Source: Thermococcus sp. AM4 (lineage in GTDB: Archaea > Methanobacteriota_B > Thermococci > Thermococcales > Thermococcaceae). From it: a stretch of 64,000 nucleotides of DNA. Location: assembly GCF_000151205.2 (NCBI RefSeq), contig NC_016051.1:992001-1056000 (forward strand), given 5' to 3'. Both the position numbers and the translations under genes were made by a program. Below, one piece after another: positions 1 through 64,000 of the stretch. The notes below the pieces were generated by a model, which was not told the DNA's origin, did no database searches, and saw only the letters and a list, made by a program, of their open reading frames with translations. How positions within the stretch are numbered: the stretch's first letter is position 1; each line of letters opens with the position of its first letter.

Positions 1-344
1 TCGGTTCCTTCCTCGTTGCGGCCTACGATCCGGAGAGCGGTGAGTTCGTCCCGGTGGGCAAGGTCGGGAGCGGTTTCACCGATGAAGACTTGATCGAGTT
101 CACCAAGATGCTCAAGCCCCTGATCGTCAGGGAGGAAGGGAAGTTCGTCGAGATACAGCCGAAGGTCGTCATCGAAGTAACGTATCAGGAGATACAGAAG
201 AGCCCCAAGTATAAGAGCGGTTTCGCGTTAAGGTTCCCGCGCTACGTGGCGCTGAGGGAAGATAAAAGCCCGGAGGAGGCGGACACCATAGAGAGGGTCG
301 CCCAGCTCTACGAGCTCCAAGAGAAGTTCAAGGCGAAGAGGTGA
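1..344 (+). CDS. lig: ATP-dependent DNA ligase, C-terminal fragment
   Basis: The window opens inside this gene. The reading frame runs from base 3 to a TGA at 342-344 and keeps the last ~113 residues. They match the end of the OB-fold domain of archaeal replicative DNA ligase: a [15 protein letters not shown] strand pair, then [11 protein letters not shown], then a late segment with [15 protein letters not shown] and [21 protein letters not shown]. The F-P-R plus R-xDK pattern is the usual motif VI region of ATP-dependent ligases. The enzyme seals nicks in replication and repair. The catalytic lysine and nucleotidyltransferase domain lie upstream of the window. The 3' end overlaps the convergent PrsW-like gene by 17 bases. 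Confidence 0.9.
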
Positions 345-1062
345 GCTCTTCATCCACCGCAACCGGAGAGGGCAGGGGCAGCTCTTTTACCTCTTCTTCC
401 TCCCTCGGGATCAGTTCCTCCACGAGAGGAGCGGTTCTCAGGACGTCAACGATGAGGAGGGCAACCATGAGCAGACCGAGCCCCATGAGCGCCTTCAGGT
501 ATGGCCCGCGATACCCGCCCACAAAGACGAGGAGCGGCAGGTCGTAGAGGGAGTGGTAGAGGGAAGCCCTCAGGTAGCCGGACCAGCTCTCTTTAACGAG
601 GTAGTGGGTGACAGTCACGAAGGTGAGGGCCACGTGAAAGGCGACGAGGAAGACACGGTAGAGGGCCATGAGGTGCTCTCCAACGATCAGGAGGATCAGG
701 GCGTAGAGGGACCCCTCGATGAGGCCGAAGAAGAACGCCGCGCCGATGGTCTTCTTCCAGAGCTTCCACTTCTCCTCGCGGTAGAGCTTGACCGGGAGAA
801 GCTTTGAAAACTCCTCTATGGGCCCGACGAAGATACCCAGGAGGAAAAATCCCGCGAGCGAATTGGAGATGAGGAACGGGAACTCCATTATCGAGGCAAC
901 GAGGATCGCTAGGAGACCGAGGAGAAACGAGATCGTCTTCCAAGACATTGCCGGGAGTTTTTCCCACGCTTCCCTGACCTTACGGTAGGTTACGATGAAA
1001 ACCAAAACCTGAAGGGGGGCCACCGCGTAGATGTAATACCTCAGTATCCCGAGATCGACCAC
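328..1062 (-). CDS. PrsW-like membrane protease family protein
   Basis: A 244-residue membrane protein with about seven hydrophobic segments. It carries the spaced motifs of the PrsW/CAAX-like intramembrane protease superfamily: GPIEEFSK (EExxK), FGLIEG (FxxxE), a histidine in AFHVALTF and YHSLYD (HxxxD). In that superfamily these residues bind metal and cleave membrane substrates such as anti-sigma factors or prenylated tails; the archaeal substrate is unknown. The tail of about 30 residues is acidic and cytosolic-looking. The start is GTG, preceded by GGTGGT. A TATA-like CTTTTTAAGG sits near 1092-1101, between this gene and the end of the FttA gene. The motifs are clear; protease activity is inferred. 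Confidence 0.65.
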
Positions 1063-1105
1063 GTTACCACCGTGTGAAAGAAGGGAAGAAACCTTAAAAA
1101 GTTTA

Positions 1106-3061
1106 TCACTTCAGCCTTATGGCGTCGAGGTTGTTCGGTGCCCTCGTGGAGAGGTTGAACTTCTTGTGCAGGCTCGAGGCCAGGTCAAGGCACTTGTGCG
1201 GCTCGCCGTGAACTGTTATGACGCGCTCGGGCCTCGGCCTCAAGCGGGCGACGTAGCTTATGAGCTCCCTCCTGTCCGCGTGGCCCGAGAAGCCGTCTAT
1301 CGTGTGAACCTCCATGTTGACCTGGACCACCTCAGTCCTGCCGTCCTCGCCGACGAGCGGTATCTCGCGTAAGCCCCTCTGCACCTGCCTTCCGAGGGTT
1401 CCCTCGGCCTGGTAGCTGACGAAGATTATGCTGTTCTTCTCGTCCGGGGCGAGTTGCTTGAAGTACTCGACGCTCGGCCCGCCGACGAGCATGCCCGAGG
1501 TGGCGATGATTATCGCGGGTTCGCCACTGTCTATGATATCCTGCCTCTCGCGCGAGTTGGCGACGCTCTTGAATATCGGGTTGAGGAACGGGTTGTAACC
1601 CTCGTGGAAGATCTGCTCGCGCAGGCGTCTGCTAAGGTACTCCGGATAGGCAGTGTGGATTGCAGTTGCCTCCCAGATCATTCCGTCGAGGTAGATGGGA
1701 ACGTCTATGCCGCCGACGCGCGCGTACTCCTCGAGGACCATCATTATCTCCTGGGCCCTACCGACGGCCATGGCCGGAATGAGAACCTTTCCACCGCGCT
1801 TTATCGTGTGGTGGATGACCTCTATGAGCCTCTTCTCGGCCTCCTCCCTCGGCATCTGGTAGTCGTTGCTTCCGCCGTAGGTGGACTCCATAACCAAGGT
1901 CTCGACGCGCGGGAACCTGCTCACAGCCGGTTCGAGCAACCTTGTGGGTATGAACTTGAAGTCGCCCGTTACCGCTATGTTGTGCAAACCGTTGCCGATG
2001 TGGAGGTGAACTATCGCCGAGCCGAGTATATGGCCGGCGTTGTGGAGGGTCAGCCTTATGTCCGGGGCTATGTCGCGAACCTCGCCGTAGTCGAGGGTTA
2101 TGGTGTGCTTTATGACCTCCTTTATGTCTCTCGGCCTGTAGAGCGGCTCCATTCCGTTCATGTGCTGGATCTCGATGAAGTCCTGCTGGAGGAGGGTCAT
2201 TAAATCTCTCGTCGGTGGCGTCGTGTAAATCGGCCCGTCGAAGAGCTTGTAGCGGAAGAGGTACGGCAGCATTCCGCTGTGGTCGAGGTGGGCGTGGGTG
2301 ATGATGATTGCATCGAGAAGGCCCTCGTCGAGGACGTAGCGGAATTCTGGAGCGTCAAAGTGCGGAAACGCTTTGAGCGGGTCCCTCATCGCGGCTATGT
2401 TCACGCCGAAGTCAACGAGGACGTAGCTCTCGTCCGTCTGGACGAGGAGGGCGCTCCTTCCCACCTCACGGAAGCCACCCAAACCGGTGATCCTGATCCA
2501 CCTGCTCTTGTACTCGGGCTTGCGGTAGATCGTCCGCCCTACCTGCCTCAGGAACTTCCTCCTGTCCTTGCTCTCGGTCTGGAGGATCTGCCTTATGGAG
2601 TATATCGTCTGGCTCTGGATCGGGGGAGTTCTTATCGCCTTCGGCGCCCAGTGGACTTTCTGCGTGATGAGGCGAAGCGTCTCGCCGTTCTTCCCTATCA
2701 CCAGGCCGGGCTTTCTGGCCTCTATGATGACCTCGCCGACAGAGGGGTCGAAGCTTATGTTGGTTATCTCCGCCTCCGGCGGGACGATCTGCTTTATCAT
2801 CTCCTCCGCCTTCTCGGGCGGAATCAGAATGTCCGGATCCGGGCGGACGCTTATCCTCTTCTTGAGCACTTTGGCGAGGTTCCTTATCAGATCGCCGTCG
2901 CGCATTATCGCCTCCGGATTCTTGACGTAGATGACCAGCTCCGGACCCTCGAACTCGACCTCGGTTACCTTGGCCTCCCTCGGCACCATCTGGTTGATGA
3001 CGGCCCTTATGTCCTTGAGTATGTCCTCGACGAAAGTTTCTCTCCTGATCAAGTCCACCAC
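1106..3061 (-). CDS. fttA: aCPSF1/FttA beta-CASP ribonuclease, transcription terminator
   Basis: A 651-residue archaeal homologue of CPSF73, the nuclease that cuts nascent RNA and ends transcription in archaea. Residues ~1-145 are two KH domains (the second has GLVIGKNGETL). A metallo-beta-lactamase core follows, with HAHLDH at ~256-261 and the beta-CASP insert after ~400. Late motifs include the ATSGMLVGGP segment, GFSGHADRREL and TVHGEPHKC, so all metal-binding motifs are present. Length fits the family. The start is uncertain: GTG at 3061 or 3058, or TTG at 3052, which is best placed behind GAGGTG. The psmB stop is adjacent, so the two are co-transcribed, an order I recall from other Thermococcales. 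Confidence 0.95.
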   Translation of the reverse strand: MVDLIRRETFVEDILKDIRAVINQMVPREAKVTEVEFEGPELVIYVKNPEAIMRDGDLIRNLAKVLKKRISVRPDPDILIPPEKAEEMIKQIVPPEAEITNISFDPSVGEVIIEARKPGLVIGKNGETLRLITQKVHWAPKAIRTPPIQSQTIYSIRQILQTESKDRRKFLRQVGRTIYRKPEYKSRWIRITGLGGFREVGRSALLVQTDESYVLVDFGVNIAAMRDPLKAFPHFDAPEFRYVLDEGLLDAIIITHAHLDHSGMLPYLFRYKLFDGPIYTTPPTRDLMTLLQQDFIEIQHMNGMEPLYRPRDIKEVIKHTITLDYGEVRDIAPDIRLTLHNAGHILGSAIVHLHIGNGLHNIAVTGDFKFIPTRLLEPAVSRFPRVETLVMESTYGGSNDYQMPREEAEKRLIEVIHHTIKRGGKVLIPAMAVGRAQEIMMVLEEYARVGGIDVPIYLDGMIWEATAIHTAYPEYLSRRLREQIFHEGYNPFLNPIFKSVANSRERQDIIDSGEPAIIIATSGMLVGGPSVEYFKQLAPDEKNSIIFVSYQAEGTLGRQVQRGLREIPLVGEDGRTEVVQVNMEVHTIDGFSGHADRRELISYVARLRPRPERVITVHGEPHKCLDLASSLHKKFNLSTRAPNNLDAIRLK

Positions 3062-3062
3062 C

Positions 3063-3677
3063 TCACTTCAGAACCGGTTCAAGCTCACGGTAGCCTTCCT
3101 TCGTGATCGTGACGACGGTGACGCCCTCACCGGTGTAAACGTCCCTCCTCATGGCGGCCTTAACGGCTCTAACCGCCAGATCAACGCCCTCCTCAAGGTC
3201 CATTCCATCGGAGAAGTTCTCCTCAAGGAGGGCAAGCGCGAACTCCATACCAGAACCGGCCGCTATAAAGCGCTCCTCGGTAACGCCTCCCGCGGCGTCT
3301 ATCGAGTAAAGCCTCGGCCTCACGTCGTACCCCCCGATCAAGAACCAGGCAAAGTAGGGGAGGTACCTGCTCCCGTGCAGAACGTTCGAAACGAGCGTTG
3401 CCATGGCTTTAACCGACATCTCCCTGCCGACCCTCGCGCGGTAGAGCTTTGCCTCAGCGCGAAGAAGCCTGACGAGGCTGAGTATGTCTCCAACGAGACC
3501 GGCACCGGCTATGGCCAGATGGTCGTCTACCTGAAAAACCTTGGTTACCTCCTTCGACGTCACCATGTTGCCCAGCGTTGCCCTTCTGTCCGCTGCGAGC
3601 ACGACGCCGTCCCTACACACCACGCCAACGGTCGTGGTGCCCTTCATTGCACTCGGACTCCCGTTCAACAGTAACAC
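3063..3677 (-). CDS. psmB: Proteasome subunit beta
   Basis: A 204-residue 20S proteasome beta subunit. A short propeptide of ~13 residues ends in MKG; cleavage would expose the catalytic threonine of TTTVG. The supporting active-site residues are visible: Asp in LAADRRAT and Lys in SKEVTKVFQ. Other marks are GAGLVGDI and [10 protein letters not shown]. It forms the inner rings of the proteasome and degrades unfolded proteins delivered by ATPases such as PAN or Cdc48, and the Cdc48 gene lies just upstream. Thermococcales usually have two beta genes; which one this is cannot be settled from sequence alone, although the FttA neighbour suggests beta 1. Start codons GTG 3677 or TTG 3668 are both possible. 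Confidence 0.95.
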
Positions 3678-3731
3678 CCCTGTATGGTCTGTGTAGAACA
3701 GAAAAACCTCAAACCCCGGTTTGGAAAAGGG

Positions 3732-3750
3732 GTATTTAAAGATTTCGAAA
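3732..3750 (-). promoter_or_regulatory. BRE/TATA promoter of psmB-fttA
   Basis: On the minus strand TTTCGAAA is followed by a TATA element TTTAAATAC, in the gap after the Cdc48 stop and about 60 bases before the psmB start. It would let psmB and fttA be transcribed apart from cdc48. Confidence 0.6.
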
Positions 3751-3753
3751 GGC

Positions 3754-6270
3754 TCAGAAGGTGTAGTAGTCCACTCCCTTGCCCTCTCCCCTGTCCCTTC
3801 TCCTCCTGCTCTCCTCGAAGTTCCGGTAGTAATCGACCATGTAGGGCGTTATGCTGGGCCTGACCTTCTTGAGAGCCATCTCGAAGTCCTTCCTCGAAAC
3901 CTTGAGGCTCTCCAGGAACTCTTCGCTCTGCTTCTCCACCACGTCCCTTGGAAGCCTCGAAACGGCCCTTCTGAGGGCTATCAGCGCCGCCTCCCTGACC
4001 AGGGCCTCTATGTCTGCTCCCGAATATCCTTCCGTTTTCTTTGCCAGCTCCTCGAGGTTGACATCTTCCGCCAAGGGAACGCGCCTCGTGTGCACCTTGA
4101 ATATCTCCAGCCTGGCCTTCTCGTCCGGTGCCGGCACGAGTATCAGCCTGTCAAAGCGCCCGGGCCTCAGCAGGGCCGGGTCAATGATGTCCGGCCTGTT
4201 GGTGGCACCGATGACAACCACACCACTGTTCTCCTGAATACCATCCATCTCAGTCAACAGCTGATTGATCAGGGTGTCGAGGTGCCTTCCGCCCTCGTAG
4301 CTTCCCCTCGCCGGAGCTATCGCGTCGATCTCGTCGATGAAGACGACCGTCGGAGCAGCCTGTCTCGCCTTCCGGAATATCTCCCTTATCCTCTTCTCTG
4401 TCTCGCCGACCCACTTGCTCAGCACTTCTGGCCCTCTAATCGCTATGAAGTTGGCCTCGCTCTCGTTCGCCACCGCCTTTGCAAGGAGCGTCTTACCCGT
4501 CCCGGGCGGACCGTAGAGGAGTATTCCCTTCGGCGGGGTTATGCCGAGCCTCTCGAAGGCCTTGGGATACTTGAGCGGCCACTCCACCGCCTCCCTGAGC
4601 TCCTGCTTGACGTCTTCGAGGCCCCCTATGTCGTCCCAGCGGACGTTTGGAACCTCTATGAGAACCTCCCTGAGCGCCGATGGCTCGACCATCTTGAGGG
4701 CCTCGTAGAAGTCCTCCTCGCGAACCCTGAGCTCCTGCAGAACCTCCGGGGGAATGCGCTCCTGCTCCGGGCTCACCTTGCCCTCCTGGATGAGCCTCCT
4801 GAGGACGACCATCGCCGCCTCTCTCGCCAGAGCCGCTAAGTCGGCTCCAACGAAGCCGTGCGTTCTGTCCGCTATCCTGTCGAGCATTCTGTCTATCAGC
4901 TTCGCCTTGACCTCGGAGTAGAGCTCGCCGCTTCCCTTCAGGATCTCCTTGATCTCCCTCCCGCTCTGGGCGGCCTCAACGAGGGGCTTCAGTTTTCCAA
5001 CTTCCTCGGCGAACTTACCGCCCCGCCTTGCGAGCTCTTCAAGGACCGCGAGGACTTCCTCCTTGTCGAATGAAGGCTCCAGCGGCATTCCCCTGGTGTG
5101 TATCTGGAGTATCTCCTTCCTGCCCTGCTTGTCCGGAACGCCGACCTCTATCTCCCTGTCAAACCTTCCAGGTCTCCTCAAAGCCGGGTCAATCGCGTCG
5201 GGCCTGTTGGTGGCCGCTATCACTATCACCTTGCCCCTGCCCTTCAGGCCGTCCATCAGCGTGAGTAACTGGCTTACAACCCTCTTCTCGACCTCTCCAA
5301 CAACCTCCTCCCTCTTCGGAGCTATCGCGTCAATCTCATCGATGAAGATGATGCTCGGGGCGTTTTCCTCGGCCTCCTTGAAGATCTCCCTCAGCCTCTC
5401 CTCGCTCTCGCCGTAGAACTTGCTCATTATCTCCGGCCCGTTGATGGCTATGAAGTGTGCGTTTGCCTCGTTCGCCACCGCCTTGGCGAGGAGGGTCTTA
5501 CCGGTTCCCGGCGGACCGTAGAGGAGAACCCCCTTGGGCGGCTCTATTCCAAGCCTCTCGAAGAGCTCCGGGTGCTTGAGGGGCAGCTCGACCATCTCGC
5601 GGATCTTCTGTATTGCGTCGCTCAGGCCGCCGATGTCCTCGTAGGTAACCTCGGGGATGCTCTCCTCCCTCACCTCAACCGCCTGCGGGAGAACCTCAAC
5701 CTCGGTGTTGTAGGTTATCTGGACTATGCCCTTGGGGACGGTGCTCACCACAACGAACTTCAGCTCGCCGAAGCCGATCGGCATGGCCTCGAAGAGGCCC
5801 CTGATGAGGTCATCGAGCGGACTTCCGTAGTAACCGGTCTCACCCCTGCTGCTCGCGACCACTATGTCCCCTTTCACGACCGGCCTCCCGAGGAGGTTCT
5901 GCTTGACGATGTCGCCGGGTATCTGGAGTATGACGCCCTTCTGGGCCGGCGCGAGGACGACCTTCTTCGCCTCCTGGACCTGCGCCTTCCTCACCGTCAC
6001 GTAGTCGCCTATGCTTACTCCGGCGTTCTTCCTGATGTAACCGTCCATCCTTATTATATCGAGACCCCTGTCGTCGGGGTGGGCGTTGGCCACTATCGCG
6101 GCGGTTGAGCGCGAACCTATGAGCTCGACTATGTCGCCGGTACCGACGCCGAGCTTCCGCTGGTACTGCTTGTCGAACCTGACTATTCCCCTGCCCACGT
6201 CCACCTTCAGGGCCTCTGCAACCCTGAGCTTTATTTCATCCACGTTCTCCTCGCCCCTTCCAAAGATCAC
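3754..6270 (-). CDS. Cdc48/VCP AAA+ ATPase
   Basis: An 838-residue double-ring AAA+ unfoldase. Residues 1-200 form the N-domain (double-psi barrel and four-stranded barrel). D1 has Walker A GPPGTGKT at ~251 and Walker B FIDEID at ~306; D2 has them at ~585 and ~641. Each ring has an arginine-finger region ([18 protein letters not shown]). The D1 helical lid carries a charged insertion of about 60 residues ([13 protein letters not shown]...), giving a length close to that of other Thermococcus homologues. It extracts and unfolds proteins, probably feeding the proteasome encoded next door. The start is GTG at 6270, six bases after GGAGGTG, rather than the GTG at 6279, which would lie inside that ribosome site. 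No intein is present. Confidence 0.95.
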
Positions 6271-6335
6271 AGCCCGCACCTCCTAAGTTTTCTCACGACG
6301 ATGATCCTACGCTCCAGGGGTATAAAACACCTCCG

Positions 6336-7094
6336 CTACCTCTTCCTCCTTTGCCTCTCAATGGCCTCTTCGAGCGTCATGTTTCCAAGGGCAACCTCCC
6401 TGGCGAGCCGGGTGGATATCGTTATGTTGCCGCTCAGTTCCCTGCTCCTCCTCTTGATGTCCTCGATTTCCCGCTTCGTTGGCTCCCTGACCTCAAGCAG
6501 CTCGCCGATCGTCGCTTCCCTGCCCTCCCTGAGGGCGATGTTTATCGAGGCAACTATGTCCTGAACGCCCGGGGCCTCGGTGTTCCCGACCCTCGGCGTT
6601 GTTCTCGCCTCGTTCACGAGTATAACCCTGTAATCGTAGCCGAGGGCCTGGCCGAGGGCCTTGAGGGTTAAGGTTCTCTGCCTCCTCGCACCGTGACCTA
6701 TCTTTATCCTTGCCTCAGGGTACTTCTCGAGCAGCTCAAGAACGACCGAGACGTCCCTCGGATCCCTCATCCTGTGAACCTCGAGAACCCTGTTGTCGGC
6801 CACGACGCTGAGGCCCGGTCTCTCACCGGGGTCTATTGCGATGAAAATCCGCCTGAACCTCTCCCGCCCCTCGAGAAAAGCCAACAGCTCGTCTATGAAG
6901 CCCTCATCCCTCGCGAGGATCTTGGCCGGAAAATCGACCTTCCCCCAGCTGACCTCATCGACGAGAACGACCTCGACGTCGAAGGGGATCCTCTCGCCCG
7001 GTCTAAGGCTGTGGAACCCTATTCCATAGGCCTTGAGGGTCTTCACGATGGTGTAGTAGGCCCTCGCGTCCTCGGTGATGACCGCAACCCTCAT
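6336..7094 (-). CDS. RNase H-fold (RuvC/YqgF-like) conserved archaeal protein
   Basis: A 252-residue protein without a confident name. It shows three acidic motifs spaced as in RuvC/YqgF-type RNase H folds: IFIAIDPGERPG at ~83-94 (strand 1 Asp), VNEARTTP at ~158 (compare DERLTT of YqgF) and GVQDIVASINIAL at ~175 (helix Asp). Between them is a basic GARRQRT stretch that could contact nucleic acid. The C-terminal ~60 residues are charged and helical. A nuclease acting on branched DNA or RNA is possible but is inference from motifs only. ATG 7094 follows GGGGTTGG. Cdc48 lies 65 bases downstream with its own TATA-like TTTTATAC, so co-transcription is not certain. Confidence 0.6.
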   Translation of the reverse strand: MRVAVITEDARAYYTIVKTLKAYGIGFHSLRPGERIPFDVEVVLVDEVSWGKVDFPAKILARDEGFIDELLAFLEGRERFRRIFIAIDPGERPGLSVVADNRVLEVHRMRDPRDVSVVLELLEKYPEARIKIGHGARRQRTLTLKALGQALGYDYRVILVNEARTTPRVGNTEAPGVQDIVASINIALREGREATIGELLEVREPTKREIEDIKRRSRELSGNITISTRLAREVALGNMTLEEAIERQRRKR

Positions 7095-7108
7095 TACCAA
7101 CCCCTGAC

Positions 7109-7133
7109 CCGATGTCGGGGAAAAGCCTTAAAT
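7109..7133. promoter_or_regulatory. Shared divergent promoter with palindrome
   Basis: Bases 7125-7133 read CCTTAAATC on plus and GATTTAAGG on minus. Plus has GGGAAAAG just upstream and minus has GTGAAAGA, so one TATA with a BRE on each side could serve both the acidic mini-protein (ATG 7167) and the RNase H-fold gene (ATG 7094). A perfect inverted repeat CCCGA-TG-TCGGG lies at 7109-7120, around the expected minus-strand start site. Confidence 0.5.
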
Positions 7134-7166
7134 CTTTCACCCCCAAATAGATCTGAGGTAGGCTCC

Positions 7167-7310
7167 ATGTTCCCGCCCAAGAAGAAGGTTAAAGTCGAGG
7201 ACGATGAGGATTACCTCGAGGAGGAGCTCTGGGAGGAGGACGACTTCGAGGAAGAAGACTGGGAAGATGAGTGGGAGGACGAGGACTGGGACGAGGACGA
7301 AGACTGGTAG
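7167..7310 (+). CDS. Small Asp/Glu/Trp-rich acidic protein
   Basis: A 47-residue protein. Residues 1-10 are MFPPKKKVKV; nearly everything after is Asp or Glu broken by Trp at regular intervals (W22, W32, W36, W41, W47), ending in DEDEDW. ATG 7167 has GAGGT seven bases upstream and a plausible TATA 35-40 bases upstream. Such a polyanion could mimic nucleic acid or bind basic proteins; no function is known to me. Its last 100 bases are read in antisense as the serine-rich tail of the convergent gene. It is too short for routine gene callers. Real translation is supported by the start signals and the strict composition, not by homology I can check. Confidence 0.65.
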   Translation: MFPPKKKVKVEDDEDYLEEELWEEDDFEEEDWEDEWEDEDWDEDEDW

Positions 7311-8383
7311 AGAGACTCTTCGTATTCCCTCTGGATTTTTACGCCCATCTCAAATATTTCGCGGGACTTCTCCAAGAGCTTTGGATCGTTTTCCTTCTTC
7401 GCCTCGCCCAGCATTTCAAAGGCGAGGAACTTGAGCAGGCGGGCGAGGATGTAATCGCTGTCCGGGGTCAGAACGGCCTCGGCGAGCTCCCTCTCAAGCA
7501 ATCCCCTCACGGCAAGCTCCCTGAGAACCAGCAGCTTTTTCACGGGGCTCCTTATCTTACAGGAGAGGGAACCAATTTCCCCAAGCCTTCCATCCTCGAT
7601 CATCCTGAGGGCGAGCAGATACGCGAGATCCTCCGTTTTTCCGGCCTTTCCGGCGAGCTCAAGGGCCTTCTCGATAACACCGGCCCGGAGGTATATCAGT
7701 CCTGCCTCCTCGAGGAGCTCATCCCTCAGCGGCCCTTCGACGAGCTCCGCCCAGTACTCGAGCTCGGCAACGTTGGCCATATCCCCGAGCAGCTGGAGGT
7801 AGTCACGCAGATAGCCGGCTTCCACCGTCCCAAACTCAAAGTAGGGCCTCTCCGGGGGGCTCCGCCGGACCTCGGTGAGGGAAACCACCTCGTTCCTGAA
7901 CTCGCCCTTCATCCTGAGTATCTCGCCGCCGGGCATCAGCTTGCCGTCCTTGAGGCTTATTCCGCCGGGAAGGGGCTTTAAAACCTCGACGTCACTCTCA
8001 TCAAGGCCGAGCTCGCTGAGGCTTATCTCCGCCCCCCTCTCCACTATCGCCCTCGCTAAAACAGTTGAAACCGTGCGAAGGGCCTTTTTCCGTGTGAATT
8101 CCCCCCTGATTTTCCTGGCGACCTCAATGGCCAGCTTGAACTTCCCCTCCCTTGAAAAAATGTAGGATAGGTTCGCGAGGGCATCGTCCCTCAGGGAATC
8201 CGTCGAGATCATCCCTGCTATCTCAACGGCCTTCTCCGGGTTCCCCCGGGCGTAGGCTTCCGCGACCCATCGGAGGGCGTAGTCCCTCCAGTAGGGCTCC
8301 TCGATGCTCTCCGCGACGAGCAGTGCCGTGTCCAGCTTTCCCTTGGCGATGAGCGCCTTAACGTCGATCAACCGCTCATCCAT
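7211..8383 (-). CDS. Helical-repeat (TPR-like) protein with serine tail
   Basis: A 390-residue soluble protein, mostly short paired helices of TPR/HEAT type: AKGKLDTALLVAESI, GNPEKAVEIAGMI, EGKFKLAIEVARKI and later GVIEKALELAGKAGK. A non-repeat segment (~110-190) divides two helical blocks. It probably scaffolds protein contacts; the partner is unknown. The last ~34 residues are almost all Ser with Gln, His or Lys, and are the antisense reading of the acidic mini-protein. ATG 8383 lies one base after the uridine phosphorylase stop, so the two form an operon. The body looks like a normal conserved gene; the tail may be a recent 3' extension after loss of an older stop codon. Confidence 0.7.
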   Translation of the reverse strand: MDERLIDVKALIAKGKLDTALLVAESIEEPYWRDYALRWVAEAYARGNPEKAVEIAGMISTDSLRDDALANLSYIFSREGKFKLAIEVARKIRGEFTRKKALRTVSTVLARAIVERGAEISLSELGLDESDVEVLKPLPGGISLKDGKLMPGGEILRMKGEFRNEVVSLTEVRRSPPERPYFEFGTVEAGYLRDYLQLLGDMANVAELEYWAELVEGPLRDELLEEAGLIYLRAGVIEKALELAGKAGKTEDLAYLLALRMIEDGRLGEIGSLSCKIRSPVKKLLVLRELAVRGLLERELAEAVLTPDSDYILARLLKFLAFEMLGEAKKENDPKLLEKSREIFEMGVKIQREYEESLYQSSSSSQSSSSHSSSQSSSSKSSSSQSSSSR

Positions 8384-8384
8384 C

Positions 8385-9218
8385 TCAACCCCTCAGCCCG
8401 GGGAACCATACCTTCTTTCCTTTCTTTTCCTTCTCCTCGTCCCACTCGGCGAGTATCTTCACAGCCTCGCTCGCCACCAAAGCCGCTTCCTTCTCACCGG
8501 CCTTTCCGAACTCGTTCGTAACGCGGTTCGCGAAGACGGCGCAGACGCAGCCGGCCCTGAGCCCGTAGATGTTGGCGAGGGTGTAGAGCGTGGCCGCCTC
8601 CATCTCGAAGTTCGTGACGTTGGCCTGCCTGAGGTCATCGACTAAATTCTTTGCGAAGCTTGGGAAGTAGCCGTTCAGACCCGGCCTGCCCTGGCCGAGG
8701 TAGAAGCTGTCCGTCGAGGCCGTGATGCCGATGTGGTATCTAACGCCCAAGCTCTCGGCAGCCTCGATAAGCGCGAGCGTCACCTCAAGGTCCGCAACGG
8801 CCGGGTATTCAACGCGGACGTACTGCTTTGAGGTTCCCTCAAGCCTCACGGCGGCCTTGGCTATAATCAGGTCGCCTATCTCCATCCCCGGCTGGATTGC
8901 GCCGGTGGAGCCCACCCTTATGAAGGTGTCAGCCCCTATCGCCGCGAGCTCCTCGATGGCGATGGCGGTCGAGGGCCCGCCTATTCCCGTCGAGGTGACG
9001 CTTATTGGAACGCCCTTGTATCTGCCGGTGTGCGTTCTGTACTCGCGGTGGAAGGCTATCTCCTTAGCTTCGTCCCACAGGGAGCTTATCTTCGGAACCC
9101 TCTCCGGGTCGCCCGGCAGGAGAACGTAGCGCGCGACGTCGCCGGGCTTGCAGGCTATGTGGTACTGGTAGCCTTCCTCGGTCTGCGGCCTCTCGGCTGA
9201 AATGAACTTCTCCACCAT
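8385..9218 (-). CDS. udp: Uridine phosphorylase
   Basis: A 277-residue member of the NP-I nucleoside phosphorylase family. Phosphate-binding motifs LPGDPERV (near residue 33) and IRVGSTGAIQPG are present, as is the substrate loop with SFYLGQGRPG and NFEMEAATLY, whose Glu-Met-Glu binds ribose. The enzyme converts uridine and phosphate to uracil and ribose 1-phosphate. In Thermococcales such phosphorylases feed pentose into the pathway that ends in the AMP-type RubisCO, which is also encoded here at 56.7-58.0 kb. ATG 9218 follows AAGGTGG. A GGAATAAAGG element near 9247-9256 is a possible TATA. Confidence 0.92.
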   Translation of the reverse strand: MVEKFISAERPQTEEGYQYHIACKPGDVARYVLLPGDPERVPKISSLWDEAKEIAFHREYRTHTGRYKGVPISVTSTGIGGPSTAIAIEELAAIGADTFIRVGSTGAIQPGMEIGDLIIAKAAVRLEGTSKQYVRVEYPAVADLEVTLALIEAAESLGVRYHIGITASTDSFYLGQGRPGLNGYFPSFAKNLVDDLRQANVTNFEMEAATLYTLANIYGLRAGCVCAVFANRVTNEFGKAGEKEAALVASEAVKILAEWDEEKEKKGKKVWFPGLRG

Positions 9219-9281
9219 GGCAACCACCTTTTTAAGTTTCGATGTCCTTTATTCCACACCATCCCTAAAAAAGGTGATGCT

Positions 9282-10323
9282 ATGCTGCGCTGTTCCCGTT
9301 GCGGGAGAACTTATCCAGAAACCTTTCGCCTTACCTGCAACTGCGGGGGAACGCTTCTCGTTGAGCGGGACTTAAAGGCATTCACACCGGAGCCGTTCCT
9401 TGACGTGAGGCGCTACCGCAGGCATCTGCCCGTTAACGGGGTAGTCGTCCCAGTTCCAGCGGTTACGCCTGTAAGCGGGCTCGAAATCAACGGCGTTAGG
9501 GCCTTCTTTAAGCTCGAGTACCTCCAGCCGAGCGGTTCATTCAAGGACAGGGGCACCTGGGTTACGGTTTCAAAGTTGCTCGACGAGGGCATCACAGAGG
9601 TCGTCCTCGATAGCTCCGGCAACGCCGCGCTGAGCTTCGCGCTCTACGGTCTTGCAAATGGAATCCGCGTTCATGCCTTCGTCTCCTACGATACGAGTCC
9701 CGGCAAGCTCTCGCTCCTCCAGGGGCTCGGTGCTGTTGTTCACTACGTTGACGGCGACAGAATGGCCGTCCACGAGCGCGCGGTCGAGTTCTCCGAGCGG
9801 AGCGGAGTTACCTACGTCTCCCACTGGCTCAACCCCTACTTCCTGGAGGGCACTAAGACAATCGCCTTTGAGCTTTACGAGCAACTCGGCGTTCCCGACT
9901 GGATTCTTGCCCCAACCGGAAGCAGAACCCTCTTCCTTGGCCTCTGGAAGGGCTTTTCCGAGCTAAAAGCGATGGGGAAATTGGTAGACTTCCAAGGCTC
10001 GTCGCGGTTCAGGCTTCCGGCTACGAGAGCCTCTGCGAGCGCTCGGCAGTGAAAAACATCCTCGCTGAAGGTATAGCCATTCCCGAACCTCCGAGACTCA
10101 ACGGGATGAAAAAGGCGCTGAATGAAACCGACGGGCTCTGCGTGAGCGTTGACGAGCTTGAAACGATGGGCGCGCTCAGCTGGCTTAAGAGACGTGGCTT
10201 CCTGGTCGAATCAACATCTGCCGTTGTCCTCTCCGCGCTGTGGAAGCTCATTGAAACGGGTCTGGTTGAAAAGGGGCACTCGTTGTTCTGCCCCTGACGG
10301 GTTCGGGTTTAGAGCTGATTTAG
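9282..10323 (+). pseudogene. thrC: Threonine synthase with two frameshifts
   Basis: A PLP-dependent threonine synthase (O-phosphohomoserine to threonine) whose full frame would give ~347 residues. The N-terminus has a zinc-ribbon-like CSRCGRTY..CNCGG and the PLP lysine in PSGSFKDRGT. The frame breaks at about 9993, where TTC-CAA should read TTC-CCA-AGG: one C is missing, and the homologous protein continues two bases out of phase. It breaks again at about 10274-10276, where a run of four G should be five; the expected LVVLPLTGSGLEL ending is then found in the third frame and stops at 10321-10323. Both changes are single-base losses in homopolymers, so sequencing error is possible, though the other genes here read cleanly. 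Confidence 0.85.
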
Positions 10324-11382
10324 TCCAAGTCTTTCCGCTGTGTACCTGTAAACAGGGTCTGTGAACCGATATACGCCCACTTCATCTTTTTCCACTATGA
10401 ACAGTTCGTTGATCAATGCGTTGAGGAGGCGGTGAAGGCTGTCCTTCGATATTCCCGTTCTTTCAAGCTCACTCCACGTTGCCCCGTATGCGAGCTTCTT
10501 CACAACGAGCCTTGCTTTTTGACTCCTCCCCTTGAGCAAGTTTTCCAGCTCTTTCTCCGCTTCCCTGACCGCTTTCTCGAAAACGACTTTGACTGCATTT
10601 TCGTGGGGCAATCCGAGGCATCTTCTGAGACCGTAGAGATTGAGCCATCCAGGGAGTGTTCCCAAGCTATGGATTGTCGATGCGATTTCCCTTTCGTTGA
10701 AGGGCACTCCACACCCCCTGAACCCGTTCTCAAGGAACTCTGCCGCCTTCCACTCCGGCCATGGGTGAAGCGTTATTTCGAAGGGAATTCTACCGAACAG
10801 GCTGTCTCTATGTCCCTGGCGAAGTAGTTTTCTGACGACTCCGGCATAGGAACCGGTAAACAGAATGAGAAGGGAGTCGTTTTCGTTGAAGGCTGTTCCC
10901 AATGCACCGAGCATACTCTCCACTCCCTGTGTCACGTTTTGAATCTCGTCGAGTATGAGGACGGTGTTCTCGACGCTTAAGAGGGCATCCTCAAGGGCGT
11001 GTTTTGCCGGGGCATACTCCTTCAACTTCAGGGTCGCCCCGATTCCGCTGGCGTGCACCCTCACCTCCGAAAGGTACTTCGACAGTCTCTTGATTGTTGA
11101 AGCCGGCATTTTCCCGAGGATTTTCTCAGTGGCCCTCCGTGAAGTTCGGGCAGTTCTCAGGTCCACGAATACAACTTGATAGTCATTTTTCTCGCTAAAT
11201 TCCGAAGCGGCCGCCCATGCGAGGCTTGTTTTCCCGACCATCCGAGGACCGAGTATTACGGCCCAGCTCCCGGCTTCCATTGCACCCATCAACTGTTCAA
11301 GTTCATAATCTCTCCCAAAAAGGTCTTTTCTGCTCTTTCGTGGTCTCTGGTCAAAATAGTGTTTGCGTTTTTGTTTTTTCAT
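10309..11382 (-). CDS. Archaeal P-loop ATPase of the COG1672 type
   Basis: A 357-residue ATPase of the large family that expands in Thermococcales. A Lys/Arg-rich N-terminus precedes FGRDYELEQL, then Walker A GPRMVGKT at ~45-52, Walker B LILDEIQ near 140, and a sensor-like LFTGSYAGVV. The C-terminal ~90 residues look like a winged helix (ATWSELERTGISKDSLHRLLNALI). Members are often linked to mobile or defence loci; the task here is unknown. ATG 11382 (MKKQKRK) is preferred to the in-frame ATG at 11400, because the latter lies inside a palindrome and GGGGGT precedes 11382. The 3' end overlaps the broken threonine synthase by 15 bases. Confidence 0.8.
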   Translation of the reverse strand: MKKQKRKHYFDQRPRKSRKDLFGRDYELEQLMGAMEAGSWAVILGPRMVGKTSLAWAAASEFSEKNDYQVVFVDLRTARTSRRATEKILGKMPASTIKRLSKYLSEVRVHASGIGATLKLKEYAPAKHALEDALLSVENTVLILDEIQNVTQGVESMLGALGTAFNENDSLLILFTGSYAGVVRKLLRQGHRDSLFGRIPFEITLHPWPEWKAAEFLENGFRGCGVPFNEREIASTIHSLGTLPGWLNLYGLRRCLGLPHENAVKVVFEKAVREAEKELENLLKGRSQKARLVVKKLAYGATWSELERTGISKDSLHRLLNALINELFIVEKDEVGVYRFTDPVYRYTAERLGLNQL

Positions 11383-11384
11383 CC

Positions 11385-11414
11385 GATACCCCCCGAACAT
11401 GTTCGAGGGGTATC
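11385..11414. promoter_or_regulatory. 30-bp palindromic operator before the ATPase gene
   Basis: The arms GATACCCCcCGAAC and GTTCGaGGGGTATC flank a central AT, with a single mismatched pair. It begins three bases before ATG 11382 and overlaps the minus-strand TATA TTTATTTAG (11413-11422) and its expected start site. This is the position of a repressor site. Confidence 0.6.
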
Positions 11415-11447
11415 TAAATAAACGTTTTGGCTACTAAACTAACCCAA

Positions 11448-11459
11448 GGTATTTAAACT
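11448..11459 (+). promoter_or_regulatory. TATA promoter of the MEMO-family gene
   Basis: The sequence GGTATTTAAACT lies 34-43 bases before ATG 11491, a normal archaeal spacing with a short leader containing GGAGGTGG. Confidence 0.5.
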
Positions 11460-11490
11460 CTCGCGCCAACTAACTCCGGAGGTGGTGGCG

Positions 11491-12366
11491 ATGATAAGGT
11501 ACCCAGCAGTAGCGGGAAGCTTCTATCCTGCCGACGAGGAGCTCGTGCTCATGCTCGAGAGGTTCTTCAGCGACCTCGGCGAGGAGGGAAGCGAGAGACG
11601 GATAACCGCCGGAGTGGCACCCCACGCGGGCTACATCTTCTCGGGCTATACGGCATCGAGGACATACAAGGCCATCTTCGAGGACGGCCTGCCGGAAACC
11701 TTCGTAATCCTCGGGCCCAATCATACAGGCCTCGGCTCGCCGATAGCGGTCTATCCCGAGGGTGAGTGGCTGACCCCGCTCGGGAGCATCGAGGTCGATG
11801 CCGAGATGGCAAAGGAGATAGCGAAGCTCTCCGGAATAGCTGATTTAGACGACCTCGCCCACAAGTACGAGCACTCCATCGAGGTTCAGGTGCCCTTCAT
11901 CCAGTACCTTGCCGAGCTCGCGGGGAAAGAGGTCCGGATCGTTCCCATAACCCTCGGCATTCAGGACGAAGAAGTTTCGAGGGCCCTCGGAAAAGCAATA
12001 TTCGAGGCGAGCGAGGAACTCGGCAGGGACGTCGTGGTAATAGCGAGCACGGACTTCATGCACTACGGCCCGGCCTACGGCTACGTGCCCTTCAGAGCCA
12101 GGGCCGACGAGCTCCCGCACAGGATAAAGGAGTGGGACTTCAGGCTGATACGGAGAATCCTCGACTTCGACGTTGATGGTCTCTTCAGGGAGCTCCGCGA
12201 GATGAGGCACACGATGTGCGGCCCCGGGGCCGTTGGAACTGCCATCGTTTACTCCCGCCTCGCAGGGGCGCTTGAGGCTGAGCTTTTGCACTACACGACG
12301 AGCTACGAGGTCAGCAGGAGCACCGAGGCGATAGTCGGCTACGCGAGCATCGTGATGAGGAGGTGA
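11491..12366 (+). CDS. MEMO1/AmmeMemoRadiSam B-family protein
   Basis: A 291-residue MEMO-family protein, with a fold related to class III extradiol dioxygenases. Typical marks are the start [55 protein letters not shown] and the late [10 protein letters not shown]. His and Cys in these motifs line the putative metal pocket (H near 45, H in PNH, H in EHSIE, C in MCGPG). In archaea and bacteria the gene travels with AMMECR1 and a radical SAM protein; neither is in this window. The in-cell reaction is unproven. ATG 11491 is preferred over GTG 11482, because the latter overlaps the GGAGGTGG ribosome site. Confidence 0.92.
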
Positions 12367-12397
12367 AGTTTTAAGAGTTGCTAGCTTATTTTCTACC

Positions 12398-12772
12398 ATG
12401 AACCTCGACGATGCCGTGAGAAAAATCCTCCAGCTCGGCGGCGACCGGGTGAAGTTCATCATCCTCTTCGGCTCCCGCGCGAGGGGCGAGGCGAGGAAGG
12501 ACAGCGACGTCGATTTGTGCGTCTACTACGAGGGCACTCCCAAGGAGGCCTTTGAGTTCAGGATGCACGTTCTCGGGGTTCTCCCAGAGGAATACGACGT
12601 CCAGATTTTCCAGCTCCTCCCAGTCTATCTCAGAAAGGAGTGCCTCAGAGGAAAGGTTCTCTTCTGCAGGGACGAGACGTTCCTCTACGACCTCGCCTAC
12701 GAGACGATAAAGGAGTGGGAGGACTTCAAGCGCTACTACTACGACTACCTCGGCCTGGAGGCGATAGAATGA
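12398..12772 (+). CDS. mntA: MntA-type nucleotidyltransferase antitoxin
   Basis: A 124-residue minimal nucleotidyltransferase. The signature GS-x10-DxD is present at G25-S26 and D37-D39, inside FGSRARGEARKDSDVD. In studied MntA-HepT pairs this enzyme adds AMP units to a tyrosine of the HepT RNase and so silences it. The stop overlaps the HepT start by four bases (ATGA), as expected for a toxin-antitoxin operon. A TATA-like GTTTTAAG lies directly after the MEMO stop, about 25 bases before ATG 12398, so the leader should be very short or absent. Confidence 0.88.
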   Translation: MNLDDAVRKILQLGGDRVKFIILFGSRARGEARKDSDVDLCVYYEGTPKEAFEFRMHVLGVLPEEYDVQIFQLLPVYLRKECLRGKVLFCRDETFLYDLAYETIKEWEDFKRYYYDYLGLEAIE

Positions 12773-13185
12773 GGATTGAGCTCATACGCTCAAAGCTTGA
12801 GGAGGTAATGGAGAGCTTAAGGCTCGTTGAGGAGAACCTACCCGATGACTTTGAGACCTTTGAGTCCCTTGGGCTCATCAAGGATGGGATATACAAGAGG
12901 ATTGAGTTTGCAATCCAGAACGTCATCGACATCTGCGCGATAATAAACTCCGACCTGAGGCTCGCGATGCCCGAAAGGGAGGAGGACGTTTTTGAGGGGC
13001 TGGTAAGAGCGGGGATAATCCCTCGGGAAATGGCCGAGAAGCTCAGGCTCATGAAAGGCTTTCGAAACATCCTCGTCCACAGATATGGGCGAATAAACGA
13101 CGAGCTTGCCTTCGAGGTCCTTCACGAGCATTTGGGAGATATCTACGAGTTCGTTGAGCTGATAGAGAAATTTTTGGAGGGTTAA
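12769..13185 (+). CDS. hepT: HepT-type RNase toxin
   Basis: A 138-residue all-helical HEPN protein. It has the R-x4-H catalytic motif R99-NILV-H104 followed by Arg and Tyr106, the tyrosine modified by MntA in characterised pairs. The start ATG 12769 is set by the ATGA overlap with mntA; a longer upstream frame would run through mntA. HepT cuts RNA, reportedly including tRNA, when not AMPylated. The next gene, mevalonate kinase, starts two bases after the stop with its ribosome site inside hepT, so the toxin pair heads the isoprenoid operon or is transcribed into it. Confidence 0.88.
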
Positions 13186-13187
13186 AA

Positions 13188-14192
13188 ATGAGGGTTTTAG
13201 CATCCGCCCCAGCTAAAATTATCCTCTTCGGCGAGCACAGCGTCGTCTACGGCAAGCCAGCGATAGCGGCCGCGATAAACCTTAGAACCTACGTGTGGGC
13301 CGAGTTCAACGACAGGGGAGCAATCCGGATAGAGGCCAAGGACATACGCGTTCCTGGTTTGACAGTTTCCTTCTCCGAGGATGAGATTTACTTCGAGAGC
13401 GACTACGGAAAGGCCGCAGAGGTCCTCAGCTACGTCCGCCAGGCGATAGAGCTCGTGAAGGAGGAAGCGGACAAGAACGGGAGGGGAATCACCGTCTCGA
13501 TAACGTCCCAGATTCCCGTTGGGGCTGGCCTCGGTTCTTCCGCCGCCGTTGCAGTTGCCACAATCGGAGCGGTTTCAAGGCTTCTCGGCCTCGAACTGAC
13601 CAACGAGGAAATCGGAAGGCTCGGCCACAGGGTTGAACTCCTCGTTCAGGGGGCATCGAGCGGCATCGACCCCACGGTCTCGGCGATAGGTGGCTTCATC
13701 CACTACGAAAAGGGTAACTTTGAGCACCTGCCCTTCATGGAGCTTCCAATCGTGGTTGGCTACACGGGCTCAAGCGGTTCAACGAAGGAACTGGTCGCGA
13801 TGGTGAGGAGAACGAGGGAGGAGATGCCGGAGATAGTCGAGCCGATACTCCTCTCGATGGGCAAGATTGTGGAGAGGGCGAGGGAGATCCTCCTCTCCGA
13901 CCTCGATGAAGAGGTTCGCTTCGAGAGGCTTGGAAGGCTGATGAACATCAACCACGGGCTTTTGGATGCACTCGGCGTTTCGACCAAAAAGCTCAGCGAG
14001 CTGGTCTATGCGGCCAGAACTGCTGGAGCTTTGGGAGCCAAGATAACCGGGGCCGGTGGCGGCGGCTGTATGTATGCGTTGGCCCCTGACAGGCAGAGCG
14101 AAGTGGCAACGGCCATAACGATAGCTGGCGGAACTCCGATGATAACCGAGATAAGCAGGGAGGGCCTCAGGATAGAGGAGGTGATCCCGTGA
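13188..14192 (+). CDS. mvk: Mevalonate kinase
   Basis: A 334-residue GHMP kinase that phosphorylates mevalonate in the lipid precursor pathway. Motif 1 is [15 protein letters not shown] at 8-22, motif 2 [14 protein letters not shown] near 105-118 (ATP loop), and motif 3 [11 protein letters not shown] near the C-terminus. The catalytic Asp lies in [13 protein letters not shown] 13188 follows GGAGG. The stop overlaps the GTG of isopentenyl phosphate kinase (GTGA). With that enzyme it covers the first and last steps of the archaeal alternative mevalonate pathway; the middle steps are not in this window. Confidence 0.95.
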
Positions 14193-14971
14193 TAATCGTC
14201 AAGATCGGCGGCAGCGTCTTCAGCGACAAGAAAGGGGATCCAGAGAACTTCGACCACGAAACCGTGAAACGGCTCGCGGAGGAGATCGGAAGGTTCTATC
14301 CTGAGAAGAGGTTCTTGATCGTTCACGGTGGCGGGAGCTTCGGCCACCACCACGCCAAAAAATACCGGATCAGGGACGGCCTTCCCGAGGACTTCGAGAA
14401 AGCTAGGGAAAGGATGATCGGCTTCACGAGAACGCACCAGTCCATGCTGAGGGCCAACGGCAACTTCATCGACCACTTTCTGGAGATAGGCCTTCCCGCT
14501 TTCCCCGTTTCAACGTCTTCCGTCTTCATAACCGAGAACGGGGAGGTTGCCTACGGCGACGTTGAGGTCATAAAGAAGCTCCTCGAGCTGCGCTTTATCC
14601 CGGTTCTCTTCGGTGACGTGTCGGTCGATCTGGCGAAGGGCATAGACATCCTCTCGGGCGACCAGATCATAACATACCTCGCCAAGATGTTCAAACCGGA
14701 GAAGGTGATCTTCCTGATGGACGTTGACGGGATCTACGATGGAAAACCCGGCGAGGGACAACTTTTGCAGAACATCGGCGTGGACGAGGTCGATTCACTC
14801 CTCGATAGGCTGGACTGCTCGGCAAGGGACGTTACCGGCGGGATCTGCAACAAGCTCAGGGAGGCCAAGAAGATCGCCCGCTTTTCCGAGGTCTGGTTCG
14901 TGAACGGAAAAGTGGCCGGAAGACTGAGCGGGGCGATTAGAGGGGACGGCTTCGGAACGGTTTTGAGGTGA
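14189..14971 (+). CDS. ipk: Isopentenyl phosphate kinase
   Basis: A 260-residue amino-acid-kinase-fold enzyme making isopentenyl diphosphate from isopentenyl phosphate. IGGSVFSDK near 6-14 binds ATP, and [14 protein letters not shown] at 46-59 contains the histidine that distinguishes IPK from acetylglutamate or uridylate kinases. Further marks are FGDVSVD, SGDQI and [10 protein letters not shown]. The GTG start overlaps the mevalonate kinase stop. Placement beside mevalonate kinase supports the assignment. Confidence 0.93.
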
Positions 14972-14976
14972 TGGGT

Positions 14977-15738
14977 ATGTTCGCGGAGATACTCACCGTC
15001 GGGGACGAGCTCCTCACTGGGAACACAGTTGACAGCAACTCGGCCTTCATTGCCAAAAGACTCACGGAAAGGGGCTACTGGGTCAGGAGAATAACGACGG
15101 TCGGGGACGACGTCGGGGAGATAAAAGCGGCCGTTCAGGAGATCCTGGGGAGAAAGCCCGAAGTCCTCGTGATCTCGGGCGGCCTCGGGCCGACTCACGA
15201 CGACGTTACGATGTTAGCGGTTGCGGAAGCCCTTGGAAAAAGGCTCGTCCTCTGCGAGGAGTGCCTGGAGAGGATCAGGGAATTCTACGAGAGGCTCCAC
15301 CGCGAGGGCTACATAGACGATCCCGGGCTGAACGAAGCGAGGAGGAAGATGGCCTACCTGCCTGAGGGGGCGGAACCGCTCGAGAACGGCGAAGGTGCCG
15401 CACCGGGGGCATACATAGAACACGGGGGAACCAAGATTTTCGTTCTCCCGGGGATGCCCAGGGAGATGAAGGCGATGCTCGAAAACGAGGTCCTGCCGAG
15501 GCTTGGAGGAAGGAAGTTCGTCCAGCTCAAGTTCTTAGCTGAGATAACCGACGAGAGCAAGCTGGCACCGATCCTGAGTGAGGCCCTGGAGAGGTTCGAC
15601 GTGAGGATACACTCCTCGCCGAAGGGCTTTGGCAGGTACATAGGCATCATAATCTTCGCGGAATCGAAGGAAGAGGCCGAGAAGGTCGTGGAGTTCCTCG
15701 AGGAGAAGGGGATCTCCCTCCAGCGGTGGAAGCTCTGA
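14977..15738 (+). CDS. CinA-like MoaB/Mog domain protein
   Basis: A 253-residue protein with the molybdopterin-binding-like domain of CinA: AEILTVGDELLTGNTVDSNS at the start, VISGGLGPTHDDVT near 70 and FVLPGMPREMKAML near 155. It lacks the C-terminal NMN deamidase domain of bacterial CinA, so a nicotinamide-nucleotide or ADP-ribose pyrophosphatase-like role is the better guess; this is inference from the family. Of three in-frame starts (14968 GTG, 14971 ATG, 14977 ATG) the last is spaced correctly behind TTGAGGTG. It is the final gene of the mvk-ipk operon. Confidence 0.85.
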   Translation: MFAEILTVGDELLTGNTVDSNSAFIAKRLTERGYWVRRITTVGDDVGEIKAAVQEILGRKPEVLVISGGLGPTHDDVTMLAVAEALGKRLVLCEECLERIREFYERLHREGYIDDPGLNEARRKMAYLPEGAEPLENGEGAAPGAYIEHGGTKIFVLPGMPREMKAMLENEVLPRLGGRKFVQLKFLAEITDESKLAPILSEALERFDVRIHSSPKGFGRYIGIIIFAESKEEAEKVVEFLEEKGISLQRWKL

Positions 15739-15756
15739 GGAAAAGTTCAACGTTTT

Positions 15757-15790
15757 CAGCCCTTTTCTGTAAAAATTTTTCGTCGTTTTC
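15757..15790 (+). terminator. T-rich terminator after the isoprenoid operon
   Basis: Short T runs (CCCTTTTC, AATTTTTC, CGTTTTCC) follow the cinA-like stop, which is the usual archaeal termination signal. A small hairpin CCAGC-ACCGAAA-GCTGG lies further on, near 15812-15828. Nothing else is apparent in the 213-base gap apart from the next promoter. Confidence 0.45.
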
Positions 15791-15902
15791 CTGAAATCTG
15801 AAGGTTCTCCACCTCCAGCACCGAAAGCTGGAAGCCCCTTTGCCCTTTTTCGTTAAACGGGAGTGTTTTAGGATTTTGGGAAAATTAAAGCTGTTTGTGA
15901 AC

Positions 15903-15918
15903 CCAAAAGGTTTATTAG
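15903..15918 (+). promoter_or_regulatory. BRE/TATA promoter of the tungsten oxidoreductase
   Basis: CCAAAAGG (BRE-like) is followed directly by TTTATTAG. The start ATG lies 34 bases past the TATA element, with GGTGAT as ribosome site at 15941-15946. Confidence 0.65.
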
Positions 15919-15951
15919 AAACCGTTCACTACTGATCGTTGGTGATCCACC

Positions 15952-17844
15952 ATGGATGGTTACTGGGGAAAGATTCTGCGCGTTAACCTTACGACCGGGG
16001 AAATAAAGGTCGAGCCGCTCCCGGAGCACTTCCCGAGAAAGTACCTCGGCGGCGTTGGATTTGGAACGAGACTTCTCTACGACGAGGTTCCAGCAAAAGC
16101 TGACCCGCTCGGACCCGAGAACAAGATGATCATCACGCCGGGTCTCTTCGTTGGGACGGGAATCGGAACCGGTTCCAAGACCGCTTTCAACTTCAAGAGC
16201 CCGCTTACTGGAGGATACGGCCGCTCGATGGCCGGAGCCAAGATGGGCGAGGAGCTCAAGAAGGCCGGCTACGACGTTCTCATAATCGAGGGCCAGAGTG
16301 AAGAGCCGGTTCTTCTCTACATCAAGGACGATGAGGTCAAGCTCGTTCCGGCAAACGAGTACTGGGGCCTCACCACCGGCGAGGCGAGAAAGAAGGCCAA
16401 GGAGGAGTATCCCGGCTTCGCGACTGCCTTCATTGGTCCCGCTGGTGAGAACCTCAGCCTTATTGCAACGATAGACACCGACGAGAGGCAGGCCGGTAGA
16501 GGTGGCCCCGGAGCGGTTCTCGGAAGCAAGAAGCTCAAGGGAATCGTCGTCAAGGGCACCAAGAAGGTCCCGATCGCCCAGCCCGAGAAGCTCCGCGAGC
16601 TCATCAAAAAGTGGGCTCTAATCTTCAAGGACCACCCGGCAACTAAGGCCGATATGGAGTACGGAAGCGGCGAGTTCCTCGACTGGATGAACAGGGAGAG
16701 GGGAACCTTCCCGACCAGGAACTGGCAGATGGGCTTCTTCAAGAAGGCCTACGAGAGGGCCAAGGAAGAAGGGAGAGAGCACATCTACATCGACCCCTAC
16801 TACTGGGCGCCCAAGTACCGCGTCGGAAGAAGACCCTGCCCGCTCTGTAACAAGCCGTGCAGCCAGTACGTTAAGGTCGAGAGCGAGAAGTGGGGCACCT
16901 TCATGACCGACGGTCCGGAGTACGAGACCCTCTACTCCTTCGGTGGAGCCCTTGAGCTCGACGACTTCGAGACCGTTGCCTACCTCAACTACCTCGCGGA
17001 CGAGCTCGGTCTTGATACCATCTCCGCCGGTGTCACAATCGCCTGGGCCATGGAGGCCTACGAGAGGGGCCTTCTCACGAAGGAAGAGGCAGACGGCCTT
17101 GAGCTGACCTTCGGCAACGGCGAGGCTGCTGTCGAGGCGCTCAAGAAGATGGCCTACCGCGAGGGCAACCTCGGAAAGCTTTTGGCCGACGGTGTCAGGA
17201 GGGCAAGCGAGAGGCTCGGCAGGGGAAGCGAGAAGTTCGCGCTCCACGTCAAGGGCATGGAGCCCCCTGCCTACGACGTCCGCGGCATAAAGGGAATGGC
17301 TTTGGCTTTCGCGGTCAACGTCCGCGGCGCCGACCACCTCACCAGCGGTGCCTACGGAACCGAGCTCGTCGGCAAGTGGTGGAAGTTCGAGGGCGTTGAC
17401 AGGACCAAGGCAGAGAACAAGGGCTTCGAGATTGCCTTCCACGAGAACCTCATGGCCATATACGACGCCACCGGTGTCTGTAAGTTCTCGAGGCACATGT
17501 ACTTCCTTGAGGGCTTCCCCGAGCTCGTCGAAGCGGTTACCGGCATGAACATCGGCGAGGCCGAGCTGATGGTCATCGGCGAGAGGATAATGAACATCGC
17601 AAGGGCATTCAACGTCCGCGAGGGCTTCACCAGGAAGGACGACACGCTCCCGTACAGGATTATGTGGGAGCCGATTCCGGAGGGACCGAGCAAAGGTTTA
17701 CACGTCCCGCCGTGGGAGCTCGACAGGATGCTCGACGAGTACTACCAGGCAAGGGGCTGGAGCAGGGACGGAATCCCGACCAAGGCCAAGCTCATGGCCC
17801 TCGACCTGCCGGACATCGCGAAGGACATCGGAGCAGGAATCTGA
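15952..17844 (+). CDS. Tungsten-containing aldehyde:ferredoxin oxidoreductase family protein
   Basis: A 630-residue AOR-family enzyme using a bis-tungstopterin and a [4Fe-4S] cluster to oxidise an aldehyde and reduce ferredoxin. Family marks are WGKILRVNLTTGEI at the start, KSPLTGGYGRSMAG, IGPAGENL and AGRGGPGAVLGSKKLKG. Cluster cysteines are C296-x2-C299-x3-C303 (PCPLCNKPC) and C510 (TGVCKFS), and DATGVC is the pterin motif. Thermococcales have five paralogs (AOR, FOR, GAPOR, WOR4, WOR5); length and the intact cysteines argue against GAPOR, and the N-terminus differs from AOR and FOR as I remember them, so WOR4-like is my weak guess. It has its own strong promoter and stands alone. Confidence 0.88.
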   Translation: MDGYWGKILRVNLTTGEIKVEPLPEHFPRKYLGGVGFGTRLLYDEVPAKADPLGPENKMIITPGLFVGTGIGTGSKTAFNFKSPLTGGYGRSMAGAKMGEELKKAGYDVLIIEGQSEEPVLLYIKDDEVKLVPANEYWGLTTGEARKKAKEEYPGFATAFIGPAGENLSLIATIDTDERQAGRGGPGAVLGSKKLKGIVVKGTKKVPIAQPEKLRELIKKWALIFKDHPATKADMEYGSGEFLDWMNRERGTFPTRNWQMGFFKKAYERAKEEGREHIYIDPYYWAPKYRVGRRPCPLCNKPCSQYVKVESEKWGTFMTDGPEYETLYSFGGALELDDFETVAYLNYLADELGLDTISAGVTIAWAMEAYERGLLTKEEADGLELTFGNGEAAVEALKKMAYREGNLGKLLADGVRRASERLGRGSEKFALHVKGMEPPAYDVRGIKGMALAFAVNVRGADHLTSGAYGTELVGKWWKFEGVDRTKAENKGFEIAFHENLMAIYDATGVCKFSRHMYFLEGFPELVEAVTGMNIGEAELMVIGERIMNIARAFNVREGFTRKDDTLPYRIMWEPIPEGPSKGLHVPPWELDRMLDEYYQARGWSRDGIPTKAKLMALDLPDIAKDIGAGI

Positions 17845-17853
17845 TTTCCTGCC

Positions 17854-17875
17854 CTTTATTTTGTGTCTCTTTTTC
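17854..17875 (+). terminator. T-rich terminator after the oxidoreductase
   Basis: CCCTTTATTTTGTG and CTCTTTTTCC lie within 30 bases of the stop and before the hsdM promoter. Confidence 0.4.
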
Positions 17876-17883
17876 CACAAGGA

Positions 17884-17895
17884 GTTAAATATAAG
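17884..17895 (+). promoter_or_regulatory. TATA promoter of the restriction-modification operon
   Basis: GTTAAATATAAG lies about 35 bases before the hsdM ATG at 17930. No inverted repeat like the pair before hsdR is seen here. Confidence 0.5.
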
Positions 17896-17929
17896 AATCC
17901 GACCGAGTATTTTGCCCTTGGTGTGAGTC

Positions 17930-19501
17930 ATGGAGAAAAAGCTAACGGATTTCATAGGCGCATCTCCCCAAGAGAGTAAGGCCCTAACCCGCGAGGAGCT
18001 TGAGAGAGTCCTCAAGAAGGCCGCGGATTTAATCAGGACGAGGGTCGATTACAAGTACATCCTTCTTCTGCTTTTCTTGAAGAGGTTAAGCGACGAGTGG
18101 GAGAAGGAGTTTGAGGAGTACGTTAAGAAGCTCATGGAGGAAGGGCTGGATAGAAAGACAGCCGAGGAACTTGCTCTTCAGGATAAAGAGGCATACACCA
18201 TCAACTACCCACCGGAATACCTCTGGAGAAAGCTCCGCGAGAAGGACATCGAGAACCTCCCCCAGAACCTCTCGCAGGCCCTCAAGAAGCTCGCCGAGCT
18301 CAACCCCAACCTGAGGGGTGTCGTTGACCGCTTTGACTTCATGGAGTTCATGCTCCACAGGGACAACGCCGAGATACTCAGACAGCTCTTCGAGTTATTC
18401 AGTGGGCTCAACCTAAAGAATGCTTCACCGGACGTTCTCGGTGATGCCTACGAGTGGATTCTCCGCTACTTTGCCCCCCAGAAGGCCAAGGAGGGGGAAG
18501 TGTATACCCCAAGGGAAGTCATAAGGCTTCTCGTTGAAATCCTCAAACCAAAGCCGGGTGAGGAAGTTTACGACCCGGCGATGGGCTCCGGGGGAATGCT
18601 GATAGGTGCCTACCTCTACGTCAAAGAGAAACATGGCGAGAGCGAGGCCAAAAAGCTCTTCCTCTACGGCCAGGAGGTCAACCCGACCACCTACGCCTTA
18701 GCGGAGATGAACATGATACTCCACGGCATCAAGTCGCCGAAGCTTGCCGTCGGCGATACACTTCTCAGGCCCGCCTTCAAGGAGGGAAACAAGCTCAAGC
18801 GCTTCAATGTGGTCATAGCAAACCCCCCGTGGAACCAGGACGGTTATGGGGAGGCCACACTCAAAAAGGCGGAGTTCAAGGAGGAGCGCTTCAAGTACGG
18901 CTATCCTCCCAACAACTCGGCCGACTGGGCGTGGATACAGCACATGCTCGCGAGCGCAAGAGATGAAGACGGCAGGGTCGGGATTGTAATAGACAATGGC
19001 GCGCTCTTCAGGGGAGGCGCTGAAAAGAAGATTAGAGCAAAGGTACTCAAGGACGACCTGGTTGAGGCGGTAATTTTGCTCCCCGAGAAGCTCTTCTACA
19101 ACACCGGCGCGCCAGGGGCCATAATGATATTCAACCGGAACAAGCCCACCGAGAGAAGGGGGAAGGTTCTCTTCATCAATGCATCCCAGGAATATGAAAA
19201 GCACCCGGAGGTAAGGAAGCTCAACCGCCTCGGTGATGGGCACATAAGGAAAATCGTTGATGCATTTGAGAAGTTCGAGGACGTTGAGGGCTTTGCGCGG
19301 GTCGTTGAGCTGGATGAGATAAAGGAGAACGACCACAACCTCAACGTCACCCTCTACGTTTTCCCGATGGAGGAAGAGGAAGAAATTGACGTTAAGGCCG
19401 AGTGGGAGGAGCTGAAGAGGATTAACGAGGAGCTCGCGAAGGTGGATGAGAAGATTGAGGGGTATTTGAAGGAGCTGGGGTATTGGGGGAAGGGTTATTA
19501 A
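17930..19501 (+). CDS. hsdM: Type I restriction-modification DNA methyltransferase, HsdM
   Basis: A 523-residue N6-adenine methyltransferase subunit. Residues 1-150 are the helical HsdM N-domain. The AdoMet motif DPAMGSGGMLIGA is at ~215 and the catalytic motif IANPPW near 298. The tail is an acidic Glu-rich helix. With HsdS it makes the modification enzyme and with HsdR the restriction complex. It opens the island; hsdS follows only after three small genes (19534-20527), an unusual break, since hsdM and hsdS normally touch. Confidence 0.95.
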   Translation: MEKKLTDFIGASPQESKALTREELERVLKKAADLIRTRVDYKYILLLLFLKRLSDEWEKEFEEYVKKLMEEGLDRKTAEELALQDKEAYTINYPPEYLWRKLREKDIENLPQNLSQALKKLAELNPNLRGVVDRFDFMEFMLHRDNAEILRQLFELFSGLNLKNASPDVLGDAYEWILRYFAPQKAKEGEVYTPREVIRLLVEILKPKPGEEVYDPAMGSGGMLIGAYLYVKEKHGESEAKKLFLYGQEVNPTTYALAEMNMILHGIKSPKLAVGDTLLRPAFKEGNKLKRFNVVIANPPWNQDGYGEATLKKAEFKEERFKYGYPPNNSADWAWIQHMLASARDEDGRVGIVIDNGALFRGGAEKKIRAKVLKDDLVEAVILLPEKLFYNTGAPGAIMIFNRNKPTERRGKVLFINASQEYEKHPEVRKLNRLGDGHIRKIVDAFEKFEDVEGFARVVELDEIKENDHNLNVTLYVFPMEEEEEIDVKAEWEELKRINEELAKVDEKIEGYLKELGYWGKGY

Positions 19502-19533
19502 ATCTCCCTGTCTAAATTAATTGGGTGAGGAAA

Positions 19534-19719
19534 ATGGCCACAAAAAAGAAGAAGTCCACAACCAAAAAGCCTAGGCGCATTCGTATTCACAACCCGCTCA
19601 CCGGAAAGTATTATCTCGCTGAGATTCAGCCCAACGGACAGTATAGAATAGTTGGGCTTTGGCACCCCCCAAAGAGGTCGAAGAAAAAGAAAAAATCCGT
19701 ATGGAGCCTCCTAGGTTGA
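19534..19719 (+). CDS. Small Lys-rich basic protein in the R-M island
   Basis: A 61-residue protein. Both ends are lysine-rich (MATKKKKSTTKKPRR and PKRSKKKKKS) and flank a short beta-like core, IRIHNPLTGKYYLAEIQPNG. It resembles no family I know. ATG 19534 follows GGTGAGG; an upstream GTG at 19525 overlaps that site. It lies 32 bases after hsdM and 6 bases before the PIN nuclease, so it could be that nuclease's antitoxin, or a nucleic-acid-binding accessory of the R-M system. Both ideas rest on position and charge alone. Confidence 0.6.
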   Translation: MATKKKKSTTKKPRRIRIHNPLTGKYYLAEIQPNGQYRIVGLWHPPKRSKKKKKSVWSLLG

Positions 19720-19725
19720 TGGGTC

Positions 19726-20352
19726 ATGATTAAGGTGTTCATAGACACGAACACCATAGTCCACTGGCTTGTTATCAAGAAAATGATGGAAGAGCACGGG
19801 AAGGAAATCTTGGAGAAATACAAAAGACTTAAGCAGTCTTACGAGTTCGTTGAGGCTGTTCTTTCGAGGAAGTTTAAAAATGCGGAGTTTTACATTTCCC
19901 GCTTAACCCTTGCGGAGATGACCAAAGCAATCCTTGATTTTATCGTGTACGAGAAGATGCGCCTCGACGGGGTTGCGGCCATTTATGGAATGAAGTACTT
20001 TAAGGACTATCTCTTAACAGATGAGGAATTCGACAGCTTTCTTGAAGGTATTATTGAGGCCTTCAATGTTCTTGAGAGCGAACTGAACGTGCTAGAGGAC
20101 GACCTCTCCGATTTGGAATACTACCCCTTCTTTGTGGCGAGGGCGGGACTGAGAACACAGGACGCAATTCTACTGACGACGGCCATACGGCATGAGATGG
20201 ACTACTTTGTTACAATGGATAGGGACTTTCATGATTTGCTGGAGGACAAGCGAATAAGGGACAGGACGAGGAAGTTCTTCGAGGAGAGAAATTTTAGAAT
20301 CGTGAGACCGGGAAGGATGATGCAGATTTTGGAGGAGATAACCAATGAGTGA
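19726..20352 (+). CDS. PIN-domain nuclease
   Basis: A 208-residue PIN-domain protein. The acidic residues expected for metal-dependent RNA cleavage are visible: D7 in VFIDTNT, Glu in LTLAEMTK near 63, Asp in RTQDAILLTTA near 146 and Asp in VTMDRDFHD near 165. It is longer than VapC toxins (~130 residues), with an extra helical middle (70-135). It stands between hsdM and hsdS, which is not a standard place for a PIN gene. It may be a toxin paired with the basic 61-residue protein, or an accessory nuclease of the island. Its last 8 bases overlap the next start. Confidence 0.75.
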   Translation: MIKVFIDTNTIVHWLVIKKMMEEHGKEILEKYKRLKQSYEFVEAVLSRKFKNAEFYISRLTLAEMTKAILDFIVYEKMRLDGVAAIYGMKYFKDYLLTDEEFDSFLEGIIEAFNVLESELNVLEDDLSDLEYYPFFVARAGLRTQDAILLTTAIRHEMDYFVTMDRDFHDLLEDKRIRDRTRKFFEERNFRIVRPGRMMQILEEITNE

Positions 20353-20527
20353 GGGGGCCGAGAAGATATTTGGGGCGTTTATGGTGTTTCTAGTTATAGC
20401 AATTGCCGGTTGGATGATGCTTGATATCGATATCGTGAGACCTCTGGGTGTTGGGTGGTTTATACTTGGGGTTTTGGTGGCCATAGGGATTTTAGTTGGG
20501 ATAATTGTAAAGTTACTCGGTGAGTAA
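20345..20527 (+). CDS. Small two-helix membrane protein
   Basis: A 60-residue protein with two hydrophobic helices, FGAFMVFLVIAIAGWMML and GWFILGVLVAIGILVGIIV, joined by a short polar turn. ATG 20345 overlaps the PIN gene by 8 bases, so translation is probably coupled. Size and topology recall holin-like or membrane-acting effector proteins found next to nucleases in defence loci, but no family was recognised and this comparison is inference. hsdS starts four bases after its stop. Confidence 0.6.
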   Translation: MSEGAEKIFGAFMVFLVIAIAGWMMLDIDIVRPLGVGWFILGVLVAIGILVGIIVKLLGE

Positions 20528-20530
20528 ACT

Positions 20531-21817
20531 ATGCAAGCTAAAACCAAACTCAAGAAAACTCCAATCGGCGAGATTCCTAGGGATTGGAAAGTTGTGAGAG
20601 TTCGGGAGATCTTTGATGTAAAGACCGGAACAACCCCCTCAACAAAACAAACAGACTATTGGGAAAATGGAGAGATGAATTGGATAACACCAACTGACCT
20701 GAGCAAACTAAATGGTAACATTTACATGGGAGATAGTGAGAGAAAAATCACTAAAAAAGCGCTTGAAGATTATAACCTAAGTCTCCTCCCTAAAGGCTCA
20801 CTTATATTGTCAACGAGAGCCCCCGTGGGTTATATTGCTGTTCTCACGGAAGAGGCCACATTTAATCAGGGATGCAAAGGACTTGTCCCCAAGGATCAGA
20901 ACAAAATCATTCCAGAATTTTATGCTTACTATTTTAAATTCAAGCGACAACACTTAGAAAGTTTAAGTGGTGGAAGTACCTTCAAGGAACTTGCTAAGGC
21001 CATGCTTGAACGCTTCTTAGTTCCTCTCCCACCCCGCCTCGAGCAGAAGAAAATCGCCGAAATCCTGAGAACTGTTGATGAAGCGATTGAAAAAACAGAC
21101 TTGGCAATCGAAAAGACGGAGCGCTTAAAGAAGGGCTTGATGCTGAGGCTTTTGACCAAAGGAATCAAGCACGAGAGGTTTAAGAAAACAGAGATTGGAG
21201 AGATTCCGGAGGAGTGGAGGGTTGTTAGGCTTGAGGAAATAACTAGAAGGATTAAAAGAGGACCATCCAAGAAAACAGATGACAACGAAACAGGTGTGGT
21301 TTATGTAACTTCTGACTATATAGACGACCATGGAAACCTTAATTTTGATAATCCTAAATACTTATCTTTAGAAAAGATCGACAGGCTAGACAAATATTTG
21401 TTAGAGGAAGGCGACTTGATTATCAATTGTGTAAACAGCCTTGAGAAAATTGGGAAAGTTGCCGTTTTTGAAGGTTATTCTAAAAAAGCGATTGTCGGTT
21501 TTAATAACTTTGCTTTGACACTTGTATCCACGGTTAATCCATATTATGTTAAATATTTCTTCCTATCCTACAAGGGCAAGGCTCTCATTAAATCAATATC
21601 TAAAGCAGCTGTACAACAAGTTAGTTTTAGCTCGAAGGACTTACTACGTTTAAAAATCCCCCTTCCTCCTCTCCCCGAACAAAAACAAATCGCCGAAATC
21701 CTCTCTACCGTTGATAAAAAGCTCGAACTCTTAAGGAAGCGCAGGGAGAAGCTTGAGCTGGTGAAACGCGGGCTGATGAAGGGTTTGCTGACGGGAAGGA
21801 GGAGGGTTAGCGTGTGA
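20531..21817 (+). CDS. hsdS: Type I restriction-modification specificity subunit, HsdS
   Basis: A 428-residue DNA-recognition subunit with two target-recognition domains (~20-170 and ~225-370). Each is followed by a conserved helix that fixes the spacing of the bipartite target: [20 protein letters not shown] near 172 and [20 protein letters not shown] near 378. The first domain opens with [14 protein letters not shown] and the second with [14 protein letters not shown], the usual internal repeat. Base composition is clearly richer in A+T than hsdM, as expected for a fast-exchanged specificity gene. The stop overlaps the GTG of the next gene. Confidence 0.93.
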
Positions 21818-22674
21818 TCCTTGATACATTTTCGTTTACTCCCATTGAGATTTCCCTAGCGATTGTAGCTTTTAGTGCGATTCTCTACTATTTTGGCCGG
21901 CTAATAGCCGACACGCATGTTGAACAAGCTGATAAACCTGTTCTTTACGTTGCAGGATTTATCTTCGTTGTGTTCTTTATCTTAATTCCTGGTGGAGTTG
22001 TGTACTGTCTCAAAAATTACCTCGCGTGGATACCTAACATCGCACTTGTGCTTCTTCAAATTGGGATGTTCTCAATGCTTTCTTGGGCATTGACGACTTA
22101 CGAATATTTTCTTAAGCACAGTCTTTTGGACGTGTTCCAAGAGAGATACCGAGAGAAACTAGAGGAAGTCAAAAAAGATAATACCCTTCTGGGGGACATT
22201 ATTGTAGTCTACGAGACAATGAAAAATAACAAAGATCCAGTTTCAACATTCTCAAGTATATTTGAGGCCAATAGAAAAATCTCTAGCAATTACGTCTTTT
22301 TAATGTTAGTATCAATAATTTCCATTTTTTCACTATATAGAGCAATCTCAGAGCGCTCTGTGGTCCTTATTGTAGCTACTTCAGTACTGGGGATATTTCT
22401 CTTCACAATGATGGCACTTGTTTATGGGTTCAGTACTGCATATTATCCCCCCGCAGTCATTCACCTAAGAAACGGACAGATTCTCCAAGGCAAGCTTCTA
22501 AAATTCGGGGATTTTGTATATTTACTTGATCCTGAGCAAAAAGTTAAATTTTTCATAAATAAGCAGGAGATTATGTATTTAGAGGAGAGCTTATTCAAAA
22601 ATCAATTCCCAATTTCTCAATCCGAGGACCAAGTTCGAATGAAAACTCTAGAAGAACACAATGAAAAAGTATAA
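21814..22674 (+). CDS. Membrane protein with Sm/SH3-like C-terminal segment
   Basis: A 286-residue protein not assigned to any family. It has about five hydrophobic segments: two or three before residue 95 and two near 165-210, separated by a charged helical stretch (~105-155, with [13 protein letters not shown]). The last ~75 residues are soluble and include [24 protein letters not shown] and a later [11 protein letters not shown], a strand order like small Sm/SH3 barrels. The GTG start overlaps hsdS by four bases, so it belongs to the same transcript. A+T-rich. A membrane-bound sensor or effector tied to the R-M complex is possible, but nothing beyond position supports it. Confidence 0.6.
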
Positions 22675-22697
22675 GTACTATTGTATGTAAAAACACG

Positions 22698-22874
22698 ATG
22701 TTGTGTGTGGAGGTTGGGGCGCTCTTAGCCCTAGCAGCTTCAGTAGACCTAGCGACTACAGTACTGCTAATACAGCTTGTAAAGGAGGTGATTGAGGTGG
22801 CCATGTGGCTATCTACATCACTACAGTGGGAGAAGGGCGGAGTGGCGGTCCCCCTCTGGGCTCGGAGGTACTAG
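22698..22874 (+). CDS. Possible small transmembrane ORF overlapping the folded element
   Basis: A 58-codon frame with one long hydrophobic stretch (GALLALAASVDLATTVLLIQ), ending inside the structured element. It lacks a ribosome site at the ATG. An internal ATG at 22803 has GAGGTG before it but would give only 23 residues. It could be a real membrane peptide, or chance reading of an RNA gene's flank. Confidence 0.25.
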   Translation: MLCVEVGALLALAASVDLATTVLLIQLVKEVIEVAMWLSTSLQWEKGGVAVPLWARRY

Positions 22875-22954
22875 GGGATCGTCATACAGGGCCAAGAGCG
22901 TCTTACCCTCGCTTCCCAGAGGGTGTGGGGGTTCGACTCCCCCACCTCCGCCCA
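22835..22954 (+). ncRNA. Candidate structured RNA or short inverted-repeat element
   Basis: A G+C-rich island of 120 bases in A+T-rich surroundings that folds as a three-way junction with perfect helices. Helix A pairs 22835-22842 (GGGCGGAG) with 22946-22953 (CTCCGCCC). Hairpin B, directly stacked on it, pairs 22925-22931 (GTGGGGG) with 22939-22945 around the loop TTCGACT, which equals a tRNA T-loop. Helix C pairs 22852-22860 (CCCTCTGGG) with 22915-22923. The layout of closing stem, T-arm and long second stem recalls tmRNA, a bacterial molecule not known in archaea; helix A plus B is 15 pairs, not the 12 of tRNA. The ends could equally be inverted repeats of a tiny mobile element. Strand is assumed. 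Confidence 0.5.
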
Positions 22955-23000
22955 CAGGAATTCAATATCAAGAAAAATCAGGTGAAGTTCTGACTTGCAT

Positions 23001-23074
23001 GAATATTTAAAACCAAGAGAGTTTATCCATAAACATCCAACCTCTCTAGTGCCCACGTTGTTTACGAATAAACA
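23001..23074 (+). promoter_or_regulatory. hsdR promoter with two inverted-repeat operators
   Basis: A TATA-like GAATATTTAA lies at 23001-23010. Downstream are two copies of GTTTA-N4-TAAAC, at 23021-23034 and 23060-23073; the second extends to TGTTTA-N4-TAAACA. Their centres are 39 bases apart. The second ends three bases before the AGGTG ribosome site of hsdR. Both are in the expected untranslated leader or around its start site, so a dimeric repressor or an RNA hairpin could hold down hsdR alone. Confidence 0.55.
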
Positions 23075-23084
23075 GGTGTCCCCT

Positions 23085-26036
23085 ATGCCCGCTCAAACCC
23101 CCGAATACCTCCAGTGTGAGAAGCCCATCATCGAGCGACTGGAATCGAAGGGCTGGACTTACCGGAGGGGCATTGAGGTTCTTGAAAACGAAAACGAGCC
23201 CCTCTTAATCTCAAGGCTGAAGCGTGCGATAGTGAGGATAAACAAAGTCAGTGAGAAGGAAGCGGAGGAGGCTATCAACCTTCTCAAGGCCGCTCCCTTC
23301 GGCGTTGAAGGTTCCCGCAGGGTTCTTGACTATCTCAAGAACGGCGTTCCCGTGAAGGATGAAGAAACCGGTGAGCCCAAGAGGCTGATGCTCATTGACT
23401 ATGAAAACCTCCAAAACAATGAGTTCCTCGTTGCCAACCAGGTCGGCTACCCGTTTAAAACTAAGATACCCGATGTAATCCTCTACGTCAACGGCATCCC
23501 CCTCGTTATAATAGAGTGCAAAAAGCTCGACGTGAGCTGGAAGAAGGCCTACGAGCAGATTAAGGGCTATGAAAAGGAGATGCCGGAGCTCTTCAAGTAC
23601 GTGCAGGTTGGCGTCGCGGTCGGGGACAAACCCGTCTATTTCCCCATAGTGCCGTGGCTGAGCAGTGTTCCGGTCTACGAATGGAAGTGGGGCAACTTCG
23701 ACCCCCTGGATGACCTCGTCGAACTTCTAAAGCCCGAAACCCTCCTCGACATCCTCCGCTACTTCACCTTCTACCGCGAGAGTGGCGGGGCTTTCACCAA
23801 GGTTCTGCCGAGGTACATGCAGTACAGGGCCGTTAGGGAGATAGTAAACCTCGCCGTTGGCTACGCAAGGGGAGAAACCGAAAGGAACCGGGGTCTAATC
23901 TGGCACTGGCAAGGTAGCGGGAAAACTCTGACGATGATATTCTCAGCCTACAAAATCAAGCGCCTGCTCGGCAACCCCACGATTTTCTTCATCGTTGACA
24001 GGAGGGAACTTGAGAGACAGCTGAGCGGCGAGCTTAAAGCCGTGGGGCTGAGCTTTGAAGTTATAGATTCAATCGAGAAGCTCAAGGAAGTCCTAACCCA
24101 CGCCGATGGAAAGAGGGGAATATTCATCACGCTCATCCATAAGTTCCGGCCAGAGGAACTTGAGGATGTCCTTACAGAGCTCAAAAAGAAGAGCCGTAGG
24201 CAGAGGACGATAATGAACCGCCGGGACGTCGTGGTTCTCATAGACGAAGGACACAGAACCCAGTACGGCGAGCTTGCTTCGACTATGCGCTCGATACTCA
24301 AGAGCGCGTCCTTCTTCGCCTTTACCGGAACCCCAATAGCAAAGAAAGGGCGCGACACCTACGCCACCTTCGGCTATAAGGACAGGCCCTACCTCGACAG
24401 GTACTTCATAACGCAGTCCATAGAGGATGGCTTTACTGTGAAGATAGCCTACCAGGCGAGGCTTGAGGAGGACGTTCATCTAAAGAGGGAGCTCCTTGAG
24501 GCGTTTCTCTCATCGAAGCTGGAGGAAATCCCAGAGGAGTACCGCGGAAGGGTAGAGGAGAAGCTCAAGAAGAGGCTCAACGCGATAAGGGTATTCCTGA
24601 AAAACCCGAAGAGGATCGAAATGATAGCCCAGGATATAGCAAGGCACTATAAGGAGAGCGTGGAGCCATTTAAAGCAATGGTCGTCGCCGTTGATAGGGA
24701 GTCCTGCGTCTTATACAAGCGCGCTCTCGACAAGTATTTGCCAAGGGGGTACACCGAGATCGTGATGACGTTCAACCGGGACGACAGTGAGGTTATCAAG
24801 GAATATCAAAAAGAGCTTGAAGAGCGTTTCCCGGGAAAGGACATGGCTGAAATCCGCGAGAGAATTCGTGAGGATTTCAGGAACAAGGAAATTCCAAAAA
24901 TCCTGATAGTTACCGATATGCTCCTCACGGGCTTCGACGCACCAATCCTCCAGACAATGTATCTGGACCAGCCCCTCAAGGAGCACCGGCTTCTTCAGGC
25001 GATAGCGAGGACCAACAGGCCCTTCATCAAGAACGGTGAGAACATCAAGCCCTTCGGCCTCGTTATAGATTACGTGGGCATATTCAAGGAGTTGAAGAGA
25101 GCGCTGGAAATCTATGATGAAGTTGATATCGAAGGGGCCGCTTACAGCGTCGAAGAGATAAAGGAAGAGCTCAGGAAAAAGATCGCCAAGGCTATGGGAT
25201 ACTTTGATGGTCTTGAGCCGGGAAGAGATAGGGAGACCATAATGAACGCAGTCGAGACACTGTTTAGAAACAACAAGGGCGAAGAGTTCCAGAGGCTGTA
25301 CAGGGAGATAAGGCACCACTACAAGCTCCTCATGGAGGACAGAGATGAGTTCAGGGAGGCCTTCAAATGGCTCACGGAGGTCTATTATGCATACAGAGCG
25401 AAGGTTGATGGCGTTCCGCCGGAAGTCGAACTCAAAGCCGACGAATTCTTCAGGGAGGCTCTCAAGTTCATACACGAGACAGTGGACATAGAGGAGATAA
25501 AGACGGACTTTCCAATAATGGAACTTGACGAGGAGTTCCTCAAGAAAGTAATGAGGGAAAGGGATAAGCGGAAGGCATTTACTAACCTCCTATTCTCGGT
25601 CAGACACTACGTAAACACTCACAAGGGACCTTTAACGGAGGACTTGGTTGAGCAGGTAGAGAGGATAATCGAAGCCTGGAGACATAAAAAGGAAGAAATC
25701 GAGAAGCTCTATGAGGAGCTCCTTGGAATAGCAGGGGAAATAGAAAAGCGCTCGCAGGAGCAGAGAAAGCTCGGTTTGAACGAGCTCGAATACGCCATTC
25801 TGATGGTGCTCAAGAAGCACGTAAAGACCAATACTAACGAGCTGATCAAAGGGATCAGAAAGTTGCTCAAGGAGACCGAGGGGCTTAGGTTCCCCCGTTG
25901 GACAGAGAAAACTGAGGTCGTCAGCGAAGTCTCGCGGAAAATTATGCTCTTCATTGTAAGGGAATATAAGGAGGAATGCGACGACATCATCAAGACGCGT
26001 AACGAGCTCCTAGAGGTGCTCAAAAGGTGGGGATAG
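23085..26036 (+). CDS. hsdR: Type I restriction enzyme endonuclease/translocase subunit, HsdR
   Basis: A 983-residue motor-nuclease. The PD-(D/E)xK nuclease motif is at ~130-147 (PDVILYVNG...IIECKK). The SF2 translocase follows, with Walker A WQGSGKTLT near 275, DEAD-like LIDEGHR near 386, FTGTPI near 410, LIVTDMLLTGFDAP and the arginine motif LLQAIARTNRP. The C-terminal ~300 residues are helical and bind HsdM. ATG 23085 follows AGGTG; a longer frame from 22995 would translate the operator region and is less likely. It has its own promoter, separate from hsdM and hsdS. Confidence 0.93.
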   Translation: MPAQTPEYLQCEKPIIERLESKGWTYRRGIEVLENENEPLLISRLKRAIVRINKVSEKEAEEAINLLKAAPFGVEGSRRVLDYLKNGVPVKDEETGEPKRLMLIDYENLQNNEFLVANQVGYPFKTKIPDVILYVNGIPLVIIECKKLDVSWKKAYEQIKGYEKEMPELFKYVQVGVAVGDKPVYFPIVPWLSSVPVYEWKWGNFDPLDDLVELLKPETLLDILRYFTFYRESGGAFTKVLPRYMQYRAVREIVNLAVGYARGETERNRGLIWHWQGSGKTLTMIFSAYKIKRLLGNPTIFFIVDRRELERQLSGELKAVGLSFEVIDSIEKLKEVLTHADGKRGIFITLIHKFRPEELEDVLTELKKKSRRQRTIMNRRDVVVLIDEGHRTQYGELASTMRSILKSASFFAFTGTPIAKKGRDTYATFGYKDRPYLDRYFITQSIEDGFTVKIAYQARLEEDVHLKRELLEAFLSSKLEEIPEEYRGRVEEKLKKRLNAIRVFLKNPKRIEMIAQDIARHYKESVEPFKAMVVAVDRESCVLYKRALDKYLPRGYTEIVMTFNRDDSEVIKEYQKELEERFPGKDMAEIRERIREDFRNKEIPKILIVTDMLLTGFDAPILQTMYLDQPLKEHRLLQAIARTNRPFIKNGENIKPFGLVIDYVGIFKELKRALEIYDEVDIEGAAYSVEEIKEELRKKIAKAMGYFDGLEPGRDRETIMNAVETLFRNNKGEEFQRLYREIRHHYKLLMEDRDEFREAFKWLTEVYYAYRAKVDGVPPEVELKADEFFREALKFIHETVDIEEIKTDFPIMELDEEFLKKVMRERDKRKAFTNLLFSVRHYVNTHKGPLTEDLVEQVERIIEAWRHKKEEIEKLYEELLGIAGEIEKRSQEQRKLGLNELEYAILMVLKKHVKTNTNELIKGIRKLLKETEGLRFPRWTEKTEVVSEVSRKIMLFIVREYKEECDDIIKTRNELLEVLKRWG

Positions 26037-26689
26037 AGTACCGCGTAATTCTGAGGGACGTTAAGTATCCCCGCATCGAGATAAGCTCCCTGGGGGAGGT
26101 TAAGGTAATAGTCCCACCAAATGCAGACGCCGAGGATCTGGTGAAGAGAAAGAAGGAGTGGATAGAGAAGAAGCTAAGGGAAATCGAAGAAGCCAAGATG
26201 AAGTTTCTCCCGCTTTCCAATAAGCTCCTACTCGACGGTGAGTTCTACGAACTCATCGAGTCAGAGGAGTTTGGGGTTAATTCAAAGTTTCACGTGGTTC
26301 TCCTGCCCAAGGACGATTTGGGAATGCTAAAAAGATGGCTGAAGAGTCAGCTGAGAGAAGAGTTGGAATTTAAGGTGAGACTCTTCTCATCGGTCTTTGG
26401 GGTAAAGTACAGAAAAATATACATCCGCTTTCAGAAGACGAAGTGGGCAAGCTGTTCTGAGAAAGGAAATCTAAGCTTTAACCTAATGCTTATGGCGCTG
26501 CCAGAGGAACTCAGGGACTACATCATAATACACGAGGTGGCCCACCTCAAGTTCCAAAAGCACTCTCGCGCGTTTTGGGAACTCGTAAGGCAGTATTACC
26601 CCGACTACAAACATGCCCAGAGAGAACTGAGAGAGTACTGGCTTGCGCTCCAGTATAATAAAATCTGGAATAGACTGAGGGAAATTTAG
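26027..26689 (+). CDS. YgjP-like zinc metallopeptidase
   Basis: A 220-residue YgjP/DUF45-type protein. The zinc motif HEVAH at ~169-173 lies in IIHEVAHLKFQKHS, with a third ligand in that second histidine region; the preceding TKWASCSEKGNLSFN is typical of the family. GTG 26027 lies inside the end of hsdR (10-base overlap), so it is translated with it. YgjP genes commonly follow type I R-M genes in bacteria and archaea; they are thought to process or degrade a protein of the complex, which is not proven. Confidence 0.88.
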   Translation: MGIEYRVILRDVKYPRIEISSLGEVKVIVPPNADAEDLVKRKKEWIEKKLREIEEAKMKFLPLSNKLLLDGEFYELIESEEFGVNSKFHVVLLPKDDLGMLKRWLKSQLREELEFKVRLFSSVFGVKYRKIYIRFQKTKWASCSEKGNLSFNLMLMALPEELRDYIIIHEVAHLKFQKHSRAFWELVRQYYPDYKHAQRELREYWLALQYNKIWNRLREI

Positions 26690-26740
26690 CGCTGCTTAAA
26701 GTTTTTATCCCCTCCCCTCTTATTCTCCCCGGTGAGCAAA

Positions 26741-26905
26741 ATGGACGAGAAGTTAAAGGCCTGCAAGAACTGCCGCTGGTTCGGGCCGATTGACTCCTAC
26801 TTCCTGACCTACGGGATGTGCAGGAAGCACATGAAGACAGTCCACATGAACTTCGTCTGCGACGACTGGGAGCCGCTATGGGGAACGGAAAAGGAGAAAG
26901 AGTGA
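26741..26905 (+). CDS. Small cysteine-rich zinc-binding protein
   Basis: A 54-residue protein with four cysteines, C8-x2-C11, C27 and C40, set in KACKNCRWFG, YGMCRKH and NFVCDDWEPLW. This is a treble-clef or ribbon-like zinc site of the kind seen in small archaeal regulators. ATG 26741 follows GGTGAG. A TATA-like GCTTAAAG lies at 26694-26701. It stops two bases before the convergent antiporter gene. Function unknown. Confidence 0.7.
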   Translation: MDEKLKACKNCRWFGPIDSYFLTYGMCRKHMKTVHMNFVCDDWEPLWGTEKEKE

Positions 26906-26907
26906 GA

Positions 26908-28239
26908 TCACCCGCCCTTCGATCTCGACTCCTGCCTCTTCTGGGCGACCTTCTTCTTCCTGTCCGAGATCTTGCTCTTCCTCTTCTCGACCTTCTGGGA
27001 GATAGTGCTCTCGATGTCCCGCTTGAAGGCCCACTTGAGGAGGGGAGGCGTTATCAGCACCGATACGGTTATGAATATCAGCGTTGCGGCTATGAACTCC
27101 GGTGCGTCCTTCTGGGGAATCGCCCCTCCCTGTATCGCCACCATTAAATCGACGAGGGCAACCTCCGTCCTCGGTATCGAGCCTACCCCCATCTGGAGGG
27201 ACATCCAGAAGTTCTCCCTCGTGAGCAGGAAGTCCCTTCCCCTTCCCCAGGCCGTTATCCATGCTCCGAAGCCCCTGCCAACGACCTTTCCGATTATCGC
27301 TATCGTCGAGAGCACCGCGGCGAGTTTGATCGCGTTCCCGTTCTCGAAGACCTTGAGGTTGAGCATCGCCCCTGTGTGCACGAAGAAGAAGGGCACGAGG
27401 AGACCGTAGCCTATCGCCCTGACGTCCTCCATCATCCTCTTGCCCTCTGGCAGTTTGGAGAGGATCAGGCCCATCATGAAGGCACCCTCGATGGCGGCGG
27501 CGAACCAGCCCTCGGCGAGGGCCGCGAAGAGAAACATCATGCCTATCGCCATTCCGAGGATGCCCTTCTCCACGTGGAGCCGCTCGGCGAAGCGGATGTA
27601 GTAGTCAATGAGATACCAGCCGATGACGCCGGTTATTATGAAGAACGCCACTATCTTGACGCTCAGGTTGATCAAACCGCCGCTTCCAACTGCAAAGATA
27701 ACCAGCGCTATGCCGAGGAAGTCGTCCATGACGCTTGCGCTCAGCGATGCCGCCCCAACCTCGCTCCTGAGAACGCCTAAATCCATCATAACCCTGACCG
27801 TTAGACCTATGCTCGTCGCCGTTAGAAGAACGCCGCCGGCGAAGGCTTCCCTGCTCGGATAACCCATGGCCATGAGGGCGTACCAGCCCATGATCAGCGG
27901 AACGAAAACACCCATGACGGTTGATATCGTGGCCGTCACGCCCGTGCGCTTGAGCTGCTGGATGTCGGTATCGAGGGCGCCCAGAAAGAGGAGGAATATT
28001 ATACCGAGCTTCGCGAGAAACTTCGAGATCTCCGTTGCCATCGTCTCAAAGCCCTGGCCCGTGGTGATCGGCAGGTACTGGGGGGCGACTATTCCGAAGT
28101 AGACGAGGTTCCCGAGGAGCATTCCCATGAGGAGTTCTCCGAGGACACCGGGCAGCTCAAACCTCTCGATTATACTGTCCCCGATCTTCGCCAGGATCAG
28201 GGAGACTCCGATTGTGAAGAGGATCCATGTTGCGTCCAT
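26908..28239 (-). CDS. Cation/proton antiporter, CPA2 (KefB/NapA-like) family
   Basis: A 443-residue transporter with about 12 membrane helices. GVLGELLMGMLLGN in helix 2-3, PSREAFAGGVLLTATSIGLTV and the SVMDDFLGIALV helix with two adjacent Asp (the ion-binding pair in electrogenic members) are family marks. A later EGAFMMGLILSKLP and GSIPRTEVALV also fit. The last 30 residues are a Lys/Arg/Ser cytosolic tail. It would exchange Na+ or K+ for H+. ATG 28239 is preceded by GGTGATG; its 5' end overlaps the CBS gene by 43 bases, so the two are co-expressed. Confidence 0.88.
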   Translation of the reverse strand: MDATWILFTIGVSLILAKIGDSIIERFELPGVLGELLMGMLLGNLVYFGIVAPQYLPITTGQGFETMATEISKFLAKLGIIFLLFLGALDTDIQQLKRTGVTATISTVMGVFVPLIMGWYALMAMGYPSREAFAGGVLLTATSIGLTVRVMMDLGVLRSEVGAASLSASVMDDFLGIALVIFAVGSGGLINLSVKIVAFFIITGVIGWYLIDYYIRFAERLHVEKGILGMAIGMMFLFAALAEGWFAAAIEGAFMMGLILSKLPEGKRMMEDVRAIGYGLLVPFFFVHTGAMLNLKVFENGNAIKLAAVLSTIAIIGKVVGRGFGAWITAWGRGRDFLLTRENFWMSLQMGVGSIPRTEVALVDLMVAIQGGAIPQKDAPEFIAATLIFITVSVLITPPLLKWAFKRDIESTISQKVEKRKSKISDRKKKVAQKRQESRSKGG

Positions 28240-28733
28240 TTCACATCACCCACCCTCAGCAGTCTAAGGAACTCGTCAACCAGGATACGGAGGCTCACTT
28301 CCCCGACGAGCCTGTCGCCCTCGACGACGGCCAGAACCTGAGTCCTGTAGCGCCTCATTTTGAGCAGGGCATCGAGAACCGTCGAGTCCTCCTCGATCGT
28401 GAGAACGTTTCTCTCGGCAACGTCGCCCGCTTTCTCAGCCCCTCCGAGTATTGACCTCAGGGTCCTGCTGGTCATTCCGAGCTTGAACTTGTGGGCCTCG
28501 GGGGGAAGGAGGATGTCTATGACGTCGAGGTACCTGATGACGCCTTCGAGCCTCATGCTCTCCCTGTCCTCAACGACCCAGACGTGGTGCCTCGTCCTGA
28601 GGATTTTAAGAACCGTGAGGATGGGGGTATCAACGGTAACGATGGGCATTGAGGCTATCGGAGGCATTATGTCGTCCAGCTTCATGGAATGAAAACTCTG
28701 AAGGGCCCTTTCAACGTCATGCACAGCTACCAC
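28197..28733 (-). CDS. CBS-domain pair protein
   Basis: A 178-residue soluble protein with two CBS domains: about 18-75 (PIVTVDTPILTVLKILRTRHH..VIRYLDVIDIL) and about 108-165 (NVLTIEEDSTVLDALLKMRRY..GEVSLRILVDEFL). CBS pairs bind adenine nucleotides and act as sensors. Because it precedes and overlaps the antiporter gene, it is probably the regulatory partner of that transporter; this is inference from arrangement. The tail of ~20 residues is polar (QHGSSSQSE) and read through the antiporter start. Start is uncertain: GTG 28733 is nearly at the predicted transcription start. Confidence 0.85.
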   Translation of the reverse strand: MVAVHDVERALQSFHSMKLDDIMPPIASMPIVTVDTPILTVLKILRTRHHVWVVEDRESMRLEGVIRYLDVIDILLPPEAHKFKLGMTSRTLRSILGGAEKAGDVAERNVLTIEEDSTVLDALLKMRRYRTQVLAVVEGDRLVGEVSLRILVDEFLRLLRVGDVKWTQHGSSSQSESP

Positions 28734-28758
28734 CGGTTTTCCAGGTGTGAAAAACTCC

Positions 28759-28773
28759 CTTTAAGCTTTTCTG
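28759..28773 (-). promoter_or_regulatory. BRE/TATA promoter of the CBS-antiporter operon
   Basis: On minus, CAGAAAA then GCTTAAAG. The expected start site is about 28735, so the leader is very short or absent. Confidence 0.5.
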
Positions 28774-28884
28774 GTCATTCCCAGCCCATAGTGAACGTTT
28801 AAGATCATGTGGGGCCCCCTCCTGTACCATGCGACCACTAACTTTTTAGTTCGTAGAACGGATTATCCACAAACGGTGATCCGT

Positions 28885-29589
28885 ATGGTAGAGAGGATAT
28901 CCACTGGAATACCGGGACTCGATGAGATGCTCGGGGGAGGCCTGATAGCGGGAAGGGCCTATCTCGTCGAAGGACCTCCCGGAGCAGGTAAGACCATACT
29001 GGCGATGCACTTCGCCATGGCCGGTGTTGAGAGGGGCGAGAACGCCCTTTACGTAACCCTTGAAGAGCCCGCGGATCAGCTAAAGGAGGACATGGCGGGA
29101 CTCGGTTTCAACGTTGGAAGCGAGAACTTCAAGATAGTGGACGCGACCCCCGTGAACCCCGAGAGAAGCATCGTGTTCTCAGAGAGCCCGGACATCGAAT
29201 TCGGGGAGAGCTTTGAGAGACTTCTCAACTCCCTGAGCGCGGAGCTCAGAAAAAGGGAATACCGGAGGGTGGTCGTCGATCCGATAACCATGGTCAAGCT
29301 AACCGTGCCGGACGAGCTCGAATACAGGAAGATATTCCTCTCCTTCCTCAAGACCCTCAGGCGGTACAACGTCACCGTTCTGATGACGTCGGAGCTCGAG
29401 AAAAGCGACGTGGAGAAGTACCTCGTCAGCGGCGTGATCAGGCTCACCAGGGTCGTCTCGGGGGACAAACCCGTCAGGGCCATTCAGATAACCAAGTTCA
29501 GGGGTTCGGCCTTCGACGAGGCCATGAGGCCGTACCGGATAACGAGCAGGGGAATACAGATCTTCCCTGGGGAGACCGTGTTCGTTTAA
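28885..29589 (+). CDS. KaiC-like RecA-superfamily ATPase
   Basis: A 234-residue single-domain KaiC/RadA-type ATPase. It opens with RISTGIPGLDEMLGGGL, then Walker A GPPGAGKT at 30-37, GENALYVTLEEP and Walker B RRVVVDPI near 128, ending in ITSRGIQIFPGE. Such proteins are abundant in Thermococcales and are proposed to signal through ATP binding; this one's partner is unknown. ATG 28885 follows GGTGAT. An upstream in-frame start at 28807 would add ~26 residues that do not resemble the family. It converges on glyS. Confidence 0.85.
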   Translation: MVERISTGIPGLDEMLGGGLIAGRAYLVEGPPGAGKTILAMHFAMAGVERGENALYVTLEEPADQLKEDMAGLGFNVGSENFKIVDATPVNPERSIVFSESPDIEFGESFERLLNSLSAELRKREYRRVVVDPITMVKLTVPDELEYRKIFLSFLKTLRRYNVTVLMTSELEKSDVEKYLVSGVIRLTRVVSGDKPVRAIQITKFRGSAFDEAMRPYRITSRGIQIFPGETVFV

Positions 29590-29603
29590 AAGAAAAGAAA
29601 CGC

Positions 29604-31313
29604 TCACTCCCCGAAGATCAGCTCCCTGAGCTTTGACGGCAGCTCCTCTATCTTAACCCTTACCTGCTCCCTCGTGTCGCGGTCGCGAATCGTCACCGTG
29701 TTGTCCTCGGGCGTCTGGTTGTCTATGGTCACGCAGTAGGGCGTTCCAATCTCGTCGTACCTTAGATAGCGCTTTCCGATTGTGTCCTTCTCGTCGTAGA
29801 CGACTATAAAGCCAGCTTTCTGGAGCTTCCTGAAGACGTCGTAGGCTATGCTCTTCAGCGGTTCCTTGGCGACGAGGGGCAGAACTGCAACCTCAATCGG
29901 CGCCATGTCCTTCTTGAGCTTTAGATAAGTCCTGTCCTCCTCGATGACGAGACTGTTCTCGAGGAGCAGGTAGAAGGGCCTATCTATTCCGAAACTCGGC
30001 TCGAGGACGTGCGGGACTATCTTCTCGCCGGTTATTTTCTCCTCGACTTCCCTTATTATGAAGTCGTCTCTCTCCAGCTCGTAGCCCTCTATCGTGATTT
30101 TGCCCTCTTTCTCAAGGATTCCGACCAGCTCGCGCTTCTTCTCCTCGTCCCAGCCCTTGATGAGCTCGTTTATCCTCTTGGCGTCTTTCCTCAGCTTCGG
30201 ACCAACGCGCTTGAGGTTGAGGGAAACCTCCAGCTTCCTCACGATTTTCGGCTCGTCGTAGTGGATGAGCACCGTCAAATCTGCCCCGCTCTCGCGCATG
30301 TGCCTGCTTAAGTCGTAGTCTCCCCTGTTGGCTATTCCAACGCATTCCACCCAGCCGAAGCGCTCGCTGTGGATTTCCGCGTCCCAGGTGTCGCGCGAGT
30401 AGTGGGCACGCTCCTCCGGTAGCTGCTGGCGGAAGCGTATCTTTTCTTCTGGAATGCCGATGTCGAGGAGGGTTCTCTTGACCATGACCATGTAGTAGGC
30501 GAAGAAGGTGTTCATAATGTAGCCTTTCTTTACAGCTTCCTCGGCGGTGAGCTCAATCTCGCCAAGGCCCTTGAGCTGGTGCTCTATCGGGTAGAGCCTC
30601 AAAACCTCGTCCTTAACCTCGTCGAAGTGCGGGTGCTCTGTCTCCTTCGGGTTGAAGAATATCTCGGCCTCTGCCTGCGTGAACTCCCTGAGCCTCAACA
30701 TTCCCTGCCTCGGTGAAATCTCGTTCCTGTAAGCTTTCCCAATCTGGAAGACGCCGAAGGGGAGCTTGTTCCTCGCGAAGGCGTTCAGCCTTTTGAAGTT
30801 CACGAACATTCCCTGGGCCGTCTCTGGCCTTAAGTAACCTTTCTGGTCGCCGTAGGGGCCGATTTTCGTCTCAAACATGAGGTTGAAGTACCACACATCG
30901 GACAGCTCGCCGCCGCACTCGGGACAGCGGATGTCGTGTTCTCTAATAAGCTTCGTGAGTTCCTCAGCTGATAACCCCTCGACGTCCATGCCAAGGGCTT
31001 CCTCGACGAGGTGGTCGGCTCTAAACCTGGCGCCGCACTTCTTACACTCGACGAGCGGGTCGACGAACTTCTCGACGTGTCCGCTCGCTATGAATACCTT
31101 CTCCGGCGTTATGTCAGGCGTTTCGAGCTCGAAGAAGCCCTCCCTCTGGAAAGCTTCCCTTATTTTCTGCTCTATCTTCCTCTTTATCGTCGCGCCGAGC
31201 GGGCCGTAGTCGTAGAATCCGCGTGAACCGCCGTAGATTTCAAAGCTGCCCCACGCGAAGCCTCGCCTCCTCATCAGATCCTGGAGAACCTCGTACTTGT
31301 CCTGCTCCCCCAT
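29604..31313 (-). CDS. glyS: Glycyl-tRNA synthetase (alpha2 type)
   Basis: A 569-residue class II synthetase. The N-terminus has WGSFEIYGGSRGFYDYGPLG (motif 1 region). A zinc-ribbon-like insert CKKCGARFRADH...CPECGGEL lies near 87-135. Motif 2 is FQIGKAYRNEISPRQGMLR, and motif 3 is FGIDRPFYLLLE. The C-terminal ~110 residues are the anticodon-binding domain (VAVLPLVAKEP..). It charges tRNA-Gly. ATG 31313 is about 45 bases after a minus-strand TATA CTTTTTATG near 31350. Confidence 0.96.
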   Translation of the reverse strand: MGEQDKYEVLQDLMRRRGFAWGSFEIYGGSRGFYDYGPLGATIKRKIEQKIREAFQREGFFELETPDITPEKVFIASGHVEKFVDPLVECKKCGARFRADHLVEEALGMDVEGLSAEELTKLIREHDIRCPECGGELSDVWYFNLMFETKIGPYGDQKGYLRPETAQGMFVNFKRLNAFARNKLPFGVFQIGKAYRNEISPRQGMLRLREFTQAEAEIFFNPKETEHPHFDEVKDEVLRLYPIEHQLKGLGEIELTAEEAVKKGYIMNTFFAYYMVMVKRTLLDIGIPEEKIRFRQQLPEERAHYSRDTWDAEIHSERFGWVECVGIANRGDYDLSRHMRESGADLTVLIHYDEPKIVRKLEVSLNLKRVGPKLRKDAKRINELIKGWDEEKKRELVGILEKEGKITIEGYELERDDFIIREVEEKITGEKIVPHVLEPSFGIDRPFYLLLENSLVIEEDRTYLKLKKDMAPIEVAVLPLVAKEPLKSIAYDVFRKLQKAGFIVVYDEKDTIGKRYLRYDEIGTPYCVTIDNQTPEDNTVTIRDRDTREQVRVKIEELPSKLRELIFGE

Positions 31314-31395
31314 GCTCTACCACCTGAGAGTTGAGCGAGACAATTTCATAAAAAGGTTTTGGGGCTTTCCCTGGAATTCTGACGATGCCGAAAAA

Positions 31396-31421
31396 CGGAA
31401 AGAGTTATAAACCGTTTCCGT
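31396..31421 (+). promoter_or_regulatory. Promoter of the Sm-L37e operon
   Basis: CGGAAAGA (BRE-like) then GTTATAAA at 31404-31411. ACGGAAA and TTTCCGT form an inverted repeat around the TATA. The Sm gene starts 50 bases downstream. Confidence 0.6.
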
Positions 31422-31462
31422 CGTTTAGGCTATGAGCTTTGATTGTTTGGAGGTGCGTGAAA

Positions 31463-31693
31463 ATGGCGGAAAGACCACTCGATGTTATTCACAGGTCCCT
31501 TGACAAGGACGTCCTCGTGCTCCTCAAGAGGGGTGGCGAGTTCAGGGGCAAGCTCATCGGTTACGACATCCACCTGAACGTTGTCCTCGCCGGAGCCGAC
31601 TACATACAGGACGGCGAGGTCGTTAAGAGCTACGGTAAAATCGTCGTGAGGGGAGACAACGTTCTCGCGATCTCCCCGGTCGATATCGAGTGA
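31463..31693 (+). CDS. Sm-like RNA-binding protein (SmAP/Lsm)
   Basis: A 76-residue archaeal Lsm protein. Sm1 is DVLVLLKRGGEFRGKLIGYDIHLNVVL (Gly, Asp and Asn at the expected sites) and Sm2 is GKIVVRGDNVLAISP. It forms a heptameric ring that binds U-rich RNA. ATG 31463 (MAERPLDVIHRSL) follows GGAGGTG. The ribosomal L37e gene follows after 22 bases, a pairing I recall as common in archaea. Confidence 0.95.
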   Translation: MAERPLDVIHRSLDKDVLVLLKRGGEFRGKLIGYDIHLNVVLAGADYIQDGEVVKSYGKIVVRGDNVLAISPVDIE

Positions 31694-31715
31694 GCAGACT
31701 TAGCGAGGTGAGACC

Positions 31716-31907
31716 ATGGGAGCGGGCACAGAGCCAAAGGGTAAGCGGAATCGTACTCCGACCCACATAAGGTGCAGGCGCTGTGGTAGAAGAGCTTTCA
31801 ACGTCAAGAAGGGCTACTGCGCCGCCTGCGGCTTCGGCAGGAGCAGGAGAATGAGGAAGTACCGCTGGAGCCACAAGTGGAAGAAGAAGAGGAACCTCCC
31901 CTACTGA
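31716..31907 (+). CDS. rpl37e: Large subunit ribosomal protein eL37
   Basis: A 63-residue zinc-binding ribosomal protein. CRRC at ~20-23 and CAAC at ~35-38 form the zinc ribbon; the rest is very basic ([22 protein letters not shown]), as in eL37. ATG 31716 follows GCGAGGTGA. It is the second gene of the Sm operon, and a C/D box RNA lies 15-20 bases after its stop. Confidence 0.96.
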
Positions 31908-31921
31908 ACCCTTTTCTTTTC

Positions 31922-31980
31922 CATGCGATGATGACCCTTTAACCGGCTGACTGTGATGAGCTGGACCCGTGCCTGAGCCC
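31922..31980 (+). ncRNA. C/D box sRNA (2'-O-methylation guide)
   Basis: All four boxes are in order: C ATGATGA at 31928-31934, D' CTGA at 31947-31950, C' GTGATGA at 31953-31959 and D CTGA at 31973-31976. The guides between them are 12 and 13 bases, the archaeal norm, and D' and C' are three bases apart. The flanking stem is weak. It could be processed from the Sm-L37e transcript. The predicted modified base pairs with the fifth guide position upstream of each D box; targets were not searched. Confidence 0.85.
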
Positions 31981-32007
31981 AAGGCTTAGAAAAGCATTGC
32001 CGAGATA

Positions 32008-32178
32008 CTAAACTTCCCCGGCGTACTCCTCAAGCTCCTCGGCGCTTGCCCTTCCGAGCATTCCGGGATGGACTTTCTTTTTCATTGCCTTTGCGAGAAA
32101 CTCTGCGTCAGCTTCAAGGAATTTTTTGAGCCGTTCAATGTCAATCCCCGCCGGAACCTTTATCGTTATCTCCTCCAT
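32008..32178 (-). CDS. Antitoxin-like small protein, no partner
   Basis: A 56-residue protein, MEEITIKVPAGIDIERLKKF at its start, then a charged helix and KKKVHPGMLGRASAEELEEY. One beta strand followed by helices is the usual look of short VapB-type antitoxins in Thermococcales, where the strand is DNA-binding and the C-terminus wraps a PIN toxin. ATG 32178 follows AGGTGGG, and a minus-strand TATA TTTATA lies near 32207-32215. No PIN gene follows: the next 100 bases hold the C/D sRNA. So it may be an orphan or act on a toxin elsewhere. Confidence 0.6.
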   Translation of the reverse strand: MEEITIKVPAGIDIERLKKFLEADAEFLAKAMKKKVHPGMLGRASAEELEEYAGEV

Positions 32179-32229
32179 GCTCCCACCTAAAGGGAATTCG
32201 ATGGAGTTGTATAAATCCCTATCAAAGCT

Positions 32230-32952
32230 TTATCCTCCCCCCACAATCGCCTTGAACCTCTTCGCGTCCCGGCACATGTCGGTGTTGTTGAAGAAGACGA
32301 AGCTCTCACTCCTGTTCCAGCCGAGGACGCGCTCTCGAACTTTTTGCAGTTCCTCGTCGCTGTAGGAGTGCCGGTAAATTATCCGCCCGTTCTCGTAGCG
32401 CCCGTGAAGGCGGTAGTAGTTCGTCTCGCCGCTGTGGAGCGGAATCCTCACGAGCGGGTCTGTTACGTCTATGACGTCGAAGGCCCTAACGAAGCGCTTA
32501 ATCCCCTCCTCGCTCCAGCCCCTCAGCTCAACGGCTATCTCGAAGTTTCCCCTGTCAATCATCTCGAAGAACCTTTCCGCGTTGGTGAAGCTCTCCTCGC
32601 TCTCTTTAAAGCTCCGGGGGAGCTGGATGAGAATGAAGCGCGCGCCGAGGGTTTCGGCCTCTTTGAGCGTTACCCGCCAGAAGTGAAGGACGTCGCTCGT
32701 TGGCCTCAAAAGGCCGACGTTTTTGCCCGGCTTCACGTTGCTCCTCCGCCACGTCGGGCTGTTTGGGGGATGCGTTACGCCCTGAAAGGCCTTCACCGCG
32801 AAAGTAAAACCTTCTGGTGCCTCTTTCCTCCAGCGCTCGAGGGTTTTCTCCCCAAGGATTCTGTAAAAGGTCTGCTGAACCTCAACCGCGTCGAAGTCCC
32901 GGAAATACTTCGCCCTTCCCTCGCAGAAGCCACACGTTCCAACCTTAATCAT
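32230..32952 (-). CDS. DUF72-family TIM-barrel protein
   Basis: A 240-residue DUF72 (YecE-like) protein: KVGTCGFCEGRAKYFRDFDAVEVQ at the start, FTFAVKAFQGVTH near 50, FILIQLPRSFK near 105, and YYRLHGRYENG with a late VFFNNT. The fold resembles sugar-phosphate isomerase barrels; biochemical activity is unknown. Of several ATGs, 32952 is spaced properly behind GGAGTG. It follows nurA without a gap, so it is the last gene of the HerA-Mre11-Rad50-NurA transcript. Confidence 0.85.
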   Translation of the reverse strand: MIKVGTCGFCEGRAKYFRDFDAVEVQQTFYRILGEKTLERWRKEAPEGFTFAVKAFQGVTHPPNSPTWRRSNVKPGKNVGLLRPTSDVLHFWRVTLKEAETLGARFILIQLPRSFKESEESFTNAERFFEMIDRGNFEIAVELRGWSEEGIKRFVRAFDVIDVTDPLVRIPLHSGETNYYRLHGRYENGRIIYRHSYSDEELQKVRERVLGWNRSESFVFFNNTDMCRDAKRFKAIVGGG

Positions 32953-32957
32953 CTCCA

Positions 32958-34196
32958 TCACTCCAGCGGTTCCCTTCCGTAGCGCAGGAAGTTCAGGTAT
33001 GCCTCGTCCTCGCCAACTATCGCGCTCAGGATTGCGTCAACGTAGGCGTCGAACTCCCTCTTCTTGATTACGACCGAGTGGTGCGCGTATTCGAGCGGAA
33101 TCACGTACTCATCTTCGGCCACAGAGAGGATTTTTGCCAGCGTTTCCTCGAAGTCCTGCCCCTCCGGAACCTCGAGGAGATAAATCAATCCCCCGTCTGC
33201 GAAGCGGACGTAGGCCGGGTTAATTCTCGCGCCCTCTATCTTCCTCCCGTCGAGGACGAGAATCTCGCGAAGGTTCTCGAAAAAGCCGTGCTCCATGAGG
33301 TCGAGGATTAACTGAGCGAGGGCCTCCTTCTTGCCGACCTTCGACGAGAAGCGCAGGTAACCGCTCTTATCGGTCAGCGAAGCTACGACGGGCGTGTCCA
33401 CCATTATTGGAACTTTTTTCAGCTTCTCCCTCTCTGCTACCGTCCCTATGACGTCGGAGCGGTAGAAGGTCTTGGCTATCGAGGCTATCTCGTTTCCCAA
33501 AAGCCTGTCAAGGGCGTGGAGGTATTCAAGGTATTCGAAGAGGACTATCAGGTTTTCGGCATCCACAACCCACCAGATTTTTCCGCGAATGCTCCTCGAG
33601 CCCTTCTCCTCCAGTATCTTGAAGATTGACTTTCCTTCTCTCCCGCGGGCGAGCAGAGATGGACCCGAGATGACGCCCTTTTTGAGCTCCCGCTTCCACT
33701 CGTTCCATTGTTTGTTTAGGTAGTCAAGGAAGTCCAGCGAGGCCTCCAAGAGCGTCCTCCCGTGTCTTTCATAGAGCTGGTTCGTGGTCGAGTTCGCGTA
33801 GCTCGGCGGTCTTATGAGTGCCCCGCTTATCGTGCCGTCCATGAGCACGAGGTCCGACATTTCCCCGACGAGGGCACCCATTCTTTTTTCTAAGGTATCC
33901 ATGTGAACCCTTATCCTGTCGTCCGCGTTGCTGTAGGGGAAGAGCGCCCCGATGTCGTTCCAGTAGTAGAGGTCATCGCCGACCGCCGATGCGGAGACGG
34001 CGTAGATTATCGCCCCGCTGAGCCTCTTGGCCATTCTACTGCCGTCAACGGCGTAAACCTTAGCTTTCTTCGGCTCGGGTAAGCTCTCCCAGCGGTAGTG
34101 CTTCCTCACGAGGGGAACGAGCTTTCCGAGCTCTTTCCTGCTCTCCCTGAGGAAGTGCCTGATTTCCTCGAGGTGCCGGTCGTCAATACGCTCCAA
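32958..34196 (-). CDS. nurA: NurA 5'-3' nuclease
   Basis: A 412-residue NurA nuclease working with HerA to resect DNA ends for homologous recombination. The first metal-binding Asp lies in VYAVDGSRMAKRL near residue 45, and the DLVLMDGTISG Asp near 125; further family marks include LVDGRKIEG-like LVLDGRKIEG. A TTG at 34196 sits six bases after GGAGGTGG and starts MERIDDRHLEE; a GTG at 34223 would precede that site. It overlaps the end of rad50. Confidence 0.92.
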   Translation of the reverse strand: MERIDDRHLEEIRHFLRESRKELGKLVPLVRKHYRWESLPEPKKAKVYAVDGSRMAKRLSGAIIYAVSASAVGDDLYYWNDIGALFPYSNADDRIRVHMDTLEKRMGALVGEMSDLVLMDGTISGALIRPPSYANSTTNQLYERHGRTLLEASLDFLDYLNKQWNEWKRELKKGVISGPSLLARGREGKSIFKILEEKGSRSIRGKIWWVVDAENLIVLFEYLEYLHALDRLLGNEIASIAKTFYRSDVIGTVAEREKLKKVPIMVDTPVVASLTDKSGYLRFSSKVGKKEALAQLILDLMEHGFFENLREILVLDGRKIEGARINPAYVRFADGGLIYLLEVPEGQDFEETLAKILSVAEDEYVIPLEYAHHSVVIKKREFDAYVDAILSAIVGEDEAYLNFLRYGREPLE

Positions 34197-36840
34197 GGCT
34201 CTCCACCTCCACCCTTGCTTCACCGGCGTTGGTAACCCTTATCACGTAGTCGGCCGCGTCCTTCAGCTCTTCGTCGTGAGAGACGATGATTACCTGCGGT
34301 ATCTTCCTCAGCTGGCTTGATATAATCTCCACGAGCTTCTTCCTCCTCTCCTCGTCGAGGAATGGCGTCGGCTCGTCCAGTATGAGGAGCTCAAGGTTGC
34401 CCACCTTGTAGAGCGAGAGGGCAAGGCGGAAGGCCAGACCGAGCGCTATTCTCTCCCCACCGCTGAGGAAGTCTATTCCCACCTCGTTGCCCGCGTAGAG
34501 GACTTTGAGCTCAATCCTCTCCTTTCCGTACTTCTTCTCGCGCCTCAGCCTTATCCCCTGATACTTGCCCTCGGTCATCTCCGAGAACAGCTCTCCGGCC
34601 AGCTTCTGCACCTCTTCAAGGCCCCTCAGCTCTTCCTCCGCCTTCAGCCGGGCTATCTTCTCCCTGAAGGCCGTTATATCCGAGAGGGCCTTCTCGACGA
34701 GCTCGAGCTCTTTCTCGGCCTTTTCAATCTCCCAGAGGTTCGCCTTCAGCTCGTCTATTAAGCGAGCTATCTCGTCCCTCAGGCTTTCCGCCCCTTCACG
34801 CTCGGCCCTCGCCCTCTCAAGGACTCTCGATTTCTCAAGGTATTCCCTCTCGGCCCTCTCGAAGTCCTCCTCCGAGAAGTCCTCTCTGGCTTCCTCCAGC
34901 TCTTCTCTCGCCTTTCCGAGCTCGGCCTTCAGGCGCTCCATGTTCGCCCTTGATTCATCGGCCTTCCTCCGCTCGACGTCGAGCTTCCTCTCGAGGACCT
35001 CAATCCTCCTTGGAACGTCCTTCAGCGAGAGGAACTCGCGGTAGGGCTTCTCGAGCTCCCCAATCCTCTCCTCAACCTCCTCGAAGGACTTAAACCCCCT
35101 CTCGGAGAGCCTCTTTAGAATGTCAGCCTTTCTCTCCTCGAGGGCGTGAAGTTCCTTCTCTACTTCTTCCTTTTCCTTCTCAAGGCCCTCAAGCTCCTCA
35201 AGCCTCTCCCTCACGCCCCGGATTTCCTTCTTGAGACCGATGAGTTTCTCCTTCGTTTCCTCGAAGAGTTCGGCGTCCCTCTCAAGCTCCTCAACGCCGA
35301 GCTCCTCAAGCTTTTCCTCCGCCTCCCTGAGCAAATCGGCCGTCTTCTTGAGGCGGATTAGCTTTGGCTCTTTCGCGAGGAGCTTCCTGAGCTCAACCTC
35401 GCGCTTTTTCAGCCCTTCGAGTTCCTCCTCAAGGGTTTTAACTTCCCCCTCAATCCTCGATATCTCAGCCCTGTATTCTGCCAAGATTTCGCCTTCCTCG
35501 TGCTCGTCTATGGGCCTTCTGCAAAGGGGGCAGATTTTGGCCCCTTCCAGCCTCTCCATGTTGGCCATAAGCTCCGCCTTTTTCCCCTTCAGCGAGGCTA
35601 TCTTCTCCCTGACCTTCGAAATCTCCTCCTGGAGTTTTTCAAGCTCCTCCTTGGCTTCCTCGATTTCTTTGAGTTCCTTCTCAAGCTTCTCGACGGTGTA
35701 GCCGGCCCTCTCGAGTTCCTTCCTGTGCTTCTCGGCCTCACCGAGGATTGACAGGGCACGCTGGTAGAGCCTGTGCCTCTCCTTGAGCCTCTCGTATTCC
35801 CTCCTCGTCTCAGCCTCTTTCTTCTTCAGCTCCTCAAGCTTTTTCTCCAGCTCAGCACGCTTCGCCGTTTCCCTCTCGAGGGAGCGGAGCTTCTCCCTCA
35901 GCGAGGAAAGCCCAACCTCAACCTTCGAAAGCTCGTCCTTCAGTTTGAGAAGTCTGCCGAGCTCGGTGTATTCCTCTGCGAGGGGCTTCAGCTCCTCGAG
36001 TCTCGCCTTCTTCTCCTCCAGCTCCTCGAGCTCGAGCTTCAGCTCCCCTATCCTCTTCTCCCTCTCCCTCAAAAGTTTCTCCTCGCTCGCCAGCGATTTT
36101 TCGAGGAGAGCTATCCTCTTCTCAAGGCTGGTTATCAGCTCTTTCCTCTCCTTCATCTCTTGATAGAGCTTGGAAAGCTTCTCCACCTCGGCCGAAAGCT
36201 CCCTTTCCCTCTTCCTCAGCTCGCTAATCTTTCTCAGCGTCTCGGCAAACCTCTTCTCGGCATCCCTGAGGTTCTCCTCGATTTCGGCTTTCCTCTCGAT
36301 GAGCCTCTTGAGGTTCTCCTTCCTCCTCTTCAGCTCGCGGATTACATCGGCCGAGTTCCTCTCGGCGTTCTCGTAGTCCTCTATGCCGAGAACCTTGCGC
36401 AGAACCTTCTCCATGACCTCGCGGTTGGTGATTATGCCCTCAATCTCGCCCTGTCGAATGTAGAGCGCGTTCGTGTAGATCTGCAGGGGGTAAACGTTCC
36501 GCTCGACCCAGCGCGCTATATCTGAGCTCTTCTCCGCGATGAGCCGTCCGTTCTCGAGGAGCTCGCTCTTCTTCGTTGTTCTGGTTATGCGGTAGGTTTT
36601 GCCGTTGTGCTCGAATTCCAGGCTCAGGGAAAGCTCACCGGTTCCGACGCGAGCGTTGGCCTTCAGGTAACCCTTCGGGAAGCTCGGGTGTCCGAGGTAA
36701 AGCGAGGCGAAGATGGCCTCAAGGATTGAGCTCTTTCCCGCTCCATTCTGGCCGATTATCAGGTTTATGCCGTCGCTGAACTCGACAACGCTTTTCCTGT
36801 GGGCCCTGAAGTTCCGAATCTCGATTTTCCTGACCCTCAT
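34183..36840 (-). CDS. rad50: Rad50 SMC-like ATPase
   Basis: An 885-residue Rad50. Walker A GQNGAGKSS is at ~30-38, then two long coiled coils (about 170-430 and 450-720) around the zinc hook C437-PL-C440. The signature FLSGGERIALGLAFRLALS lies near 790 and Walker B LLILDEPTPFLDEE near 820, with the D-loop and His switch (VIIVSHDEEL). It tethers DNA ends and controls Mre11. ATG 36840 overlaps the mre11 stop by four bases. Confidence 0.96.
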   Translation of the reverse strand: MRVRKIEIRNFRAHRKSVVEFSDGINLIIGQNGAGKSSILEAIFASLYLGHPSFPKGYLKANARVGTGELSLSLEFEHNGKTYRITRTTKKSELLENGRLIAEKSSDIARWVERNVYPLQIYTNALYIRQGEIEGIITNREVMEKVLRKVLGIEDYENAERNSADVIRELKRRKENLKRLIERKAEIEENLRDAEKRFAETLRKISELRKRERELSAEVEKLSKLYQEMKERKELITSLEKRIALLEKSLASEEKLLREREKRIGELKLELEELEEKKARLEELKPLAEEYTELGRLLKLKDELSKVEVGLSSLREKLRSLERETAKRAELEKKLEELKKKEAETRREYERLKERHRLYQRALSILGEAEKHRKELERAGYTVEKLEKELKEIEEAKEELEKLQEEISKVREKIASLKGKKAELMANMERLEGAKICPLCRRPIDEHEEGEILAEYRAEISRIEGEVKTLEEELEGLKKREVELRKLLAKEPKLIRLKKTADLLREAEEKLEELGVEELERDAELFEETKEKLIGLKKEIRGVRERLEELEGLEKEKEEVEKELHALEERKADILKRLSERGFKSFEEVEERIGELEKPYREFLSLKDVPRRIEVLERKLDVERRKADESRANMERLKAELGKAREELEEAREDFSEEDFERAEREYLEKSRVLERARAEREGAESLRDEIARLIDELKANLWEIEKAEKELELVEKALSDITAFREKIARLKAEEELRGLEEVQKLAGELFSEMTEGKYQGIRLRREKKYGKERIELKVLYAGNEVGIDFLSGGERIALGLAFRLALSLYKVGNLELLILDEPTPFLDEERRKKLVEIISSQLRKIPQVIIVSHDEELKDAADYVIRVTNAGEARVEVESLGAY

Positions 36841-38237
36841 CGCTTACCACCCCTCAGCCACGCGTCGAGGCTCGACGGCTTTGCCGGCTTCGGTTTCTTT
36901 CCGGTCTTCTTTTCGGGTTTTGACTTTTCCTGTTTCTCCCTCTTCGGAGTTGCCTTCACGTGCTTTTCCTCTTTCGACCGTTTCTTTTCGACGTTTTCCG
37001 GTTTCTTCGGCTCTTCCGCTGGTTTGAGGGCCCTTGCATTCATCTCCGCCGGAACGCCGAGGCGGTACTTCTCAAGGAGCCAGTCCATGAACTCGTCGAG
37101 CGGGAACTCCTTGGTTTCACCCCTCATGTGGAGGAAGAGCTCCCTCTCCCACTCGGTCAGTATCTCCTCGCCCACGCGCTCCTTCGAGATTATCGCCTCG
37201 CCCGTGACCCTGCTCCTGAAAGCGTAGTAGGCTATGCCTGAATCCTTCAGCAGGTCGTTGAACTCCGCCAAACTAACGCCACCCTTCACCGTCCCCTCGA
37301 GGTAGATGATTGCCACGGCATCTTTCGGAATCAGCCCCGCTACCTCCTCGACCTTCCGCCTGAGCTCGGCCTTTGAGTTTCCCGAGACCGTAACGCGGTA
37401 GAAGGGCCTCGTTTCGACCTCGACGAACTCCGGCCGGAAGTCTTCAACGATGTAGAAGCCCTTCGGCTGGTTGTTTTCCCTGACCTTCGGCTTTCTGTCC
37501 CTCTCGCCGTAAACTATTATGTGGCTCGCCTCCCTCACGTCGGTTCTCTCGAGCGAACCGGGATAAACGACTGGCCCGTTCAACCCGGTCTGCTCCGGTT
37601 CGGCTATTTTCCTCACGTGTATGTGCCCGAGGGCGTAGTAGGAGAAGCCCTCGGGGAGTTCGCTCAGCCTCAGGTCAAAGGCGTCTTGATAGGGCGTGTC
37701 CTTCGCGAGGTAGTCAACGGCCTGGTGGAGCATCAAGATGTCCCCCTTCTTGAAGAGGGCCTTCAGGACGTTGGTGTTGCCCCTTATGAGCTGCCAGCGC
37801 GTGTGGTGTCTCAGGCCGTAGATTTTGAGGTCTCCAACTTCGGCCCAGACGAGGTAGCGGTCCGCTATTTTCTTGCTCCGCAGGAACTCGTCTTTCTTTT
37901 CCTCCCTCCTGAGGCCGAGGGTCCTTAGAAGGCCCAGGTGTTCGAGCAGGTCGAAGATGGAAGCTTCCCGAATCGTCTTGTCGTGGTTGCCCTCGATGGC
38001 GAAGACCGGGATTTCCTTCTTCCTCGGGATTTCGAGTATCTCAACCGCATCGCGCAGGGCCTTCGGCGACGGCCTGCTCACATGGAAGAGGTCTCCGGCG
38101 ATGAGTATGAAGTCCACGTTCGCTTTAACGGCCTCCTCAACCGCCTCGCGGAAGGCCCTAACGTAGTCCTCGTAGCGGAAGGGCTGGTTGAACTGCTCCC
38201 TGCCGAGATGGGCATCGGCTATGTGCGCGAACCTCAT
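36837..38237 (-). CDS. mre11: Mre11 nuclease
   Basis: A 466-residue DNA double-strand-break nuclease. Phosphoesterase motifs run in order: ADAHLGREQF, IAGDLFHVSRPS, IEGNHDKT, LMLHQAVD and YYALGHIHVR, giving the Mn-binding residues. The capping domain follows (~230-330). The last ~90 residues are a Lys/Pro/Glu-rich low-complexity tail ending in LDAWLRGGKR, likely for partner binding. It works with Rad50, HerA and NurA from the same operon. ATG 38237 follows AGGTG. Confidence 0.96.
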   Translation of the reverse strand: MRFAHIADAHLGREQFNQPFRYEDYVRAFREAVEEAVKANVDFILIAGDLFHVSRPSPKALRDAVEILEIPRKKEIPVFAIEGNHDKTIREASIFDLLEHLGLLRTLGLRREEKKDEFLRSKKIADRYLVWAEVGDLKIYGLRHHTRWQLIRGNTNVLKALFKKGDILMLHQAVDYLAKDTPYQDAFDLRLSELPEGFSYYALGHIHVRKIAEPEQTGLNGPVVYPGSLERTDVREASHIIVYGERDRKPKVRENNQPKGFYIVEDFRPEFVEVETRPFYRVTVSGNSKAELRRKVEEVAGLIPKDAVAIIYLEGTVKGGVSLAEFNDLLKDSGIAYYAFRSRVTGEAIISKERVGEEILTEWERELFLHMRGETKEFPLDEFMDWLLEKYRLGVPAEMNARALKPAEEPKKPENVEKKRSKEEKHVKATPKREKQEKSKPEKKTGKKPKPAKPSSLDAWLRGGKR

Positions 38238-38246
38238 CTTAACACC

Positions 38247-39914
38247 TCACAGCGGGAGGGCGCTTATGGCCTCTTCCTCGCTAACCTCTTCCTCCTTCCC
38301 ATCGAGCCACTCCTCGACGATATCTATGTCCCTTCCTCCATAGTGGCCGTTGAAATCCTTCTCGAAGTTATAAATCTTCACCATCGCCGGAATCGTGATG
38401 GCGTAGCCGACTATAACCGCTTCACCGACGCCGAGGGAGGCTATATCGCTCAGCAGGTCCTCGCTTATCTGCTCACTCGCCTGCTGGACGTAGCGCTGGT
38501 CGTTGGGCTCAACCAGCTTGAGGATTATCTTGGTGTTGGTCTGGCTGAGTATGTCGTCGTCCAGCTTCTTCGGCCTCTGGGACACTATGCCCAAACCAAC
38601 CCCGAACTTCCTGCCCTCTCGCGCTATCTTGCCGAGCCACAGGGTTGCGGGGTTCTTCTCACCCCGTGGAGCGAATATGTGTGCCTCCTCAACTATGACG
38701 AGAATTGGCTTCTTCACGGCCGGGTAAGCTTCCAGTATCTCCCTCGCGGTGAGCCTGTCGCTCGTTCTGACGGCTTTGATGTACTCGATGCGGTTCTTGA
38801 GGATTCCCCTCAAAACGAAGCTCGCGAGCGTTATCATCTGCTCCTCTTCCATTCCGCTGAGGTCTATGACGTTCACCATGCCGGGCCTTATCTCGCCGAG
38901 CACATCTACCGGGCTTATGAACTCGCCGAAGTTGGCCTTCAGCTCGCCTATGTAGTCCTTCAGCCTTATCAGGGAGTCCAAATCCCTCGCCTGAATCTTC
39001 CTCGGCGTCTCTATGCCCTTCTCGTTGTAGTAGTAGATTACCTTGTCGTCGGTGTTCTCGTAAACGCGTATCCACTCCTCTATCTTGTCCTCCATCGCCT
39101 CAAGGAATGGCAGACCACCGACGACCTTTCCGTCCCTTCTCATCTCCTCCTTGACCGTCCTATAAATCAGCCCGAGGAAGCGCCTCTGAAGGCTCGCGTT
39201 TTCGGCTATGCCGAGAAGCGTTGCCAGCTCGCTCAGCCTTATCCTTCCGGGGTCTATCGTGGCCTTTATCGGGTTGACGCGCGCCCCGGGCCAGCTCAAC
39301 CTCTGATACTCGCCGTGGGGGTCGAGGATAACGACGGTCGCGTTCACGTTGTCCACGAGCTCCTTGGTGAGAACCGCTATGGTATTGGATTTACCGGCTC
39401 CGGTAACGGCCAAGACCGCGAAGTGTCTTGAAACGAGCCTGTTGGCGTCGAGGCGGACCTCTATGTTGGCCCTCGCGATGAGCTTTCCAATTCTGAGGTG
39501 CCCGTTGGCGAAGATTCTCTCCAAGTCCTCGTCTCTGGCCAGATAAACTCTCTCGCCCGGCTTTATGGGGACGCGGTTGGGGGCGGGCTTTACCATAAAC
39601 TCGCCGTCCCTCGTTCTGAGAACGCCGAGAACCTTGGCATTAGCTAATATCTCCTCGCTCTTGTCGAGGATTCCGCGCGAGAAAACGTTGACGGTTTTTT
39701 CAACGTAGTCGTAGCTTCCCCTTCCGGCTTCCATAAGCCAGTTGAGGTTTCTGATGGACTTGAGGAGAGCCAAAACCTCGTCTCCCTCGCGGTTTTTGAC
39801 GACGAGGAACTCCCCGAAGCGCGGGAGCTCGTTCTTGGGGTTGACTATGAACGTGAAGTGGTCGGTGCTCGATTCACCGAACACTATTCCAACCGAAGCG
39901 TCGCGCCCTTCCAT
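38247..39914 (-). CDS. herA: HerA bipolar DNA helicase/translocase
   Basis: A 555-residue FtsK/HerA ATPase. An N-terminal HAS barrel (1-135) precedes Walker A AVTGAGKSNT near 168-177 and Walker B KPILVIVEEAH near 400. A late arginine-rich segment FGVGLGIVSQRPKKLDDDILSQ-type (read as LGIVSQRPKKLD then DILSQTNTK) matches the family. It forms a hexamer that drives NurA during end resection. First gene of the operon; ATG 39914 follows AGGTGG. Confidence 0.95.
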   Translation of the reverse strand: MEGRDASVGIVFGESSTDHFTFIVNPKNELPRFGEFLVVKNREGDEVLALLKSIRNLNWLMEAGRGSYDYVEKTVNVFSRGILDKSEEILANAKVLGVLRTRDGEFMVKPAPNRVPIKPGERVYLARDEDLERIFANGHLRIGKLIARANIEVRLDANRLVSRHFAVLAVTGAGKSNTIAVLTKELVDNVNATVVILDPHGEYQRLSWPGARVNPIKATIDPGRIRLSELATLLGIAENASLQRRFLGLIYRTVKEEMRRDGKVVGGLPFLEAMEDKIEEWIRVYENTDDKVIYYYNEKGIETPRKIQARDLDSLIRLKDYIGELKANFGEFISPVDVLGEIRPGMVNVIDLSGMEEEQMITLASFVLRGILKNRIEYIKAVRTSDRLTAREILEAYPAVKKPILVIVEEAHIFAPRGEKNPATLWLGKIAREGRKFGVGLGIVSQRPKKLDDDILSQTNTKIILKLVEPNDQRYVQQASEQISEDLLSDIASLGVGEAVIVGYAITIPAMVKIYNFEKDFNGHYGGRDIDIVEEWLDGKEEEVSEEEAISALPL

Positions 39915-39944
39915 ATTACCACCTTGAGTTGATTTTCCGGCGAG

Positions 39945-39978
39945 GACAAAAACCTTTCGATGCCGAAAGGGTTTTTAT
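39945..39978. promoter_or_regulatory. Divergent promoters for herA and a C/D sRNA
   Basis: Minus: BRE CGAAAGG (39953-39959) and TATA TTTTTGTC (39945-39952) serve herA. Plus: BRE CCGAAAGG (39963-39970) and TATA GTTTTTAT (39971-39978) point to a start near 40000, exactly where the sRNA begins. The two are near mirror images three bases apart. Confidence 0.6.
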
Positions 39979-39998
39979 TGGCTTCCCCAATCCACCAC

Positions 39999-40055
39999 GC
40001 CCGATGACGAGCTACTCCCGGCTGAGCGGTGATGAGCCACCTACCGGCCGAGGGC
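39999..40055 (+). ncRNA. C/D box sRNA with terminal stem
   Basis: Boxes: C ATGACGA at 40004-40010 (one change from consensus), D' CTGA at 40022-40025, C' GTGATGA at 40029-40035 and D CCGA at 40048-40051 (one change). Guides are 11 and 12 bases. GCCC at 39999-40002 and GGGC at 40052-40055 close a terminal stem, as the L7Ae kink-turn needs. It has its own promoter. The two off-consensus boxes lower certainty. Confidence 0.72.
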
Positions 40056-40062
40056 TTTTAAG
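40052..40062 (+). promoter_or_regulatory. TATA of the dihydropteroate-synthase-related gene
   Basis: GGGCTTTTAAG overlaps the 3' stem of the sRNA. Its expected start site is 40082-40086, the ATG itself, and no ribosome site is seen, so the mRNA is probably leaderless. Confidence 0.5.
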
Positions 40063-40083
40063 GCCAACACCGAAGTTCCAACC

Positions 40084-41625
40084 ATGAGAATCCTCCTCGT
40101 CACGGGAAAACTCGCCGAACCGCTCGTGAGGAAGTATGGAAAAGGTTGCGACGTCCTCGTTACGCCGGTCAGCGTCGCGGCTTTCCTGACGCCAGAGCTG
40201 ATAGTCCGCTACCTGAAGAGAGCCGGTGTGAGGAGCGAGGACTACGACCTAATTCTGATTCCCGGCCTTGTCAGGGGTTCAGCTCAACCCATCGAGGACG
40301 AAATCGGAATTCCAACCTTTAAGGGGCCGAGGAACGCGATGGATTTACCGGCCGTGCTGAGGGCATTGGAGAAGGGCTTCAGGCTGAGCAGGGAAAAGCC
40401 GGCGGACGAGCTCTTCTCCCTCGACGGCCTGAAGAAGGTCGAGGACATCAGGAATAAGACTAAGGACAGGCGCTACATCGAGAGGGCCCTTAAAAGGCCC
40501 GGGAACGTCCTCATCGGCAACCTTCCCGCGGGAAGGGACTTCCCGACGAGGATTCTCGGCGAGGTCGTTGACGCCCCGAGACTCGGCATAGCTGGAACCG
40601 TTGAGAAGGCCCTCTACTACCTCCGCGAGGGGGCCGACATAATCGACATCGGAATGGTTGCCGGAGAGACGAACCTCGATTTCATCGAATCCCTCCCAGA
40701 AATCCGCGGGAGACTTAAAGAGAGGGGCTTCGACGTTCCAATCAGCTTCGATTCTCTCAACACCGCTGAAATCGAGAAAGCTTTGAACTACGCCGACCTT
40801 TTCCTGAGCGTTGATGAGAGCAACATCGAGGAACTCGTCACCGATAAGCCGGTCGTTCTAATCCCGACGAACCAGAGGAGGGGTTTCTTCCCGGCTAAAC
40901 CCTCGGAGAGGGTCGAGTTTCTCGAGAGGCTCAAGGAAAAAGCTCTGGATTTGGGCTACAAAACCCTAATCCCCGATTTAATCCTCGAGCAGGTTCCCCA
41001 CCTGGCGCGCTCGGTTACAGCCTTCCAGCTCTACCGCGAGAGGAACCCGGACGACGTTCTCCTCGCTGGAGTCGGAAACGTGATTGAGCTCTACGACGCG
41101 GACAGCGTGGGAATTAACGCCTTGCTCGCTGGAATCGCTAAGGAGCTTTCGATAAGCCTTCTCCTTACGACGGAGACGAGCGCAAAGGCTAAAGGCTCAG
41201 TCAGGGAGCTGAGAAGGGCTGTGGACATGAACCTCTTCGAAACCCCAAAGGACCTCGGCCTCGATCTGCTCATCCTGAAGGAGAAGAGAACCAGGGAGTG
41301 GCGCTTCGAGCCGGCTCAGGGGGTTGTTGAGGCGAGGGAAAGGCCCGTCCAGCTCGAACCGGTTTACTTCCGCATTTGGGTTGAGGGCGGGAGAATCTGG
41401 GTGAACGCCTACCGGGGAACAAAAGCTGTTCTAACTCTCGTCGGCGACGAGCCGAACGCGATAATAGACACGATTCTTGAGCGCTTCGAGATAAGCCCGA
41501 GGCACGCCTTCTACCTCGGCCGGGAGCTGGAGAGGGCCTACACGGCCTTAAAATTGAGGAGGAGCTACGTTCAGGAGGTCGAGCTCTTTTCGGACTTCTA
41601 CCTGGGTGAAAATGAAAGGCGTTAG
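40084..41625 (+). CDS. Dihydropteroate synthase-related protein
   Basis: A 513-residue archaeal protein of the TIGR00284 kind. Residues 1-150 form an extra N-terminal domain (MRILLVTGKLAEPLVRKYG). The pterin-synthase-like TIM barrel follows, with GADIIDIGMVAGETN near 197 (compare DIGGEST in DHPS), PISFDSLNTAEIEKAL near 220 and VIPTN-like VLIPTNQRRGFF. A C-terminal ~100-residue domain ends it. It may make pterin precursors in archaea; the reaction is not established. No SD is seen; probably leaderless. Convergent with the CGP-CTERM gene, overlapping by four bases. Confidence 0.88.
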   Translation: MRILLVTGKLAEPLVRKYGKGCDVLVTPVSVAAFLTPELIVRYLKRAGVRSEDYDLILIPGLVRGSAQPIEDEIGIPTFKGPRNAMDLPAVLRALEKGFRLSREKPADELFSLDGLKKVEDIRNKTKDRRYIERALKRPGNVLIGNLPAGRDFPTRILGEVVDAPRLGIAGTVEKALYYLREGADIIDIGMVAGETNLDFIESLPEIRGRLKERGFDVPISFDSLNTAEIEKALNYADLFLSVDESNIEELVTDKPVVLIPTNQRRGFFPAKPSERVEFLERLKEKALDLGYKTLIPDLILEQVPHLARSVTAFQLYRERNPDDVLLAGVGNVIELYDADSVGINALLAGIAKELSISLLLTTETSAKAKGSVRELRRAVDMNLFETPKDLGLDLLILKEKRTREWRFEPAQGVVEARERPVQLEPVYFRIWVEGGRIWVNAYRGTKAVLTLVGDEPNAIIDTILERFEISPRHAFYLGRELERAYTALKLRRSYVQEVELFSDFYLGENERR

Positions 41626-42410
41626 CGCCTTCTCACCGCTGCGAGAAGGGCGAGGAAAAGCATCGCGCCGGGCCCGCAGGTTTTTCCGGAGCCAGTTGCG
41701 GAACTGGATTTCTGACCTGATGTCCCGGTTTGACTCCGAGTCGTTCCGGTGGAAGTTGGCTCGTAGGAAACCTCCACCCCGTCAAAGTAGATGTGGGACT
41801 TCATCGGGCTGTCGTCCCAGCCGCCTATTACGAGCTGGAAGTGGGTCGAGCGGCCAAACTGCTCCGTTGGTACGTTTTTGAGCAATTCTCCCGACTCCCA
41901 GAATTCCACGTGATCCGGGTAGAGGACTACCTTGAAGGTCCGGTAATCCCTGGGAATTCTCCTGGTCTCACTCACAGCCCCTCCTGGCAGGTCGTAGGCT
42001 ATCTTGTCCGATGGCCAGCTGATGTAACGCATCCCGAAGTATTTCCCCGAGTCGAGGTCGTAGATCCTGAACCACATCTCTGCCGTCCCCGGATCGGTGA
42101 ACTTCCACCTTCCGGAGAACGTCACGGAGCGCCAGTTCTCAATCGTGATAACCCGACTCCGGAGAAAGGCGTGCTCCTTGCGATAATCCTTGAACCTGCT
42201 GCCGTAGGTCTCGAAAACCGCGGCACCGTCTTCCTCGCTGAACCTGTTTCCGCTTCCCGCGATGTCTATGCTCCATTTTCCCGAGACGTCTCCCGAGCTG
42301 AAATCGTCGTGGAAGGCTATCTTTTCAGAGGAACTTCCCGCACTTACAAACGAAAGCGTCAAAACGCACGAAAGAAACAGAAAAAGAAGCAAAGATCGAC
42401 CCGCACCCAA
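41622..42410 (-). CDS. CGP-CTERM surface protein, paralog of the giant protein's N-domain
   Basis: A 262-residue exported protein. A signal peptide (RSLLLFLFLSCVLTLSFVSAG) leads to one LamG-like beta-sandwich (~25-205) closely matching residues ~30-225 of the giant protein: FSGRWKFTDPGTAEMW, SWPSDKIAYD, RIPRDYRTF and THFQLVIGGWDDSP. A Ser/Thr/Gly linker follows, then TCGPGAMLFLALLAAVRRR, the CGP-CTERM sorting signal of Thermococcales, presumably cleaved and replaced by a lipid anchor. TTG 42410 sits six bases behind AGGAGGTG, and GTG 42419 overlaps the upstream stop. It may bind carbohydrate; that is inference. Confidence 0.82.
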   Translation of the reverse strand: MGAGRSLLLFLFLSCVLTLSFVSAGSSSEKIAFHDDFSSGDVSGKWSIDIAGSGNRFSEEDGAAVFETYGSRFKDYRKEHAFLRSRVITIENWRSVTFSGRWKFTDPGTAEMWFRIYDLDSGKYFGMRYISWPSDKIAYDLPGGAVSETRRIPRDYRTFKVVLYPDHVEFWESGELLKNVPTEQFGRSTHFQLVIGGWDDSPMKSHIYFDGVEVSYEPTSTGTTRSQTGTSGQKSSSATGSGKTCGPGAMLFLALLAAVRRR

Positions 42411-42415
42411 TTTTC

Positions 42416-45400
42416 TCACCTCCTGCGCAGATAAACCAGTAGGAGCAGCACGGCCGCAAGGGCCAACAGAGCGTAGTAGGGCAATTTGATGCCACTTCCC
42501 CCTTCGGGAGTACCGGGAACGGTTTCAGTCTGACTTTCGGTTGGGGTTGGCGTTTCCGTTGGTGTCTCGTTTTCCTCCACGCTGAGCTTTTTGGCAACAA
42601 CAAAGACCGAGAGCGCAGGTACCCTGACGTGGTAGTGGAGGTACTCCCCATCCCCGTACTCTAAAACGGGCCGGTACTCAGTCCAGCCGTAGCCGTGGCG
42701 AAGGAGGACAACATCTCCCGGGCTGACGTTGTTGTTCTCAAACCACCTCCTCGGCACCCTGAAGTAGAGGGTAACGTTGTTAACGCTCCAGTTCGAGGGA
42801 TGGGTGACGTTGAACGTCGAGTACACGAGATAGCCCTCCACTCTCCCTCCAGGGTTCTGGGACACTGCTACTACACCCTTCAGCTTCCCCTCTGAGACGA
42901 GGGAAATCATCTGAAGATCCGTGTCGAACTCGAGCACGATGAATCCTGAGCTATCCACGAGGGTGCCCGCGACTTTCTTAGTAACGATGGGCGGTGTTAC
43001 CGTCTCAACCGTGAAGGTCCTGGACTCACTGAGGTTTCCGATGAGGCACGTGACCTCAAGCGTGTGGTTTCCTGGCGCGACGGCGTCCGTCGGAACGAAG
43101 ATGCCCCGTCCGGTTTTTCCGTCTAACCTCCACTCGATCGCACACGCCGCGGGGGCGGTTACGGTTATCGCATCCCCGAGTCTGAGCTTCAGCGGTGCCG
43201 CGTTGAGTTCCAGGTTTTCAACCCTGCCCCTCACAACCGTGATAAAGTCGTTTGAGGTTCCCACGGAGGCATTTCCGGTTACGTTTACCTCGGTTGAGTT
43301 CAGGGGAACGAAGGAGGGCCTAATCTCGATGAAGTTCCCGTAGCGACCGACGCGGGTCACGTTGGCGAGGGTGAGGCTCGCGTTCGTGAAGATGCTTACG
43401 CTAACCTTATCCTCCGTGGGGTAGGCGTTGAGGATTCCAGTGGCAAAGATGACTACCCTACCCCAGTCCATCGAGACGTTCCAGCGAGGCTTCCCCGCAA
43501 AATAGCCAGAGAGGAGCGTCCCGACCATGCCCTCCTCACGGAGCGCAGCCAAGAGCCTGTTCGCGCTATCCGCCGTTGGCCTCATGGTTATCGTCACGTT
43601 CCCGAGCATCTCCCCAATTCTAACGCCCTCAACTCTGGTGCTCATCCATAGCAGGGTTCCGTTGAAGAGCGATGCTATCGGAAGGCTCTCTGTTGAAACC
43701 AGGTAGCTGGCGTTGTAAACGTCCACATCGCCCAGGGAGAGCGAGACCCTGCCAACGCCCGTCCCAACGGCTCCGCCTCCTAAGAGGGTCACGTTTGAGT
43801 CTTCCGGATGCACCGTGAAGTTACCCGGAGGATCGAGGACGTATATCGTTTTGGTTCCTGGAACCGGGGCAAGGGCCAGGTAGGTAACGAACTGGGACAT
43901 ATCAAAGGTGTAGACGACGATGGCAGCGACGCCCTTTCCGACCTTGTTCTTGTAGGCCTCCTGCTCCTCCGGGGTCAGGCCCTTATAGTAGCTCGTCTTC
44001 TTCAGCTCATCGAGGACCGCCTCCTTGGCGGCCTCCTTCAGGGCCTTCTTCAGTGCCGCGGTGCCTATCGCCTCGCTTCCGCTGACTATCGCCTCCGGGT
44101 TCTGTGTTATCGCGCCCTTCATGACCTTTCCGAGGTTGTAGTAGAGGTTCGCATTGCTCACCTCTATTATCGTCTCCAAGAGGAGGAGCTGAAGGTCCTC
44201 ATCGAGGGCTATCGCCTTCACGAACTTCCCGAGGACCCGGGCCTGCTCGGCGGCGGGCAGTTCGTTGAGGTTCTCCAGGCTGTTGTAGTACTCCCTGTCC
44301 ATTCCGTAGTTCTTCTCAAGCCGGGCGAAGGTGTCTATGCCAACGGGCGCTATAACCGTCTCGTTGCTTGACAGGAGCTCGGCATCGACCTCGCTCCTCC
44401 TGGGACTGGCGTTTATGGACTCGAAGCTCTCGGAATCCGTCTGGAAGTCTATGGTCTCGGCTAGGTTCACAACCTTGAGCACGGTGTGTGCGAGGGCAAG
44501 GGTAAGCGTATCAGCGGGAACGTCGATTCCAAGCACCCCGAGGACGGCGTTCAGTGTGGAGGCGAACAGCTTGAGGTAGCTTCCGACCGTCGAGGGCTTG
44601 AAACCCACTATGATCCTGTAGTGGGGTACCGTCCTCTGGGGCTCGCGGCTGTCCCCGGCTATCGCCCTCATCGTGAAGCCCGGAGGTATGAAGTGGTACC
44701 ACCTGAAGCCCTCACCCGGACCGTAGGAGCCCTGGACGAAGTAGTCGTAGTACACGTTCCCGTTGGTGTTGTGCATGGTAACGTACGTCTTTTCGTTCTT
44801 GACGGCAACAATCCTGACGTCCACGGGGTTCATACGCACAGTCAGGGGCACGAACGTCTTGTTCAGAGCCTTTACGGGCCTCTTTTTGTAGTTCAGGCTG
44901 GGGGTAGAGTAGTCCCTCCCATTTTCGTCGGAGTAGTAGAAGTCGGCGCTGATGAGATAATCGCCGGTGAAATTGACTGGGGGTATCATGATCGGGGGCA
45001 GATCCGGCCACCAGTCTATGAAGACATCCATTCCAGTCTTCTCAACCCCAACGGGGGCGCTTCCGAGCAGGTGGAACGAATCGGGATCCGTGTCCCACAG
45101 GCTGGATGAATCGTTGAATATCTCAACGGTGTTCATGCGGAGTGTCTTCTTTCCCGGATACTTCTCTGGGATGTGTTCCTTGACACTTATCCACCTCACG
45201 TTGGCGTCGGTGTCACCAACGTTCTCGTAGCCCATGTCAAAGTGGTGGCTCTCAGCGGCCTCGACGACGTCGTCGCCGTCACCGTCGTAGGGGGGATCGT
45301 GGTGGCAGGACTGGGGATAACCCCTACAGTACTTCCGGGAATACGAATACATGCTGTATCCCGTTATCTTGAAGACCGGGCCGAGGGTGAATCCCACCGT

Positions 45401-48400
45401 AACCGGTACCTCCGCCCTCAGCACGTTGTCGGAGTCATAAAGTCTGACCCAGGCCGTGAACCTGCCAAAGCTCGGGAGTTCATCGGGCAGAACGTCCCAC
45501 GTCAGGGTTTCCCAGTTGTACTCCACTATCGGAAGGGAGAACCTGAGGGACAGCGAACCGTTGGGGGGAATGTATGCTAAGGCCTCAACATTACCGGTGT
45601 GCCTCTCCACGTACTCCGGCAGGTCGAGCACGAGCCTTGCGCTCCCGTTTATCAGGCCGGTGTTCTTGAGCACGACTGTGACGTTGGCGAACCTGTCCCG
45701 GTTTGGCCAGCTCTTCAAGAAGCCCTCTTCCACGGGTATGTACTTGATCCGGTAGAGGCTGTAGATGTTCGTGGCGTTGGTGGCGCTCACGTTCTCTATC
45801 ACGATCTCGGCGTTGGCAAAGTACACCCTCACGGCACTCGTCAGGTTTTTGCCCGTGGAATCGACCGCAGTAAACCTCAGCGTTCCCCAGCCCGTCAGGT
45901 TCATCCCGACCGTGTCTAAGAGAACATAGCCGTCGTAGGTGTCCGAGTCAACGTTCACCTCAGCAATCGTCTCAACGCTCCCGTTCATGTCCAGGGAGTA
46001 GCGCACCTGGGACAGGCCCTCCCTCGATACCGCCCTTCCGGCGAGGGTCACGACGCCTTTGACCGAGCCTTTTTCGAGGGGATGCACGTTCAACGAGGCC
46101 GAAAGCAGGCTGGAACCCCAGTCAGCACCCACGGAGGTCGAGTTGCGGAGGATGACGGGCTTCCAGTTCAGGGCGAGAATGTCGTAATCGTCCCTCACCT
46201 CACCGTCGCGCGTGTACATAAAACCATCGGGGTAGCTGAGCACCATCCTCGGCTCGGTCCCTCCCCAGTCAATGAAGCGGAACACGGGTGAAAAGCGGCC
46301 CTCGATGAGCACGTCCCTGTAGTTTACCAGCGAGTCGAACTCCATGCCCGGCATCATCGTGGAGTTGAGGAGCAGGCCGAGGTCGTTGTTCTGGATCAGG
46401 CTCTTAGTAAGGCTCAGATAACCGGGACCGGCTCCACCGCTGAAGCGAACACCGAGGGAGTTCCCCAGTACGGTGTCGTGGGTTATTGAGAGCCGGTTCC
46501 CCCTTGCGTAGGCCGTTCCTCCGGTGTTCACGTCTATTCCAACGTCGTTTCCGTAGATCACGTTGTTCTCTATCATTCCCGTGACGTTGTGAGTCACCAC
46601 GCCGATCCCGTTGTCCCTGATGTAGGAGTCCCTGATGAGAATTCTCGCGCTCTGAAGGCTTATCCCAACGTTGTTGTCGTAGATCTCGCTCCCGGTCACG
46701 TTGACCTCACTGGCCCCCATTATTCCGTACTCGAAGCCGTGAACTCTGGAGTTCTCGACCGAGATCGCACCGTAGTCAGTCATCCCAAGCCCGGTACCGC
46801 TCCCGTTGCCCTCCAACTCGCTGTTGATCAGCTCAATCCTTCCCACACAGTCCACAGTACCCTGGACCTTTGAGTCGGAGACGGTTACCCACGAGAGGTA
46901 GTCGAAGCTCAGTCTGCCGTGGACATCATCCCGGGCGAAGATCGCCCTCGTTCCGTAGCCGCCCACGTCCCCGTTCAGAACGCTGTCGGTTACCGCTGAG
47001 AGGCCGCTTTCGAGCCTTAAGGATGCCCTGAAAGCCCCGAGGTTCGAATAGGGGTAACCTGAGGGGAGGATTACGCGAACTGCTATGAGGTTCCTGCCCG
47101 GCATTAGGTAAGGGGCAACGTCAGCGCTCCCCGAGTGCGGCAGGACGCGAAGGCCGAGCAGGCCAAAGGACAGGTGCCCGACCTTCCTGTCGTGGACGAC
47201 CCGGCGACCGTTCACGTACACATCGACCCTTCCGAAGGCCGAGTACTTGAGAATCGCCTTGGCCGGGAGCTCATCCACGCTGAAGGTTCTCTTCAGATAG
47301 AGGGTCCTGAACGTTCCGACGGCTGTGCCCGAACCCCACCCGCTCGGAGCGGTTGATGAGCGGGCGAAGAAGGGACCGTCACCCGGGATCATGCCAGTGC
47401 TATCCGGGGAGTAATACCAATCCCCCGAGGGGTACATCGTGCTGTAATACCACCCGGCCGTGGCGCCAAAGGCGGACGTTTCCACCGGCGGGCTGAGGGA
47501 TTCCTCCCCCGTGTTGAGGCTCAGCTCGCCGTTGATTACGCTTCCCCTGATCAGAAGCCACCGGGAGTCCGTTACGAGAGAGGAGTTCTCAAGCCTCGAG
47601 TTGAATATCACTATGTGGGCGTTTCCCCCGGGGGAGTAACCCTCAACGTCCACGTTCCGCAGAACGCTTGCGTCTTCATCAGAGGGGTTCGTGGCCGGGA
47701 TTCCGTCCTCGTCCTCCACACGAAGAGTTCCGCTTCCGTAAGCGACTATATTGCCCCCATCGACGGTGTAATCAACGATCGAGAGAACGCCCTTTATCTC
47801 AGCGTGAACGTTTCTCAGTGAGCCCTCCCTGAGCGACGCCTTCCTTCCCCTGCTCACCAGAACCTCAAGGTAGTCGAGATCACCCCTGACGTCCCCACTG
47901 AGGTTGCTGTCCTGGAGCGAGAGCGTGGCAAGTTTCCTGACCAGAACGCCCCTCCCGGCCACGCTGGAGTTCCGGAACGTCAGGATCTTCCCTCCCGCGT
48001 TCACAAGCACCGCGTAGCCGCTCTTGGGTTCTATCGAGGAGCTCTCAAAGGCCGCACTTCCACCGTTGATGATCACGGTTCCACCGATCACGGTGAGGTT
48101 CGTGAAAACACCCTCCCCCGGCAGGTAGCCGAAGCCTGCGTCGATGAAAAGGGCCGCGTCCCTCGGGTTTTCCACGAGGATGTTCCTGAAGGCCACGTTT
48201 CTTCCGTTGTCGTCCACCAAATGAATTCCGTAGTCGCAGTCCTGAAGGGTGACGTTCTCGATGGTCCCCCCGTCCATACCGGTAAGGGCGATTCCGCTTC
48301 CGCCGGTCACCACCGTGTTGGTCACCTTCCCTGATCCGAGGATGGAAAGGCCCCCGTTTACGATGCTGGAGTCTATTTTAAGCTCCGTAAACTCGAAGCT

Positions 48401-51400
48401 GAACTCGCCGTAGAGAACCGAGTTCGAGACGAGAGCTGTGCCCTCGACAAAGCTGCCCGCCCCGCTGTTTTCAAGGGTCGAACCCCTCATCTCAAGCCTT
48501 CCCAGACCTCCCGAGAACCCGCTCGCGTTCCCGATCAGGGAACCATCGAAGGCCCTCATCACCCCGTTCAGCCGAACGCTCCCGCCGAGGTGAATCCTGC
48601 AGCCCCTAAGGGTCAGGTTTCCCGTGTCGGTCACAATAAGGCCGCCGTTAACGCTGAACTCGTGTCCGATGCACTCCTCCGTGTCGTTCACTATCCAATC
48701 GCCCTCGCGCGGGGGCCCGACGAAAACCCTCTCGGTGGTTTCGGCGGTAAGGCCGCATCCGCTCACAGCCTTGACTGCTACTGTGTTCTCTCCCCGCTCG
48801 AGGAAGCTTGTCAGGTTCACAGTGCCGTTGAACTCCACCCAGGGGCCGCCGTTGATTGAGTAGTAGAGTCCCCTCAGGGGCACTCCGTTGACTACCTCCG
48901 CGGACATCACGACATCATCGTCCCGGTAATAAACGTCCCCGACTTCTACCGAGAGATCAGGGCTCTCCGCCTTTCTGCAGGCAACGAGTGTTCCCTCTGC
49001 CTTTATCTCCCCGCCGCAGTAGTCGGTGGCGGTTACCTCGATGACAACGGGCTCACCCTCCTCAGCCCCCTTCAGAACCGCATCCCTTATATCCCACAGA
49101 TCAACGAGGAAGCGGCCTTCTATCACGTAGAGCCTCTCAACCTTTCCGAAGGGTCCGGCAACGTCTTTGTGACCAGTGATCTCGATCTCCGGCTCAAAGG
49201 TTCTCTCTACCTCCATCCCCCTGATCGAGGCGCGGTAGGTGTAGACCCTCGCGAGGGCACTCGTCACGAAGGTGAAGTTCACTGGGAAGCGCAGGGAGCT
49301 CACCTCTCCCGGTGGATGCAGTTCGAGGCTGGTTTTCTTGCCAAAGCACGTTCCCTCCACCGAGAAGGTCCTCACCGGCATGGAGACACCGCGGCGGTAA
49401 ACGTCCACCGCGAAAACCGAGAAGCTGTATTCCCCTCCCGGAACGACCTCCACCTTTGCCCTGCAGGAGTTTTCCAAAACCTCCATTTCCACCGGCTCGC
49501 CGTTCCAGAGGAGGCGGCACTCTGTTAGGGGAACGCTTGAGAATACGTCCACGGTGACCTCATGAACATCGCCCGGGAGGATCGTTCCGTTCTCGGGCGT
49601 TGAACCGGTGTAGTTGAGCGCGAACTCGGGCAGCGGAACCGTGAAGGCAACTTCAACAGGACTCCCGCCGTTTCCGTATCTATCAAAGGTCCTCGCGTAC
49701 AGGACGTGTCTTCCATGGCCAAGCCTCATCGAGAACCGCATCTCCCCACCGGGTTCCCCGGTCAGGTTGGCCACGAGGGACGAGTTCCAGTCAAGAACCC
49801 GCTCTCCCCTTTCGTTCTCCATCTCCTTAGGGTCAAGGTAAAGCTCAACCCTCTGGAAGTCGTCGTCCCGCGGGTTCAGCCAAGTTACCACGAACCCGGA
49901 ACTGTTGGTCGTGACCTTCAGCTCACCAACCGGCGCCGGAGGAGTTGTATCAACGACCCTAACGGCGAGCGTTAGCTCAACGCGATTCAGGGCGGCGTCG
50001 TAAATGACCACTTTATAGACGTCAGTTCCCACATCGTTAGTTCTGACCGGGAATTCAAAGGGAACACCGCTCCGATAGCTTCCCCCACGCACGGGAGGCT
50101 CCAGAAGGCCCGGCTTTGGATTCAGGTAAACCCTGTAACTCATAGGATGTGCGTCGGTGACGTTGAACTCGAAGAACGCGGTGGAGAGCCTCTCCGCCCT
50201 GAAGATCATCCCCCCAAGGCGGCTCATGTTAACGGCGCGCGTCCACTGGATTAGCGGGGGCGTTGAGTCAACCTCAACGGTTCTGACATCGCTAACGCCG
50301 GTGTTGTTCCCGAGGTCGGTTCCGTAAACCCTGAAGGAGTAACTGCCGTCAGCGTGGCAGAGTTCACCGGTAAAGGCCCAGTGCCTGCCCGACCCGCTCA
50401 TCGTGACGTTTACACCGTTGAACTCGAGCAGGGCTTCGCTCAGTTCTTCGCTCGCGTTTACAGCGATGGTCATCGTACACGAACCTACGAGGGATGAATC
50501 CGCAGGCGTCGGCGAAACGAAGGAAAGAACCGGCGGTGTCGTATCGATGGTGAAAGTTCTGCGTTCCGTCTCGTTAAGGTTTCCCCCGGCGTCCCATGCC
50601 TCAACGTAAAACCGGTACATGCCATCCGGCAGGAACACCGACGCGCTCCACTCCGTTCCGGATCCCGTCATCTCGTAGCCGGTTCCGTTTATAACGAGGA
50701 TCGCCCTCGATAGATTTTCGCTTGAACTCAGCTTGAACTCCACGAGGTTCCTGTTCAGGATTGAGCCGTTCTCGGGGGTGGGGGAAAGAAGAACAAGCCT
50801 CGGAGGCGTCGTGTCCCTCACATGAATCCGCACGGTTGCCTCGTTCTCCCATCCAAAGGTGTCGTTTGCCCATACCTTGTACTCCACGATCCCGGGTTCA
50901 ACTGCCCGAAACTCCATCCTCAAGGTTGTGTTGGTGGAGTAGCCGTCTTCCACCTGCAGAACACCGTCCCGGTAAATCCTATAGGCATCCGGATGGACGT
51001 CGTACAGGCTCACGTTCAGAGTTACCAGAGAACCCTCGCTCACGGCGGTGGGACACTCTATGGCAATCTCCGGCGGGTTTCCGTCCGACTCAAAGGTCAG
51101 TCCTTTGCTCACTGTCTTCCGCCCAGTCAGGTCCATGCCGTAAACCCTTAGGGAGTGATGGCCGTCCGTAAGCGATACGTTCAGGCTCCAGTTTTTCCCG
51201 GAACCGAGCATCGTGTGATTAACGCCGTCAAGCTCCAGCACCGCCAGAGAGAGTTCACCGCTCGCCCTCGCCCTGACCATCACCCAGCTTCCCTTTATCT
51301 TTGAGCCGTTCCCGGGCTCTAAGACAACGATCTCGGGCAGGCTTTCCAGCTTCATTACGCGCACCAGCCACCAGTGTTCCGCAACGCCGTTCCCATTTTC

Positions 51401-54400
51401 AGCCCTCACGCTGACGTTCCAGAGGCCTGGAATCAGGCTGGAGTTCTCGTACGTGGACTCGCTGGTTTCCTCATTGAGGACGACGGTCCCATTAACGGCC
51501 CAGCTGACGTTCGCGATCCTGTTGAGGGTTATAGAAAACGACGCCGTTTCGTTCTCCCTCAGCTCCACTTCCCTCTCCTCCGGCGAAAACGAGAGTATCC
51601 TCAGTCTCTCCTCCACCCTGAAGCACATTTGAGGCGTTCTGTTCTCGTTTCCGAAGGAATCCCTCGCACGAATGTACCAGCAGAAGACCTTTCCGGCGAA
51701 GTTTTCATCCGTGGTTATCGTCCCGTTGCTCCAGCCATCGGCGATCTGGAGCGGGCTTTCCGTCCACGTGAACTCTCCATCAACGAGGGTCGCGTTCGTA
51801 ACCAGAACCGCCCCCTCAAGGTGGGCATCGGTCCACTTCGCAAAGACCTCGGCTTTATCACCGACTATCACCTCGTCCTCAGCCTGACCGTACTCCAAGA
51901 ATTCAGGGGCCGTTGCGTCTATTTCTACAGCCCTCTCTTCCGTGGAGCCATTAATTCCCCCTGCAGAGCCGTAGACGCGGAAGGTGTAGGTACCGTCGGT
52001 TAGGTTTTCCATCAGGGCCCACCAGTTCCGTCCAGAACCTTCCATGCTCTTGTTGACGCCGTTCCACTCGAGGGTAACCCTGCTGAGGTCGAGCGAGGAG
52101 GTAACGTTGATGATGATCTTCCTCACGTTGAGCCTTGCCCCGTTCTCGGGGGTGGGCCTGACAAAGGTAATCGTGAGGTTTGGTCTGGGATAGACGTACC
52201 ACGCCCAGAACTGGCTTGCCGAACCGTTTGAGTTCACGACAACGGCCCTGAGGCCGTGTTCTCCCTCACCCACGTCGGAGTTCTTGTAGGTAGATGTCTC
52301 AACGTTCTTCTCCGTCTTCACGATACTTCCATCGAGGTACCAGGTGACGTTTACGATCTGGTTCGCGGTTACGGAGAACTCGACCGTATCGCCGACGTAG
52401 CTCTCAACGGGACTCTCCGGGGAGTATGAGACTATTTCCAGGGGTGCGTAAACCCTGAAGCACCCCATCGGCGTCGTGTTCACGTGCCCGAGAACGTCCT
52501 CGCCGGTTATCCTCCAGCAGTAGAGGCCCGGCTCGAGGCCGTCCGTGGAGATCGTGAAGTTACTCCAGCCATCAGCGCCCTCAAAGCTCACATCCCCTGA
52601 GTTATCCCACGAGCCCGATACATTCGTGTAAAGAACGGCCCCAGAGAGGTGTGGATCTTTCCAGAGGGCGTGAACGTGTACCTCCCTACCGGGGGGAACG
52701 CCCATCTCATCCTGACCAACGTTCGAATACTCCGGAGCCTTGGTATCAACTTCGAAACTCCTCTCCTCGCTCGTCCCGTTATTACCGGCAGTGTCCATGC
52801 CGTGAACTCTGAATGTGTGTGAGCCATCAGAAACGCTCATCCGGTAATACCAGCCCCTCCCCGAGCCGAGCATAGTATGGTTCTCTCCGTCAAACTCAAG
52901 AACAGCCCGCGAGAGGTTTTCGCTCGACGTTACGTTTATCACGACGGTTGAGTTTCCAAGCAGAGAGCCGTTCCCGGGCGTTGGATCAACGAAGCTTATG
53001 ACCGGAGGAGTAACGTCGGTTTTCTCCAAGGCGAGCGGTGCAAAGATACCGGGTCCGGTTAAGTTCGCCTCGACGAGGTTCCTGCTGGCGTCGAGACGAT
53101 GCCCGCTCGTTCCATCGAGCGTCCAGCCCTCAGTGAAGCGCCAAATCCTGAGGCTGTCTTCCACGAGGCCATCGAGAGAAGAATCCTCGTAATAGACGCC
53201 CAGGTAAAGCCAGCTGTCCACGTCTATCTCCAGGTACTCCCCAATGTCGCCGTATCCATCCGGCGGCGCAGGGCGGTTCTCCGGAGAAACCGCTCTCACG
53301 AGACAGTTCTCGGGGCAGGTAATCTCGGTTGGAACTTCGTTTATCCTGTTCCCACTCAGCGAGCCCTTGAACTCTCCAACAACGTTTATCGCCCACGCTC
53401 TGGACTCGTTCGGGTTCGTTGTCAGTTCGTTGCCCTCAATGGAGGAATCGCCCGCGAGGTAAAGGTAGAGGGCGTATCCGGAGTTCTCGCTAACTCCCCC
53501 GATGGAGACGGTGTTGTTGGAAACGCGTGCTGAAGTGTAGAACACCTCTATCCCGTCCGCGCTGTCGCCTAAAACCTCAACAGCGTTGCCGTAAACGTCG
53601 CTTGGTGTTTCCCCCTCGTACAGGTATATCCCCACTCCCTGAAAGCCCGAAACACTGACCTCGCTGTCCCTGACGACGTTGTTCCCGCCGTAGCTGAGGT
53701 ATATCCCGTAATGCTCGCTCTCCTCCGTCTCCGCAATTCTGACCGTGACGTTTTCAACGGTGCAGTTCACGCCGCCGTCCACCCAGATGCCGATGTTCGA
53801 TAGGGCGGTGGTAACGTTGAAGCCCCTCACCGTAACGTTGTCCGAGCTCACGTAGAAGACGGGTTTCATTCCCTTCTCCACTCCCGAGCCATCACCGCTG
53901 ACCACCGCACCTTCAGCAGTTTCCACTGTAAGGGGCTTGCTGATCTTCACGCTCTCACCGTATCTGCCGGCGAGGACCACGACCCTGCCACCCTTGACCG
54001 CGTTCTTCAGGCCATCCTCAAGCGGCGTCTCGCTGGGGTTGAAGCTTCCTCCCTCGTACCACCAGCCGCTCTCGTTTACGTAGACGGTTTGAGATGGAAC
54101 CTGGGTCGTTGCCGTGTCGTTCACCCAGGTGGTGTTCACGTTTCCCGAGTGATCCCTCGTGAGAATTCCAATCGTGTGCGTTTCCCCGGGGGAAAGTCCA
54201 TCCAGCAGCCATTCGCCCTCGTCCGTCTCGCCCCGGAATTTTCCGTCGATGTACACCAGGGCGGTATCGAAGTCTTCGTCCCGGGGATTGTCCCACGTCC
54301 AGCGGATGTAGTCCACGCCCACCTCATGGGAGAGGTTTTCAACGGTCCCGGGGGGAGTATCGTCCTCCTCGCTCGCGTTCACGTAGAAGCTCACCCTCGA

Positions 54401-55294
54401 TTCCGCCAGCTCGTCGCCGGCAATGGCGTAAACCACGAGCCGGTTTTCACCGCCCTGAGCAGTTATGGTCGTGTTCGGCTTGAACGTGACGTTTTCCCCG
54501 CCGTTGAGGGAGTACCTCCACTCCTGAACGGGTTTGTTGGCGGTAACGTTCAGGTCTATCGTGTACGTACTGTAAACCCTCTCCTCCGGCGAGAGGATGG
54601 CTATCTCAAGGTTCTCTTCCGTCGGTGTATAGCCGTATTCAACCGCTATATCATCGAAGTACAGGTGGGAATCAACCGGGGTATCGTCCCAGCCCCCTAT
54701 TACGAGCTGGAAGTGTGTGACGCCCTTCATCCCCGCCGTGTACACGGTTTTCACGAGCACGCCGCCCTCCCAGTACTCAAAGCGGTCCTCGTACAGAACC
54801 ACCCTGAAATCGATGTAATCCCTCGGAATCGTCCGGTAGTCGGTTATCGAGCCCTCCGGTCTGTCGTAAGCTATCTTGTCCGACGGCCAGCTGACGTAGC
54901 GAACGCCCACGTAGTTCCCGGAGTCGGCATCGTAGATTCTAAGCCACATCTCTGCCGTCCCAGGATCGGTGAACTTCCACCTTCCCGAGAACACCACGTA
55001 GCTCCAGTTGCCCACCGTGATCACGGAACTCCTTAAGAAGGCGTGCTCGGTGGCGTAGTTCCCGGTCCTGCCCCCGTGGGTAACGAACTGGGCCTCCCCG
55101 TTTGCCTCGAGGTACCTGTTTCCATCGCCAGCGACCTCCTCGGTCCACTTATCCGTGTCGAGAACGTTGTCGTTGAAGTCGTCCTGGAAAACGTACGTAT
55201 CCTGGGCCTGAACGGGGCGGGGAAAAGCCACGAAACCCACGTTTAGGTAGGAGCCGATTAAAAGATAGAGCAGAAAGAGCGTGCGCTTTTTCAC
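42416..55294 (-). CDS. Giant multidomain secreted surface protein (about 4,290 residues)
   Basis: One uninterrupted frame of 4,292 codons. Order of parts: signal peptide (1-30); LamG-like domain (30-225); Ig and FN3-like domains (230-400); right-handed beta-helix (about 400-655); six Ig-like repeats opening with an F-V-x-P-T-P-x-N-G motif (near 757, 1045, 1320, 1490, 1582, 1890); FN3 region; second beta-helix (2205-3005) with a sandwich insert near 2610-2765; CARDB-like domains; a helical block (about 3640-3800); a domain like PGF-pre-PGF (4125-4235); a Thr/Pro/Glu linker; and a final helix PYYALLALAAVLLLLVYLRRR. Many N-x-S/T sites. Probably an adhesin or S-layer-linked stalk. GTG 55294 is the start, after GGTGATC, as in the oxidoreductase gene. 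Confidence 0.9.
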   Translation of the reverse strand: MKKRTLFLLYLLIGSYLNVGFVAFPRPVQAQDTYVFQDDFNDNVLDTDKWTEEVAGDGNRYLEANGEAQFVTHGGRTGNYATEHAFLRSSVITVGNWSYVVFSGRWKFTDPGTAEMWLRIYDADSGNYVGVRYVSWPSDKIAYDRPEGSITDYRTIPRDYIDFRVVLYEDRFEYWEGGVLVKTVYTAGMKGVTHFQLVIGGWDDTPVDSHLYFDDIAVEYGYTPTEENLEIAILSPEERVYSTYTIDLNVTANKPVQEWRYSLNGGENVTFKPNTTITAQGGENRLVVYAIAGDELAESRVSFYVNASEEDDTPPGTVENLSHEVGVDYIRWTWDNPRDEDFDTALVYIDGKFRGETDEGEWLLDGLSPGETHTIGILTRDHSGNVNTTWVNDTATTQVPSQTVYVNESGWWYEGGSFNPSETPLEDGLKNAVKGGRVVVLAGRYGESVKISKPLTVETAEGAVVSGDGSGVEKGMKPVFYVSSDNVTVRGFNVTTALSNIGIWVDGGVNCTVENVTVRIAETEESEHYGIYLSYGGNNVVRDSEVSVSGFQGVGIYLYEGETPSDVYGNAVEVLGDSADGIEVFYTSARVSNNTVSIGGVSENSGYALYLYLAGDSSIEGNELTTNPNESRAWAINVVGEFKGSLSGNRINEVPTEITCPENCLVRAVSPENRPAPPDGYGDIGEYLEIDVDSWLYLGVYYEDSSLDGLVEDSLRIWRFTEGWTLDGTSGHRLDASRNLVEANLTGPGIFAPLALEKTDVTPPVISFVDPTPGNGSLLGNSTVVINVTSSENLSRAVLEFDGENHTMLGSGRGWYYRMSVSDGSHTFRVHGMDTAGNNGTSEERSFEVDTKAPEYSNVGQDEMGVPPGREVHVHALWKDPHLSGAVLYTNVSGSWDNSGDVSFEGADGWSNFTISTDGLEPGLYCWRITGEDVLGHVNTTPMGCFRVYAPLEIVSYSPESPVESYVGDTVEFSVTANQIVNVTWYLDGSIVKTEKNVETSTYKNSDVGEGEHGLRAVVVNSNGSASQFWAWYVYPRPNLTITFVRPTPENGARLNVRKIIINVTSSLDLSRVTLEWNGVNKSMEGSGRNWWALMENLTDGTYTFRVYGSAGGINGSTEERAVEIDATAPEFLEYGQAEDEVIVGDKAEVFAKWTDAHLEGAVLVTNATLVDGEFTWTESPLQIADGWSNGTITTDENFAGKVFCWYIRARDSFGNENRTPQMCFRVEERLRILSFSPEEREVELRENETASFSITLNRIANVSWAVNGTVVLNEETSESTYENSSLIPGLWNVSVRAENGNGVAEHWWLVRVMKLESLPEIVVLEPGNGSKIKGSWVMVRARASGELSLAVLELDGVNHTMLGSGKNWSLNVSLTDGHHSLRVYGMDLTGRKTVSKGLTFESDGNPPEIAIECPTAVSEGSLVTLNVSLYDVHPDAYRIYRDGVLQVEDGYSTNTTLRMEFRAVEPGIVEYKVWANDTFGWENEATVRIHVRDTTPPRLVLLSPTPENGSILNRNLVEFKLSSSENLSRAILVINGTGYEMTGSGTEWSASVFLPDGMYRFYVEAWDAGGNLNETERRTFTIDTTPPVLSFVSPTPADSSLVGSCTMTIAVNASEELSEALLEFNGVNVTMSGSGRHWAFTGELCHADGSYSFRVYGTDLGNNTGVSDVRTVEVDSTPPLIQWTRAVNMSRLGGMIFRAERLSTAFFEFNVTDAHPMSYRVYLNPKPGLLEPPVRGGSYRSGVPFEFPVRTNDVGTDVYKVVIYDAALNRVELTLAVRVVDTTPPAPVGELKVTTNSSGFVVTWLNPRDDDFQRVELYLDPKEMENERGERVLDWNSSLVANLTGEPGGEMRFSMRLGHGRHVLYARTFDRYGNGGSPVEVAFTVPLPEFALNYTGSTPENGTILPGDVHEVTVDVFSSVPLTECRLLWNGEPVEMEVLENSCRAKVEVVPGGEYSFSVFAVDVYRRGVSMPVRTFSVEGTCFGKKTSLELHPPGEVSSLRFPVNFTFVTSALARVYTYRASIRGMEVERTFEPEIEITGHKDVAGPFGKVERLYVIEGRFLVDLWDIRDAVLKGAEEGEPVVIEVTATDYCGGEIKAEGTLVACRKAESPDLSVEVGDVYYRDDDVVMSAEVVNGVPLRGLYYSINGGPWVEFNGTVNLTSFLERGENTVAVKAVSGCGLTAETTERVFVGPPREGDWIVNDTEECIGHEFSVNGGLIVTDTGNLTLRGCRIHLGGSVRLNGVMRAFDGSLIGNASGFSGGLGRLEMRGSTLENSGAGSFVEGTALVSNSVLYGEFSFEFTELKIDSSIVNGGLSILGSGKVTNTVVTGGSGIALTGMDGGTIENVTLQDCDYGIHLVDDNGRNVAFRNILVENPRDAALFIDAGFGYLPGEGVFTNLTVIGGTVIINGGSAAFESSSIEPKSGYAVLVNAGGKILTFRNSSVAGRGVLVRKLATLSLQDSNLSGDVRGDLDYLEVLVSRGRKASLREGSLRNVHAEIKGVLSIVDYTVDGGNIVAYGSGTLRVEDEDGIPATNPSDEDASVLRNVDVEGYSPGGNAHIVIFNSRLENSSLVTDSRWLLIRGSVINGELSLNTGEESLSPPVETSAFGATAGWYYSTMYPSGDWYYSPDSTGMIPGDGPFFARSSTAPSGWGSGTAVGTFRTLYLKRTFSVDELPAKAILKYSAFGRVDVYVNGRRVVHDRKVGHLSFGLLGLRVLPHSGSADVAPYLMPGRNLIAVRVILPSGYPYSNLGAFRASLRLESGLSAVTDSVLNGDVGGYGTRAIFARDDVHGRLSFDYLSWVTVSDSKVQGTVDCVGRIELINSELEGNGSGTGLGMTDYGAISVENSRVHGFEYGIMGASEVNVTGSEIYDNNVGISLQSARILIRDSYIRDNGIGVVTHNVTGMIENNVIYGNDVGIDVNTGGTAYARGNRLSITHDTVLGNSLGVRFSGGAGPGYLSLTKSLIQNNDLGLLLNSTMMPGMEFDSLVNYRDVLIEGRFSPVFRFIDWGGTEPRMVLSYPDGFMYTRDGEVRDDYDILALNWKPVILRNSTSVGADWGSSLLSASLNVHPLEKGSVKGVVTLAGRAVSREGLSQVRYSLDMNGSVETIAEVNVDSDTYDGYVLLDTVGMNLTGWGTLRFTAVDSTGKNLTSAVRVYFANAEIVIENVSATNATNIYSLYRIKYIPVEEGFLKSWPNRDRFANVTVVLKNTGLINGSARLVLDLPEYVERHTGNVEALAYIPPNGSLSLRFSLPIVEYNWETLTWDVLPDELPSFGRFTAWVRLYDSDNVLRAEVPVTVGFTLGPVFKITGYSMYSYSRKYCRGYPQSCHHDPPYDGDGDDVVEAAESHHFDMGYENVGDTDANVRWISVKEHIPEKYPGKKTLRMNTVEIFNDSSSLWDTDPDSFHLLGSAPVGVEKTGMDVFIDWWPDLPPIMIPPVNFTGDYLISADFYYSDENGRDYSTPSLNYKKRPVKALNKTFVPLTVRMNPVDVRIVAVKNEKTYVTMHNTNGNVYYDYFVQGSYGPGEGFRWYHFIPPGFTMRAIAGDSREPQRTVPHYRIIVGFKPSTVGSYLKLFASTLNAVLGVLGIDVPADTLTLALAHTVLKVVNLAETIDFQTDSESFESINASPRRSEVDAELLSSNETVIAPVGIDTFARLEKNYGMDREYYNSLENLNELPAAEQARVLGKFVKAIALDEDLQLLLLETIIEVSNANLYYNLGKVMKGAITQNPEAIVSGSEAIGTAALKKALKEAAKEAVLDELKKTSYYKGLTPEEQEAYKNKVGKGVAAIVVYTFDMSQFVTYLALAPVPGTKTIYVLDPPGNFTVHPEDSNVTLLGGGAVGTGVGRVSLSLGDVDVYNASYLVSTESLPIASLFNGTLLWMSTRVEGVRIGEMLGNVTITMRPTADSANRLLAALREEGMVGTLLSGYFAGKPRWNVSMDWGRVVIFATGILNAYPTEDKVSVSIFTNASLTLANVTRVGRYGNFIEIRPSFVPLNSTEVNVTGNASVGTSNDFITVVRGRVENLELNAAPLKLRLGDAITVTAPAACAIEWRLDGKTGRGIFVPTDAVAPGNHTLEVTCLIGNLSESRTFTVETVTPPIVTKKVAGTLVDSSGFIVLEFDTDLQMISLVSEGKLKGVVAVSQNPGGRVEGYLVYSTFNVTHPSNWSVNNVTLYFRVPRRWFENNNVSPGDVVLLRHGYGWTEYRPVLEYGDGEYLHYHVRVPALSVFVVAKKLSVEENETPTETPTPTESQTETVPGTPEGGSGIKLPYYALLALAAVLLLLVYLRRR

Positions 55295-55344
55295 GTGGAT
55301 CACCCCCAACGCAAGAAGAGCCGGGCTGCACAGACACGGAAGCG

Positions 55345-55383
55345 TTATTAGAACGAGTTATTAGAGCCCACAGTCCGGGCTCC
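55345..55383 (-). promoter_or_regulatory. Tandem TATA-like repeats and hairpin before the giant gene
   Basis: TCTAATAAC occurs twice on minus (55345-55353 and 55358-55366), 13 bases apart, about 50-70 bases before GTG 55294. Next to them GAGCCC (55365-55370) pairs with GGGCTC (55378-55383). The rest of the ~258-base gap is A+T-rich (GTATAATAATTTTTT near 55419) without other clear signals. Confidence 0.4.
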
Positions 55384-55506
55384 CCTTACGTTCATGTTCA
55401 AAGTTAGTCCTTCAAAGTATAATAATTTTTTGGTTCAATACTGAAATGTTGGAAAAGCTACAATAGGCGCTTCCTGGGCAATTACGACCAGTGAGGTATA
55501 TCCCTG

Positions 55507-55522
55507 CCGGAACGTTTTTCTG
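55507..55522 (+). promoter_or_regulatory. Promoter of the ferritin-VIT1 gene
   Basis: CCGGAACG followed by TTTTTCTG, about 35 bases before ATG 55553; the ribosome site is GGGGTGAGAGG. Confidence 0.45.
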
Positions 55523-55552
55523 ATCCCGAGACGAGATCTGAGGGGTGAGAGG

Positions 55553-56641
55553 ATGGAGGAGATCGAGCTCGCGAGGAAGTTTTACGCGGACGAGTACCAG
55601 GACTCGGTTCTCTATTCGAGCCTCGCGAAAGTGGAGAAGGACGAGAGGTTGAGGAACGAGTTCCTGAGGCTTTCGAACATAGAGGCGAAGCACGCCAAGT
55701 TCTGGCACGATTTCCTCAGGAGGAGAAACGCTGAAGTTCCGAGGGTCAGGGTTGGACGCCTTAAGATAACGTCCGTAAGGCTGCTCCGGAAACTCCTCGG
55801 TCCCGGCGCCGTCGCATCGCTCCTCGAGATGGGGGAGAACTCGGCCATCGAGAAGTACTACCGCTTTCTAACGAGCTTCGATTTAAGCGAGGAGGAGAGG
55901 ATCGAGCTGTCGAAGGTTATCCTCGATGAGCTGGAACACGAGCACTTCTTCGCCGAGACCAAAAGGCGCTTCCATGCGGAGAACGTCAGGGACTTAGTCC
56001 TCGGGATGAACGATGGCCTGGTGGAGCTCCTCGGGGCCGTTACGGGGCTTTCGGCCGTCTACGTGAACTCTCCGAGGGTTGTAGGTATAAGCGGCCTCAT
56101 CGTCGGCGTCGCAGGGGCCCTCTCTATGGCAATAGGGGCCTTCATATCCGTTAGATCCCAGAGGCAGGTCAACGAGAGCGTGAGAAGGCGCATGGAGGTT
56201 CTCTTCAAGGTGTCCCCCGAGCGGGCGAAGGAGGAGCTCTTCGAAAAGCTGACCGAAGTCGGAATACCCGAGGACGTCGCGGGGGAGGTGGCCGAGAGGC
56301 TCTCCTCCAACCACGACGCAATAATGAGGCTCCTCGTGGGGGAAGGGGGTGAAGAAAACGAGGTTCGGTCTGCGGTCTACACCGGACTGGCGTACCTGCT
56401 CGGTGTTCTCTTTCCGGTACTCCCGTACTTCTTGGCCCCGTCTTCCCTCGTGGCACTTCCAATCTCGATAGGCCTCGCCGGGGCCGCGCTCGCGGTGGTC
56501 GCGACTCTAATAGCCCTCCTCTCGGGCATCTCCCTGAAGACCAAGATAGCCGAGATGGTCTCGACAGGGCTTGGAGCGGCCTTCCTGAGCTACCTCTTCG
56601 GAAGGCTCATGGAGAACCTGTTCCACGTCTCGGCCCTCTGA
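55553..56641 (+). CDS. Ferritin-like/VIT1-CCC1 fusion, probable iron or manganese transporter
   Basis: A 362-residue fusion. Residues 1-140 are a rubrerythrin-type four-helix bundle with metal-binding Glu and ExxH pairs (LYSSLAKVEKDE, LSNIEAKHAKFWHDF, LDELEHEHFF). Residues ~145-360 are a VIT1/CCC1 membrane domain with DLVLGMNDGLVELLGAVTGL, GALSMAIGAFISVRSQRQV and three C-terminal helices. Such fusions (compare bacterial MbfA) move Fe2+ or Mn2+ across the membrane, with the ferritin part sensing or oxidising metal. It stands alone with its own promoter and converges on RubisCO. Confidence 0.88.
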   Translation: MEEIELARKFYADEYQDSVLYSSLAKVEKDERLRNEFLRLSNIEAKHAKFWHDFLRRRNAEVPRVRVGRLKITSVRLLRKLLGPGAVASLLEMGENSAIEKYYRFLTSFDLSEEERIELSKVILDELEHEHFFAETKRRFHAENVRDLVLGMNDGLVELLGAVTGLSAVYVNSPRVVGISGLIVGVAGALSMAIGAFISVRSQRQVNESVRRRMEVLFKVSPERAKEELFEKLTEVGIPEDVAGEVAERLSSNHDAIMRLLVGEGGEENEVRSAVYTGLAYLLGVLFPVLPYFLAPSSLVALPISIGLAGAALAVVATLIALLSGISLKTKIAEMVSTGLGAAFLSYLFGRLMENLFHVSAL

Positions 56642-56695
56642 TTCCCTTTTTTGAAATACAGAAGAAAACGGAGAAAGAGCGAAAAGAGGCAACGA

Positions 56696-58030
56696 TCAGA
56701 CCGGCGTGACGTGGCCCCACTTCTCGAGGGCGCGAGCGAGCTCCTTGTGGGTCTTGGCGTACTCGTCGAGCGGGATTCCCTGCATTATGGCGTCGATGGC
56801 CTGTCTTACCGCCCTCGCTCCCGCTCCCGGTCCGTCCGGGTGGCCGAGGGTTCCACCGCCGAGCTGTAAAACAATGTCCTTTCCGAGGGCCTCTATGACC
56901 GGCTCGATGTTGCCCGGGTGGAGACCGCCTGAGCTGGTCGGGAAGGCTGGCTTCATGCCGTAGAACTTCTGCTCGAGGTGGAAGACGTCGTTCTCGTCCG
57001 GGGTGTAGGTTTCCTCCCTGAGAATCCTCGCGTTCTGGATGACGTCCCATTTTCCACCCTCGAGCTTTCCGGCGCCGGCGGTTCCAACGTGGAGCTGGTC
57101 AATTCCTATAATCCTGTAGAGCTTGGCCAGGACGAACATCGAGATGCCGTGGTACTTGTTCCTCGTGAAGGCCGCGTGCATCGCCCTGTGGCCGTGAATG
57201 GCCAGCCCGTAGTCGGCCGCCAGGTCGCGGATGTACTCGAGCGCTCCCCAGCCGGTTATGACGACGTCAACCATCGCGTGCTTGAGTCCGAGGTCTGCCA
57301 GAATCTCAAGGCGCCTCTCCATCTCGCGAACGTCTGCGGTGATGTTGGCGAACCAGGTCTTCTTCTCGCCGGTCTCGTTCTCGACCTTGTCGATGACCCT
57401 CGCCACTATCTCCGCCCTCTCGTCGAAGCGGTTGTACCAGGGGCTCGTGAGGTTCTCGTCGTCCTTCATGTAGTCCGCACCGTTGGAGAGGAGCTCGTAG
57501 GCTAGCTTTTCAAACTCCTCCGGCGAGTAGCCTACCTTGGGCTTGGGGACGACGCCGTAGAGGGGTCTGTCATAGATTTCGAGCATCTTCCTGACGCCCT
57601 CGATACCGAAGGCCGGCCCGTTGAAGTTCCTGAGGACTATCTCGGGAATGTAGAGGTCCTCAAGGCGAAGACCCTTAACGCGCTTCATTCCGAAGACGTT
57701 TCCGGCTATACTCGCGAGAAGGCCCGGTAAATTCCACTCCTCGAAGGCGTGGAACGGGTAGGCGATCCTGACGATCCAGCTTCCGTCGCCCATGTCGATG
57801 AAGTCGTAGGCCTTAGCTGAAAGGTCGGCCCAGCGCTCCTGCTCGTACCAGGGGTAAAGGGTCGTCCAGGTTCCGGTCGAGCTCTCGGCGGCGACTGCAC
57901 CTGCGGCCGCCTCGATGGTGTATCCCTCAGCAGGGGTAACGCGGAAAACCGCTATTATGTCCCTCTTCTTGTTCGGCTCGTAGCCCTTGTCCACGTAGTA
58001 GTCGTATATCTTGTCGAACTTCTCAACCAT
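56696..58030 (-). CDS. rbcL: Ribulose-bisphosphate carboxylase, archaeal form III
   Basis: A 444-residue RubisCO, the length I recall for the Thermococcus enzyme. Active-site marks: YGVVPKPKVGYSPEEF, the carbamylated Lys with Asp-Asp-Glu in GADYMKDDEN, IHGHRAMHAAFTR, flexible loop AGAGKLEGG, SSGGLHPG and LGGGTLGHPDG. In Thermococcus it acts in the AMP/pentose bisphosphate route, turning ribulose 1,5-bisphosphate from nucleosides plus CO2 into 3-phosphoglycerate, rather than in a Calvin cycle. ATG 58030 follows GAGGTGG; a longer frame to 58084 has no support. Uridine phosphorylase at 8.4 kb may supply ribose to the same route. Confidence 0.96.
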   Translation of the reverse strand: MVEKFDKIYDYYVDKGYEPNKKRDIIAVFRVTPAEGYTIEAAAGAVAAESSTGTWTTLYPWYEQERWADLSAKAYDFIDMGDGSWIVRIAYPFHAFEEWNLPGLLASIAGNVFGMKRVKGLRLEDLYIPEIVLRNFNGPAFGIEGVRKMLEIYDRPLYGVVPKPKVGYSPEEFEKLAYELLSNGADYMKDDENLTSPWYNRFDERAEIVARVIDKVENETGEKKTWFANITADVREMERRLEILADLGLKHAMVDVVITGWGALEYIRDLAADYGLAIHGHRAMHAAFTRNKYHGISMFVLAKLYRIIGIDQLHVGTAGAGKLEGGKWDVIQNARILREETYTPDENDVFHLEQKFYGMKPAFPTSSGGLHPGNIEPVIEALGKDIVLQLGGGTLGHPDGPGAGARAVRQAIDAIMQGIPLDEYAKTHKELARALEKWGHVTPV

Positions 58031-58064
58031 TTCCAACCACCTCAACGGATTTTTCTCCCTTCCG

Positions 58065-58081
58065 GCTATTAAGCCTTCCGG
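58065..58081 (-). promoter_or_regulatory. BRE/TATA promoter of rbcL
   Basis: CCGGAAG then GCTTAATAGC on minus, 35-45 bases before ATG 58030. A second similar CGAAAGCTTAATAAAC stands near 58107-58123; which one is used is unclear. Confidence 0.55.
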
Positions 58082-58155
58082 CAAGGGGCAAAAAACTTGG
58101 AAAGCTGGGTTTATTAAGCTTTCGCCCCAGATCTGGGCAGAGAAAAGAAAAGGGG

Positions 58156-60483
58156 TCAGCCCCTGCGGAGAACGATCAGGCTCACGGGCGGGACGTCAAG
58201 GCTGTTGCTGTAGCTCCCGCTCCCGGGCCACACCTCCTCCCACGTTCCAGGGGGAAGGGGTATCTCCGCCCGTGCCTCCCCGTTGTTGGCCACAACGAGA
58301 ACCTCGTTCCCGTGTCCGCGGAAAAATGCAATTACGCCGTCTTTCGCCATGTAAAAGCTTATCTTGCTGCTGGTCAGGGCGGGGACGCTCTCCCTTAGCT
58401 TTCCAAGGCTCCTGTAGTGCTCAACGAGGCTGGTGTTGCACTCGTCCCACTGGAGTGGATAGCGCTGCTCGTCGTAGTGGTTTTTGTCCCCCAGAAAGCC
58501 GCACTCGTCGCCCTGGAACGTCACAGGCATGCCCGGCAGCGTGTAGAGCAGGGCGGAGAGGAGCTTGAGCCTTTTAACGGCTTCGGGCTTTGGCTCCTCT
58601 CCAAGTTCCCCGCCGCCGAGATCGGTCAGGGCCCTCGACGTGTCGTGGGAATCGACGAGGTTGAAGCCCATGGCAACCACGTTTTCACCGTACGAGGCGT
58701 AGTACTTCCCGAGCAGGTTGAGGGCCGTTTTTCCGCTGAGGGTTCCCCGGGCGTAGGGCAGGAGGATGTCCCTTCCGAGGGCGTAGTTCATGAGGGAGTC
58801 GAATTTATCTCCCCTAACCCACTCGGGCGAGAGCGTCCAGATCTCCCCTACGAGGTAGGCGTCGGGATGCCTCTCCTTGATCCTCTCCCTGAACTCGCGG
58901 AAGAACTCGTCGGCGTTCACGAGGTCCGCGGGGGTGTCCACTCTGATCCCGTCGAAGCCGAAGTCGAGCCACTTCATTGCCGCGCCAAAGAGGTAATCCT
59001 TCACCTCGGGGTTCGTCGTGTTCAGCTTTGGAAGGCTTCCCAGCCCCCACCAGCCCTCGTAGGCGCTCCCGTCACCGAGCTTGAAGGGCCAGCGCTTTAT
59101 GAAGTACCAGTGCCAGTAGGGGCTCTTCCTGCCGTTTTTCCACACGTCAAGGAACTGCTCCGCCCCGATTCCGCTGTGATCCGGCACGAAGTCAAAGATC
59201 ACCCTTATACCCCTCCTGTGGGCCTCGGTGAGGAAGAGCTTGAGCTCGGCCTCGGTTCCGAACTTCGGATCAACCCGGTAGTAGTCGTAGGTGTCGTAGC
59301 CGTGAACGCTGCCCGAGAGAAAGATCGGGTTCAGGTAGATGAGCTTCACTCCAAGGGAGCTGAGGTAATCGAGTTTCTCAGTTATGCCCGCTATGTCCCC
59401 TCCGAAGTACTGGTGGCAGCAGTGAAGCGGCGTTATCGGATCGCTCCAGTTGGAGAGGATCGGCTTTTCGTTCGTCATCTGGTTGTAGATCAGCTCGTCG
59501 TGGTCGAGTGCGAGGGCATCGTTGCTCCGGTTGCCGTTGAAGAACCTGTCCGGGAAGATCTGGTAGCCAATGGCCCTGCTGACCCACTCGAGCTGGGGGA
59601 AGCGGTTCGTGCCGTCGAAGTGGAAGTACTTGGCTTTGGAGCTGTTGAGGACCACGAACTCGGTTCCGTTCACATCGAGCACGAAGTGGTAGTCGAAGGC
59701 CCTCACAGGAAGCTCGGCGCGCCAGACCTCACCGGAATCCCACCAGACCTGCTTCTCCATCGTGAAGTTCCCGATGGTAGTTACCAGAACCGCCGAATCA
59801 ACCAGCCCGGGATCGACCTCGAAGCGCACCACGGTTCTGTTGTCGGCTATTGAGAGGTACGCCGGATCGAGGGGATTGTGCTCGATCTTCAGCGCCGATT
59901 CGCCCTTTACCACCTTTATCGCGTTCTTCCCGCCGTAGCCGTCATCGACGTAGCCATCTGCCGTTGGATCTGCCTTGGACATGTCCTCTATCCAGTGGCC
60001 GTCGACGTAGAACTTGTACTCGTAGGTTCCCGGCTTGAGGCAGATCCTGAGGTACCACTTCCCGTCCGGCTTTTTGTGCATCAGCCACTGGCTCCAGCCG
60101 TTGAAAGTGCCCCTGAGGCTGACCATCTTCACCGTCTTGTTTCCCGGGTCATAGACGAACTCCACCGGAACCTTGCCCGGCGGACAGGAACCGGAGGAAC
60201 CCGAGAGGTAGATGACCCTGTACTCGCGGGCCGGAGTGGGGGTCGTTGTCGCGGTCGCTGTGGATTCAGTGGTAGTTGTGGTTGTGATTGATGTTGTTGA
60301 GGTTGTAGTTGTTGAGTACTGCGTGGAGGTCGTTGATTCAGTCGTCGTGGAGGGGACCGCCGTGGTGGACGATTGGCTAATTGGACTCGAACTCGTTTTC
60401 GAGGTTCCTCCACCGAGACAGCCGGCGGCGAGAACCCCGCCGATCAGGAGAAGGAGGAGCGCGAGGGCAACCTTTCTACCCAC
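58156..60483 (-). CDS. Secreted GH13 pullulan/starch hydrolase (neopullulanase-like lipoprotein)
   Basis: A 775-residue exported amylase-family enzyme. A signal peptide with lipobox LAAGC near 20 is followed by a Ser/Thr stalk (~25-80). A CBM48-like domain follows (~95-190: VSLRGTFNGW, GTYEYKFYVDGHW), then a second N-domain and the GH13 barrel from ~300. Catalytic motifs: DFVPDHSG, GIRVDTP (nucleophile Asp), GEIWTLS (Glu) and LVDSHDTSR (Asp). HQYFGGD is the GH13_20 signature, shared by neopullulanases and the type III pullulan hydrolases of Thermococcus. GTG 60483 gives the signal peptide. A TGM-like site overlaps its start region, suggesting maltodextrin control. Confidence 0.88.
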   Translation of the reverse strand: MGRKVALALLLLLIGGVLAAGCLGGGTSKTSSSPISQSSTTAVPSTTTESTTSTQYSTTTTSTTSITTTTTTESTATATTTPTPAREYRVIYLSGSSGSCPPGKVPVEFVYDPGNKTVKMVSLRGTFNGWSQWLMHKKPDGKWYLRICLKPGTYEYKFYVDGHWIEDMSKADPTADGYVDDGYGGKNAIKVVKGESALKIEHNPLDPAYLSIADNRTVVRFEVDPGLVDSAVLVTTIGNFTMEKQVWWDSGEVWRAELPVRAFDYHFVLDVNGTEFVVLNSSKAKYFHFDGTNRFPQLEWVSRAIGYQIFPDRFFNGNRSNDALALDHDELIYNQMTNEKPILSNWSDPITPLHCCHQYFGGDIAGITEKLDYLSSLGVKLIYLNPIFLSGSVHGYDTYDYYRVDPKFGTEAELKLFLTEAHRRGIRVIFDFVPDHSGIGAEQFLDVWKNGRKSPYWHWYFIKRWPFKLGDGSAYEGWWGLGSLPKLNTTNPEVKDYLFGAAMKWLDFGFDGIRVDTPADLVNADEFFREFRERIKERHPDAYLVGEIWTLSPEWVRGDKFDSLMNYALGRDILLPYARGTLSGKTALNLLGKYYASYGENVVAMGFNLVDSHDTSRALTDLGGGELGEEPKPEAVKRLKLLSALLYTLPGMPVTFQGDECGFLGDKNHYDEQRYPLQWDECNTSLVEHYRSLGKLRESVPALTSSKISFYMAKDGVIAFFRGHGNEVLVVANNGEARAEIPLPPGTWEEVWPGSGSYSNSLDVPPVSLIVLRRG

Positions 60484-60486
60484 ATG

Positions 60487-60503
60487 TATCACCTGGAGTG
60501 AGT
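60487..60503. promoter_or_regulatory. TGM-like site at the pullulan hydrolase start
   Basis: TATCAC-CTGGA-GTGAGT matches the Thermococcales glycolytic motif TATCAC-N5-GTGATA at ten of twelve arm bases. It lies downstream of the minus-strand TATA, over the expected transcription start. In Thermococcus that position goes with repression by Tgr/TrmBL1 without maltose-type sugars. One arm also contains the ribosome site. Confidence 0.5.
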
Positions 60504-60511
60504 AAAGGAAA

Positions 60512-60530
60512 GGGTATATTAGGGTTTTGC
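60512..60530 (-). promoter_or_regulatory. BRE/TATA promoter of the pullulan hydrolase
   Basis: GCAAAACC then CTAATATACC on minus, directly after the carboxyltransferase stop at 60531. Confidence 0.6.
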
Positions 60531-62306
60531 TCACCCGAGTTCTACGAGTGGGTCGCCGGTGTTCACGGTGTCCCCTTCCTTCACGTAGATTTTCTTCACA
60601 ACGCCATCTTTCGGAGCCGGAATCTCGTTCTCCATCTTCATGGCCTCAAGCACAACCAAACCCTGGCCAGTCTTGACCTCCTGCCCCTCGCTCACGAGAA
60701 CCCTCAGGATTTTCCCGGGCATTGGGGCGGTAACTGTGTTGGGCGAGGCACTCGCGGGGGCCGGCGAAGGAGCCGGCGCCGGAGCGGAGACAGGAACCGA
60801 CGCAGGAGCTGCTGATGGAGCGCTGACCTGAACCGGAACGGCCCCCTGAACCCCCGATAGGTATCTGAGCGCGTTCAAATCTACGCCCTCGATACCGACC
60901 TCGAACTCGACACCGTTGACGTATATCTTCACCTTCGAGGCCTTCTTGGGCGGTTCGACCTTCACCCGCCCTTCAGCCCTCACCCTGAAGAACTCGAGGG
61001 CTACCTCTGGGAAGAGGCAGTAGGTTAGAACGTCCTCCTCCTTGTGGAGGTAACCGAGTTCCTCGAGCTTCCTCCTGCACTCCTCGAGTTGGGGCTTGAG
61101 CAGGCTTCCCGGCCTCTCGGTTATCGGCTCCTCGTCGCCGAGAACGAGCCTTTTGAGTTCCGGGTTTATCTCCGCCGGCGGCCTTCCGTAGAGTCCCCTG
61201 ATGTAGTCCTTGACCCCCTGTGTTATCTGCTTGTATCGGCCAAAGAGGACGTTGAGGACGGCCTGCGTTCCAACTATCTGGCTCGTCGGCGTCACGAGCG
61301 GTGGCCAGCCCAAATCTTCCCTAACGCGCGGAATCTCCTCGAGAACCTCATCGAGCCTGTCGAGGGCGTTCATCTCCTTGAGCTGGGCGATGAGGTTGGA
61401 GAACATTCCGCCGGGAACCTGGTACTTGAGGACGTAGGGGTTCACCATGAGCGTCTCCTTGTGAAGTAACCCCCAGTACTTCTCCTCGAGCAGTTTCTTG
61501 AGGTAGCGGGAAACCCGGTGGATTAGCTCCCTGTCGAGGTGGCTTCCTACCGCCTCGGGAAGGGCGTGCCATATCGTCTGTATTCCAGGCTGGGCGGTTC
61601 CAAAGGCGAGCGGGCTTATGGCGGTGTCTATGTAGTCGGCTCCGGCTTCCACCGCCTTCAGGTAGGTCGCCACCGCCATTCCAGTGGTCGAGTGGGTGTG
61701 GACGTTAACCGGGACGCCGTAGGTCTCCTTTATCTCGCTGACCAGCTCGTAGGCCTTCCAGGGAGTCAAAAGGCCCGCCATGTCCTTAATCGTTATGACA
61801 TCAACGTCAAGCCTTAGGAGCTCCTCGACCTTCTTCATGTAGTACTCCAGCGTGAAGACTTTGCCGGTTGTGTAAGCTATCGCCCCCTGAACCTCCGCCC
61901 CAACTTCTTTGGCCTTTTTTATTGCCACTTCCATGTTCCTGACGTCGTTGAGGGCGTCGAAAATCCTGAATATGTCTATTCCGTTCTTGTGGGCAAGCTC
62001 CACGAACTTCTCGACGACGTCGTCCTGATAATGCCTGTAACCGACGACGTTCTGACCCCTCAGCAGCATTTGGAGCTTCGTCTTCCTTATGTGCTCCCTG
62101 AGGAGCCTTAACCTCTCCCAGGGGTCTTCCTTGAGATAGCGTATGCAGACGTCGAAGGTGGCCCCGCCCCAAACCTCCATCGAGTAGAAGCCTATTTTGT
62201 CCATTGTCTCCGCTACCTTAAGCATATCCTCCGTCGTCATCCTCGTCGCTATGAGCGACTGATGAGCGTCACGGAAAGTCGTGTCTATAATCTCAACCCT
62301 CGCCAA
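60531..62306 (-). CDS. Biotin-carrying carboxyltransferase (oxaloacetate decarboxylase alpha/pyruvate carboxylase B type)
   Basis: A 591-residue protein in three parts. The metal-dependent carboxyltransferase barrel (~1-300) has DTTFRDAHQSL, LRGQNVVGYRHY, DIFRIFDALNDVRN, TIKDMAGLLTP and NVHTHSTTG. A PYC-OADA helical domain follows (~300-430), then an Ala/Pro-rich hinge. The biotinyl domain (~520-591) has the biotin Lys in LEAMKMENE. No biotin carboxylase subunit is visible nearby, so pyruvate carboxylase and membrane decarboxylase roles cannot be told apart. TTG 62306 (MARVEIIDTTF) is six bases after GAGGTG. A minus TATA GCTTTTAAGG is at 62341-62350. Confidence 0.9.
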   Translation of the reverse strand: MARVEIIDTTFRDAHQSLIATRMTTEDMLKVAETMDKIGFYSMEVWGGATFDVCIRYLKEDPWERLRLLREHIRKTKLQMLLRGQNVVGYRHYQDDVVEKFVELAHKNGIDIFRIFDALNDVRNMEVAIKKAKEVGAEVQGAIAYTTGKVFTLEYYMKKVEELLRLDVDVITIKDMAGLLTPWKAYELVSEIKETYGVPVNVHTHSTTGMAVATYLKAVEAGADYIDTAISPLAFGTAQPGIQTIWHALPEAVGSHLDRELIHRVSRYLKKLLEEKYWGLLHKETLMVNPYVLKYQVPGGMFSNLIAQLKEMNALDRLDEVLEEIPRVREDLGWPPLVTPTSQIVGTQAVLNVLFGRYKQITQGVKDYIRGLYGRPPAEINPELKRLVLGDEEPITERPGSLLKPQLEECRRKLEELGYLHKEEDVLTYCLFPEVALEFFRVRAEGRVKVEPPKKASKVKIYVNGVEFEVGIEGVDLNALRYLSGVQGAVPVQVSAPSAAPASVPVSAPAPAPSPAPASASPNTVTAPMPGKILRVLVSEGQEVKTGQGLVVLEAMKMENEIPAPKDGVVKKIYVKEGDTVNTGDPLVELG

Positions 62307-62391
62307 CTCCATCACCTCCCGTGTCCAGAAAAGTACACGGCCTTAAAAGCCTTACGACAGAAAAAGAAGAAGAGTTAGACAATCGCCGAAA

Positions 62392-63243
62392 TCAGAGCAG
62401 GCCCTCTGCCTTCGCCGCCTCCTCAGGGTCCTCGTTCCTGTGGACTACCCTGAGAAGGGCCTTTATGAAGGGCTCCGGGTTCTCGCGCTGGAAGATGTTC
62501 CTTCCGACGACCGCTCCAGAGCCACCGGCCTCTATGACCTCCCACACGAGCTTGAGGAAATCAACGGGGTTTTCCGTCTTCGCTCCTCCGCTAAGGAGAA
62601 CGGGAACGCCAGCTGCTGCATCGACGACCTTTGCAAAGGTCTCCTTTGAGCCGGTCCAGTAGGTCTTTATCATGTCCGCACCGCTCTCTGCTGCAGCTCT
62701 CGCACCGTACATGACGACGCGGTAGTCCTCTTTCTTTCCGTACTTTTCGTTGATGTACGGGCCCCTTGGATAGGCGAACTGCACAACCGGGAAGCCGAGG
62801 TCGTGGGCGTAGCTCGCTATCTCCGCGAACTGACGCATCATGACGTCCTCCTGAGGTGAACCCCAGTAGACGGTCGCCGCTATCGCGTCGGCGCCGAGCT
62901 TCACGGCATCCTCAACGAAGCCGAGCTGGCTCTGGAGGAGCTGTTCCTCCTTGGGGCGGAGATTGGTCTTACTGGTGAGCTTTATCATCAAACCGACGTT
63001 GGGCTTGACCTCATCGCCGGCGATCCTCGCGATTCCGGGGAGCATCATCACGCCGTCTATCCCGGCCCTGACAACCTTGCGGAGGATTATCCTCGGGTTA
63101 ACGTGCTCCCAGTGCTCCTCAAAATCGGTCGGTCCGTGCTCGAAGCCGTGGTCCATCGCGAAGATTAGGGCCCTTCCGTCCCTTCTAAAAAACCGCCGGA
63201 GTCTCCTCCGGATACCAACGCTCTGGTAGGGATCCATTTGCAT
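62392..63243 (-). CDS. fba: Fructose-bisphosphate aldolase, archaeal class I
   Basis: A 283-residue DhnA-type class I aldolase splitting or making fructose 1,6-bisphosphate. Marks are [15 protein letters not shown], a strand with ATVYWGSP, and the Schiff-base Lys in [11 protein letters not shown] near 190; [15 protein letters not shown] and [15 protein letters not shown] bind phosphate. ATG 63243 (MQMDPYQS) or 63237 may be used; the GGTGAT site favours the latter. The gene has a TGM over its start region. It fits the sugar and gluconeogenesis genes around it. Confidence 0.95.
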
Positions 63244-63257
63244 CACCGTGAGTGATA
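63241..63257. promoter_or_regulatory. TGM-like site at the aldolase start
   Basis: CATCAC-CGTGA-GTGATA differs from TATCAC-N5-GTGATA in one arm base. It lies downstream of the minus-strand TATA, around the expected transcription start and overlapping the ribosome site, the repressing position for Tgr/TrmBL1. Confidence 0.6.
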
Positions 63258-63269
63258 TATTGATTTGAG

Positions 63270-63302
63270 GGATTTAAGGTTTTCCCCGGAAACGGTTTAA
63301 AG
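63270..63302. promoter_or_regulatory. Divergent promoters of fba and birA
   Basis: Minus: GGAAAAC then CTTAAATC (63270-63278) for fba. Plus: CGGAAACG (63287-63294) then GTTTAAAG (63295-63302) for birA. The plus TATA is so near GTG 63325 that birA mRNA is probably leaderless. Confidence 0.55.
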
Positions 63303-63324
63303 GGTTTCGACGAGTGATGAATGG

Positions 63325-64000
63325 GTGTTCGACGTGAGGTGGAACGTGATAAGGCTCACGGAGGTCGGTTCTACCAACGATTACGCAAGGGAGATCGCGG
63401 AGGACGTGCCGGAAGGCACCGTTGTCGTAGCGAGGAGGCAGAGGTCCGGAAAGGGGCGAAAGGGGAGGAAATGGGCCTCCCCCGAAGGTGGCCTCTGGAT
63501 GACGGCGATTCTGAAGCCGAGATCCAACCCGGAGCACCTGCCCAAGCTCGTTTTCGTTGGTGCATTGGCGGTACTCGACACGCTTCACGAATACGGGATC
63601 AGGGGCGAGCTGAAGTGGCCGAACGACGTCCTCGTTAATGGCAGGAAGATAGCCGGAATCCTGAGCGAGTGCAGGTTCGGCCGCTTCGCCCTCATAGGTA
63701 TCGGACTCAACGCGAACAACGAGATTCCCGATGAACTCAAGGAGAGCGCGGTTTCGATGGGGGAAATCCTGGGAAGGAACGTCGATCTGGAGGAACTGCT
63801 GGAGAAACTTCTGAGAAACCTGTCACGCTGGTACGGTCTGTTCAGGAGCGGAAGACACGGGGAGATACTGAAGGCCGTAAGGAACAGGAGTGCCGTGCTC
63901 GGGAAGAGGGTAAGGATCATCGAAGAAGGAAAGGTGATCGCCGAGGGAACCGCGGTGGATATAGACGAATCCGGGGCACTGATGGTCGAGGGGGCGGAAG
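63325..64000 (+). CDS. birA: Biotin-protein ligase, truncated by the window end
   Basis: The first ~225 residues, without a stop. Catalytic motifs of BirA are in order: LTEVGSTNDYAR, RRQRSGKGRKGRKWASPEGGLW (the biotinyl-AMP loop), KWPNDVLVNGRKIAGILSE and GIGLNANN. The C-terminal SH3-like cap has begun (VLGKRVRIIEEGKVIAEGTA). There is no N-terminal DNA-binding domain, so it is an enzyme only, not a repressor. Its likely substrate is the biotinyl domain encoded at 60.5-62.3 kb. GTG 63325 or GTG 63334 may be the start. Confidence 0.93.
   Translation, partial: MFDVRWNVIRLTEVGSTNDYAREIAEDVPEGTVVVARRQRSGKGRKGRKWASPEGGLWMTAILKPRSNPEHLPKLVFVGALAVLDTLHEYGIRGELKWPNDVLVNGRKIAGILSECRFGRFALIGIGLNANNEIPDELKESAVSMGEILGRNVDLEELLEKLLRNLSRWYGLFRSGRHGEILKAVRNRSAVLGKRVRIIEEGKVIAEGTAVDIDESGALMVEGAE

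Follow-up and report, generated by a model that had tools for sequence, protein, structure and literature searches.

A structured RNA family with a tRNA-type T-arm in type I restriction-modification loci of Thermococcaceae, possibly a self-locked mRNA for a small membrane peptide

The window, a 64,000-nucleotide stretch of Thermococcus sp. AM4 (NC_016051.1, positions 992,001 to 1,056,000), contains a type I restriction-modification (R-M) locus. A small structured RNA unit lies between the genes for the specificity and restriction subunits. The protein-coding genes around it, in positions of the window, are as follows.

17930-19501, + strand: hsdM, type I methyltransferase (Pfam N6_Mtase, 1.3e-113)
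20531-21817, + strand: hsdS, type I specificity subunit (Pfam Methylase_S, 3.1e-63)
21814-22674, + strand: gene for a 286-aa membrane protein, which adjoins the RNA in four of the eleven loci that carry it
23085-26036, + strand: hsdR, type I restriction subunit (HSDR_N, 2.6e-39; SWI2_SNF2, 3.7e-59); ATG at 23085, TTG at 22995 in the list of open reading frames

The RNA unit itself contains a promoter element, a small open reading frame and several helices, some of which are mutually exclusive.

22664-22677, + strand: BRE/TATA promoter element of the RNA, AAAAAGTATAAGTA
22695-22956, + strand: inferred RNA, ~262 nt, with ends placed from the TATA spacing and the limit of conservation
22707-22874, + strand: small ORF, 55 codons from GTG (58 from the ATG at 22698), for a predicted single-helix hydrophobic peptide
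22707-22714, + strand: Acc 5' strand, GUGGAGGU, containing the GTG start and pairing with 22944-22951
22718-22732 / 22888-22902, + strand: H0, a 15-bp long-range helix whose 5' strand is approximately codons 4 to 9 of the ORF
22835-22842 / 22946-22953, + strand: X, the closing stem, GGGCGGAG / CTCCGCCC, 8 bp, perfect
22843-22853 / 22874-22884, + strand: H1 hairpin, 11 bp with a 20-nt loop
22852-22860 / 22915-22923, + strand: long stem of the preliminary description, CCCTCTGGG / CCCAGAGGG, 9 bp, perfect, an alternative to H1 and V
22905-22924, + strand: V hairpin (ACCCTC ... GAGGGT), directly 5' of the T-arm, from the predicted fold
22925-22931 / 22939-22945, + strand: T-arm, GTGGGGG / loop TTCGACT / CCCCCAC, 7 bp, perfect
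22944-22953, + strand: 3' strand, ACCTCCGCCC, with possible partners in Acc (22707-22714), X (22835-22842) and the H1 loop (22863-22869)

A preliminary description of this DNA had placed a three-way-junction element at 22835-22954, with three perfect helices of 8, 7 and 9 bp and the loop TTCGACT. All of these are present where it put them. The same three-way layout was found in 0 of 20,000 dinucleotide-preserving shuffles of the 120 bases, and the minimum free energy of the element, -68.1 kcal/mol, corresponds to z = -4.1 on the + strand versus z = -2.0 on the - strand. The element is therefore real, but homology and the promoter indicate that it is only the 3' half of a unit that extends over approximately 22695-22956; a nucleotide search aligns 22706-22959 with the homologues G083 and G084. 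In the subfamily of the window, the 9-bp long stem overlaps the 11-bp H1, whose covariation is much stronger, and it also competes with the V hairpin. It is thus one among several alternative pairings there. Its counterpart in the second subfamily is a clean nested stem (GCCCUCCU/AGGAGGGC).

The RNA has 11 known members, including that of the window. Homologues in Thermococcales, which the preliminary description had proposed to look for, were reached by three routes. A nucleotide search of 94 Thermococcaceae genomes found G039 (93% identity), G083 and G084 (85%, from another genus) and partial matches in G016 and G062; together with G000 these form subfamily A. A covariance model, R1, recovered all six members of subfamily A and led to G023 and G057. 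Inspection of the DNA 5' of hsdR orthologues added G063, G013 and G002, which with G023 and G057 make up subfamily B. A second model, R2, run against 115 genomes of the phylum, found only the five subfamily B members plus tRNA-type cross-hits; it recovers five of the six subfamily A members at rough E-values of ~0.001-0.006 and G062 at 0.09. The weak R1 and R2 matches that we examined in other genomes are tRNA-Leu, tRNA-Phe or an intron-containing tRNA-like gene. Pattern matches in G014, G017, G023 (at 2213304) and G055 are due to chance, as are matches of viral contigs to the 3'-end pattern, which have no T-arm upstream. A T-arm pattern with two mismatches allowed was swamped by ordinary tRNAs.

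Searching the whole window with Rfam 15 gave no family at gathering threshold except the C/D box RNA sR10 (RF01149; 40000-40053, 75.9 bits), and we found nothing in open-licence papers on an RNA in archaeal R-M loci. Even without a function, this is a covariation-supported structured RNA family new to Rfam, with a tRNA-type T-arm and a 3' strand that has alternative partners.

The promoter and the reading frame are constant features of the family. A TATA-like box (e.g., AAAAGTATAAGTA, AAAGGTATAAATA or AAATTTAAATATA) lies ~36-45 nt 5' of the ORF GTG in all 11 homologues, and the frame is open from the corresponding GTG in each of them, with 47-57 codons and a hydrophobic product. The four close members of subfamily A show no indels in the ORF and a dN/dS of ~0.5, which is only mildly below 1 and includes some close pairs with too few changes to tell. 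AlphaFold models the peptide as one helix (residues 2-46, mean pLDDT 80). No Pfam, NCBIfam or PADLOC family matched it. The predicted product is hydrophobic and probably a membrane peptide. In the G063 copy (L155 1515-1530), an extra C in the X strand shifts the frame near the end of the ORF and alters the C-terminus of the peptide; the helices of that RNA are almost intact despite the extra base.

Comparison of the homologous sequences supports the fold through covariation in H0 and H1, the kind of compensatory change that had been proposed as a check on the element. Of the circumstances that were to refute it, a lack of homologues and a lack of conserved pairing among relatives do not apply. 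In H0, 8 of the 15 pairs change on both sides, 92% of cells are paired even on an alignment made without regard to structure (on which G062 is one base out of register), and none of 500 shuffles, nor any slid register, reached the covariation score. Subfamily B retains H0, again with changes in both strands, as in GGGUUUCCUCCUCU/GGAGGGGGAAACCC versus GGGCCUCCUGCUCC/GGAGAAGGAGGCCC. H1 occurs with three unrelated stem sequences, around a loop of 19-20 nt, across six homologues; 6 of its 11 pairs change on both sides, and neither 500 shuffles nor any slid register come near its score. These covariation results come from few effective independent lineages, three in subfamily A and two in B, and the G+C-rich strands of the RNA pair easily by chance. 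The V stem of G016 and G062 has a different sequence (AGUCC/GGACU) in the same place. The 4-5-bp G-C core of the T-arm is present in all 11 homologues. X, H2 and the T-arm are too conserved to show any covariation in subfamily B alone. A local hairpin in the middle segment of subfamily A was ruled out by full-length folding and covariation; that segment is the 3' strand of H0.

The 3' end of the RNA could pair in more than one way. The 3' strand is nearly invariant in subfamily A, and its partner in the H1 loop, opposite ACCUCCGCCC, is CGGAGGU. In the predicted free-energy optimum of the four closest members it pairs with Acc, which at 85 C is 3.5-7.4 kcal/mol more stable than a fold forced to use X, and this minimum-energy fold closes the start codon together with codons 4-9. 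G016 and G062 have only an imperfect version of the Acc pairing, and subfamily B lacks it. X is kept in subfamily B with changed strands (GUGGGGGCG/CGCCCCCAC in G057 and UGGGGGGCG/CGCCCCCCA in G013).

Ten of the 11 members of the RNA family lie 5' of hsdR and 3' of hsdS in a type I R-M locus, either next to hsdS or separated from it by the gene for a membrane protein of 271-286 aa. The eleventh, in G039, is in the remnant of such a locus, from which hsdM, hsdS and hsdR are gone and in which the RNA is intact; the membrane protein gene and the RNA sit there between an R-M-flanking oxidoreductase gene and a tRNA-Ser gene (L079 7988-12000). The RNA can thus persist without its R-M system. Between the RNA and hsdR there is no cargo in G016, a ~400-aa or other protein in G062 and subfamily B, and a PIN toxin pair in G083 and G084. 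Orthologous R-M loci without the RNA (G033, G068, G060, G020, G066, G086 and L028) can have other genes in the interval: a PIN/AF2212-like pair in G086, in G033 and G020 a nucleotidyltransferase whose partner looks HEPN-like on inspection by eye, and small membrane proteins in some. Because VapBC or nucleotidyltransferase pairs occupy the same place in sibling loci, we consider the hsdS-hsdR interval a slot for toxin-antitoxin-like cargo.

Cargo also varies between loci in the hsdM-hsdS interval (L028 1910-4450; window 19525-20527; L148 2861-5783, for the two intervals together), and includes PIN proteins, small membrane proteins, a pentapeptide-repeat/ion-channel-like protein and large unknown proteins. 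The R-M locus looks like a platform for defense cargo.

We tentatively favor the reading that the RNA is a hok-like, self-locked mRNA for a small and probably toxic membrane peptide that guards the R-M system, and we hold this to be possible rather than probable. As cargo between hsdS and hsdR, the RNA would be transcribed from its own promoter and would encode the hydrophobic peptide of 47-57 residues. Its 3' domain, the T-arm hairpin and the strand ACCUCCGCCC, would fold back onto the 5' end. H0 would cover the first codons of the ORF, and in the subfamily of the window the 3' end would also pair with the GUG start codon and with GGAGGU, a purine-rich stretch. With its start region paired to the 3' domain, the message would therefore begin closed. 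Opening could occur by trimming of the 3' end, by strand exchange in which the 3' strand moves to X, or by loss of a binding factor, and the opened message would then release the peptide, as in the bacterial hok mRNA. The place of the RNA in the R-M locus suggests that it might act as a guard, comparable to PrrC in EcoprrI, once the R-M system has been disabled or lost. We favor a toxic-peptide guard because of the predicted closure of the start, the small hydrophobic peptide, the separate promoter, the toxin-antitoxin type of slot and the linkage to R-M genes.

Several observations argue against this reading of the RNA as a self-locked toxin mRNA. Inspection by eye recognized no antisense antitoxin gene, nothing but the location points directly to a guard role, and G039 retains an intact RNA although hsdM, hsdS and hsdR are gone. 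The pairing of the extreme 5' and 3' ends does not extend, in perfect form, beyond the closest members of subfamily A. The hydrophobic LLL stretch of the peptide overlaps H0, and RNA pairing could explain part of the peptide's conservation. The one-base insertion in G063, with its changed peptide C-terminus, also counts against the reading.

Bacteria have several systems with which the RNA can be compared. Translation of hok is locked by mRNA structure through its 3' end, and processing of that end triggers refolding (PMC4147584); the mRNAs of type I toxins are often locked by structure (PMC4147584). Like these, the RNA has a short hydrophobic ORF (one predicted membrane helix, at all 11 loci) in a highly structured transcript. 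By the predicted fold, its start region is hidden by structure, through H0 in both subfamilies and with the start codon itself paired in subfamily A, in which the 5' end pairs with the 3' end. It differs from hok in its archaeal host, its R-M linkage, the putative nature of its toxicity, the lack of a recognized antisense RNA and its 3' domain, which has a T-arm and the near-invariant ACCUCCGCCC strand. Type I systems were reported in 2025 to be known so far only in Proteobacteria, Firmicutes and Tenericutes (PMC12390103). If our reading is right, self-locked small-toxin mRNAs extend to archaea, where we found none described in the searched literature.

The position of the RNA has a parallel in the anticodon nuclease gene prrC of E. 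coli, which lies inside the type IC EcoprrI operon (PMC3874165). In both cases an extra module, toxic in PrrC and putatively so here, lies within type I R-M genes. However, the PrrC module is a protein, a nuclease that the R-M enzyme keeps silent, whereas the cargo here is an RNA with a tiny ORF. If the guard role is right, R-M systems of hyperthermophilic archaea carry an RNA-locked small-protein module where bacteria keep PrrC-like guards. Type III toxin-antitoxin systems (ToxIN) share with it a pseudoknot-prone structured RNA in a toxin-antitoxin-like position, but our RNA has no repeats and no ToxN-type nuclease adjoins it.

The preliminary description had likened the element to a tmRNA or a rebuilt tRNA. 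The likeness holds at the level of layout: as in tmRNA (RF00023), the ends are paired, the T-arm is beside the closing stem, and the RNA has both a long helix and an internal reading frame. Membership in either family is not borne out by the tests that we made. The match to the Rfam tmRNA model is confined to the 17-nt T-arm and scores 13.5 bits, below the cutoff of 47, and ARAGORN calls a tRNA-Ser(aga) gene only in the window and in the 93% identical G039. Unlike in tmRNA, the ORF starts at the 5' end rather than inside, and neither an acceptor-type end pairing nor a 3' CCA is found across the family. A 2025 survey stated that tmRNA had not previously been known from any archaeon, and suspected that its own archaeal hits were due to misbinning (PMC11915505).

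A tRNA- or tmRNA-like RNA could nonetheless act in trans on the ribosome, a tRNA enzyme or a defense protein, with an ORF that is incidental or tag-like. The T-arm stacks directly on the closing-stem strand, and the paired ends, H0, the V hairpin and the T-arm resemble the tRNA/tmRNA junction. In most of subfamily A, a CCA is part of the 3' end (CCCACA). The covariance models also pick up tRNA genes, and the dN/dS of the ORF is only ~0.5. We regard this explanation as rather unlikely: the genome has no match to SmpB (PF01668), which was found in 10 of 14 control genomes, the RNA has no conserved anticodon, the 3' CCA is lost in subfamily B (CACGA, CCAA or CCGA), and the frame stays open in every member. 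A similarly modest chance attaches to a combination of the two ideas, in which a tRNA/tmRNA-shaped RNA carrying a membrane-toxin ORF would be closed as long as its 3' end sits on the start codon and would open, by moving that end to X, upon attack on a type I R-M system. Such an RNA would represent a new class in archaea, a suicide guard of restriction made of RNA and, within the literature searched, the first archaeal hok-like system.

Two further explanations dispense with a toxin, and we think each of them doubtful. The RNA might be a trans-acting regulatory sRNA that limits expression of hsdR or hsdS so that methylation precedes restriction. Consistent with this, it is always within the hsdS-hsdR interval of intact loci and, except for the G039 remnant, is absent from genomes without this type of R-M system. 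Yet other genes separate it from hsdR in G083, G084, G062, G023, G057, G063, G013 and G002, and the RNA is therefore no simple hsdR leader; several orthologous loci do without it, and hsdR comes with a TATA-like box and palindromes of its own. Alternatively, the 3' structure might serve only the stability or timing of decay of an mRNA for an ordinary small membrane protein, such as a membrane anchor of the R-M system. The cargo of the locus is indeed rich in membrane proteins (20345-20527 and 21814-22674 in the window; 400-aa proteins downstream in subfamily B), but covering the start of the ORF with H0 exceeds what stability needs.

The preliminary description had also suggested a tRNA-derived attachment site or the ends of a very small mobile element. 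The former could arise when an integrase copies the 3' end of a tRNA, and the latter would be the tip of a transposable element. The tRNA-type T-arm, the mobility of R-M islands and the patchy distribution of the RNA would fit such an origin. This reading is very improbable and close to refuted. The element is single-copy in the 2.09-Mb genome, where a search for a duplicate of its 3' end or a tRNA 3' end like it gave nothing beyond 14-22-nt matches due to chance. Neither the 94 Thermococcaceae genomes nor the 115 genomes of the phylum showed a copy outside R-M loci or the remnant, and searches of plasmids, phages and viral contigs found no homologue. An attachment site would not be expected to show compensatory changes in its internal helices, and the RNA stays within the hsdS-hsdR interval while the adjoining cargo varies.

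Other parts of the locus deserve mention. The 286-aa protein and its relatives (L079 10096-10956; L080 4323-5138; L081 9143-9985) share a conserved C-terminal stretch that has a weak but repeated match to Hfq/Sm (Pfam Hfq, E 0.04-0.08, below the cutoff); a PDB profile match to Hfq has an E-value of 0.42. The structural model of the 286-aa protein, of low confidence (pLDDT 47) and too poor for a fold search, has a five-strand C-terminal domain. The protein could possibly have a putative membrane-anchored, Sm-like RNA-binding domain.

Two palindromes precede hsdR, GTTTATCCATAAAC at 23021-23034 and GTTTACGAATAAAC at 23060-23073, with similar pairs in L027 and L028. They are likely candidates for the operator of a restriction regulator. 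L028 itself (JAADCS010000131.1) is labelled Thermotogota and has an R-M locus whose hsdR is 90% identical to that of the window; it is probably a misbinned Thermococcus contig or a recent transfer. A gene for a YgjP-like metallopeptidase (26027-26689) overlaps the end of hsdR and accompanies it in the orthologous loci that we read through, and is apparently a constant part of this type of R-M system.
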